Below, piece after piece: positions 1 through 34,783 of a stretch of DNA of 34,783 nucleotides. Position 1 is the stretch's first letter; every line of letters starts with the position of its first letter. The position numbers were made by a program, and so were the translations under genes. The notes beneath the pieces were generated by a model that worked only from the letters and a program-made list of their open reading frames with translations, made no database searches and was not told the origin of the DNA. Source of the stretch: a virus; IMG/VR virus record IMGVR_UViG_3300035666_000097, positions 1 to 34,783 of that record; one strand, written 5' to 3'.

Positions 1-586
1 GCACTCCTGACCCTTCCAGCGCATCAAGTGTCGCCAGAAGGCATTTACGGGGGATTGCGAGGCATCCCGATGCGAACATGGTGATGGGCACCAGCTCCGC
101 TGCGCACTCAGCGTCATTCACCTGATGTTTGAGGGCCTGCAGGTGCTCCGCCTTGGGACGCAGGGCTGGCCTGGCGGGCAGTGAGCGGCATGAGTAGGGG
201 ATGCACACGGTTGCCTGATGCTGATGGGCCAGCTCTGCCATGCGGATGACGTCGGCCGCGGTGAACTCAATGTCGTGGTCCAGTTGAATCCAGACGTCCT
301 TGCCGCTGTCGAGGAACCACTTGGTCGCACGGCAACGGCTGCGGGATATCAGGGCATCCTCCCGGATGGTGCGCAGGTCGGTCTGCCTGTCTGAACGGGC
401 GAACGTGGCCGTCAGGTCTACCCAGGACATCATGCAGGCTGCGCTGATGCCACCGTAGGCGTACAGCGAGACATGGATGGACGGCCTAGTGCCTGCCTGG
501 GTTACTGCTTGGACCTTGCTGGTCGGCTGCGGTGCGTAAATGAATGGATCTTCCATCTGCGGGGATTCTGCCTTGGTTGCGTTCAT
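1..586 (-). CDS. Glycosyltransferase-like protein (GT-A fold), 3' end outside window
   Basis: About 195 codons are visible before the gene leaves the window. It starts at ATG 586, which overlaps the previous stop as ATGA. The N-terminal 35 residues look like a flexible leader. A beta strand follows (IHVSLYAYGG), then an IREDALISRSRCRA helix, then the strand-plus-acid motif VWIQLDHDIEF. This order matches the nucleotide-sugar binding half of phage GT-A glycosyltransferases, in which a D-x-D motif binds the metal and sugar nucleotide. Later the motif TMFASGCLAIPR fits the family's acceptor-side loop. The substrate cannot be read from the sequence; phage enzymes of this kind glycosylate DNA, virion proteins or host surface. 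It is the last visible gene of the replication operon. The family call is inference from motifs. Confidence 0.65.
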   Translation of the reverse strand, partial: MNATKAESPQMEDPFIYAPQPTSKVQAVTQAGTRPSIHVSLYAYGGISAACMMSWVDLTATFARSDRQTDLRTIREDALISRSRCRATKWFLDSGKDVWIQLDHDIEFTAADVIRMAELAHQHQATVCIPYSCRSLPARPALRPKAEHLQALKHQVNDAECAAELVPITMFASGCLAIPRKCLLATLDALEGSGV

Positions 587-909
587 GGTACAATGTCCTT
601 CCGTTGGGTTGCGAGGTAGAGTTCATGGCCCTTGCTGATTAGGTAGACCACGCTGCCTCGGGGCACTTGGCAGGCTGTGGCGACGTCGTTGAGAGACAGG
701 CCGCGGTCACGCAGGTCGTAGGCCTTGCGTGCCATGTCCGGCGTGTGGCGCTGCTCGGTGACTTCCGGCTCATCCTGCATGACCGGGGCTGGCGTGCCGT
801 CCTCCTTGAACGCCATGTCCTTGGGGTACGACAGCCAGCCACGCTGCACGCCTATCTTCACAAGGTGCGGTGCCTCCATCAATAGTTTGGTTGTGTTTGT
901 TACTATCAT
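583..909 (-). CDS. Small helix-turn-helix protein
   Basis: A 108-residue protein joined to both neighbours by ATGA overlaps, which fixes the start at 909. The C-terminal half from about residue 58 reads as a helix-turn-helix: an MARKAYDLRDRG helix, then LSLNDVATACQVPRGSVVYL with the usual turn before the recognition helix. This resembles the DNA-binding segment of resolvases and sigma-region-4-like proteins. The N-terminal half has no recognisable fold. Its position directly after the primase genes suggests regulation or a replication accessory role, but I see nothing that identifies the target. Confidence 0.6.
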   Translation of the reverse strand: MIVTNTTKLLMEAPHLVKIGVQRGWLSYPKDMAFKEDGTPAPVMQDEPEVTEQRHTPDMARKAYDLRDRGLSLNDVATACQVPRGSVVYLISKGHELYLATQRKDIVP

Positions 910-1238
910 AACAGTGATATGTCTAATGGTGTTGCGGGCAAGTGCTGCCTACCCTTGCCGCTTTTATCTCCTATAAGCTGAAATATGCGTTGTCTATGTG
1001 CTTTGCCACTGGCGCCGGGGTGGATAACGCAACCAAACCTCCCGTCTGCCTGGATGACGAGATGGTTGCGTTGTTTGTCCCCTCCTTCCTCGGCACAGGC
1101 TGGGCATTGCCCGACCAATTTCGAGCCAATTTTACGTAGGCCTACCGCTGTCAAGCACTGTCTAGTGTTTGGGACGGATGGGACGGCATTTTCCAACTTC
1201 GTTTCTACTTTGAACACAGTTTTGCTACCTTTACTCAT
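906..1238 (-). CDS. Stand-alone CHC2-type primase zinc-finger protein
   Basis: From ATG 1238 the protein has 110 residues. C45-x2-C48 and C70-x2-H73 form a CHC2-like zinc site inside a compact beta-rich segment (LVGQCPAC, then GRFGCVIHP), as in the template-binding domain of DnaG-type primases. The neighbouring primase-helicase has a Prim-Pol catalytic domain but no such finger, so this protein may supply it in trans. The frame also opens at TTG 1301, overlapping the upstream stop as TTGA and giving 131 residues. I prefer ATG 1238 because the extra residues lie in one arm of a long inverted repeat. The choice is not settled. The stop overlaps the next start as ATGA. Confidence 0.65.
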   Translation of the reverse strand: MSKGSKTVFKVETKLENAVPSVPNTRQCLTAVGLRKIGSKLVGQCPACAEEGGDKQRNHLVIQADGRFGCVIHPGASGKAHRQRIFQLIGDKSGKGRQHLPATPLDISLL

Positions 1239-1297
1239 CTTGCACCGAGTTGAGAAGTGCCGTCCTCCGTCCCAAACGCTTGACAACGCTTGACAGC
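1147..1297. repeat. Long imperfect inverted repeat flanking the zinc-finger gene start
   Basis: Bases 1147-1188 and the reverse complement of 1258-1297 align over about 40 positions. Exact blocks are GCTGTCAAGC (10), GTTTGGGACGGA (12) and GGACGGCA (8), with a 2-base insertion in the left arm and a few mismatches. The spacer is about 69 bases and holds ATG 1238. The right arm also carries a direct repeat, GCTTGACAAC then GCTTGACAGC (1278-1297). Both arms are coding. It could be a replication origin, a binding site, or an RNA structure controlling translation of the zinc-finger gene; the sequence does not decide. Confidence 0.85.
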
Positions 1298-3280
1298 TCA
1301 AGCCATTTCCGACGAGGTCAAGACCACTTTCATGTAGCCTCGCGCCTGTTGTTGCTGACCGTCGCTACGGTGAATGTGGTTCGACGGGATGGCCTGGTGT
1401 ATCTCCAGCATCAGTTCCGCTGCCCGGCGCTGGAAGCGCTTGTCCGGTTCAGGCCCCCATTCCTTGTTGCTGCACATGGCCATATAGGCAGCATACAGCT
1501 CCTCGCTAGTAATACTATCCGATGACATACTACTAGCACGGACATGGTTCACAATAAAGTATCTCACACTATCACTTTCGCTCAATAAGTTGTCTATCAT
1601 ACCGCGCTGCCTGTCGCTGACCGGAAACGGCCTACCGGCCTGCATCACCCGGCACAAGTCCTCCGCGCCCTCCAGGAACCAGTTCAATATCCCGCTGCCT
1701 TCCCGCTCAATCATCACATCGTGATAGTTGGGGATCACCTTCTCCGGCTTGGGCTGGCTGAAGTCGAGCAGCAGCAGCCGTCTCGACCACGCGCCGAGGT
1801 CGCCCTGCACGTTGACCTTCAGCCGGCTATTGGCCGTCACGATGACGTTCCAGTCGCCGACCACGGCCTTGGCACCGCTCTTGCCCTTGAACTCGACGGC
1901 CAGCCTGTCGCCGCCGGTCAGCGCCTTCAGGAACTGGCTCTCCTCGCAGGACAGGAAGTCCGGCGGCACATCGCTACCGATCAACAGCGTCCGGTCATGG
2001 AAGTTGCCCAGTTCAAACCGGCTGCCCAAGTGATTCGTTCTCAGCTCGCTGCAGTTCTCATCGCCGACCAGCCGCCGCACCAGCCCGGCCACCGTGCTCT
2101 TCCCGCCGCCACCGGTTCCGGTCAGCAGCAGAATCACCTGCGGCCTATTTCTCTGCAGCAGCGCTAGGCCGCCCCATCTCTGCAGCAGTACCTGATCCTC
2201 GTGCTCGGGCAGCGCATGGTCCAGGAACGCCTGCCATAGACCGCTGCCCGCGCCCTGCACATACCGCACCGGCGTCTGGTTCCTTGACATCCACTCCGGG
2301 CCGAATCCGTGCATTGCGTAGGGCACGCTCCTGAGATCCACCATGACATTGCTGCAGTGCACCACGCTGTCCGGCCTGGTAAACGGATTACGCTCCACCT
2401 GCAGCGCCCCGATCAGATCGACCACCTGATCCGCGAAGCTCACGGTCAGCCGCGTCAGGAGCGCCGGCAGCCGCGGATCCTCTGTCGATGCCATCTGATC
2501 CAACAGAACGCGCCTGGCGGTCTCCAGGACCCGCTGCTGCATCTCCTCGCGGCTCATGGATATCCAAATCCCCCTGTCGCCGGCATACCAGTAGTGCTGC
2601 CCGGTCTGAGCATCGAATAACAAGCGCTCCTTGTGCGCCATGTAGCCGGCAAAGAAGGTTGGGTGCAGATTGCCCGTGCCGCTCCTTCCGAACGTCCAGG
2701 GCACGCCATGCAGCCGGAGCAACTGCGCCATCTCATCCCTACTGCCCGGCACCGGCCATCCATCGGGCCAACGGATCTGGCTGAACTCCAGCGCCACCGG
2801 CGGCCTGTCCACCAGCACGCTATACTCGCACCCGCTCGTGTGCACGCCCTTGACAGTGCTCAAATTACCCGTGCTTCGCCACTCGTACAGCGGCTTGCCC
2901 ATCATGCGCCCATTGACCTCCACCATCTCGGTCGTGCTGCGCTCCGCGCACGGCTTGGGGTATGACCCCGTGATCCTCACGCCGACCTGAGCGCCCCGCT
3001 TGCCCTTCCACCGGGCACTGCCCTGCAGCACCGGATTCACCTTCAGGAACGCCTCCAGACTCCCCTCATCGTCGAAGTCTATCGCACACAGCCCGCCGGA
3101 GAACTCCCCCAGCCTCACAGCCACGTTCCCATGCTCGAGCATGACCCGGTAAACATCCCTCTTGGTACTCTCCATGGTCTCCTGAGTGTACTTGACCATC
3201 GGAATCTTGGTCCCCGGGTTCTGCGGCACCAGGAACAGCGGCGTGCCCAGCCAGCCCTCGATCTCTTGCGTCGTCATCAT
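1298..3280 (-). CDS. Primase-helicase (Prim-Pol plus SF3 helicase)
   Basis: A 660-residue replication protein. The N-terminal part (about 1-170) looks like the bifunctional primase/polymerase fold: LGEFSGGLCAIDFDDEG holds the metal-binding acids near residues 68-71, and the preceding PQNPGTKIP is typical of the family. A middle linker (about 180-330) follows. The C-terminal half is a superfamily 3 / D5-like helicase: Walker A GTGGGGKST at 388-396, an RTLLIGSDVP strand, then WNVIVTAN as motif C. The protein would prime and unwind DNA at the phage origin. It follows the PIF1-like helicase with an ATGA overlap (3277-3280). A second in-frame ATG directly follows the first. No DNA polymerase gene is visible in the window. 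Confidence 0.88.
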   Translation of the reverse strand: MMTTQEIEGWLGTPLFLVPQNPGTKIPMVKYTQETMESTKRDVYRVMLEHGNVAVRLGEFSGGLCAIDFDDEGSLEAFLKVNPVLQGSARWKGKRGAQVGVRITGSYPKPCAERSTTEMVEVNGRMMGKPLYEWRSTGNLSTVKGVHTSGCEYSVLVDRPPVALEFSQIRWPDGWPVPGSRDEMAQLLRLHGVPWTFGRSGTGNLHPTFFAGYMAHKERLLFDAQTGQHYWYAGDRGIWISMSREEMQQRVLETARRVLLDQMASTEDPRLPALLTRLTVSFADQVVDLIGALQVERNPFTRPDSVVHCSNVMVDLRSVPYAMHGFGPEWMSRNQTPVRYVQGAGSGLWQAFLDHALPEHEDQVLLQRWGGLALLQRNRPQVILLLTGTGGGGKSTVAGLVRRLVGDENCSELRTNHLGSRFELGNFHDRTLLIGSDVPPDFLSCEESQFLKALTGGDRLAVEFKGKSGAKAVVGDWNVIVTANSRLKVNVQGDLGAWSRRLLLLDFSQPKPEKVIPNYHDVMIEREGSGILNWFLEGAEDLCRVMQAGRPFPVSDRQRGMIDNLLSESDSVRYFIVNHVRASSMSSDSITSEELYAAYMAMCSNKEWGPEPDKRFQRRAAELMLEIHQAIPSNHIHRSDGQQQQARGYMKVVLTSSEMA

Positions 3281-4533
3281 ACCTCTTCACGCCTTTCAAA
3301 CCGCAACGCCTCCTCGCTGATGAACCAGCCCTTCGGCCACTCGGTCAGGTAGATCCCGCCTAGCGTCCGCACCCGGCTTAGTGCCACGTAGGCCTGCCCG
3401 GGCTCTCGGGCCGCTCGGATATCAATCCTCGCGGCATCCAGAGTCAGCCCCTGCGCCCGGTGAATGGTCATCGCGTAGGCCAATCGGAGCGGGTATTGTT
3501 GGACGGTGACCCCCAGACTCTCAAAGAACCATTTGCGCCGGCCCAAGCAAATCTTCTCACCCCGACTCTCGACCACGATATCCCCACCCCGAAACTCCAC
3601 CACCCGGCCCACCTGCCCATTGTAGAAGCCCTGCTCCGCATCGTTCGCGGTAAACATGACCGCAGCCCCGGGCTTCAACTGCAGCACCCGCGGCGTGCTC
3701 ATGTTCTTAGTGGCGAACTCCACAGCCTGATCCACACCCTTGACCTCGGCGTCAAACACGGCAATCGGGCCATCGATTGAGCTCAACCGGTAGTTGTTCC
3801 ACTTGTCCACCTGCACGTTGTGCGTCATCAGCCGGGTAATATGTTCAGGCGGGTTCATCCTGAGCGCACTGCGCAGCAACTGGTTGTCCCGCGGCTTCAT
3901 CCTGCCCACCCGGAACCCGCTCAACATCTCAATGAAAGGCACGTCATTCTGCCGCCGCACCTTCTCCAGCTTGATCGTCTTGAAGTCGGCCTCCTCCCAA
4001 GCCTGACTCAGGAACGCCCAGTCGTAGGGCTTGCTCTGGTCGGTCCTGACCGGCGGCAATTGCAGGAAGTCGCCCAGGAAGATAACCTGTAACCCGCCGA
4101 AAGGTCGGCTGTCTTCCCTGATCCGCTTCACCCAGAAGTTCAGGAAGTCGAGGTGCCGGCCGGCCATCATGCTGATCTCGTCGACCACCAGCACCTCGGT
4201 GCCCCGCACCCGCTTGCGGGCGCCATGCACTGCCGGGTGGCTCTCCAGCCTCTCAGCAGCCTGCAGGAAGTCCTCGCCATCCTGCGGCCCCAACTGCATC
4301 CCGCACCACCTGTGCACGGTGGTCCCGCCTATATTCAGCGCGGCAATGCCTGTCGGGGCCGTCACCGCCACGTCCATTGCTCCCGAATCCAAGAATTGCT
4401 TGAGCAGCGTGCTCTTGCCCGTACCAGCCTGGCCGGTCAGGAACACATTCCCTCCGGTGGTGGCCCATGCCATGAACCGGTCCTCCGGTGTCGGATCGAA
4501 TTCGGCTTCTGCCGGCCAGGTGGTAGTCTCCAT
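3277..4533 (-). CDS. PIF1/RecD-like superfamily 1 DNA helicase
   Basis: 418 residues with the full SF1B set in order. Walker A is GQAGTGKST (34-42). Walker B is VLVVDEISMM. Motif III is FLGDFLQLPP. The 2B-like C-terminal part carries MTIHRAQGLTLD and YVALSRVRTLGG. This is the compact PIF1-like form found in many phages, an ATP-driven 5'-to-3' helicase used in replication or recombination. It sits one base after the exonuclease stop and overlaps the primase-helicase start, so the three are probably made together. No extra domains are seen. Confidence 0.92.
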   Translation of the reverse strand: METTTWPAEAEFDPTPEDRFMAWATTGGNVFLTGQAGTGKSTLLKQFLDSGAMDVAVTAPTGIAALNIGGTTVHRWCGMQLGPQDGEDFLQAAERLESHPAVHGARKRVRGTEVLVVDEISMMAGRHLDFLNFWVKRIREDSRPFGGLQVIFLGDFLQLPPVRTDQSKPYDWAFLSQAWEEADFKTIKLEKVRRQNDVPFIEMLSGFRVGRMKPRDNQLLRSALRMNPPEHITRLMTHNVQVDKWNNYRLSSIDGPIAVFDAEVKGVDQAVEFATKNMSTPRVLQLKPGAAVMFTANDAEQGFYNGQVGRVVEFRGGDIVVESRGEKICLGRRKWFFESLGVTVQQYPLRLAYAMTIHRAQGLTLDAARIDIRAAREPGQAYVALSRVRTLGGIYLTEWPKGWFISEEALRFERREEV

Positions 4534-4534
4534 A

Positions 4535-5197
4535 TCAGTAGGTCGGGATCAGGATGTCTGCCACCGCTTGTGTGAGCTGGACGTCGCGCAGGCAGTAGTT
4601 GATCGCTGCCTCGCGGTCGGTCTGGAAGAGCTCGCTGAACATGGCGCCGTTGCCGGCCTTGTCGCCCAGCCCGAGGTGCCTCGAGATCGCAGCCAGACTC
4701 CCGTGCGCCCGGTTGTCACCGAGCTGCCATGACTCGCGCAGGTCGACGATCAGGTCATTCCAGTACCTGCCATTCCTGAGCCAGTACGGCACCGTCACCC
4801 GGTGCTTCCAGCTCCTCTTGATCAGAAACGGTAAATCGAACGGCTTCACATTGAATCCGATCAATTGCGGCTTGCGCTCGAAGCTGTCTAACAGCGACCA
4901 GAACTGCAGCAGCATGGCCTTCTCGCCATCCGCATCGGCGCAGAGCACCGCGGGCTGCTCATGCTCGACTCGGTAGCCGATGCACAGCACCTGCCCGCTC
5001 AGGGCATCCAGTGCTGCGTGCTTGATGTAGTCGCTGACGTGGTTCTCCTCGGCCCGCTGGATTTTCTCCGCGATGATGTCCGGGTTTTTGATGTTGCCCA
5101 ACTTGACCTGGCTCGCGTCAAACGGTGGGATGACCAACTCCGCAATGGGGAGCGGTCCTGTCTCGATGTCGAAGTAAATACGTGGGTTTGCTGGCAT
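4535..5197 (-). CDS. DnaQ/PolB-like 3'-5' exonuclease
   Basis: 220 residues with the RNase H-like exonuclease motifs. Exo I is IYFDIETGPLP (D10, E12). Exo II is LIGFNVKPFDLPFL. Exo III is the C-terminal YCLRD (Y201, D205), with HGSLAAISRHLGL just before it. The arrangement matches the predicted PolB-like 3'-5' exonucleases of phages, which act without an attached polymerase. Likely roles are proofreading in trans or trimming ends during recombination. The start at 5197 lacks a visible Shine-Dalgarno site. The gene follows a 102-base gap, one of the longest in the left module, which has a stem-loop. Confidence 0.88.
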   Translation of the reverse strand: MPANPRIYFDIETGPLPIAELVIPPFDASQVKLGNIKNPDIIAEKIQRAEENHVSDYIKHAALDALSGQVLCIGYRVEHEQPAVLCADADGEKAMLLQFWSLLDSFERKPQLIGFNVKPFDLPFLIKRSWKHRVTVPYWLRNGRYWNDLIVDLRESWQLGDNRAHGSLAAISRHLGLGDKAGNGAMFSELFQTDREAAINYCLRDVQLTQAVADILIPTY

Positions 5198-5269
5198 AAT
5201 ACTAAAACGGTTTGGATTGGTAGTTGTGCGTTTGTCAGCGGATGCGCACCCCCCGCTTGTCCATGAGTC

Positions 5270-5292
5270 CCCAGCAGCAACGGGCTGCCGGG
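5270..5292 (-). other. Stem-loop between HTH gene and exonuclease gene
   Basis: Nine-base arms (CCCAGCAGC on the plus strand at 5270-5278, and 5284-5292) pair with one G-T wobble around a 5-base loop. It begins eight bases after the stop of the upstream gene. There is no U-run after it on the transcribed strand, so it is not a standard intrinsic terminator. It could stabilise or process the mRNA. The rest of the 5198-5299 gap shows no gene. Confidence 0.5.
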
Positions 5293-5299
5293 AAAGTTG

Positions 5300-5722
5300 T
5301 CAGATCTGCTTCCCACAGTGCGGGCACAGCTTGGGCGCCTTTGGCTGCTTGATCAGCACCGGAACGCCCAGCCATTCGCAGATCTCGGAGTAGGACTTCC
5401 ATCCGAATCCGGTCACCGAATGCGGGTGCAGGTGGCCCGATGCGTAAAGGCTAAGGGCCTCGCTCTTATCCTTCACCGCCATCCGGTTGAGGACATTGAA
5501 TGTCCGGGTGCTAAACGGCCATCCCCACTGCGCCTGAATTGCTTCCTTGGCCTTGGCCGCCATGGAGATCTGGCTGACCCGCTGCTTGCTCAATCCGAGC
5601 ACCGCACCGATGCGGGTGATTGACTGGCCCTCGGCCCTCATCTGCATCACCTCGGGGATGAGGTGCGCGATCTTGGAGTACTTCTTCTTGGGAGCAGTCA
5701 TAGACTCAGTAGTTGAGGTCAT
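5300..5722 (-). CDS. HTH DNA-binding protein with C-terminal zinc-knuckle-like tail
   Basis: I chose ATG 5722 because AGGA lies 5 bases upstream; ATG 5701, just after the upstream stop, is the alternative. The product has about 140 residues. After a basic start, a helix-turn-helix is clear: LIPEVMQMRAEGQSITRIG, then VLGLSKQRVSQIS, a sigma-region-4-like recognition helix. The C-terminus ends in LCPHCGKQI, half of a zinc ribbon, which would need a partner or dimer. The context among replication genes suggests a regulator or origin-binding factor; this is inference. Confidence 0.7.
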   Translation of the reverse strand: MTSTTESMTAPKKKYSKIAHLIPEVMQMRAEGQSITRIGAVLGLSKQRVSQISMAAKAKEAIQAQWGWPFSTRTFNVLNRMAVKDKSEALSLYASGHLHPHSVTGFGWKSYSEICEWLGVPVLIKQPKAPKLCPHCGKQI

Positions 5723-6488
5723 CCTCTTCCTGCTTAATCTGGGCTTCCTCGTCGGCCTTGAACTTGGCCTGATACCAAACCAGTGCATTGATCAAGCGCT
5801 TGTCGTCAGCGGTCTGCTTGACCTCGGCCCGGGCCTTGGGCAGCCAGTGCTCAATCAGGCTCGTGATGCTCTCCTCGGTTAGCTCTCGGAGCTCAATGCC
5901 CTTGTGCTTTCCGACGTGCACCTTGACCTTTGACGCATCGTCCGCCGGAGGTTGTCCGCCGCCGGTGGTCTTGCGGAAGCTCGAGTCCCCCGTAGCCGGC
6001 GCTGCCTTGCCCTCGGCTCCATCCTTCGCAGGCCGGTCCTGCAGCCGCACCCACAGCCCGCTGGGTGCCAATGCCTCGCCGCTCTTATGGGCCATGATCA
6101 ACTTGATGTTCGCGTAGGTCTTGCTCCCGTCCGCGCTCTGCTCGTGCCCGATGACCAGGCTGGCCGGCCGCCCGATGAGGCTCTCCAGATCCAGACTCTT
6201 GTTCTCCTGGTCGGTCAACTTCCGGCCGAACCAGTCCTTGAGGAACTTGGTCAGCGCCGCCTTCTCATGCAGGCTGGGCACCATGGGCTTGGTGAACACC
6301 ACCCAGGGCTGCACCGGGTCCCTGCTGTCGTCCTGCAGTTCGATCTCGAAGGCGAGTTTGAACTTCGCCTTCACGCCGTACTCGGTCTCGTACTCCTTCA
6401 ATGGGGTCACGTCCACGCACACCGCCCGGCCCGAGAACTCGGGGCACGGCGCGAAGTCCTTCTTACCGCCTGTTGCACTGATTATCAT
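5706..6488 (-). CDS. Probable ssDNA-binding / OB-fold replication protein
   Basis: 260 residues. The first 135 form a beta-rich domain (GRAVCVDVTPLKEYETEYG, then KFKLAFEIEL, then LIGRPASLVIGHEQ) with the spacing seen in phage single-strand-binding proteins. A linker rich in Pro, Gly and Ala follows, then a helical segment and a very acidic C-terminal tail (EEAQIKQEEDDLNY). Acidic tails of this kind recruit partner proteins in known SSBs. It lies directly upstream of the HTH, exonuclease and helicase genes. The start overlaps the previous stop as ATGA. No exact family match can be claimed without a search. Confidence 0.55.
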   Translation of the reverse strand: MIISATGGKKDFAPCPEFSGRAVCVDVTPLKEYETEYGVKAKFKLAFEIELQDDSRDPVQPWVVFTKPMVPSLHEKAALTKFLKDWFGRKLTDQENKSLDLESLIGRPASLVIGHEQSADGSKTYANIKLIMAHKSGEALAPSGLWVRLQDRPAKDGAEGKAAPATGDSSFRKTTGGGQPPADDASKVKVHVGKHKGIELRELTEESITSLIEHWLPKARAEVKQTADDKRLINALVWYQAKFKADEEAQIKQEEDDLNY

Positions 6489-6712
6489 GTTATCGTCTTA
6501 CCTATGTTGTTGTTGTTGTGTTGAATCGAGGCCTGTTTTTCGACCTCGGAAAGTTGCTTTGCCATCCTGGTGTATTGTTCCCAGTACTCGGGCCAGGTTG
6601 ACTTGATTCTGCGAAGGTTCTGCTCGTCCGCCACCAGTGCCGCGGCACCCAGTTTGCGAACGAAACTCCCACCGTATTCCATCATCGTCTCGATGGTTTT
6701 CTTGTCGGTCAC
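6485..6712 (-). CDS. Small conserved phage protein (GGSFV type)
   Basis: 75 residues from GTG 6712, which overlaps the upstream stop as GTGA; this fixes the start. The sequence TMMEYGGSFVRKLGAAALVAD, followed by WPEYWEQYTRMA, resembles a small helical protein often found in phage replication regions, of unknown function. The C-terminus includes four consecutive Asn. It is ATGA-coupled to the ssDNA-binding-like gene downstream. Confidence 0.7.
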   Translation of the reverse strand: MTDKKTIETMMEYGGSFVRKLGAAALVADEQNLRRIKSTWPEYWEQYTRMAKQLSEVEKQASIQHNNNNIGKTIT

Positions 6713-6858
6713 TTGCTTCCCTTTCCCTTTTTGCGTGTCCAGAAGCTGGTGAACTCCATCTTTTTAGCCCGTGCCGCCCTGAAGGCAGCACCGACCTCTC
6801 CGCGGGCCAGCACCCGCAATCCATCCCCCTCGCGCTGTATTTCCTTGGCTGATTTCAT
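6709..6858 (-). CDS. Tiny basic protein, 49 aa, unknown
   Basis: ATG 6858 opens a 49-residue frame (begins MKSAKEIQREGDG, ends TRKKGKGSK). It is coupled on both sides: its start overlaps the stop of a 25-codon ORF and its stop overlaps the GTG of the next gene. The composition is strongly basic, with helix-forming Ala and Arg in the middle, which would suit nucleic acid binding. No family is recognised. Support is the open frame and the overlap pattern shared with its neighbours. Confidence 0.55.
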   Translation of the reverse strand: MKSAKEIQREGDGLRVLARGEVGAAFRAARAKKMEFTSFWTRKKGKGSK

Positions 6859-6932
6859 TGCATGATGAAGTCGAAGTTGTTCTGCCTTCTGAGACGATGA
6901 TCAGGCGGCAGCTCGTGAAGTCTGGTGCTCAT
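6855..6932 (-). CDS. Possible 25-codon ORF coupled to both neighbours
   Basis: ATG 6932 overlaps the previous stop as ATGA, and its TGA overlaps the next ATG. The peptide would begin MSTRLHELPPD and end DFIMQ. It fills exactly what would otherwise be a gap in an otherwise gapless operon. It may be a real microprotein or a coupling device that carries ribosomes to the 49-aa gene. Only the arrangement supports it. Confidence 0.35.
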   Translation of the reverse strand: MSTRLHELPPDHRLRRQNNFDFIMQ

Positions 6933-7174
6933 GCTCGGAATTTCAGGCCCTCGACCAGGCTGATGCAGGTGTCCAAGATTTCGCGCTGGTGCTGCAGTGC
7001 TTCGAGTTTTTGCGCTCGGAGCTCCTCAATCTGCCGCAGTGCCTCGGCTAGGCCGGCCTCAAGTCCGCGGGCGAACTGAGCGGGGCAGACCTCGTTCGCC
7101 GGATAGGTGTGCACAACCTCGTCTCGGTTGATAGTGAATGCGACGGCGTCGACCATCGGTGTAGGTGGTTTCAT
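6929..7174 (-). CDS. Small coiled-coil protein, unknown
   Basis: 81 residues from ATG 7174, four bases after the upstream stop; an upstream in-frame ATG at 7213 would overlap the previous gene by 35 bases and is less likely. The second half (about 38-75) is a heptad-like helix (LEAGLAEALRQIEELRAQKLE) predicted to form a coiled coil. The first half has short beta-like stretches. No family recognised. The start has the A-rich leader AAACC rather than a Shine-Dalgarno site. Confidence 0.6.
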   Translation of the reverse strand: MKPPTPMVDAVAFTINRDEVVHTYPANEVCPAQFARGLEAGLAEALRQIEELRAQKLEALQHQREILDTCISLVEGLKFRA

Positions 7175-7178
7175 GGTT

Positions 7179-7403
7179 TTATGAGCAAAAATCCCTGCAT
7201 TGCTTGATCGCATCGTCTATGGCCTTACGCATCATCGGCCATTCCTCGGGGTTGATGCTGACTTTACCATGGCCATCAGCGGATTGGCTTACCTCGACGT
7301 ATTCGCCGCCACCTTCATCGACGATCTCAATGTCGGTGCATTCCATGGAAAGCATATGGTCGTCGGTCGGTGACAGCACCCATTTGATCGGTCGTAGTTT
7401 CAT
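7179..7403 (-). CDS. Hypothetical protein, 74 aa
   Basis: From ATG 7403 (ATGA overlap with the upstream stop) the frame gives 74 residues. It alternates short polar and hydrophobic strands and carries an acidic, Gly-rich turn (DIEIVDEGGGEY), followed by a C-terminal helix with two Cys. No motif of known function. It is part of the run of tiny early genes between the resolvase and the ssDNA-binding-like gene. Confidence 0.55.
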   Translation of the reverse strand: MKLRPIKWVLSPTDDHMLSMECTDIEIVDEGGGEYVEVSQSADGHGKVSINPEEWPMMRKAIDDAIKQCRDFCS

Positions 7404-7588
7404 CGTCCCTCCATCCACTTCTTGAGGTCTTGCAGTTCTGCCTCCTTGAGTTCCAGTTCCTTGATCCGCTTGTTCGCTCCAGCCAGTTGCCGCTCCAACT
7501 GCTTGGCAAAACCGATCTTAACGAACTTATTGAATCCCGCCGTGATGTAGGGCTGTCGGTCTGTGCGCGGGGTTTTGCTGACGACCAT
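7400..7588 (-). CDS. TPRTD-type coiled-coil small protein (copy 1)
   Basis: 62 residues from ATG 7588. The N-terminus SKTPRTD, a variable middle, then a long helix with KQLERQLAGANKRIKELE is the pattern of a small phage protein family of unknown function. Two further copies of the same architecture lie upstream (7833-8105 and 8102-8347). This copy is the most diverged: its helix keeps the LERQL and IKELE positions but lacks the EAKP ending of the other two. The stop overlaps the next start as ATGA. Confidence 0.65.
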   Translation of the reverse strand: MVVSKTPRTDRQPYITAGFNKFVKIGFAKQLERQLAGANKRIKELELKEAELQDLKKWMEGR

Positions 7589-7611
7589 TTTGTTGGCGTT
7601 AACAAGATGGT

Positions 7612-7836
7612 TCACTGCTTCTCCTTCTTGATTTTGAACCACTCACCATGCGCGTCACTGATCCTTACTTTCCCAGTTTTCGTGACGTAAATTTGAACCA
7701 TGTTCCCGCGTTTATGCTTCGGTGTTTCAATAGAAAGCACCACCCATCCTTTCTTTAAATCAGAGCAGCAGCGTTCGATTTTGGCTGCACCCCAATCAAA
7801 CCCCCAATTTGTCTTTGCGTAATGGATTGCGCTCAC
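7612..7836 (-). CDS. Hypothetical protein, 74 aa
   Basis: ATGA-coupled to the TPRTD-type gene before it, so the start at 7836 is well fixed. The protein is beta-rich (GWVVLSIETPKHK, MVQIYVTKTGKVRI) and basic, with two adjacent Cys near residue 23. The pattern resembles a small single-domain nucleic-acid or adaptor fold, but I recognise no family. The base composition is less GC-rich than the genes on either side. Confidence 0.55.
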   Translation of the reverse strand: MSAIHYAKTNWGFDWGAAKIERCCSDLKKGWVVLSIETPKHKRGNMVQIYVTKTGKVRISDAHGEWFKIKKEKQ

Positions 7837-8105
7837 GGCTTGGCCTCCTTTTTAGATTGTTTCCATTCTCGCAGAGCGGAATCCACATCCAGTCCACCGA
7901 TGTGACTTCGATTGTAAAGCAGCCAGATGAAAACCAAGTCTCCCGCATCTTTGAGCTTTTCGATGCTGTCCTCCAGCCGCTTGATGCGCTCGTTTGCCAC
8001 GTTGAGTTCGCGTTCGAGTTTCAGGCCTTCAGTTAATAGATATGATTCAGTGAAATCTTCCTGTGCCTTACGAAGCGCAAGGTCCATCCTCGGTGTATCG
8101 CTCAC
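7833..8105 (-). CDS. TPRTD-type coiled-coil small protein (copy 2)
   Basis: 90 residues, ATGA-coupled on both sides. It begins MSDTPRMD, then has a long helix with KLERELNVANERIKRLED. The segment encoding this helix is nearly identical at DNA level to one in copy 3 (7971-8018 against 8228-8275). A short hydrophobic stretch (DLVFIWLLYN) follows, and the protein ends KKEAKP. Function unknown; the helix suggests oligomerisation. Confidence 0.65.
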   Translation of the reverse strand: MSDTPRMDLALRKAQEDFTESYLLTEGLKLERELNVANERIKRLEDSIEKLKDAGDLVFIWLLYNRSHIGGLDVDSALREWKQSKKEAKP

Positions 8106-8275
8106 GGCTTGGCTTCCTTGGCTTTGCGGATTAACTCCTCAACTGGACACGGTTCACCCGATCTGTGCTGATGCTTTTTTCGGTGGTGCAAATGATTGCA
8201 GTCCACTACTACACATCCCAACGCCTCCTCCAGCCGCTTGATGCGCTCATTGGCTGCGTTGAGTTCGCGTTCGAG
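7971..8275. repeat. Pair of 48-base direct repeats within two paralogous genes
   Basis: Bases 7971-8018 and 8228-8275 match at 44 of 48 positions, starting CTCCAGCCGCTTGATGCGCT on the plus strand. Both encode the LEREL-to-RIKRLE helix of copies 2 and 3 of the TPRTD-type family. The homology supports recent duplication or gene conversion between adjacent genes. Confidence 0.85.
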
Positions 8276-8347
8276 CCTCCTGCACAGCATACCTAGCTCT
8301 GCCACGTTGTGCGGAGTGCTGTCTGATATTGGGGTGTCGCTGATCAT
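8102..8347 (-). CDS. TPRTD-type coiled-coil small protein (copy 3) with Cys/His-rich insert
   Basis: 81 residues, coupled by ATGA overlaps to the resolvase gene upstream and copy 2 downstream. It begins MISDTPISD, continues with the helix RRLERELNAANERIKRLEE, and ends RKAKEAKP. Unlike copy 2, it carries VVDCNHLHHRKKHQHRSGEPC after the helix, a cluster of Cys and His that could bind zinc. The insert may define a specific role; the family's function is unknown. Confidence 0.65.
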   Translation of the reverse strand: MISDTPISDSTPHNVAELGMLCRRLERELNAANERIKRLEEALGCVVVDCNHLHHRKKHQHRSGEPCPVEELIRKAKEAKP

Positions 8348-8799
8348 TTCAGCCCCTCCGCAATCATGGCGTGCTCAAGGATCAGCACAGCGTCCGCGGT
8401 CTTCAGCGTAATCGTCAGCCTCGGCTGCCGTTGCTGCGCGATCTGCTTCAGGTGAGCCTTCCACCGGTCGCCGTGCGTGGCCTTGGTGCCTGCCTGGATC
8501 GTCTTCTGCCATGTTTGAGGCGGCACCTCTATGGTGCGGATCTTCCGGCTGCTGATCATTCCGTGCAGGAAGCCCACATTGCGCCCGAAGTTAAACATGG
8601 CAGACCCGGGAGCGCCCTTTCCGCCCACATATCCGCCCACCTTCTCGATGTAGACCACGTCGGACACACCCAGCCTGTCGAGCACCAGGTCGCGCACATC
8701 GGCGTCGGTGGCAGGCATGGCATCCAGCGTCACACCGCTGGGGCCGTAGTGCGCCAGGCCGCCGGACAGGCCCGGGTCAATTGCAAGGATGCGCTTCAC
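8344..8799 (-). CDS. RuvC-like Holliday junction resolvase
   Basis: 151 residues from GTG 8799, which overlaps the upstream stop as GTGA. The longer in-frame extension would cover a complete ribbon-helix-helix gene and is rejected. RuvC-type catalytic elements are visible: RILAIDPGLSGG with D8, VVYIEKVGG with E52, and the C-terminal KTADAVLILEHA with D136 and an in-phase helix. The enzyme would cut branched DNA during recombination or before packaging. The glycine-rich VGGYVGGKGAPGSAMFNFG segment is characteristic of phage members of the family. Confidence 0.85.
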   Translation of the reverse strand: MKRILAIDPGLSGGLAHYGPSGVTLDAMPATDADVRDLVLDRLGVSDVVYIEKVGGYVGGKGAPGSAMFNFGRNVGFLHGMISSRKIRTIEVPPQTWQKTIQAGTKATHGDRWKAHLKQIAQQRQPRLTITLKTADAVLILEHAMIAEGLK

Positions 8800-8930
8800 T
8801 TGGCAGCCTTTCTCAGCCAGGCAGCGATGGCCTTGTCGGCCACGGCCTGCAGTTTGAGGCCGGCGGCGAGGCAGTAGGCCCGGAGTGCTTTGTGTGTTTC
8901 GGTGGTCACGTTTATGGTCTTTGGTTTCAT
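8796..8930 (-). CDS. Ribbon-helix-helix DNA-binding protein (44 aa)
   Basis: ATG 8930 to TGA 8796 gives 44 residues. A short strand (KTINVTTE), helix (HKALRAYCLAAG), turn, and second helix (LQAVADKAIAAWLRK) are the CopG/Arc ribbon-helix-helix layout. Such proteins bind operators as dimers. It starts five bases after the alpha-CTD-like gene and is GTGA-coupled to the resolvase. A likely candidate to act on the dyad near 10.05 kb or another operator; that link is inference. Confidence 0.65.
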   Translation of the reverse strand: MKPKTINVTTETHKALRAYCLAAGLKLQAVADKAIAAWLRKAAK

Positions 8931-8935
8931 TAAAT

Positions 8936-9274
8936 TCAACCTGCGTCTTCAGTTTCACCTTTTGGCATTACGAACATTATTGAATCAACGGAAGCACACG
9001 AAGGTTTGCCGTGGCTTTTGTTTAACCAATTGTAAACTTCAATATACGCTCCCAACCCGAAACCTCGAATCTCTGACAATTGCCCAGCGCAATAAACATC
9101 AACTAGCTTCCCTACTGTGTTTATGTCATGCGACAATAGGTTGTTTGCTGTTCTTACAGACAATAATGGAAAAATATCAGAAGTAAGTATTCCATCTATC
9201 TTTAGTTTCCCATTCTCGCTGGTCCACGTTTTTCTTGTGTGATACCACTTTGTTAGTACTGTTGGTGTGCTCAT
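8936..9274 (-). CDS. RNA polymerase alpha C-terminal-domain-like protein
   Basis: 112 residues. Residues about 33-88 match the helix-hairpin layout of the bacterial RNA polymerase alpha C-terminal domain: LLSVRTANNLLSHDINTVGKL corresponds to the (L/T)SVRxxNxLxxxxIxTVGxL region, and LSEIRGFGLGAYIEVYNWL to the second hairpin that grips DNA and regulators. There is no alpha N-terminal (assembly) domain. The protein could mimic or bind host alpha-CTD sites to redirect transcription. The gene is markedly AT-richer than its neighbours: the line 9121-9180 has 20 G/C in 60, against 37 in 60 at 9361-9420. This suggests a different origin. The start overlaps the endolysin stop. Confidence 0.65.
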   Translation of the reverse strand: MSTPTVLTKWYHTRKTWTSENGKLKIDGILTSDIFPLLSVRTANNLLSHDINTVGKLVDVYCAGQLSEIRGFGLGAYIEVYNWLNKSHGKPSCASVDSIMFVMPKGETEDAG

Positions 9275-9606
9275 TTCAAATGCTTTTCAACCTTGTTCCA
9301 GTAGGCTTGAGTTGCCGTCTTCTTCTTGTGTCCCTGAGGTCCCGCATTCCATATCCGGGCCTGCTCCTCAGTTGTCTTGCCCTTGCCGTAGTGCTTCAGG
9401 TAGGCCTCGCACACAGCCCGGGCCTGCACCCGGTTGGTCATTTGCTGCCACTGGTAGTTGCTGCCGGTGATCCGGTTCACGTCCAGGACAACAGCCTTGT
9501 GGATCTGGAGGCAGCCAATGGCTCGGCCTTGGTCGCCAATCGCCAGGTCGTTGTTGCTGCTCTCGACCATTATCAGGGCCGAGATGAGATTGGAGATGGT
9601 GGTCAT
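9271..9606 (-). CDS. Lysozyme-like endolysin (lytic transglycosylase fold)
   Basis: 111 residues from ATG 9606, which overlaps the preceding 30-codon ORF as ATGA. The N-terminal helix ISALIMVESSNND carries the catalytic Glu (E15). The next motif, IGCLQIHKAVVLDVNR, is the G-x-L-Q-I signature of lysozyme-like and SLT proteins. The C-terminal ARIWNAGPQG followed by YWNKVEKHL completes the fold. It would cleave peptidoglycan glycan strands for release, or during entry if carried in the virion. There is no signal peptide, so export would need a holin. The holin candidates lie about 19 kb away. Confidence 0.8.
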   Translation of the reverse strand: MTTISNLISALIMVESSNNDLAIGDQGRAIGCLQIHKAVVLDVNRITGSNYQWQQMTNRVQARAVCEAYLKHYGKGKTTEEQARIWNAGPQGHKKKTATQAYWNKVEKHLK

Positions 9607-9695
9607 GGTTTGGAGAGTTGTGCGCGTTGGCCAGTCGCGCCCCTGGTGCCGGACTTCCTCACCGGCGGGATGGGCGGTTTGATGGGCACCGCCAT
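9603..9695 (-). CDS. Possible 30-aa Pro-rich peptide
   Basis: ATG 9695 opens a 30-codon frame beginning MAVPIKPPIPPVRKSG. Its stop overlaps the endolysin start as ATGA. AGGG lies just before the ATG, too near for a standard site. The peptide is basic and proline-rich, a type often seen in phage lysis and early regions. It may serve mainly to couple endolysin translation to the upstream gene. Confidence 0.45.
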   Translation of the reverse strand: MAVPIKPPIPPVRKSGTRGATGQRAQLSKP

Positions 9696-9707
9696 GCCCT
9701 AAAGTGA

Positions 9708-9992
9708 TCAAAATGCGATGGTGACTCCGCGGTCGATGTTTCTGAAGGCCTCAACCTTTGCAGGACAGGCGACAGTCTTCAGGATGTTCTCAAGAGCCTT
9801 CTTGCTGCTGACTTGAGTCAGTTCGCCTCCGGAAGTGATTAGAAACCGAGTTCCCCAAATCCGCTTCACGTCGGAGTTTTTGATCGCATAAGCGACCAGC
9901 TCCGTGCAATCGACGTCGAAACATCCATCGGGAGTTTGAACGTAGTTCAGCGTGGTCTTGAATCTCGGATTGGCTGTGTTCGTGTTGCTCAT
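9708..9992 (-). CDS. Hypothetical protein, 94 aa; first gene after promoter
   Basis: I take ATG 9992 (MSNTNTANPRFK) as start, giving 94 residues; ATG 10037 would add 15 residues. The protein has a compact alpha/beta look: FDVDCTELVAYAIKN, then RFLITSGGELTQ and AFRNIDRGVTIAF. Two Cys are present. No family recognised. It is the first gene downstream of the probable promoter and dyad, so it is likely the first product of the early operon. Confidence 0.6.
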   Translation of the reverse strand: MSNTNTANPRFKTTLNYVQTPDGCFDVDCTELVAYAIKNSDVKRIWGTRFLITSGGELTQVSSKKALENILKTVACPAKVEAFRNIDRGVTIAF

Positions 9993-10042
9993 GGTGTTGA
10001 TCTCGTTGACGTGATCAAGATGAACTAGATCATGCATCCCGT

Positions 10043-10068
10043 CTACAGAGAAAACCGTTTTTCTGTAG
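10043..10068. promoter_or_regulatory. Dyad / hairpin overlapping predicted transcription start
   Basis: CTACAG and CTGTAG arms extend through A/T stretches to an 11-base-pair stem with one mismatch and a 4-base loop. It lies immediately downstream of the predicted -10 box, where a repressor would block RNA polymerase. On the transcribed strand it is not followed by a U-run, so a terminator is unlikely. It could also be a leader hairpin. Confidence 0.55.
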
Positions 10069-10072
10069 ATTT

Positions 10073-10102
10073 TGAATAAAACCCAATGTTTATGCGGGTC
10101 AA
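10073..10102 (-). promoter_or_regulatory. Probable sigma70-like promoter for left operon
   Basis: On the minus strand TTGACC (10097-10102) is followed after 18 bases by TATTCA (10073-10078), in an AT-rich intergenic stretch. It lies at the boundary between the virion genes and the lysis/replication operon, where a new transcript is expected. The -35 box matches consensus in five of six bases, and the -10 box is imperfect. Confidence 0.45.
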
Positions 10103-10109
10103 ACAGGGG

Positions 10110-10292
10110 TCACTTTTCTGCGGGCGCAGCGAACTTCAGGAAGAACTCGGCCTTCGGTCTGATGTGAATCGTGCCTGTCGACAGGCGCCGATAGACGATT
10201 GCCTGGCGTTTGGTCTCGGCCAACCTGAGCTCGGCCTCGGGATGCAGCACCTCGACCTCAATGGCCGGGTTGGATCGGTTGCGGTAGGTCAT
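10110..10292 (-). CDS. Small hypothetical phage protein, 60 aa
   Basis: 60 residues, ATGA-coupled to the previous gene. It begins MTYRNRSNPAIEVEV, with the early Y-R and beta-strand layout seen in many small phage proteins of the MKYRKKP type. It ends in a strand-rich segment (TIHIRPKAEFFLKFAAP). Function unknown. It is the last gene of the virion-side transcript before the promoter region. Confidence 0.6.
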   Translation of the reverse strand: MTYRNRSNPAIEVEVLHPEAELRLAETKRQAIVYRRLSTGTIHIRPKAEFFLKFAAPAEK

Positions 10293-10549
10293 GGCCAGGC
10301 GGTGTAGACTACGGTGCCCTGGCCGTTGGCGTCGACCAGCTCGACAGCGTTCACGCCCTTCAATTTGGCCAGTGCGGCCAGGAGCTGCGTGTCGTTGGTG
10401 GCATTGGCGATGCAGGTCGACACGATGTCCGCGTCGTCGTAGGAGGCCGACAGGTTCTCCTTGGTGCGGTCGCGCCAGACGCGCACCACTCGACCGTTGG
10501 AGAGGTTCACGCGACGCATTGATTCGACGCAGGGGAAGGTGTGTTTCAT
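10289..10549 (-). CDS. Hypothetical protein after tail fibre, 86 aa
   Basis: 86 residues from ATG 10549, with GAAGG four bases upstream; M11 (10519) is an alternative. A short beta start (NLSNGRVVRVWRDRTKENLSA) is followed by a helix with DTQLLAALAKLKGVNAVELV. The layout suggests a small alpha/beta protein. It sits directly behind the tail fibre, where chaperones for fibre assembly are often found, but no motif supports that role here. Confidence 0.5.
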   Translation of the reverse strand: MKHTFPCVESMRRVNLSNGRVVRVWRDRTKENLSASYDDADIVSTCIANATNDTQLLAALAKLKGVNAVELVDANGQGTVVYTAWP

Positions 10550-10561
10550 GGGGCCTTCAGA

Positions 10562-13066
10562 CTATGTCAACGTGACAGATTTCCAAGTTGTTCCGTTGTG
10601 AATGTGCAGGGTGTTGCTGTTGGTGTTGAAGAACATAGGCACATTGGTCCCACTCACGTTGGTCGGCGTGCCCGATGGATTGCTGGATGCTGCCGGGATG
10701 TAGACAAACCCGTCGGTCATCGAGCTGCCGCCAATCGGCCCAATGAAGTCACCGCCCGACTGGCGGTAGCTCGCCCCCTTGATCAGCTTGCCGGTGGCAC
10801 CATCGAACAGAACGAAGTCGCCATCCGTCGCGCTGCCGGGTCCTACCACGTCGCCGGTGCCAGTGCCTGTGGCTGCGATGGTGATCGTGCCGGAGCCGTT
10901 GGTGATGGTGATGTTTGTGCCCGCGGTGAGCTTTGCCCGGGCAAGCGTGCTCCCGATGCTCTTTCCGATGAGCAGGTCGCCGTCGCTGAAGACGTTGGAC
11001 TGGCCTGTGCCGCCGTTGGTCACGGCCAGCGTGCCGGAGACCATCGAGCCCAAGGCAATCAGAGGCAGGTCAATGGCCTGAATGGCCGACATGACGTTGT
11101 TCGTGCCGTTGCCGCGGAGATATGTGCCGTTGGTCGTTGCGCCTGCAAGGAAGTCGATTGCCGACTGCGCCGAGTTGCTGCTGGTTCCGCCATTGGCAAC
11201 CGAGAGCGTACCAGCCAGCGTAATCGTACCCGACGACGTGATCGGGCCGCCGCTAGTGGTCAGGCCTGTCGTACCACCGGACACACTCACAGACGTCACC
11301 GAAGCCCCCGCGGCAATGCCGTCGAGCTTGGTGGCCTGTGCCGAGGTCATGTAGCCGTTCTGCGTGGTCGTAGCCGCCACCTGGCTGATCACCGGGGTGG
11401 TGCTGCCGGTAGCCACCGAGATATTGGCACCGCCCGAAGCCGACACGTTGGTCACGGTGCCGGCATTGGCGGTGTACCCGGCCGGGTTGCTGTTGGGGTA
11501 GGCCCCGAGGCTGGTCAAGGCTCCTGCAGCCGTGGTCGCTCCGGTGCCACCGTTGGCCACATCCAGCGTGCCGGCCAGCGTCAGCGTGCCTGTGGTCGTC
11601 ACAGGGCCGCCCGAAAAGGTTAGGCCTGTCGTACCGCCCGAAGCGTCGACCGACGTCACAGAGCCGGCAGCAGTCGACGACAGCGTGGTGCCTGACATCG
11701 ACAGGCCGGTGCCTAGGCTGATCTCTTGGGCGACCCCAGCACCAGCACCGGCACCGCGGCCCAGTAGTCTCGAGGCGGCCGAGATGTCTTGGATCTTGGC
11801 GTAGGTCACCGCACTGGTGGCGATTGTCTGGGCCGTACCACCGGCAGCCTTGGTGACGTCCCCGGTGAACGCACTGGTCTGGATGCCGCCGGAGCCTGTG
11901 AACTCCACACCGCCGCCGACGGTCAATTCCTCAACAACACCCGTGCCCGAGGTATCGCGGCCTAGGATCTTGTCGGTGGCAATCTGCTGCACCTTGGCGA
12001 AGGTCACCGCATTGTTGGCAATGGTCGCAGCGAAGGACCCCGTGCCAGACCCGGTGACATCCCCGGTCAGCGTGATCGTCTGATCGCCGGTGTTGCTGCC
12101 CGACAGGTTGCTGCCGGTAACCGTGCCCGAGGCAGCCACCGAGGTCGGGGTGATGGCGCCCAGGGATACGGTCAGGTTGGGCGTGCTGGTCGCATTGGTG
12201 ACCGTGCCGCTCACGCCGTTGGCATTGGTGAACCCGAAGGACGTCACCGTGCCGGTGTTCGACGTGTAGCCATTCGGATTCGACGCAGGGTAGGCCCCCA
12301 GGCTCGTCAAGGCAGCCGCCTCGGTGGTTGCACCGGTTCCGCCTGCCGACACGGCTACGACCCCTCCCAGCGTGATTGTGCCGCTGCTGGTGATCGGGCC
12401 ACCCGAGGTCGTCAGGCCGGTCAGGCCGCCGGAGACGTTGACACTGGTCACACCGCCGCCAGTGGGGCCAGCAGGGCCGGCAGGGCCGGTGGGGCCAGCA
12501 GGCCCTTGCGGACCCTGCAGACCGCCGGCACCGAGGGGCTTGGTGGCTCCGGTGTCGAGCCGGGTGATCTCGAGCGTGGTGTAGATCTCGGGCTGCCCGA
12601 CGTTGGCAGCCAGACCCAAGCCGTCAGCATGGCCGCCGCGCTCGCAGTAGTACTCCAGCCGGTAGACGTTGTCCTTGTGCGGCGTGATGCGCAGGTTCAG
12701 GGACACTTCCATGTCCACATTGTTGTTGATGTAGAGCGACGGGCCGTACCCGATGACCACCGAGTTGGTCACGTCGTAGATCCGCAGCCGGGTGCCGCGG
12801 GTGTGGTGGAACGGGGCCAGCACCTTCACCTGGTAATCGCCGGCGGCCACCTTCCACTCGTTGGACGCAAGGTCGATGATCAGGCCATTCGGGTCGCTGC
12901 TGATGGTGTTCAGCGTCCGGGCAGTCCACACAGCGGTCACCGCGGTGCCGCCTGCGACGTTGTTATTCTTTACGTCCTGCAGCACCGCGATCTTGAGCGT
13001 CAACGAGTCGACGTCCTTGCGCAGCTTGTTGATCAGGCTGGTGCTGGTCTGTGAATCGTAGCTCAT
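10562..13066 (-). CDS. Tail fibre protein with Gly-rich repeats and collagen-like stretch
   Basis: 834 residues. It begins with a short coiled coil (about 10-35: INKLRKDVDSLTLKIAVLQDV), which can trimerise a fibre, then a beta-rich N-terminal domain to about residue 180. A G-x-y collagen-like stretch follows (GPQGPAGPTGPAGPAGP, DNA 12453-12514). The rest is built of beta-solenoid-like repeats with SGGTTGLTTSGGP, then NGGTGATT, then TSLGAYP, in three good copies. The C-terminus has a short terminal motif (NTLHIHNGTTWKSV) typical of fibre tips. It would recognise the host. It overlaps the 2019-codon gene as ATGA. Confidence 0.8.
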   Translation of the reverse strand: MSYDSQTSTSLINKLRKDVDSLTLKIAVLQDVKNNNVAGGTAVTAVWTARTLNTISSDPNGLIIDLASNEWKVAAGDYQVKVLAPFHHTRGTRLRIYDVTNSVVIGYGPSLYINNNVDMEVSLNLRITPHKDNVYRLEYYCERGGHADGLGLAANVGQPEIYTTLEITRLDTGATKPLGAGGLQGPQGPAGPTGPAGPAGPTGGGVTSVNVSGGLTGLTTSGGPITSSGTITLGGVVAVSAGGTGATTEAAALTSLGAYPASNPNGYTSNTGTVTSFGFTNANGVSGTVTNATSTPNLTVSLGAITPTSVAASGTVTGSNLSGSNTGDQTITLTGDVTGSGTGSFAATIANNAVTFAKVQQIATDKILGRDTSGTGVVEELTVGGGVEFTGSGGIQTSAFTGDVTKAAGGTAQTIATSAVTYAKIQDISAASRLLGRGAGAGAGVAQEISLGTGLSMSGTTLSSTAAGSVTSVDASGGTTGLTFSGGPVTTTGTLTLAGTLDVANGGTGATTAAGALTSLGAYPNSNPAGYTANAGTVTNVSASGGANISVATGSTTPVISQVAATTTQNGYMTSAQATKLDGIAAGASVTSVSVSGGTTGLTTSGGPITSSGTITLAGTLSVANGGTSSNSAQSAIDFLAGATTNGTYLRGNGTNNVMSAIQAIDLPLIALGSMVSGTLAVTNGGTGQSNVFSDGDLLIGKSIGSTLARAKLTAGTNITITNGSGTITIAATGTGTGDVVGPGSATDGDFVLFDGATGKLIKGASYRQSGGDFIGPIGGSSMTDGFVYIPAASSNPSGTPTNVSGTNVPMFFNTNSNTLHIHNGTTWKSVTLT
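11100..12514. repeat. Repeats within the tail-fibre gene
   Basis: Three copies of a unit encoding (V)SGGxTGLTxSGGP...GTxxLxGTLxVxxGGT lie near 12235-12450, 11430-11665 and 11100-11310. Two of them also share the segment encoding GATT...ALTSLGAYP and SNPxGYT. The collagen-like coding stretch lies at 12453-12514. The similarity is strong enough for recombination between copies, which could change fibre length. Confidence 0.7.
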
Positions 13067-16000
13067 TGCTTAACCTTCTTTCGGATGATGCGTTGCGCCT
13101 CGTCAAGGCTGCTGGCGATGCCGATCAGGCTGCCGGCGGGGCCGTAGAGGCGGAGGGAGCCCTTGGCCTTGCCTGGGAGCGCACGGTAGCCGCCGGTGAA
13201 GCTGTAGGCACCGGGCATGGCGGAGTCGGGGGAGGGCATTAGATCAGCCGGCATATTCCGCACGCTGATTGCCGCCGCAATCTTCTTGGAGGGCACCGCC
13301 CACAGGTTCTCCGGATCGAACCGTTCGATATCGGAAGCCTTCTTCAGCCGGATGGGATCCTCCATGCCGTCGTAGAGCGCACCGTAGAGCCTGTAGCCCT
13401 TTTCAAACAGGTCCATGGCCTCGCGGTGGTCCTTGACGCCGCGGCCAGTAGCCATGTCCGAGGCAGGCATATAGCGCTGGCCCTCAACAGAAGCCCCCTC
13501 GTCCGGTGCTATGCCTTCGTTCCAAGTCCACTCCGGCATGAGCCCGGTCTTCTGATCGGCAAAGACGGTGTCTTCTGTTTTGGCTGTGCGGTTGCGCTCG
13601 CCATACGGGCCGTAGTTCAGCCAACTGTTTTGACCCCGGGTCTCGGTGGTAATGGCTCCACGAGCAGGACCCGTAAAGAGCCGGATGTGCGCCTGCCAGG
13701 CATTCTCCTCGCCTTCCGCCCGGAAACCGGAACCTTCTAGGCCGTGACCGAAAGCGTCGTGCACGGCGCGGAACAAATCGTTGGCATAAACAGGCTTTAA
13801 TTCACCGTTGGGCCCACCGAACGGCCAACGCAAACCAGTATCGGCAAGCATTGGGTTTGATTCTGGATTGAAGTCCTCCTTGGTTCCAAACCCAGAGTCT
13901 GTTGGGAAAACCCCCATCGACTTGTTTGCGCGGAGGTCGCGCATGGCGTTGAACGGAGATGATGCGTACTGCTGCCCCGCATCCGAGTTGCTATCAATGA
14001 ACCAGAACTTGTATCCCGATGAATCAAGCGCTTGATACTGATCCGTGGTTTGGCGGATCAAGTCCTGGTAGGCTTCGCGCACCGCAGGATCTTGCGGTGC
14101 ATGAGGCATCTCCTCGTAGGCCTGAGCAATTCTGCGAGCGCGATCCTCGTCTACCTTAACGTACTCCGATTGGCGACGGAGACCGATTCCTTTGTCCCTG
14201 GCGTACCGCTCTGCGATGCCAACCAGGCTCTGGTCTGGTCCACTAGCGCCTTTGACCTGTGGAGCGCCTGCAAGCGGCGCAAGGTTCCCAGACGTATACC
14301 GTCCTTCTCCTCGGTCTCCACGTCCTCCTCGTTGTTCTGGGGCTTGTTCATAAATTTTTTCTCCTTCGGCAGGCATGAAATACGCTAGACGGGACGGTGA
14401 GTCAATTTGCTTTCGTTTCCATTTCTCGCCTGCCTCCGGCGTGCTTCCGTATCCGGCAACCTTGTTTGCTTTCTGCGCTTCGCCCAATTGACGGTCGTTT
14501 AGGGCAGGCAATTTTTCGAGCCCTGGGAACATGACCTCGTGCGGCTCAACACGTCCCCGAATGCGATCCCAAAGAGTCCACTGGGCAGGGAAGACAGCAA
14601 CGCCAAGCTCGTTTGCCCGGCGTTCGTTGATCTCAAGTGCCGAACGGTAGGAATCCGACATTACCTGGAAGTCTTTTGGAGTCTCAACCCACTCCACCGA
14701 CTTAATGTTCGCCGGAGCATTCGGGTTGATGCCTCCCTTCTTGGCCAGCAGCGTTGCCTTGCGGCTTCCCATAGCAGCAAACACGGCCTCGTTGACGAAC
14801 TTCTGAACGCGATCCGCGCCGTAGATTTCAGCCTGCGCCAGGACATCGTCGATGGTCTTTGCCTTGGTTGCTGTGGGGTCCGGCAAAGAGTCCAGTGTCG
14901 AAGCCATTTCGGCTTTGATCTTGTCGATTTTTTTCTGGTTTTTGGCCTTTAGCGTCTTGAGCGTTTTCGGGTCGTCCTTGTTAATCTCCTCAATGCGCTT
15001 ACCTTTTTCCTCGGCATTTTTGAGCCGGCGATTGAAGGCCGATGTGGCTTCCTTTGACGTCTTCAGCATCGAATTGAAGCGGTCCACAACGATGCCATCG
15101 AAGCGTTTGCGGAGCTCTGGATTTCCAAGCAACTCCTGGCCAAAGATGCGAGCCATGTGGCGGTCCATGGCCGATATGGATGCCTTGAGCGGATCTTGCC
15201 AAACCGACCCGAATGATCCCGTCTTTGTTCCGAACCCTTTGACTTGGGTGGTGAGTTTATCCACAAAGTCGGCCCAGGATTCGTTCGCTCGTTTTACAAA
15301 GAAGTCAGGGTTCTTTGTAAACAATCGAGCGGCATTTACGATGTTTGATATGTCCGCGGTGATTGCAATGCCAAGGCCACCCTTGCCAGCGGAGATGAAC
15401 CCTAGCTCTTTTTTGAGTCGTTGATTCAGCTCCTTCAGGTTTTCTTTAGTAGGATTCTCTGGGTATAGACTGGCAAATTTGCGCACATCTTCCATCGAAC
15501 CAAACCGCAACCGTGCCTGCCCCATTTCATTGGGCAGCAACGGAGCATTCGGGGAGAGCATACCGAAGACAATTGAGTTGAAGCTGGAGACCTTGTCCCC
15601 AGGTGTCGGAGCCATCGTCGACGCCAGCTTGGCTGTCAGCTTGGCGTGCGTGGTCTCTGGCAGGTTTGCTACGTCGACCGGATTGGCTTTGAGCCAGAGG
15701 AGATCGTAGTACGTGAACTTGCCCTCAAGGCCGCCGGGTATTCTCGCAGGATCTCCAGCCACGTCCGAGGGGATGTTTGTGATTTCTGAAAGAGGTCCAA
15801 GGTTTTCGACGCCGAATGCTTTGCCGTATTCCTCAAACTCCTTTGGAGTCCAGTCTTTCGGTTCTTTGCCTTTGAAGTAGATGTTTCCATTTTGATCCCT
15901 TGAAACTCCTGGAGCTTCAAAAGATGCACGCCGGGGAAGACCTTCCGCAACTTGTTTTCTGGCCGCCTCCTCTTCAGCCGGCATGAACCTCACATCCCCC

Positions 16001-19000
16001 GCTTGTCGAACCGTCCCGCCTTGGCCTTGGCCTTCTTGGCCACGCTCAATGCGATTGCGACCGCCTGCTTCTGCGGTTTGCCGGACTTCATTTCGCGGGA
16101 GACGTTGCTGCTGATCGACTTCTGGCTGTAGCCTTGCTTGAGTGGCATCTGCTTTCCTTTCTGCTTGGGTTTGGGTGTCGTAGATTCCGATGAGCTTCCC
16201 ATCGGGACCGTAGAGCTTGTGCTTGGCACCGCTGATGATGCGGTAGCCCTCATCGGAGTTGATGATCGACTTGTCGCCGATGGTCTCGGCGGGCATCCAG
16301 CGGAGCTTGGACTTCTGGATTGCGTCCTCGGAGATACGAGCTCGGAAGTCCATCGGTGCCGTCGACCCGATACGGTCCAGGCGGAAGTCGCGCACGAACT
16401 TGCGGCCGCCCTTCTCCTGCTCGTTCACGAAGTCACCGAGGAAGCGGGCCTTGTCGACTCCGAAGATCTCCGCAGACCGGCGTGCGCCCTCACCAGCGTC
16501 CAGGTTGGTGAAGTAGGCGGCCAAGTCAGACATGAACCCGTCGACGTTGTCCCACAGGCCTGCAGCCACTCCCCCATCGGGAGCAGTCAGCTTGTCCAAA
16601 GCACCGCGGATCTTGCTGATGTCGATAGCCTTGATGACCGGGTTGTCGGCCTTGGACAGATAGAAGCTATACGGCAGCACCTCACGCTGGGAGAGGCGGA
16701 TGCCGCTGTTGTACTTGCTGGTGAACTTGCCAGTCAGCCGGTTCTTCACCCGCTTGGTCGCAGCACCGTAGTTTAGGAAGATGCTGTTGCCGGCATCCAT
16801 GGCTGCATTTACAGCCCGAATCTTGTCCTTCATCCGGCTGCTGACTGCCTGAGACTGCTCAATGGCTGACAACTGCTGCGGGCTGAACCGACCCAAGATC
16901 TCACCATCGACCACGCGGGCCCCAGAAATGCCTTCCAGGATCGTCCTGATTGCGGCGGTGTCCTTCTCCTCACGGACTCGGATCTCTTCGTCTGAGAGGT
17001 TCCTGACACTGCCGTCAGGCATCTGCTCTGCCACACCGAGATCGACCAACTGCTTTGCGGCAATCGGGTTGGAGACATCCTGCGGCTTCAGCACCTTGCC
17101 GGGTCCCTCGTTCTCAATCGTGATGCGCTCATCCAGCTTGCGACGGGCACGCAACAGGTCGCGCAGCATGGCGTTCACCTGCGGAGAAGCCTGCTTCAGG
17201 TCAGGGAACAGCACCGAGTCGGTTGGTTTGACTCCGAAGGTGCGCTCAATGGTTGCAGCGGCATCGGCTAAAGCCCGACTGGCATTCTGGGTCAGTGCGG
17301 AGTCGAGCAACTGCCTAGTGATACCTGAGAAGCCCTTTAGCAATGCATCAGGCTTCTGACCGGCTAGGAGTCCAGCGAAGTGTTCCGCAGCCAGCTCCGA
17401 GGCCACATAGCCAGCTTTCTTGTCGATGGTGTCGTACTGGGCGAGCTGGTCGGCACGCTCCTGACTGCCTGCGGCCAGCTTGTCTCGGTACTGATTGAAA
17501 CGGGCCTCAATCTCGGCGTCATTGAAAGCGCCCTCGGCCAGCTTACGGATGACATCGCCTTCCTGCACCCACCGTCCAACAAGCGAATCCTTGATCTCGG
17601 TGGCGCCGCCCTCCAATTGGGTGGTCTTCTCTAAGGCATGGAAAAGCTCATGTCCGAGAGTGTAAAGAGGGCCGTCGCCGGTGCCTTTTCCAATAATGTC
17701 GGCGTTGATGAATATGGTGGGGCGCTCTGCCAACTCAACCTGCACACCACGGATTTTGTCGCCAAACTTTTCGGCCATTTGCGCGTTGGAGCGATAGAGG
17801 ATGTCAACATCCCCAAACTTGCCACGGACCAGTCCCTGCAGATCCATCAGTGCTGAGGCAGCATTAACACCATGCTGATCACGCACCCGCTCAAACAGCG
17901 CCTTGGTCGTAGGATCCTGCTGTGAGTCAATGAATCGCCCGAGGTCTCCTGCACGGGCTTCCGCGGCAGCTTTGCCAGTGAGCTTCTGGTAGGCACGGCC
18001 ACCGATAGCACCGGCAGCGCCCTGCACACCGCCAGCACCTAAGCCTGCAGCGGCCCCCTCTTCGCCTCCGGACAAATAGCCCAAGCCTGTACCAATCACT
18101 CCACCTTCAATACCTCCGGCAAGCCCCCTGAGTGAGGCATCCAAGGCAGCGTCACCGCCGTACTGCCCGACCACACCGAGCATCCGTTGGCGCAGATTAG
18201 CACCTGGGGCAGCACCGATGGCCTCTAGAGGACCAATCCGGGAGGGCTGGGTCATCAGGTTCTCGCCGGCACGGGTCAGGGCCTCGCCGGCTTCTCGAGC
18301 AGTACGAATACCTGCGGGGATGGCAGCGAAGGCAGCAGCCTCCGGAGCAATTCCAAGAGCGCCGGCAACACCGGCTGTGGAAGCAGCGGTGCGAAGCGCT
18401 TCTGGCGTCATTCCAAGCGCTTCCGCTGTCATACGCTCGGCAGCACCTGCGAAGCGCTCAAGAGGCCTTGCAGCGCCAGCAACGGCACGCCCGGTGAGTT
18501 GAGCGCCTTTACCGACAGCACGGGTAGCGAGCTTACCTGCACCAATGATCTCGCCGATACCAGGCAACGCCAGCGTCGGGTCAAGGATCATAGACACACC
18601 CTGAACGAACTCCGGGTTGGTGTACTCGGGAGGGACGACAATACCTTCCTCGCCACGCTCAAGGCGGGCGCTGGTGTTGGCGAAGTCTCGAGCCTCAAGA
18701 AACTGGTTGTAGCGGGACTCCGCGGTGCCTGTGCCTGCGACAAGGTCCTTGAACTTGAAGAGCGGTGACGATGGATCCTGAGACTGAGCAGCAAGCCCGT
18801 AGAGCTGGCGAGTGCCTTGAGCAAATCCCTCAATGTAGTTCAGAGGGTTTGCTGCAGCACCTTGAGCGCCTTGAGAAACCGCGCCACTGATCATTCCAAT
18901 GGCAGCATCTGCGGCTTGAGCGGCGGTGTTTATCCAGTCGGTCTGTTTGGTCTTTGCGTACTCCTCGTACTTTAGGTAGTCTTCCTGCGTTGGCGTGAAA

Positions 19001-19122
19001 GCAGGGTCCTGCATTGCCAGCGAGATGTCCTCCCCGGTGATCGGAGCATCCAGCAGGCTCTCGACGCTGTCTGCTGGTTCTGGACCGAACAACAAGTCGA
19101 TGTCTGCTTTGGATAGGGTCAT
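13063..19122 (-). CDS. Giant modular internal virion/polyvalent protein (2019 aa)
   Basis: The N-terminal 430 residues are Ala/Gly-rich helices with hydrophobic Gly runs, as in phage ejection proteins that cross the envelope. HELFH at 491-495 follows LYTLG, a zinc-metallopeptidase-type site. About 740-942 is a conserved-looking domain with LNYGAATKRV. M-P-A occurs at 943, 1047, 1583, 1885 and 1957, usually after an aromatic residue (W, F, F, Y; N at the last), and divides the C-terminal half into segments. Y971-G-P and Y1993-G-P begin two copies of a YGPxGxLIGI module. H1788-D-A-F-G-H1793, with EENAWQ and TETRGQNSWLNYGP after it, resembles a domain found in large phage polyvalent proteins. 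A coiled coil lies near 1380-1430. Roles are inferred. It is ATGA-coupled to both neighbours. Confidence 0.75.
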   Translation of the reverse strand: MTLSKADIDLLFGPEPADSVESLLDAPITGEDISLAMQDPAFTPTQEDYLKYEEYAKTKQTDWINTAAQAADAAIGMISGAVSQGAQGAAANPLNYIEGFAQGTRQLYGLAAQSQDPSSPLFKFKDLVAGTGTAESRYNQFLEARDFANTSARLERGEEGIVVPPEYTNPEFVQGVSMILDPTLALPGIGEIIGAGKLATRAVGKGAQLTGRAVAGAARPLERFAGAAERMTAEALGMTPEALRTAASTAGVAGALGIAPEAAAFAAIPAGIRTAREAGEALTRAGENLMTQPSRIGPLEAIGAAPGANLRQRMLGVVGQYGGDAALDASLRGLAGGIEGGVIGTGLGYLSGGEEGAAAGLGAGGVQGAAGAIGGRAYQKLTGKAAAEARAGDLGRFIDSQQDPTTKALFERVRDQHGVNAASALMDLQGLVRGKFGDVDILYRSNAQMAEKFGDKIRGVQVELAERPTIFINADIIGKGTGDGPLYTLGHELFHALEKTTQLEGGATEIKDSLVGRWVQEGDVIRKLAEGAFNDAEIEARFNQYRDKLAAGSQERADQLAQYDTIDKKAGYVASELAAEHFAGLLAGQKPDALLKGFSGITRQLLDSALTQNASRALADAAATIERTFGVKPTDSVLFPDLKQASPQVNAMLRDLLRARRKLDERITIENEGPGKVLKPQDVSNPIAAKQLVDLGVAEQMPDGSVRNLSDEEIRVREEKDTAAIRTILEGISGARVVDGEILGRFSPQQLSAIEQSQAVSSRMKDKIRAVNAAMDAGNSIFLNYGAATKRVKNRLTGKFTSKYNSGIRLSQREVLPYSFYLSKADNPVIKAIDISKIRGALDKLTAPDGGVAAGLWDNVDGFMSDLAAYFTNLDAGEGARRSAEIFGVDKARFLGDFVNEQEKGGRKFVRDFRLDRIGSTAPMDFRARISEDAIQKSKLRWMPAETIGDKSIINSDEGYRIISGAKHKLYGPDGKLIGIYDTQTQAERKADATQARLQPEVDQQQRLPRNEVRQTAEAGGRNRIERGQEGQGQGGTVRQAGDVRFMPAEEEAARKQVAEGLPRRASFEAPGVSRDQNGNIYFKGKEPKDWTPKEFEEYGKAFGVENLGPLSEITNIPSDVAGDPARIPGGLEGKFTYYDLLWLKANPVDVANLPETTHAKLTAKLASTMAPTPGDKVSSFNSIVFGMLSPNAPLLPNEMGQARLRFGSMEDVRKFASLYPENPTKENLKELNQRLKKELGFISAGKGGLGIAITADISNIVNAARLFTKNPDFFVKRANESWADFVDKLTTQVKGFGTKTGSFGSVWQDPLKASISAMDRHMARIFGQELLGNPELRKRFDGIVVDRFNSMLKTSKEATSAFNRRLKNAEEKGKRIEEINKDDPKTLKTLKAKNQKKIDKIKAEMASTLDSLPDPTATKAKTIDDVLAQAEIYGADRVQKFVNEAVFAAMGSRKATLLAKKGGINPNAPANIKSVEWVETPKDFQVMSDSYRSALEINERRANELGVAVFPAQWTLWDRIRGRVEPHEVMFPGLEKLPALNDRQLGEAQKANKVAGYGSTPEAGEKWKRKQIDSPSRLAYFMPAEGEKIYEQAPEQRGGRGDRGEGRYTSGNLAPLAGAPQVKGASGPDQSLVGIAERYARDKGIGLRRQSEYVKVDEDRARRIAQAYEEMPHAPQDPAVREAYQDLIRQTTDQYQALDSSGYKFWFIDSNSDAGQQYASSPFNAMRDLRANKSMGVFPTDSGFGTKEDFNPESNPMLADTGLRWPFGGPNGELKPVYANDLFRAVHDAFGHGLEGSGFRAEGEENAWQAHIRLFTGPARGAITTETRGQNSWLNYGPYGERNRTAKTEDTVFADQKTGLMPEWTWNEGIAPDEGASVEGQRYMPASDMATGRGVKDHREAMDLFEKGYRLYGALYDGMEDPIRLKKASDIERFDPENLWAVPSKKIAAAISVRNMPADLMPSPDSAMPGAYSFTGGYRALPGKAKGSLRLYGPAGSLIGIASSLDEAQRIIRKKVKQ
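15990..16148 (-). CDS. DUF6496-like small protein nested out of frame in the 2019-codon gene
   Basis: ATG 16148 to TGA 15990 encodes 52 residues beginning MPLKQGYSQKSISSNV, then GKPQKQAVAIALSVAKKAKAKAG, ending FDKRGM. This is the layout of a known small basic phage protein family (DUF6496 as I recall it: MPL-x-KG-S, then G-x-PQKQAxAIAL-x-A-x-K). AAAGGA lies 6 bases before the ATG, the best ribosome binding site I saw in the window. The frame is shifted by one relative to the large gene and overlaps its residues about 992-1045, a low-complexity Gln/Arg/Glu/Gly linker. The function of the family is unknown; the basic helix suggests nucleic-acid contact. Confidence 0.75.
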   Translation of the reverse strand: MPLKQGYSQKSISSNVSREMKSGKPQKQAVAIALSVAKKAKAKAGRFDKRGM

Positions 19123-20792
19123 TTGAGGGATTCGATTTGCTGGATGGCCTGCTGCTTGGTGATGGCTCCTGAAGCCTGACGTGCTCGGATAGCGGCGACA
19201 CGGGGGTCATAAAGTAGTGGTGAGCGTGCCTGTCCGCTGCTGATTTGGTTCACGTAATCATCAGCGTTTTGACCAGCTTTTTTCATCGTATTGTTCATGG
19301 CATCAATACGCATCAGTTCTTTTTGCTTCACCACTTTTTCGCTGTCTCCAGCAATTGGGAAATACTGCTTTTCAGCCGCTGGGTATTCATCCGGTGAAAT
19401 AACAGCGCCAGAGCGATCTCTAAGGAAGTTTTCAATCCAAGCGTCACGCGCTGCCTCGTATGACTTGCGAGAATCGGTCTTCAACCGTTCAGGCATAAAT
19501 CCGAATTCAGTCAAAGACCTTGGAGAGTATCCAGACTTGAAAACGCTATTGATCGTCTCGTTGTTCAATTTCATGCCGGCAGCAAATGCTGCTGACTTGC
19601 CTTGCGCTTCAGTCAACGGTTTGCCCTCGACCATCTTGGGAGCAGGAAGGATATCCACCTTGCCGTCCGCACGCACCACGGTGATGCCGCCAGGCAGAGT
19701 CTGGGTGTCGACCTGAATGGGCTTCTGCTGGCCTGAGATCATCGACATGATCTGAGGCACCATAGCAATGGTTTCAGGCTTCGCTCCCTGTTGAATCAAG
19801 AAGTCGGTCAGCTTACGAGACTGCTGCTCGTATGGAATCTTCTGTTCCGTTGTAATAGGTACTTGCTTCGTGGTTTCAAACGTGGTGAGCGCTTGATTTT
19901 CCACGGTGGTGGGCGTGGTTCTTTCAGGTTGAACCGGCGTGCCAAGTCTATTGGCAAACTCGGCACCAAGCACCGACTCCCATGTCTGCGGAATAGAAGG
20001 TGTAGGCTGAGTGCTAGGCAGTCCTTGGGGACGCATGAATTGAGGCTGCTGCATCGGCCTGAATGCAGGAATCTGCTCGCTGTAGAACTGTTCCGGCCTT
20101 ATTGCCGGTGCTGACTGAGCAGGGACAGCAAACGGACCCTCGGGCTGGTATTGAACCGAGATTGGAACTTGAGTCTGCTCGGTTACTGTTTCGGTCTGTG
20201 GTTGACCTGAAAAGTACTTGATACCCTCCATTAAGACATTCTGCTGCTTGCGCTTGTCTAGGATGTCCTCCAACTGCAACGCACCCAACTGCAACTGCTG
20301 GCGGGTCGCTTGGTCGCGCAGTTGGTTCTGCTGATCCGTCCGGTACTGGTTCAGCACCATCACGGCGTCCCCGAGAGCCGCCTTCTTCTTGGCAAGGCTC
20401 ATGTCCGGGAACTTCTCACCGAGCGCTGAGAACTTGTTAAGCATCTCCCGGTCGGCCTGCACCTGCTGGGTGTACCGCGGGATGTCCTGCTCGGTGACGC
20501 CCTGGGGGAGCGCCCCGGTCTCCATGTACTGCTGGATGGCTAGGTACTTAGGGTCGCTTGAGAGCTGCTGCTGCATGAGGCCGGAGACGGTCTCCCAGCT
20601 CTGTGTGGCAGCCTCGGTCTCGGCCTTCTTGGTGCGGTACTGCTCAATAGCCTTCCCGAGGCCCTGGCCCATGGCAGCAATGCCCATCGCCAGGTTGCGC
20701 CCGGGGGCTGTTGCGGCCTCCATGTAGCCAGGAGGCAGCGGGCCGGTGTCGCCGCGTCCGGTGTATGGTGTGGAATAGCCGTATTGTGCCAT
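19119..20792 (-). CDS. Probable internal/ejection virion protein (557 aa)
   Basis: 557 residues, Gln-rich and mostly helical. The N-terminus starts MAQYGYSTPYTGRG with a Pro/Gly-rich stretch, then a helix with AMGIAAMGQGLGKAIEQYR. The middle (about 110-210) is a long charged coiled region. Residues about 215-310 are Pro/Thr/Gln-rich linker. The C-terminus is helical with repeated KQ residues (ITKQQAIQQIESLK). Such composition is usual for podovirus internal core proteins delivered with DNA. It lies just before the 2019-aa protein, with ATGA overlap, so the two probably act together. No enzymatic motif seen. Confidence 0.55.
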   Translation of the reverse strand: MAQYGYSTPYTGRGDTGPLPPGYMEAATAPGRNLAMGIAAMGQGLGKAIEQYRTKKAETEAATQSWETVSGLMQQQLSSDPKYLAIQQYMETGALPQGVTEQDIPRYTQQVQADREMLNKFSALGEKFPDMSLAKKKAALGDAVMVLNQYRTDQQNQLRDQATRQQLQLGALQLEDILDKRKQQNVLMEGIKYFSGQPQTETVTEQTQVPISVQYQPEGPFAVPAQSAPAIRPEQFYSEQIPAFRPMQQPQFMRPQGLPSTQPTPSIPQTWESVLGAEFANRLGTPVQPERTTPTTVENQALTTFETTKQVPITTEQKIPYEQQSRKLTDFLIQQGAKPETIAMVPQIMSMISGQQKPIQVDTQTLPGGITVVRADGKVDILPAPKMVEGKPLTEAQGKSAAFAAGMKLNNETINSVFKSGYSPRSLTEFGFMPERLKTDSRKSYEAARDAWIENFLRDRSGAVISPDEYPAAEKQYFPIAGDSEKVVKQKELMRIDAMNNTMKKAGQNADDYVNQISSGQARSPLLYDPRVAAIRARQASGAITKQQAIQQIESLK

Positions 20793-20795
20793 AGA

Positions 20796-21218
20796 TTAGC
20801 TGTGTTGAGAGTGATACGCGAACTCGCGCATTTTCAAGCTGATAGCCCTCATGTGCTTGTAGCCCCCGATAATCCAAGCCACTTGGATGATCATGTCGTT
20901 GCCGCAGAGCCGTAGGACATCTGATGTCTGACGCTTCCACTCCTCGTCTGCCTTCTCCCAGGCAACCGAGTCGGCGTAGGTGCTGGTGATCTGCGCGATG
21001 ACGGGCTGCAGCCGGAACCAGTTCTCAATGTAGAACGGGGTCGAGTAGAGGCTGTTGGCCTGCATCATCACGTCAAGGAAGGCCTCTGGTGTGAACGGTA
21101 CGTCGCCGTCGACCAGGTCGTCGATGGCATGGCAGTAGGCATGGAAGGCTGTGATGAACACCACGGCGTTGTGGTTGCCGCCGGCTGCGTCGAAGTAGAG
21201 TTGGCCGAGTTTGTTCAC
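20796..21218 (-). CDS. All-helical protein with IDDLVDGD motif, 140 aa
   Basis: GTG 21218 overlaps the cupin-like gene's stop as GTGA, giving 140 residues; an ATG 15 codons upstream (21263) would overlap by 49 bases. The sequence is predicted all-helical. The motif AYCHAIDDLVDGDVPFT recalls the acid-rich helix of a small phage family of unknown function. It superficially resembles the DDxxD of isoprenoid synthases, but length and context do not support such an enzyme. A second helix contains IIQVAWIIGGYKHMR. Confidence 0.55.
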   Translation of the reverse strand: MNKLGQLYFDAAGGNHNAVVFITAFHAYCHAIDDLVDGDVPFTPEAFLDVMMQANSLYSTPFYIENWFRLQPVIAQITSTYADSVAWEKADEEWKRQTSDVLRLCGNDMIIQVAWIIGGYKHMRAISLKMREFAYHSQHS

Positions 21219-21544
21219 GCCGGGTGGAAGTCGATTGCCGCGGAGGTTGGGTTGCCGCTCCACCGCTCCAGATTGGCGAACACCGAGAACGACATCGCGA
21301 TGGCACTGTGCTGCACGCCGGCTGGGACGGGCTTAGACCATCCGCAGTGGTAGCTGGTGACGTGCTTTGATTTGCCGCCCATCATCCAACGCATGGTCCC
21401 GAGGATGTGGATGATCCGCGAATCAAACTGACTGTGGGAGTGCGCCGGGATCAGCTCTCCAGCGGGGCAAAACCAGATCTCAAGCTGCCATCGGAACAAC
21501 CGAAAGAGCCTGATTCCTGTGCATCGCTGGAACTTGATGATCAC
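21215..21544 (-). CDS. Cupin-like protein (109 aa)
   Basis: 109 residues with both cupin motifs in short form. PAGELIPAHSHSQFDS gives H35 and H37 with an acid at D41. GWSKPVPAGVQHSAIA gives P74-x-G76-x2-H79, the P-x-G-x2-H of motif 2. The likely metal site is H35, H37 and H79. The small beta barrel could act as an enzyme, a sugar-binding unit, or a structural part of the virion; its place between virion genes favours the last. ATGA coupled to the upstream gene. Confidence 0.65.
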   Translation of the reverse strand: MIIKFQRCTGIRLFRLFRWQLEIWFCPAGELIPAHSHSQFDSRIIHILGTMRWMMGGKSKHVTSYHCGWSKPVPAGVQHSAIAMSFSVFANLERWSGNPTSAAIDFHPA

Positions 21545-21882
21545 AAAGATGACGCAAGGCCTTTAAGGCCAGCACTAGCGGCAGATCCTATATTGGCAAT
21601 TCCGGTTCCAGCAGACTTGAGTCCGCTGCCAATAGCTTCCATAGCCTGCCCCTGCATCTCATCGCGCTTCTCGAAAAGGCCCTGCTTAAACGACAAGGCA
21701 TCGTCGATCATGGTGTCGTCCAGTCCGAGAGCCTTTAGGCGCTTACGCTGGGCTTCCACATCTGCGGTGGTGTTCTGGAAGTTGGTCATCATGGGCGCAC
21801 CGTACCCACTGCCAGGCATCATCGGCGGCTGGGGTGCGTAGCCCTGCATCATTCCACCGGGCTGCTGGTATCCGTAGTTCAT
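21541..21882 (-). CDS. Small virion-type protein with Met/Gly/Pro/Tyr-rich N-terminus
   Basis: 113 residues. The first 35 are rich in Gly, Pro, Met, Gln and Tyr (QQPGGMMQGYAPQPPMMPG). The middle is a charged helix (VEAQRKRLKALGLDDTMID). The C-terminus is an Ala/Gly/Ser-rich hydrophobic helix (AIGSGLKSAGTGIANIG) that could insert in a membrane. The layout is like a small ejection or pilot protein. Function is not known. It is ATGA-coupled on both sides. Confidence 0.5.
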   Translation of the reverse strand: MNYGYQQPGGMMQGYAPQPPMMPGSGYGAPMMTNFQNTTADVEAQRKRLKALGLDDTMIDDALSFKQGLFEKRDEMQGQAMEAIGSGLKSAGTGIANIGSAASAGLKGLASSL

Positions 21883-22676
21883 AGGCTGGATGCGGCAGAC
21901 ATACCGGCACCGATCAGCGCGGTGGTGTTGGCGGCGGAAGCAGTACGGGCAGCAAGCTGGGCCTGCTGGTTGCCACCAATCAGGTTGGCAGCGTACTGCG
22001 ACTCCGGATTGAACAACTGGCCGGGGTTGAATCCTTGAGCCTGCCCGAGGAAGCCCTGAGATCCAGCAAATGCCTGAGAAGGCCTTCCGAGCACTTGCTG
22101 GAATACGTCACCATAAACTCCTTGAGAAGCACCAAGAGCGCCCATGGCCTGCTGCTGGCGCTGCTGTTGAAGGCCGGCACCGGCCATCTGGGATCGCACA
22201 GCCTCCTGCAGGGCACCGGACGGGCCTTGAGCCAGGCCCCGTGCAGCCAGCCCGGAACGGGTCTGCTGTTCAACCATGCGCTGTTGCTCAGGAGTCAGAC
22301 GGGAACCGGCAGCCAGGCCAGACTGAGCTTGCGCGGTCAACGTATCGGCCAAGGCAGCCTGTTCCGGCGAGGCCGCCTTGATCGCAGCACGGGCTTGAGG
22401 TCCGAGTTTTTCAATGTCGGCAATATCGCCTGCCCGGGAGCGGGAGCGGGCAGCCGCCTCGACCTCGCCCATGGTGGGCGCGATCTGCTCCTTGTAGAGC
22501 TGCAGCAGCTCCGGCGTGGCAGACTTCAACAGGCCGAGCTGCAACGCCTGATACTGCGGAGCATACTTAGCCTCTGCCGCATATTTCTGCGGAGCTAGGT
22601 CAAGCTGTGCTTGCAGCGTGTCACGGGTTTCTTGGCCGTAGTTACGCGGCGCTGGAGCTTCAACTGATGTTCCCAT
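21879..22676 (-). CDS. Ala/Gln-rich helical protein, probable internal virion protein
   Basis: 265 residues, strongly Ala, Gln and Gly rich and predicted helical. Features are a long N-terminal amphipathic helix (RDTLQAQLDLAPQKYAAEAKY), a central segment with RSGLAARGLAQGPSGALQEAV, and a C-terminal Gly/Asn/Ala stretch ending GAGMSAASSL, which could contact membrane. Proteins like this accompany podovirus ejection proteins. Neighbouring genes have similar composition, so they may form one internal complex. This is inference from composition and position. Confidence 0.5.
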   Translation of the reverse strand: MGTSVEAPAPRNYGQETRDTLQAQLDLAPQKYAAEAKYAPQYQALQLGLLKSATPELLQLYKEQIAPTMGEVEAAARSRSRAGDIADIEKLGPQARAAIKAASPEQAALADTLTAQAQSGLAAGSRLTPEQQRMVEQQTRSGLAARGLAQGPSGALQEAVRSQMAGAGLQQQRQQQAMGALGASQGVYGDVFQQVLGRPSQAFAGSQGFLGQAQGFNPGQLFNPESQYAANLIGGNQQAQLAARTASAANTTALIGAGMSAASSL

Positions 22677-23076
22677 ATTTCTTGTCTGCTACCCTATAGA
22701 TCGGCATCGAGCCTTTCTTGTAGGTGGTCAGTTTGCCGTTGCGATAGCCGATAGCCGGGAGGATTGCAGCCTCCGGTCGGTCATGGAAGAACTTAGCCGC
22801 CACCGCCATGGCGAATACGGCGCAATCCGCGGCGAATTGATGCCAGTACCAGTGGTCGCCATTGGGGTCGGAATGCTGCCACTCCCAGGCCTTAGGCTCT
22901 GGACCCGTCTGACGCCAGCCTACCAGCACACCGACCACATGGTCGTCCTGGGTGGCGATCTTGAGCGTGCCCTGCTCCGCGTGGAACATGACGTAGTCCT
23001 CGACGGCCTCACGGGTCCAGCCCTTGAAGCTGTCCGGGAGCTTGTGCAGCAGGTAGTCTGTGATCTGGGGGATCAT
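22660..23076 (-). CDS. Possible GNAT-like protein, 138 aa
   Basis: 138 residues. An N-terminal helix (MIPQITDYLLHKLP) and strands (TLKIATQDDHVVGVLVGWRQ) precede a long helix (WHQFAADCAVFAMAVAAKFFHD) and a C-terminal strand (PAIGYRNGKLTTYKKG). The strand-helix order resembles truncated GNAT acetyltransferases found in phage tail regions, but the acetyl-CoA P-loop is not clear. It overlaps the next gene by 17 bases and is ATGA-coupled to the previous one. Function left open. Confidence 0.4.
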   Translation of the reverse strand: MIPQITDYLLHKLPDSFKGWTREAVEDYVMFHAEQGTLKIATQDDHVVGVLVGWRQTGPEPKAWEWQHSDPNGDHWYWHQFAADCAVFAMAVAAKFFHDRPEAAILPAIGYRNGKLTTYKKGSMPIYRVADKKYGNIS

Positions 23077-23480
23077 TGAGAGCCAGAATTGTTTTTAACT
23101 GTCTGGAATGCGTTAGGCTCTGGCGTTTGTATTCCCGGCCCTGTAACCGTGTCAAAAGCCCTCAAACCGAAGTAATACACAGGCCCGACCGTAGCAGTTG
23201 GCAATGCTTGCAACAACGTAAACGGAGCGGTGTATGTGTAGAAAGCCGAGGTGTTTTGAATCGGATTTACGATATTTGCCGAAGAAGTCTTGATGTCTAT
23301 TTTGACAGTTGTAGTGGCAGGAATTGGCCTACTGTAGATGTCGACTGCGGTGAATAAAGTTGTGCTGGGATTGATGATGTAGTTTCCATCCTGCGACTGC
23401 GTGTTTGGAGGCACCATCAGATAGCATTGCACAGTCCCTGATGGAACCGGCGCTCCTTCATTGAACCAGGCAGCGTGCAT
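23073..23480 (-). CDS. Beta-rich virion-type protein, 135 aa
   Basis: 135 residues, rich in Thr, Pro and Tyr strands (GTVQCYLMVPPN, TTTVKIDIKTSS, SAFYTYTAPFTLL). It begins where the fibre-like gene ends (one-base TGATG overlap), and its stop is ATGA-coupled to the next gene. The beta-sandwich-like pattern would suit a tail appendage or receptor-binding accessory. It is less GC-rich than its neighbours, which hints at separate acquisition. No family recognised. Confidence 0.5.
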   Translation of the reverse strand: MHAAWFNEGAPVPSGTVQCYLMVPPNTQSQDGNYIINPSTTLFTAVDIYSRPIPATTTVKIDIKTSSANIVNPIQNTSAFYTYTAPFTLLQALPTATVGPVYYFGLRAFDTVTGPGIQTPEPNAFQTVKNNSGSQ

Positions 23481-24208
23481 CAGGCGTTGAAGTTGGCGAT
23501 TTGCTTGCCGTAGACGTTGGACCCGATGCAGGTGAAGACAAACAGGTCGGCCTTGTTGGCACCAGTTGTCAGTGTCGGTGTGCTGCCGGACTGAAACTGC
23601 ATCGTCTTGCCGCCCGAAGCCGAGAAGGTTGCGGTCAGTGTGCCGCCGGCGTTCTGCTTCACCTTTACCAGCACGGTCTTGCCCTCGTCGTTGGCTCCGA
23701 AGGTCAGCGTGACAGCCACGTTGCCGGTAGGCGTCAGATCCCAGGTTAGGCTTGTACCGACATTAACGGTCGGCGTGGTCGAGCTACTGGTCTGTGGTGC
23801 GGTTGAGAGCTTGGCCGAGGTGACCGAGTTGTCCTTCAGGCGGATCGTGGTGCCGCTGGTCTCAATCGTTGTCTCGTCGGGCACCAACGAAAGCAGGGTC
23901 TTGGTTTGAGCTGCCGTCAGGTCGACCGGGGTCGCGCTGCTGCCGGTGTTGTTGCCCTTGATGGTGTTGGCCGCCATCGTCGCCAGCTTGGCGTTGGTGA
24001 CAGCGTTGTCGGCGATCTTGCCGGTGGTAACCGCCAGATCTTGGATTGCCGAGGTGTTCACCGAGTTGGCTCCAATAGTCAGCGTGCCGCCGTCAATGGT
24101 GCCGGTGATGTTGACCGTTGGCGTACCAAGTAGGTTGAGCGTCGAAGCCGACAGCGTGGTGGTTGAGCTGACCGTGGTGCCCGGGGTGACAGTTACAAAG
24201 AGTGGCAT
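23480..24208 (-). CDS. Fibre-like structural protein, 242 aa
   Basis: 242 residues, Thr/Ser-rich and beta-repetitive. The stretch [20 protein letters not shown], followed by [20 protein letters not shown], is the recurrent pattern of phage tail-fibre shafts, in which NSVxTxxI and NAVTNAKL repeats form a beta solenoid. The C-terminal part ([20 protein letters not shown]) is a likely globular tip ending [12 protein letters not shown]. It lies right after the nozzle-like gene, so it may form a short fibre attached there. One of three fibre-like genes in the window. Confidence 0.65.
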
Positions 24209-24214
24209 GGTGGT

Positions 24215-27040
24215 TTAGACGTCGTTCTTGCCGTAGAGTCGGAATGCAATGCCGATGACCTTGGCGCTGTAGATATCGAGGGAGCCCTGGTCGGTGGTGA
24301 TCAGGGGCTGCACAGAAGCCGAGTGCTTACGCAGGCGGGCCTTGTGGCTGAAGAACTGGTGCAGGCCGGCCTTCCAGCCGTTGTTTCCGCAGCGGAACTG
24401 GGTGGTCACCGAGTAGTCCTCGCGGTACGGGGCCAGGAAGTTGTCGGCGGTGTTGTTGGTGTTGTAGGTGCCGCTGCCGTAGGTGTAGTAGGCCGTGCGA
24501 TCTTTGGTCTGGTCGGTGGCAACCGTGTAGAACTCATTCACGCCGTCGAACTGCGCAGTGATGGAATAGCGGGTGTTCCAGTTGCCCAGCTCGAACTGGA
24601 TGTCGGTCCACTGCTTGTGGTCGACGTTGTCCTCCCCGGTGTAGCCGCGGAAGCGAACCTCGGTGCTGATCTGGGTCAGCACGCCAGTGCGGTCGGCGTC
24701 CACAAGACCGAGCGTGTCGAACTGGTGGATTAATCCGCTCTCATCGGCCCAGCACAGCGTGTCGGTGCCTGCAACGATGACTCTGGACCAGTACTTCGGA
24801 ACGAGCAACGAGCCCTCCCAGTAGCCTTCCCAAGCCTTGTTCAGGAAGTTGTAGACCAGCGTGCGTTGGTTAGTACCGTCACCGCCTTCGACCGGGACAC
24901 TCAGGATGTAGCGGTTGGCAAAGTAAGCGGCGCAGGCGTTGCTCCAGAAGGCCTGGTCGATGTCGTCGACGATGTTCTGAATCTGGTCGGACAAAGGCAC
25001 TACCACCGACTGACTGATTCCGAACTCGGTCTGGCGTAGGCTGATGATGCCGCGCTGCGACAGGAAGATGACGTCGGAGCCCGTGCCTGCGATAGAGGCC
25101 TGAGACACGCAGCCGAACTCCCGGGTGATCTCGGTCAGGCGGGTGGTCGACAGGTCGCCGTAGAGGTTCTCCACTGCCAACACCGAGCGTTCCTTGAAGA
25201 CGAGCAACGTGGTGGTGTTGAACGGGTACAAGGCAACTACCCGGTCATTGCTGCCGGTGTTGAGCTTGAACTCGTTCAGGATAGGCGAGTAGTGCAGCGG
25301 GTCCAGCACGTCGGAGACGGCCAGATAGTCGTTGCCGTAGAGCAGCAGTAGGCGGTTCTGGAAGTACAGGCCCTCGCGGCCCGGGGGCACCGAGGAACCG
25401 GAAGCACTCGAGCGCTTGATACTGCCGGTGATGTTGGAAGTGGTAATGTCCACCAGGGTCGAAGGCATGGCCACCGTGGCAGTGGGGGTCGTTGAATAGA
25501 CGCCCGCATTGACGATGGTGACTGCGCTGACGATTCCGTCGGTGACGGTAGTGGTCAGGCTTGCGGCCACACTGGATGTGCCGGAGACCGTGATCACCGG
25601 GGCCGAGAGGTAGCCGGAGCCCTGGTTGAGGATTGTGACCGCGCTGATCGTGATGTTAGGCGACGTGCCGGTGGTCGTGATCTGAATGATTGCTCGGTTG
25701 GCGTCGTTCAGCGAGTCGGTCTCCTCGGTCGTGCCTGAGAACAGGCGCAGGGTGTTGTTATCGACCGGGTAGACGTAGTAGATCTTATTGGTGACGTTGG
25801 CCCCACCGTTTTCAATGTTGGTCAGTGTGACCTGATCGCCCGGGATGAAGTTGTGGTTAAAGACCGCAATAGTGTCCGCAGTAGCGTCGGAACTATTGAT
25901 CGACAGCGTGGAGGGGATGCGGTTGAAACCGGCGTCGAGCGCAGACGGGTTGGTTGCCGTGCTCTGCATCAGGATCGGCATCCCGTCGTTCAGGTTGTTG
26001 ACGATGTCCTGAGCCAGGTCATAGCCGGTCGTGTTGCTGGCCAGCTCAATGTAGTAGCGGGCGTTGTTCTCCGGGTTTAGTGGCAACGAGTTGGTCTTGG
26101 CCCGAGCATCAGCAAGAGTCAGGTGCAGCGAGACCTCCTGATTAACCACATTGACGTAGAGCTGGAAGCCTTGACCAGACCCGGGTGACGCATTCCAGAG
26201 TGGAGCAGCATTGCCAACTTGGCCGACATTCACGATGTCTCCGGTGGCCAGATCGGGCACCACGTTCAGTGTGATCTCGGTGGATGCCTCTTGGGAGAGA
26301 AGGAAACTGTTTTCACACAGCAGCGCATCACCACCTTCGGTGTCGATTGAGTCGTAGACGATGCCGGTAACGCTGTCGAAATAGTACCTAGCGTTACCCG
26401 GGCGCAGCATGACCACGCCATTGGTGGCCTGGATGAGTCGCACCGGCAGGTAGATATCGTGCCCGTTCATGGGCACCTCCACAGGCGATTGATTGGGTCG
26501 AATACACCAGACTTTACCCTGGCCGCCATCGGATGAGCGCTCCTCGTTGACTGCTACCAGAAGAGCGTTTGCCCCGGTGTCTGGGTCGCGGTATTGCAGG
26601 ACGCCAAGGATATCTTCAAAGGGAGCGGTCGAGTTGTAGAACTGCACCGTCTTGTTGGCGGGCGACGGTGAGAAGCTGAAGGTCGCAGTGCTGAAGGTCG
26701 CGTTGGTGTTGTCGTCCAGCGTACAGAGCGTGCCGTTGGAAAATATCTGGGTGTTGGCGTCCACGTCGCAAACCACCTGCGAGTTTGCCGGGATCTGAGT
26801 GCCGGAGACAGGAACACCGACCGATGATCCAGATGTGAGCGTGACGATGCGTGATCCGCTCGACCAGCGGCCGCCCCACTTGGGCTGCACGATGCCCCAG
26901 CGGTTCTTGATGACCTGGTCCTCGAAGCGTCGGTTGACGGCGTTGGAAACGTAGGAGGCCGGGATCAGCGCAGGGTCAATGCGCGATACCACTCCAACGA
27001 ATCCATCGTCGATTGCACCGATTTGAGGCAGGTCAGGCAT
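24215..27040 (-). CDS. Large tail protein, beta-propeller nozzle-like (941 aa)
   Basis: 941 residues, mostly beta. It begins MPDLPQIGAIDDGFVGVVSR and continues with a ring-type domain. About residues 555-780 resemble blades of a propeller: EGLYFQNRLLLLYGNDYLAV, then DRVVALYPFNTTTLLVFKE, then SDVIFLSQRGIISL, then QAFWSNACAAYFANRYILSV. This layout is found in podovirus tail nozzle/needle-hub proteins downstream of the neck protein. A central Ig-like/Thr-rich region (about 430-540) has LNQGSGYLSAPVITVSG. It is separated from the neck gene by one base. I infer the nozzle role from position and fold-like pattern. Confidence 0.65.
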   Translation of the reverse strand: MPDLPQIGAIDDGFVGVVSRIDPALIPASYVSNAVNRRFEDQVIKNRWGIVQPKWGGRWSSGSRIVTLTSGSSVGVPVSGTQIPANSQVVCDVDANTQIFSNGTLCTLDDNTNATFSTATFSFSPSPANKTVQFYNSTAPFEDILGVLQYRDPDTGANALLVAVNEERSSDGGQGKVWCIRPNQSPVEVPMNGHDIYLPVRLIQATNGVVMLRPGNARYYFDSVTGIVYDSIDTEGGDALLCENSFLLSQEASTEITLNVVPDLATGDIVNVGQVGNAAPLWNASPGSGQGFQLYVNVVNQEVSLHLTLADARAKTNSLPLNPENNARYYIELASNTTGYDLAQDIVNNLNDGMPILMQSTATNPSALDAGFNRIPSTLSINSSDATADTIAVFNHNFIPGDQVTLTNIENGGANVTNKIYYVYPVDNNTLRLFSGTTEETDSLNDANRAIIQITTTGTSPNITISAVTILNQGSGYLSAPVITVSGTSSVAASLTTTVTDGIVSAVTIVNAGVYSTTPTATVAMPSTLVDITTSNITGSIKRSSASGSSVPPGREGLYFQNRLLLLYGNDYLAVSDVLDPLHYSPILNEFKLNTGSNDRVVALYPFNTTTLLVFKERSVLAVENLYGDLSTTRLTEITREFGCVSQASIAGTGSDVIFLSQRGIISLRQTEFGISQSVVVPLSDQIQNIVDDIDQAFWSNACAAYFANRYILSVPVEGGDGTNQRTLVYNFLNKAWEGYWEGSLLVPKYWSRVIVAGTDTLCWADESGLIHQFDTLGLVDADRTGVLTQISTEVRFRGYTGEDNVDHKQWTDIQFELGNWNTRYSITAQFDGVNEFYTVATDQTKDRTAYYTYGSGTYNTNNTADNFLAPYREDYSVTTQFRCGNNGWKAGLHQFFSHKARLRKHSASVQPLITTDQGSLDIYSAKVIGIAFRLYGKNDV

Positions 27041-27041
27041 A

Positions 27042-27971
27042 TCACCGGGACGGCACGATTATCTGGCGCACATACTTCTCCTGCAGTGCCACCTTGTCGA
27101 TCTCCTTGGTGAGCTCAACCTCCCCTAACTCCAAGAACTGGTTACCCAGGTCGATCTTGCCGTCGACCCGCAGCATCTGGCCGGCGGCCTTGAGTGAGCA
27201 GATCTCCGAGAAGCGGTAAGGGAAAGCGTATGCAGTGGCCTCGGCGGAACTGGACAGGAGCGGCGGGGTCTTGCGGAACTCCAGCCAGACGTAGGGCAAC
27301 TGGTCTCCGACCAGCACGCCGTTGTCGGTGAAGGTGTAGGTGGCCTCCTGCTGGCGCCAGGACACGCGGGGGTCGCCCGGCCAGACCGAGAAGGTTTCAC
27401 CGATGGGGACAGCCCGGGTGGTGCCGTCGGGGTTGTTGGTCTGCGAGATATTGCGCAGGAACTTGTTCAGGATTCCCCAGTAGGCTGTGTTGGTCGGGAC
27501 GGTGCCGGACGGTGCAATGGCATAGAGCTGATAGTGCTCCTGCGTCACCGGATACAACACGATCTGACCGATGGTGTAGGAGGTGGTGCTGTCCCAGTCG
27601 CCGTCATTGTTACCGTAGGAAGGCTGTGCCTCGGACCAGTAGATTGAGTTGAGCGTGCCGTTGGGGCCGCTAGTGGTCGGGCTCTGGCCGGCACCCGGCG
27701 TGATGTTGACCCACTGGTAATACTTCTCCTCGACCGGGAAGTAGACCACGTCCCCGGCGTTGTAGGTGTTTTGGTAGGAGTAAGTGGGCGCAAAGAACTC
27801 CTGCTGATACACCGTCTGCTCGGGCCAGTCGAAGCACTCCCAGGCGCTCCGCAGTGACATGGAGATGAACGTGCGGAAGAAGTTGGACTCCTCGGTCGTT
27901 AGGGTGGAGAAAACGCGCCCAGTGAGCTCACAGGCACGTTGCAACACATAGTCGTAGGTGACGGTTCTCAT
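27042..27971 (-). CDS. Neck / head-tail adaptor-like protein with two CBM-like repeats
   Basis: 309 residues. The N-terminus (about 1-60: YDYVLQRACELTGRVF, then SLRSAWECFDWP) is helical, as in podovirus adaptor or tail-tube-A-like proteins. Two units (about 70-113 and 132-166) each show Y-x-x-G-(D/Q)-(V/I)-V-x-(Y/F)-P, Y-Y/Q, then YW, the layout of family 5/12 carbohydrate-binding modules. The C-terminal part has ICSLKAAGQMLRVDGK and a helical end. It lies immediately before the nozzle-like gene. Carbohydrate binding is a pattern-based guess; the units may only be structural. Confidence 0.6.
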   Translation of the reverse strand: MRTVTYDYVLQRACELTGRVFSTLTTEESNFFRTFISMSLRSAWECFDWPEQTVYQQEFFAPTYSYQNTYNAGDVVYFPVEEKYYQWVNITPGAGQSPTTSGPNGTLNSIYWSEAQPSYGNNDGDWDSTTSYTIGQIVLYPVTQEHYQLYAIAPSGTVPTNTAYWGILNKFLRNISQTNNPDGTTRAVPIGETFSVWPGDPRVSWRQQEATYTFTDNGVLVGDQLPYVWLEFRKTPPLLSSSAEATAYAFPYRFSEICSLKAAGQMLRVDGKIDLGNQFLELGEVELTKEIDKVALQEKYVRQIIVPSR

Positions 27972-27974
27972 TGG

Positions 27975-28220
27975 CTACCAGGCTTTGCAGGACCAGTACT
28001 TGGCCGAGAGTTTCGATCCCGGGTTATCACAGCCGTGACGGGCTCGGAAGTTGGCTCGGCGCTCCGGGATGTGCTTCTTGATCGTCATGTCCGGGTCGCC
28101 GAAACGCACCAGGGCAACCTTATTGCCTTCCTTAGCCAGCACCGCGGACTTCTTGCTTTCGCCGGGGGTGGCCTTGGGCTTGTTATAGCCCGAGAACTTG
28201 TTTCCCTTGTAGTTGATCAT
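27975..28220 (-). CDS. Small phage protein (SGYNKPK...SAKYW type)
   Basis: 81 residues from ATG 28220, which overlaps the lipoprotein gene's stop as ATGA. It begins MINYKGNKFSGYNKPKATPG, has KVALVRFGDPDMTIKK, then ERRANFRARHGCDNPGSK, and ends SAKYWSCKAW. This order matches a small basic phage protein often found near portal and neck genes. Function unknown; basic charge suggests DNA or inner-capsid contact. Four bases separate it from the neck gene. Confidence 0.7.
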   Translation of the reverse strand: MINYKGNKFSGYNKPKATPGESKKSAVLAKEGNKVALVRFGDPDMTIKKHIPERRANFRARHGCDNPGSKLSAKYWSCKAW

Positions 28221-28450
28221 TGGCTCTTCGGTAAAACGTACCAACCTGCCGGCAGAACCACTCGGGATGGCCCCACCAGCTTCTTATCTTTGTCGAATCC
28301 GTAGACGCTGGCCGTTGTAGGCTTGGCCAGCATCACCGGATCACCGGAAGGGACCAGGACCACCCGTGTCATCTGGCAGCCCAGGCAGGTCAGCAACACG
28401 GCCAGACAGATCGTCCTTGAGGGCCTCGGGAGCTTTACCATGTTGCACAT
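28217..28450 (-). CDS. Small lipoprotein (outer-membrane spanin-like or virion lipoprotein)
   Basis: 77 residues from ATG 28450, or 74 from ATG 28441. A signal peptide (TICLAVLLTCLGC) ends in a lipobox with Cys 25, giving a mature chain of about 52 residues with VPSGDPVMLAKP and LPAGWYVLPK. The gene starts inside, and in a different frame from, a 57-codon ORF (28341-28514). This recalls the Rz/Rz1 nested spanin pair, but the partner lacks a clear coiled coil. It lies beside two holin-like genes, which favours a lysis role. Confidence 0.6.
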   Translation of the reverse strand: MCNMVKLPRPSRTICLAVLLTCLGCQMTRVVLVPSGDPVMLAKPTTASVYGFDKDKKLVGPSRVVLPAGWYVLPKSQ

Positions 28451-28514
28451 CGGTAGGTGGTGTTTCTCGGAACCAGTCGAGCAGAGCCTTGAGGATCTGG
28501 TAGATCCAGTTCAC
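28341..28514 (-). CDS. 57-aa ORF overlapping lipoprotein gene, possible inner-membrane partner
   Basis: GTG 28514 overlaps the previous stop as GTGA and opens 57 codons. The N-terminus VNWIYQILKALLDWF is hydrophobic with charged residues, followed by ETPPTDVQHGKAPEALKDDL and ending PDDTGGPGPFR. The lipoprotein gene begins within it, out of frame. The short hydrophobic start could be a membrane anchor or an amphipathic helix. Support is the coupling and the length of the open frame. Confidence 0.45.
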   Translation of the reverse strand: MNWIYQILKALLDWFRETPPTDVQHGKAPEALKDDLSGRVADLPGLPDDTGGPGPFR

Positions 28515-28711
28515 GGCTTAGGGTCGATGATAGCGGCAGTCTTGTCGGCATCCTTAGCCATGATCAGGCCGATACCAGCGGTGACCGCGGCAATGGTCGA
28601 GGCGATGTCGATATTGGTGCTGGCATCACCGTCGAAGGCAGCCCGAAGGGCACCACCAACAGCTACGAGGATTGCACCAACACCAGCGAGAGTTGTTTTC
28701 GTGTTTTTCAT
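28511..28711 (-). CDS. Small membrane protein, holin-like (66 aa)
   Basis: 66 residues with two hydrophobic segments (TLAGVGAILVAVGGALRAA about 7-26, and IASTIAAVTAGIGLIMA about 36-52), a short polar loop and a charged end. Small two-helix proteins of this kind in phages are often holins, antiholins or of unknown function. It is ATGA-coupled to the second holin candidate upstream and GTGA-coupled to the 57-aa ORF. It has no strongly charged N-terminus. Confidence 0.55.
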   Translation of the reverse strand: MKNTKTTLAGVGAILVAVGGALRAAFDGDASTNIDIASTIAAVTAGIGLIMAKDADKTAAIIDPKP

Positions 28712-28878
28712 TTGGATTTAAATAATCGAAACGCGGCGTAACAGGCGCAAAGTAAGCCTATCAGCGCGGTGATAAGGCGAACCCAGTCGGTCAGCACTGG
28801 AATAAACGAAACAGCAGTAGCCCCTGCTGCTGCGACCAGGGAGAGTCCAGGGCTGGTGCTGCTGTTCGTTGGTTCCAT
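28708..28878 (-). CDS. Holin candidate (56 aa, two transmembrane segments)
   Basis: ATG 28878 to TGA 28708 encodes 56 residues. Polar N-terminus MEPTNSSTSPG is followed by a first membrane segment (LSLVAAAGATAVSFIPVL), the loop TDWVRL, a second segment (ITALIGLLCACYAAF) and a basic tail RLFKSK. This is the class II holin layout: two helices and a basic C-terminus. It is TAATG-coupled to the 49-aa gene before it. It would form inner-membrane holes to release the endolysin made from the left operon. Confidence 0.6.
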   Translation of the reverse strand: MEPTNSSTSPGLSLVAAAGATAVSFIPVLTDWVRLITALIGLLCACYAAFRLFKSK

Positions 28879-29027
28879 TACTCGGATTTAGGCTGTGCGG
28901 CTGAGACTATGAGATCCACAAGCGGAAGGGCTGCACGGGCGTTAGCAACGCCACCAGCCTTAACCGCAATGTCGATGAGTTGGAGGAGGCTGTTGGCCTG
29001 CTCTTGAGTGAGTTCTATCTTGATCAT
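28878..29027 (-). CDS. Small helical phage protein, 49 aa
   Basis: ATG 29027 overlaps the previous stop as ATGA. The peptide begins MIKIELTQEQANSLLQLID and continues AVKAGGVANARAALPLVDLI. This is the layout of a common small phage protein with a first strand, a QANxLLxxID helix and an AGGxxNAxAALPL segment, of unknown function. It ends by a one-base overlap with the holin candidate. Confidence 0.65.
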   Translation of the reverse strand: MIKIELTQEQANSLLQLIDIAVKAGGVANARAALPLVDLIVSAAQPKSE

Positions 29028-29395
29028 ACGACGGGAGCGTCAGCGATAACCACAGGCTCCGCAACCACAACCGGAGGAGGCACCGGCACCCACGGCAACG
29101 GCAGCGTCACCACCGGCGGATCGATCTGATTCTCGATCTGCAACGAGACGTTCGCTTCGATGGCGGTCTTATCGACACCGTTCTCGTAGCACCAGTCTAG
29201 GACTTGCTGCTCGGTCAGGTCTTCGTAAGGCGTGAACTCACCAGACGGCGGCTGGAACGAGCAGGAGCCGTAGCAAGTGCCGCTGTATTGATCCTGAGTG
29301 CCGTTGCATCGCCAATCGGCGGTGATGACGACATCGGTGAGAGTGCCTTCGGTCGGCTTAACGAGAAGGCGTTCGATGATCCAGAGGATGGTCAT
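29024..29395 (-). CDS. DUF7936-type phage protein, 123 aa
   Basis: I take ATG 29395 as start, giving 123 residues; an upstream in-frame start would overlap the fibre-like gene. The order WIIERLLVKPTEGTLTDVV, DWRCNG, GTCYGSCSF, FTPYEDLTEQQVLDWCYENG, VDKTAIEANVSLQIENQI, then PPVVTLPLPWV matches a family I recall as DUF7936, found near tail genes of many phages. Four Cys lie in the centre, and a Val/Pro-rich tail follows. Function unknown. Confidence 0.7.
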   Translation of the reverse strand: MTILWIIERLLVKPTEGTLTDVVITADWRCNGTQDQYSGTCYGSCSFQPPSGEFTPYEDLTEQQVLDWCYENGVDKTAIEANVSLQIENQIDPPVVTLPLPWVPVPPPVVVAEPVVIADAPVV

Positions 29396-29399
29396 ATTA

Positions 29400-30323
29400 T
29401 TAGGCGAGAGTGATGTTGGCGACTCGGGTTGTGCCATCAGATCCGCGATAGCTAAAGCGGAGGTTTGTGTTGCTGGTAGCGTTGACTGTTAGCATACCAT
29501 TTGTTCCAAGAGTTGCGGGAGTAGCGGACGATTGCAGAATTAAATTCCCACTCGCATCGATCCTAGCTCGTTCTGTGCCGTTGGTCAGAAACGTCATCGC
29601 GGCGTTGGAAGATTGGTTAAATTCAACCGTTCCGCTGTTGCCGTTCTTTTGGATAAAAAAGTAATCACCGCTGCTGAAATCAGCTCCGTCAGCATCAAGC
29701 CAAACCTGAGCAACTCGGTTGGCAGCAGTCGCACTTGAGATTGATCGGAAACCGCCTCCTGCATTGTTTGCCGCAGTTGCATCGCCTGATCTAAATAGGC
29801 TGACAATGTTATCGCCTGCTGGCGCAACCACTTCCAACTTGTACGAAGGACTCGCAACCCCCACGCCCAGCCCCGTGGAGTTGAGGGTCATTTTGGTGTT
29901 GCTAGCACCTTCGCTGAAAATCAATGCCTTACCACCGAAGTATTGAATCTGCGTGTTTGCGTCAGCGGCTCCGCCGTTGATGATTCCACTATCACCAAAC
30001 TTGCTCTGGCTGTCCGTGCACAAAATAAAGCGAGAAGCACCTATCGTAAGCGTGTTTGCAGTGGGAGATGACGCTCCAATACCAACTGCATTTCCAGTGC
30101 TATCAACCTTCAGCGTCGAGGTATCCACCGTCAGATCGCCGGTGATGGTGGCGGAGGCGAGGGTTGCCACACCACCGGATTGTAGGATCTGGTTGCTAGT
30201 GATCTTCTTCGTGGTGCCTGAGGCAGCCATGGACGTATCCGAGATGTCCACAATCGGCAGCACGTCCGCTGCCGGATCAACCGTAGTGATGGCCGCCAAG
30301 GCCGTGATTTTCGTGTCTGCCAT
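29400..30323 (-). CDS. Fibre-like structural protein, 307 aa
   Basis: 307 residues. The N-terminus MADTKITALAAITTVDPAAD followed by DTSMAASGTTKKITSNQIL is the typical start of phage fibre or appendage proteins. After a beta-repetitive shaft (LKVDSTGNAVGIGASSPTAN, LNSTGLGVGVASPSYKLEV) the C-terminal half has GTERARIDASGNLIL, the usual shaft/tip pattern. It belongs to the group of three fibre-like genes. It is somewhat more AT-rich than the capsid genes. Confidence 0.7.
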   Translation of the reverse strand: MADTKITALAAITTVDPAADVLPIVDISDTSMAASGTTKKITSNQILQSGGVATLASATITGDLTVDTSTLKVDSTGNAVGIGASSPTANTLTIGASRFILCTDSQSKFGDSGIINGGAADANTQIQYFGGKALIFSEGASNTKMTLNSTGLGVGVASPSYKLEVVAPAGDNIVSLFRSGDATAANNAGGGFRSISSATAANRVAQVWLDADGADFSSGDYFFIQKNGNSGTVEFNQSSNAAMTFLTNGTERARIDASGNLILQSSATPATLGTNGMLTVNATSNTNLRFSYRGSDGTTRVANITLA

Positions 30324-30326
30324 AAG

Positions 30327-30563
30327 TTAGTTTGCTTGGATGATGAGTTTGCCTGTGTCCTCTTGGAGCAGGAAGTCCCCGTTCTCCAAGTCTAAAGAGT
30401 CGAAGGTGCCGAAGGTGATGACGATCTTGTCGCCATCCTCAAGGAAGACAAAGAAGTCGTCCTCCTGGAGCAGGTCGCGCCGGATGATAGGCAGGTCAGC
30501 GCCGCCGCCAGCCCCACCGAGGGCTTGCTGCACGCCGAGTCCTAGGCCTAGTCCGAGACGCAT
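30327..30563 (-). CDS. Small virion-type protein with LLQED repeats, 78 aa
   Basis: 78 residues beginning MRLGLGLGLGVQQALGGAGGG, then RRDLLQEDDFFVFLEDGDKI and DFLLQEDTGKLIIQAN. LLQED occurs twice, and an acidic strand pattern suggests a small beta-solenoid-like decoration or fibre base. The glycine-leucine start is seen in other short phage structural proteins. Function unknown. Confidence 0.55.
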   Translation of the reverse strand: MRLGLGLGLGVQQALGGAGGGADLPIIRRDLLQEDDFFVFLEDGDKIVITFGTFDSLDLENGDFLLQEDTGKLIIQAN

Positions 30564-30564
30564 T

Positions 30565-30819
30565 TTAGACCCACTTGCGGTTGTAGGCGATGATCGCCCC
30601 GGAGGATACAGCCACCGAGGTGAAGACGCCCGAGATCGAGTCGCCGGCCTGAATGGTCACGCCGGCAGGGAAGTTGGTGATGTTGGAAGTGACGGCACCG
30701 AGGATGGACGTGGCGACGGCATGGATCTCCATGTAGTTGCCGGTCACAGTGCCCGCGGAGGCGTCGATGTACCGGCCACCGAATTCGCCGGCCAGTTGGC
30801 GGTTTGATCCGACATTCAT
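30565..30819 (-). CDS. Small virion-type protein, 84 aa
   Basis: 84 residues, beta-rich: RYIDASAGTVTGNYMEIHAV, FPAGVTIQAGDSISGVFTSV, then IIAYNRKWV at the end. The pattern resembles small capsid decoration or cement proteins. It is ATGA-coupled to the previous gene. The link to the head is by position alone (downstream of the capsid gene). Confidence 0.55.
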   Translation of the reverse strand: MNVGSNRQLAGEFGGRYIDASAGTVTGNYMEIHAVATSILGAVTSNITNFPAGVTIQAGDSISGVFTSVAVSSGAIIAYNRKWV

Positions 30820-31199
30820 AGGGTGAACTTCTGACTACTGCGTTTTGTGCCACCGGTCCATCCAACCTGCAAGCGTGTAGCCCCGCAGCGCACTCGCACC
30901 TCGGGGTTATCCCGCTCAACCTCTTTCAAAAACTGGGAATCCTTCCAGCAGTCGTACCCATACTTGGTGCCCCAGGCATGGTAGAGAGTGGGATCGATCC
31001 GCATCCGCAGGCGACCGATGCCATCGACGGCGCGGACCTCGCGCTGCGAGTCCTGGGCGATGCGCTTCTGATCAATGCCGGCCTTGACCCAGTCCTTCTG
31101 GATGCCGGATTGGAACTCCTTGATGACGGCGCGGCGCAGTTCGCCGGGCATATCGTCGAGAGCGTTGGCGATGACGGAGGATGCGGAATTGTGGGCCAT
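30816..31199 (-). CDS. Head-region protein, 127 aa, unknown
   Basis: 127 residues. A helical N-terminal half (ASSVIANALDDMPGELRRAV, EFQSGIQKDWVKAG) is followed by RLRMRIDPTLYHAWGTKYG and YDCWKDSQFLKEVERD, then a short strand-rich basic end. It follows the capsid terminator and may start a new transcript or receive read-through. A role in head completion is plausible. No Shine-Dalgarno site is visible; the leader is pyrimidine-rich. Confidence 0.6.
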   Translation of the reverse strand: MAHNSASSVIANALDDMPGELRRAVIKEFQSGIQKDWVKAGIDQKRIAQDSQREVRAVDGIGRLRMRIDPTLYHAWGTKYGYDCWKDSQFLKEVERDNPEVRVRCGATRLQVGWTGGTKRSSQKFTL

Positions 31200-31200
31200 A

Positions 31201-31240
31201 AGAAAAGGAAAGAGGGGGAGGCCCGGGATGGACCTCCCCC
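31201..31240 (-). terminator. Intrinsic terminator after the major capsid gene
   Basis: On the transcribed strand an 8-base G/C stem (GGGGGAGG / CCTCCCCC, plus-strand 31214-31221 and 31233-31240) with a loop is followed by the pyrimidine-rich, U-bearing tail TCTTTCCTTTTCTT. It lies just after the capsid stop, and the next ATG follows the tail directly. It would limit transcription from capsid into the downstream genes. Confidence 0.75.
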
Positions 31241-31253
31241 GTTGAAACTAAGA

Positions 31254-32312
31254 CTAGCTCGCGCCGTTGAAGAAGCCAAACCCGCTCGGGTTCTTCACCA
31301 CGAGACCGGCAATGGCCTCGACGAGGCGGGCAGGGCCGCCGCCGGCGTCGGGCAGATCCTTGACCTGCGGCAGCTTGGCGTAGCGAACCTCGACCATGTC
31401 CATCGGGATCACGTAGCCCTTGAAGGCCTGGGCGGACAGGGCAGTGCTGTTTTTACCTCCCAAAAAGGTCGTGGGATGTAAAATTAGCCGGCCAAAGTCC
31501 CCTTCAAAAAGATCAATGGATGCCTTAAAAGTATCACTTGACAGATCCTGGTTGAACGTGCGCACCGAGGTCGCAGCAATGGCATTGCTGTTGAGAACCT
31601 GAGTCGTGCCCGAGGCAGTCAGGTTGGTGAACGCACGCTTCAGCGTGGTACCCAGGATACAATCGTAGTCGCGGAAGGTGCCGGTGGCGCTGTAGATAGC
31701 GGTCAGCACGTTCTGGGCAGTCGCCTCGGTGAACGAAGCGGAGGCCGTGGTGTCGACAGCGCCGGAGGCAGGCAGGAACACCGATCCAGAAGCGCAAGCG
31801 CCGATGTTGGAGGCGTTGGTGCTGTTCAACCAGTTACCGAGCGAGCCGGTCAGGTACGGGTTGGTGCCGTTGTCAGCCTGAGCGGCCTGGTTGGTGCACA
31901 TGAAGGTCGACTCCATGTCGCGCTTGATCTCAACAAGCTTCTTGGCAATGCCGTTGGCCAACTCATCGGTCACACCAGCGACGTCCTGAGTCTCGGCAAT
32001 GAAACCGATGCGCAGGTCGCGGCGGAAGGCCTGGCCGTAGTTGTTCAAGCGGGTCCGGTTGACCACCGGGTTGGAGGCACTGGCAACGGTCACATCAGTG
32101 CCGTCGACAACGCCGGCAAGCACGGGAGCGCCGTAATTGTCGACCTGCCAACTGAACTGCATATTGCCGATGTCACGGCCCTTGGGGGCCATGGACACGA
32201 ACGGGGTCGACTTGGCGTCGACGATGGCGATGTAGTCCGCCAGATCTTCACGAGCGGACGAGGTGGAAGCGAGCGGCACAGAGCCGCCCTGGTTGGGCTG
32301 AAGTAGGGGCAT
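31254..32312 (-). CDS. Major capsid protein (DUF5309 / SU10-like HK97 fold)
   Basis: 352 residues. The N-terminus (SSAREDLADYIAIVDAKSTPF, then VSMAPKGRDIGNMQFSWQVD) and the later GQAFRRDLRIGFIAETQDVAG match the DUF5309 major-capsid family of podophages such as SU10, which has the HK97 fold. The C-terminal part with GFVVKN-like beta strands fits the A-domain. It lies just after the scaffold. A stretch from about 31441 to 31560 (encoding DTFKASIDLFEGDF) is clearly more AT-rich than the rest of the gene, so part may have been exchanged. Confidence 0.85.
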   Translation of the reverse strand: MPLLQPNQGGSVPLASTSSAREDLADYIAIVDAKSTPFVSMAPKGRDIGNMQFSWQVDNYGAPVLAGVVDGTDVTVASASNPVVNRTRLNNYGQAFRRDLRIGFIAETQDVAGVTDELANGIAKKLVEIKRDMESTFMCTNQAAQADNGTNPYLTGSLGNWLNSTNASNIGACASGSVFLPASGAVDTTASASFTEATAQNVLTAIYSATGTFRDYDCILGTTLKRAFTNLTASGTTQVLNSNAIAATSVRTFNQDLSSDTFKASIDLFEGDFGRLILHPTTFLGGKNSTALSAQAFKGYVIPMDMVEVRYAKLPQVKDLPDAGGGPARLVEAIAGLVVKNPSGFGFFNGAS

Positions 32313-32315
32313 GGT

Positions 32316-33326
32316 TTAGAGCATCCTTTTGAGTACTTGGGCTAATTCGGTGGTCGTCCCGGACTTTCGGAACTGCGACTTGGCGTTATCCAGGCCGACC
32401 TTGGCCGCATCCTTCTTTGCAGGGATTGCGGTGGGGCGACCGGGCTGACTGGGTGCCTTGGCCAGTGGGCGGGTGGCAGACGGCTTGCCCTTGGTGGACT
32501 CCTTCTCCAGGCGCAGCTTGCGCCCGGCAATGAAGTCACCGACCAGCACCTGGTACTCCGGCAGTGAGGCAATCTGCGGCAGTTGCCGCAGGACGGCCTG
32601 CGCCTCGGTGTACTCGGTAGCTGAACGGTCTTTCCACCATGGGTAGAGCGTCTCGGCGATGGGCTTGATCTGCTGATAGTTCTGCAGGAAGCGAGCGCGG
32701 TTTGGGATGTGCAGGTCGATGGCGTCTTCTACACGCCGCTTGATCTGCTTCACGTCCTCCGCGCTGTACTCCTTGCCCTCTACTTCGCAGCCATCAATGT
32801 TGTCCTCGCACCACCGTTTCAGATTCCGGGCCTTGCTCCACTCATCGTTGAGCTTCGACACTTCCCAGACATCGGCAAACGGGTCTGCAGCGGACTGCAC
32901 CGCGGTCGGCCTGTCGTTGGTCTGCTCCAGCTTGGTCTTGGCGTCGTTGAGCTCCCGCTCGAGCGCCTCGGCCTTCTCCAGCGCCTCTTTCTTCTGGCGC
33001 GTGAGCTTGTCGATGCGTTTGCGGTAGCCCAGCGAATCCTCGTCGCTGTTCTCTTCGGTCTCGGAAAGAACCTCCTGATCAGGCGACTCGGCCTGATCGT
33101 CCGTTTGTTCTGCGGTCGGCTCCGCATCCTCGGCCTGATCGTCCGCAATAGCGGCTTCCGGCTCCGGCGCTTGTCGCTCGACGGCTGACGCCTTGTCTTC
33201 CTCCCCGCTGAATCGTGTCTTCAGTAGCTTCGCCAACGCCGATTCGTCGAACTGCATCGGGTTGATTGGGGGCTGTGCCGTGTTTTGGGCAGGTTTCGCT
33301 TCCTGTGTATTCGTCGGGATGTCCAT
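32316..33326 (-). CDS. Scaffold-like protein (acidic and coiled-coil), 336 aa
   Basis: 336 residues. The N-terminal third is highly acidic (QAEDAEPTAEQTDDQAESPD, LSETEENSDEDS). A coiled coil follows (about 105-135: RIDKLTRQKKEALEKAEALE), then a helical domain with NRARFLQNYQQIKPIAETLYPW and a basic C-terminus ending ELAQVLKRML. Acidic/coiled-coil start with a basic C-terminus placed between portal and capsid is the scaffold layout. No maturation protease is present in the window. It ends three bases before the capsid start. Confidence 0.75.
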   Translation of the reverse strand: MDIPTNTQEAKPAQNTAQPPINPMQFDESALAKLLKTRFSGEEDKASAVERQAPEPEAAIADDQAEDAEPTAEQTDDQAESPDQEVLSETEENSDEDSLGYRKRIDKLTRQKKEALEKAEALERELNDAKTKLEQTNDRPTAVQSAADPFADVWEVSKLNDEWSKARNLKRWCEDNIDGCEVEGKEYSAEDVKQIKRRVEDAIDLHIPNRARFLQNYQQIKPIAETLYPWWKDRSATEYTEAQAVLRQLPQIASLPEYQVLVGDFIAGRKLRLEKESTKGKPSATRPLAKAPSQPGRPTAIPAKKDAAKVGLDNAKSQFRKSGTTTELAQVLKRML

Positions 33327-33405
33327 GCTTTTAGACCCTGCAAGCCGGGTATGCTGCGCCAGGGTTATTTAAGGCCAACCAAGAAGCCGTTGTTTGAGTG
33401 AGAGC

Positions 33406-33648
33406 CTAGAATTGACCGGAAGTCAACTCCCTCCCGTTTCTTAACGCACTGATTTGTGCGATGAGATCCTTGATCGCGGCTGCCCGGCCTGAGTTGTAGG
33501 CACGGTCCTCCGCAGAAAGTGATGGGATGATGGCGTTGTGCACCTCATCCCGCAGCGTGTCGTCGAGGATTTGGCCCATGGCCTTGAGCACCGGGTGCTC
33601 CTCGGACACGGAGAGGGCCTCCGAGAGTTGTTCGTCGGTCAGTTTCAT
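33406..33648 (-). CDS. Small helical protein after portal, 80 aa
   Basis: 80 residues, ATGA-coupled to the portal. It begins MKLTDEQLSEALSVSEEHPV with KAMGQILDDTLRDEVHNAII and RAAAIKDLIAQISALRNG. The all-helical sequence resembles small phage proteins next to portal genes, of unknown function. A 79-base gap separates it from the scaffold; that gap has no certain promoter or terminator. Confidence 0.6.
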   Translation of the reverse strand: MKLTDEQLSEALSVSEEHPVLKAMGQILDDTLRDEVHNAIIPSLSAEDRAYNSGRAAAIKDLIAQISALRNGRELTSGQF

Positions 33649-34783
33649 TGGACTCCAAGGCGGCCGGTGATGGCGTTCTGCTGCTGTTGGACGCTGAACT
33701 GCAGGTTCTCAATGTACTTCTGCAGGTTGGCCTGAAAGAGCGGGTCCTGCTGGAGCTGGGCCTGATATTTCGGGTTGGATTGCAGAACCTGTTGGCTGAA
33801 TTGCAGGCGCATGGGTGCGGTGGGGTCGTTCTCCCGGAGCTGGGGAGGATTACCGAGCGACATGAGCGCGATCTCGTCGTTGGTCTCGTTGAACATCTTC
33901 TGCGCGGCAGGGCCCTGCTGCATGACCAGCTCGCTCGCGAGGTTGGGGTCGATGGCCCGGAGGGCGACACTGATGAGCTTGGCGCGGTCGATGACGCCGG
34001 CGGTGTCGAGGGGCAGAACGAGGGTGCTAATGGCCTTGAGCTTCTCGGTCACGAGGTCGGTGGACAGCTCGCGGATGTCGAATTTGAGCATCACGTCGAA
34101 GTCCTGAATGTCGGGAGGCAGCGGGGTGGCCGAGGCTGTGATGCGCTGAATCTCGGCGGGGCCGACGTATTGGAGCGTGAGGGACAGGACCTGGCGGAAG
34201 GCCTCGGTCCAGCCGTGCAGCCAGTTGTTGATCAGGCGCTGCTGGCGCATCTGGGTGATGACCGGCGGGACCTTCTCGGTCGGGCGGCCGAAGTAGCGGT
34301 CGGTCTGGGCCTCGATGGCCGCGATCAGTTGGAAGGCCACACCGGGCTCGCGGGCGGGCGGCGCCAGGAAGCCGATCTCGCCGCGGCGCAGCACCGGGAT
34401 CTGGATGGCGGGACCGATCTTCAGGTTGCCGCCGCGGGTTTTGGGGACCTCGATGGGCGGGAGCGTGGCGAGAGACGTGTAGTCGAAGATGGAGTCGCGC
34501 TGGGCCTTGACCTCGTGCTGCCAGGTGGAACAGACCTCGGGCACGCCGCGGCTCTCGGTGATCTGGCGGTGGATGAGCTCGGAGCGCCAGATAACGAAAG
34601 GATACTGGCCGTGCGTGTAGTCCAGCAGGTCGAAGTAGCCCCACTTGTCGCCGACCTGGGGGCTGAAGACGGTGTAGAACACGCCGGGGATGCCGTCTGA
34701 GTCGACTGCTTTCTGGTAGGCATAGACCACCTCGATCAGATTCTCGCGGTCGAGGATGGAGTTCTCGGCAATGCCGACGGCGC
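33645..34783 (-). CDS. Portal protein, 5' end outside window
   Basis: The frame is open through the window edge; the GTG at 34730 is not likely the real start, since codons before it continue in frame (AVGIAENSILDREN). About 379 residues are visible. Podovirus-portal features are the beta-rich stretch VGDKWGYFDLLDYTHGQYPF, SRGVPEVCSTWQHEVKAQRD, a central helix (LINNWLHGWTEAFRQVLSLT) and a C-terminal Gln-rich helix (LQFSQQVLQSNPKYQAQLQQ) that would form the inner barrel. It would join head and tail and pass DNA. The terminase gene should lie beyond base 34783. Confidence 0.8.
   Translation of the reverse strand, partial: AVGIAENSILDRENLIEVVYAYQKAVDSDGIPGVFYTVFSPQVGDKWGYFDLLDYTHGQYPFVIWRSELIHRQITESRGVPEVCSTWQHEVKAQRDSIFDYTSLATLPPIEVPKTRGGNLKIGPAIQIPVLRRGEIGFLAPPAREPGVAFQLIAAIEAQTDRYFGRPTEKVPPVITQMRQQRLINNWLHGWTEAFRQVLSLTLQYVGPAEIQRITASATPLPPDIQDFDVMLKFDIRELSTDLVTEKLKAISTLVLPLDTAGVIDRAKLISVALRAIDPNLASELVMQQGPAAQKMFNETNDEIALMSLGNPPQLRENDPTAPMRLQFSQQVLQSNPKYQAQLQQDPLFQANLQKYIENLQFSVQQQQNAITGRLGVQ

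Follow-up and report, generated by a model that had tools for sequence, protein, structure and literature searches.

The window (the whole stretch of viral DNA analysed, 34,783 nucleotides) carries at 8936-9274, on the minus strand, an open reading frame that begins with ATG, runs without an internal stop and encodes a protein of 112 amino acids. Its recognizable part is a domain resembling the C-terminal domain of the RNA polymerase alpha subunit (alpha-CTD) at residues 36-88 (approximately 9011-9169), which includes the segments LLSVRTANNLLSHDINTVGKL (residues 37-57) and LSEIRGFGLGAYIEV (residues 66-80). The first 33 residues were modelled by AlphaFold as low-confidence beta strands, and the C terminus forms an acidic tail. 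In six separate records this frame stays open; a long reading frame on the opposite strand (8890-9186, plus), antisense to it, was not accepted as a gene. With a GC content of 0.404, against 0.589 for the whole window, the gene is the lowest-GC stretch of 339 nucleotides in the entire window, and its GC at third codon positions is 0.363, compared with about 0.73-0.85 in the larger genes sampled. The preliminary description, which had pointed to this AT-richness (20 G/C of 60 at 9121-9180, or 0.333), was thus right. Elsewhere in the window, a 2019-residue protein (13063-19122, minus) has almost no family matches; its residues 1780-1838 match phrog_3170 (unknown function). Among the proteins scanned no RNA polymerase of the phage's own was found, the record being possibly partial.

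The genes around the site run on the minus strand. Upstream lies an SLT/lysozyme-like gene (9271-9606, minus), the stop codon of which overlaps the start of the alpha-CTD-like gene in the sequence ATGA. The downstream border is a 44-residue ribbon-helix-helix (RHH)/ParG-like reading frame (8796-8930, minus; Pfam gives only a weak match to ParG, E=0.13), followed by a RuvC-like Holliday junction resolvase (8344-8799, minus; phrog_1770, E=5.5e-21). In 13 related contigs the lysozyme-like stop overlaps the RHH-like start directly, again as ATGA, which leaves the site empty. The window has the alpha-CTD-like gene exactly inside this stop/start junction, with its own start in an ATGA overlap. Other relatives hold different genes at the same junction: a protein with two CxxC motifs (L009 and L035), an unknown reading frame (L025), a ParB-like protein of 260 residues (phrog_5931; L026 and L027) or a GC-rich insert of 1.5 kb (L031-L034). 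The junction (8930-9274 in the window) is therefore a hot spot for cargo, and we call the alpha-CTD-like gene the cargo gene. Four of the five other cargo types at the junction have a GC content of 0.37-0.42, so AT-richness is common to much of the cargo and does not indicate one donor. Like a moron, the cargo gene is an extra gene absent from relatives (the 13 empty loci) and atypical in composition. A simple consensus scan of its strand, however, found neither a sigma-70-like promoter nor a terminator of its own; the gene is coupled through the stop/start overlap instead.

Six phages carry the cargo gene at 99-100% identity, though their flanking genes differ. Between the window and the five other records, dS is 0-0.03 (0-0.027) for the cargo gene, as against 0.35-0.62 for the lysozyme-like gene, 0.13-0.92 for the RHH-like gene and 0.13-1.20 for RuvC. 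The simplest reading of these sequence comparisons is a recent exchange of the cargo gene among related phages; extreme nucleotide constraint is a more remote explanation of its low dS. The empty sites in 13 relatives, together with near-zero dS across divergent flanks, bear out the earlier suggestion that the gene was recently gained.

Pfam RNA_pol_A_CTD (PF03118) is the sole Pfam family that matches the 112-residue protein above noise (E=3.8e-5), with a score of 23.8 bits that equals the gathering cut-off exactly; membership is borderline, because a near-identical R-to-Q variant in other phages scores 22.5 bits, just under that cut-off. NCBIfam RpoA models match the same region, at their CTD positions only, and no PHROG family matched the protein. 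Against an alpha-CTD profile that we built from bacterial RpoA CTDs, the protein scored 20.3 bits, whereas the best of 1000 shuffled sequences scored 3.8 bits, which places the resemblance in sequence beyond chance. A single hhalign comparison with RpoA CTDs gave a probability of 93%. AlphaFold predicted the helices of an alpha-CTD, with pLDDT of about 76-82 over the domain and a modest mean of 63.5 for the whole model. When this model was compared with the PDB by Foldseek, ranks 1-9 were all RNA polymerase alpha-CTDs (probabilities 0.84-1.00), among them that of S. coelicolor (1.1 Å over 49 columns, 37% identity, probability 1.00); all E-values exceeded 0.1, as is to be expected of so short a domain (about 50 residues). 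A helix-hairpin-helix (HhH) domain of the repair type fitted far less well, both by sequence (Pfam HHH_5, E=0.2) and by fold (a RAD51C complex, the best of these at probability 0.30, and Hel308 ranked under all nine alpha-CTDs). Profile matches and predicted fold together confirm the assignment of residues 36-88 to the alpha-CTD type of HhH domain. Only about 33 residues precede it, and no alpha N-terminal assembly/dimerization domain was found in the protein. The preliminary description had proposed just such a stand-alone domain, to be given up if the predicted fold was not HhH or grouped with repair proteins; since alpha-CTDs fill the first nine ranks ahead of repair proteins, the proposal withstood this comparison.

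In E. coli alpha, residues D259 and E261 contact sigma, and the contacts to the UP element comprise, besides R265 and N268, residues C269, G296, K298, S299 and E302. R265 and N268 touch the backbone and the minor groove of DNA (PMC11434276); at UP elements, R265 has a crucial part (PMC2988021). In our alignment four of these seven DNA-contact positions are kept (R265, N268, G296 and E302 as R41, N44, G73 and E79) and three are changed (C269 to N45, K298 to G75 and S299 to A76). With these changes, and being neutral (pI 6.9), the domain may bind DNA weakly or in an altered manner. The cargo protein thus shares with the RpoA CTD the HhH fold, the LSVR.AN.L motif and the equivalents of R265, N268, G296 and E302, but differs from it in lacking the assembly domain, in a one-residue insertion, at C269, K298 and S299, and in the sigma-contact residues, D259 and E261 being unmatched. 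The idea that a phage-made alpha-CTD could take the place of the host domain is not supported in the form in which it was put: without an assembly domain and tether, the protein cannot replace that domain within RNA polymerase, nor are the residues that contact sigma kept.

The closest relatives of the cargo protein that we found are, by sequence, not host RpoA but a conserved phage family with a second alpha-CTD-like gene in the same window (5300-5698, minus). Proteins of this family combine a helix-turn-helix (HTH) of the sigma region 4/ParB type, an alpha-CTD-like domain and a tail with the motif CPHCGK. We found 122 loci on more than 120 contigs (including 5300-5698 and L045-L124, L130-L132, L134-L139, L141, L142, L146 and L185) and no representative in the isolated phages searched. 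An exonuclease gene follows in all 93 loci examined, and an SSB-like gene precedes in 89 of the 93. For the HTH, HTH_23 and Sigma70_r4 both scored below cut-off in the window copy, and Sigma70_r4 reached 30.9 bits, above cut-off, in the copies of L029 and L016; the HTH of P1 ParB is likewise similar, and in whole-protein Foldseek searches the HTHs of ParB/VirB proteins and of sigma region 4 dominated the matches. The alpha-CTD-like part gave a weak Pfam score (E=0.036 in L029; unreported in the window copy and L016) and a 94.8% hhalign probability against RpoA CTDs, and the equivalents of R265, N268, G296, S299 and E302 are invariant in all 21 aligned members. The cargo protein is homologous to this family: hhalign gave 95%, the pairwise score was the best among the sequences compared, and the two are 31-45% identical over the domain, with RT.N, Y..G, GFG, E and WL in common. 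Unlike the cargo protein, family members have the N-terminal HTH, the C-terminal zinc-knuckle-like tail and a conserved genome position.

These matches bear on the donor, which the preliminary description had hoped to find by codon and phylogeny comparison. A host rpoA gene is probably not the source, the best pairwise score going to the phage family, above every RpoA compared. One cyanobacterial alpha-CTD ranked third, over 48 residues, too few for a tree. A peptide-pattern search of 84,980 genomes found no close relative of the whole 112-residue protein, and tblastn against isolated phages and plasmids gave no significant match. In viral contigs, the pattern GFG-x3-[YF]-x-E-[IVM]-x2-W-[LF] recovered, besides a few chance matches, nothing but the known copies and members of the fused family; in genomes it recovered the fused family only in one contig of a Verrucomicrobiota bin (L185), and a search of 388 Verrucomicrobiota genomes added one weak partial match only. 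With a single bin contig and that one match, Verrucomicrobiota are weakly hinted at as hosts of the phage group. Small or unusual alpha-CTD-like frames also occur elsewhere: a stand-alone one of 74 residues in a more distant phage contig (L039, 1468-1692, minus; PF03118, 28.3 bits), a 458-residue frame with two adjacent alpha-CTD domains in one Planctomycetia genome (L205/L208) and, in Mucilaginibacter, an 85-residue alpha-CTD/HhH-like frame in addition to rpoA (L206).

Similar viral proteins have already been annotated, and the cargo protein is a further member of a known, unstudied kind; a search of the open-access literature with a few term combinations found no tested function for alpha-CTD-like phage proteins. 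Three proteins of uncultured Caudovirales (A0A6J7WD60, A0A6J5L490 and A0A6J5M7I6; 'RNA polymerase, alpha subunit, C-terminal'; 131-135 residues) match the cargo protein in fold but are only 21-31% identical to it. An alpha-CTD domain is also present in Microbacterium phage Mazun gp26, Bacillus phage Goe8 c00050 and Ruegeria phage V16 gp23, which, unlike the cargo protein, are larger and have the domain joined to other sequence. In V16 gp23 (L125, 1432-2298) the domain is N-terminal in a protein annotated in one record as a pyrophosphatase, an unusual fusion.

How might such a protein act? We propose that the product of the promoterless accessory gene is a small protein of the alpha-CTD fold that binds DNA, and that the gene would be translated through coupling to the upstream lysozyme-like gene. 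The protein would use R41, N44, G73 and E79 to bind AT-rich DNA in the minor groove; binding of AT-rich DNA we consider probable. Rather than becoming part of RNA polymerase, it would occupy AT-rich sites upstream of promoters and compete there with the host alpha-CTD or, alternatively, with the HTH-alpha-CTD protein of its own phage or of a rival, thereby shifting transcription. We hold this full account, from binding to competition at promoter-upstream sites, tentatively, at slightly less than even confidence.

The bacterial alpha-CTD is a hub for protein interactions as well as a DNA-binding domain, and phages are known to attack it by modifying the domain, cleaving alpha or blocking the domain. 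The targeting of alpha-CTD is exemplified by T4 Alt/ModA (PMC2988021) and by gp67 of S. aureus phage G1 (PMC4495994). Such precedents, as well as the partial retention of DNA-contact positions in a neutral domain, would suit a decoy that binds host activators, sigma region 4 or further partners of the alpha-CTD and so keeps them from RNA polymerase, with no need to bind DNA. We consider this unlikely, given that the best-kept residues, in the cargo protein and its fused relatives alike, are those that touch DNA, and that the sigma-contact acids D259 and E261 have no match. Partners might instead be sought among the phages: the cargo protein could compete or pair with the HTH-alpha-CTD protein, handicapping co-infecting relatives or tuning the carrier's own programme. 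Both genes occur in the same phage, the fused family is the closest relative found, and the cargo gene occupies a swappable site and has spread recently; such interference, with a hypothetical common binding site or interaction at its base, seems to us quite unlikely.

A role outside transcription, as a generic HhH DNA-binding protein that aids replication or recombination, would be in keeping with the RuvC gene nearby and with the position of the fused relative, which in nearly all loci has an SSB-like gene on one side and an exonuclease gene on the other. But repair HhH proteins were far worse matches in both sequence and fold, and adjacency to RuvC belongs to the cargo site rather than to the alpha-CTD gene, which makes this role rather improbable. 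That the gene is a useless passenger, recently acquired and unselected, we find hardly credible: it is known from six records only, with too few substitutions for a test of selection, yet the frame has stayed open and nearly identical in six phages whose flanks have diverged, and the stop/start overlap couples it precisely.

For a phage to make its own alpha-CTD-like protein would be a different route from the known attacks on alpha-CTD, and the small size of the protein (112 residues) makes testing easy. The HTH-alpha-CTD family, with more than 120 contigs and no described function, is a candidate conserved transcription regulator, and the cargo site, with its empty, alpha-CTD, two-CxxC and ParB-like states, is a place to seek other genes for host takeover or against phages. 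In a bolder picture, which we offer as speculation and think distinctly improbable as a whole, the free-standing alpha-CTD would be a mobile competitor exchanged within a phage group that also has a conserved HTH-alpha-CTD regulator, and would rewire the transcription of hosts or rival phages by occupying AT-rich DNA upstream of promoters.
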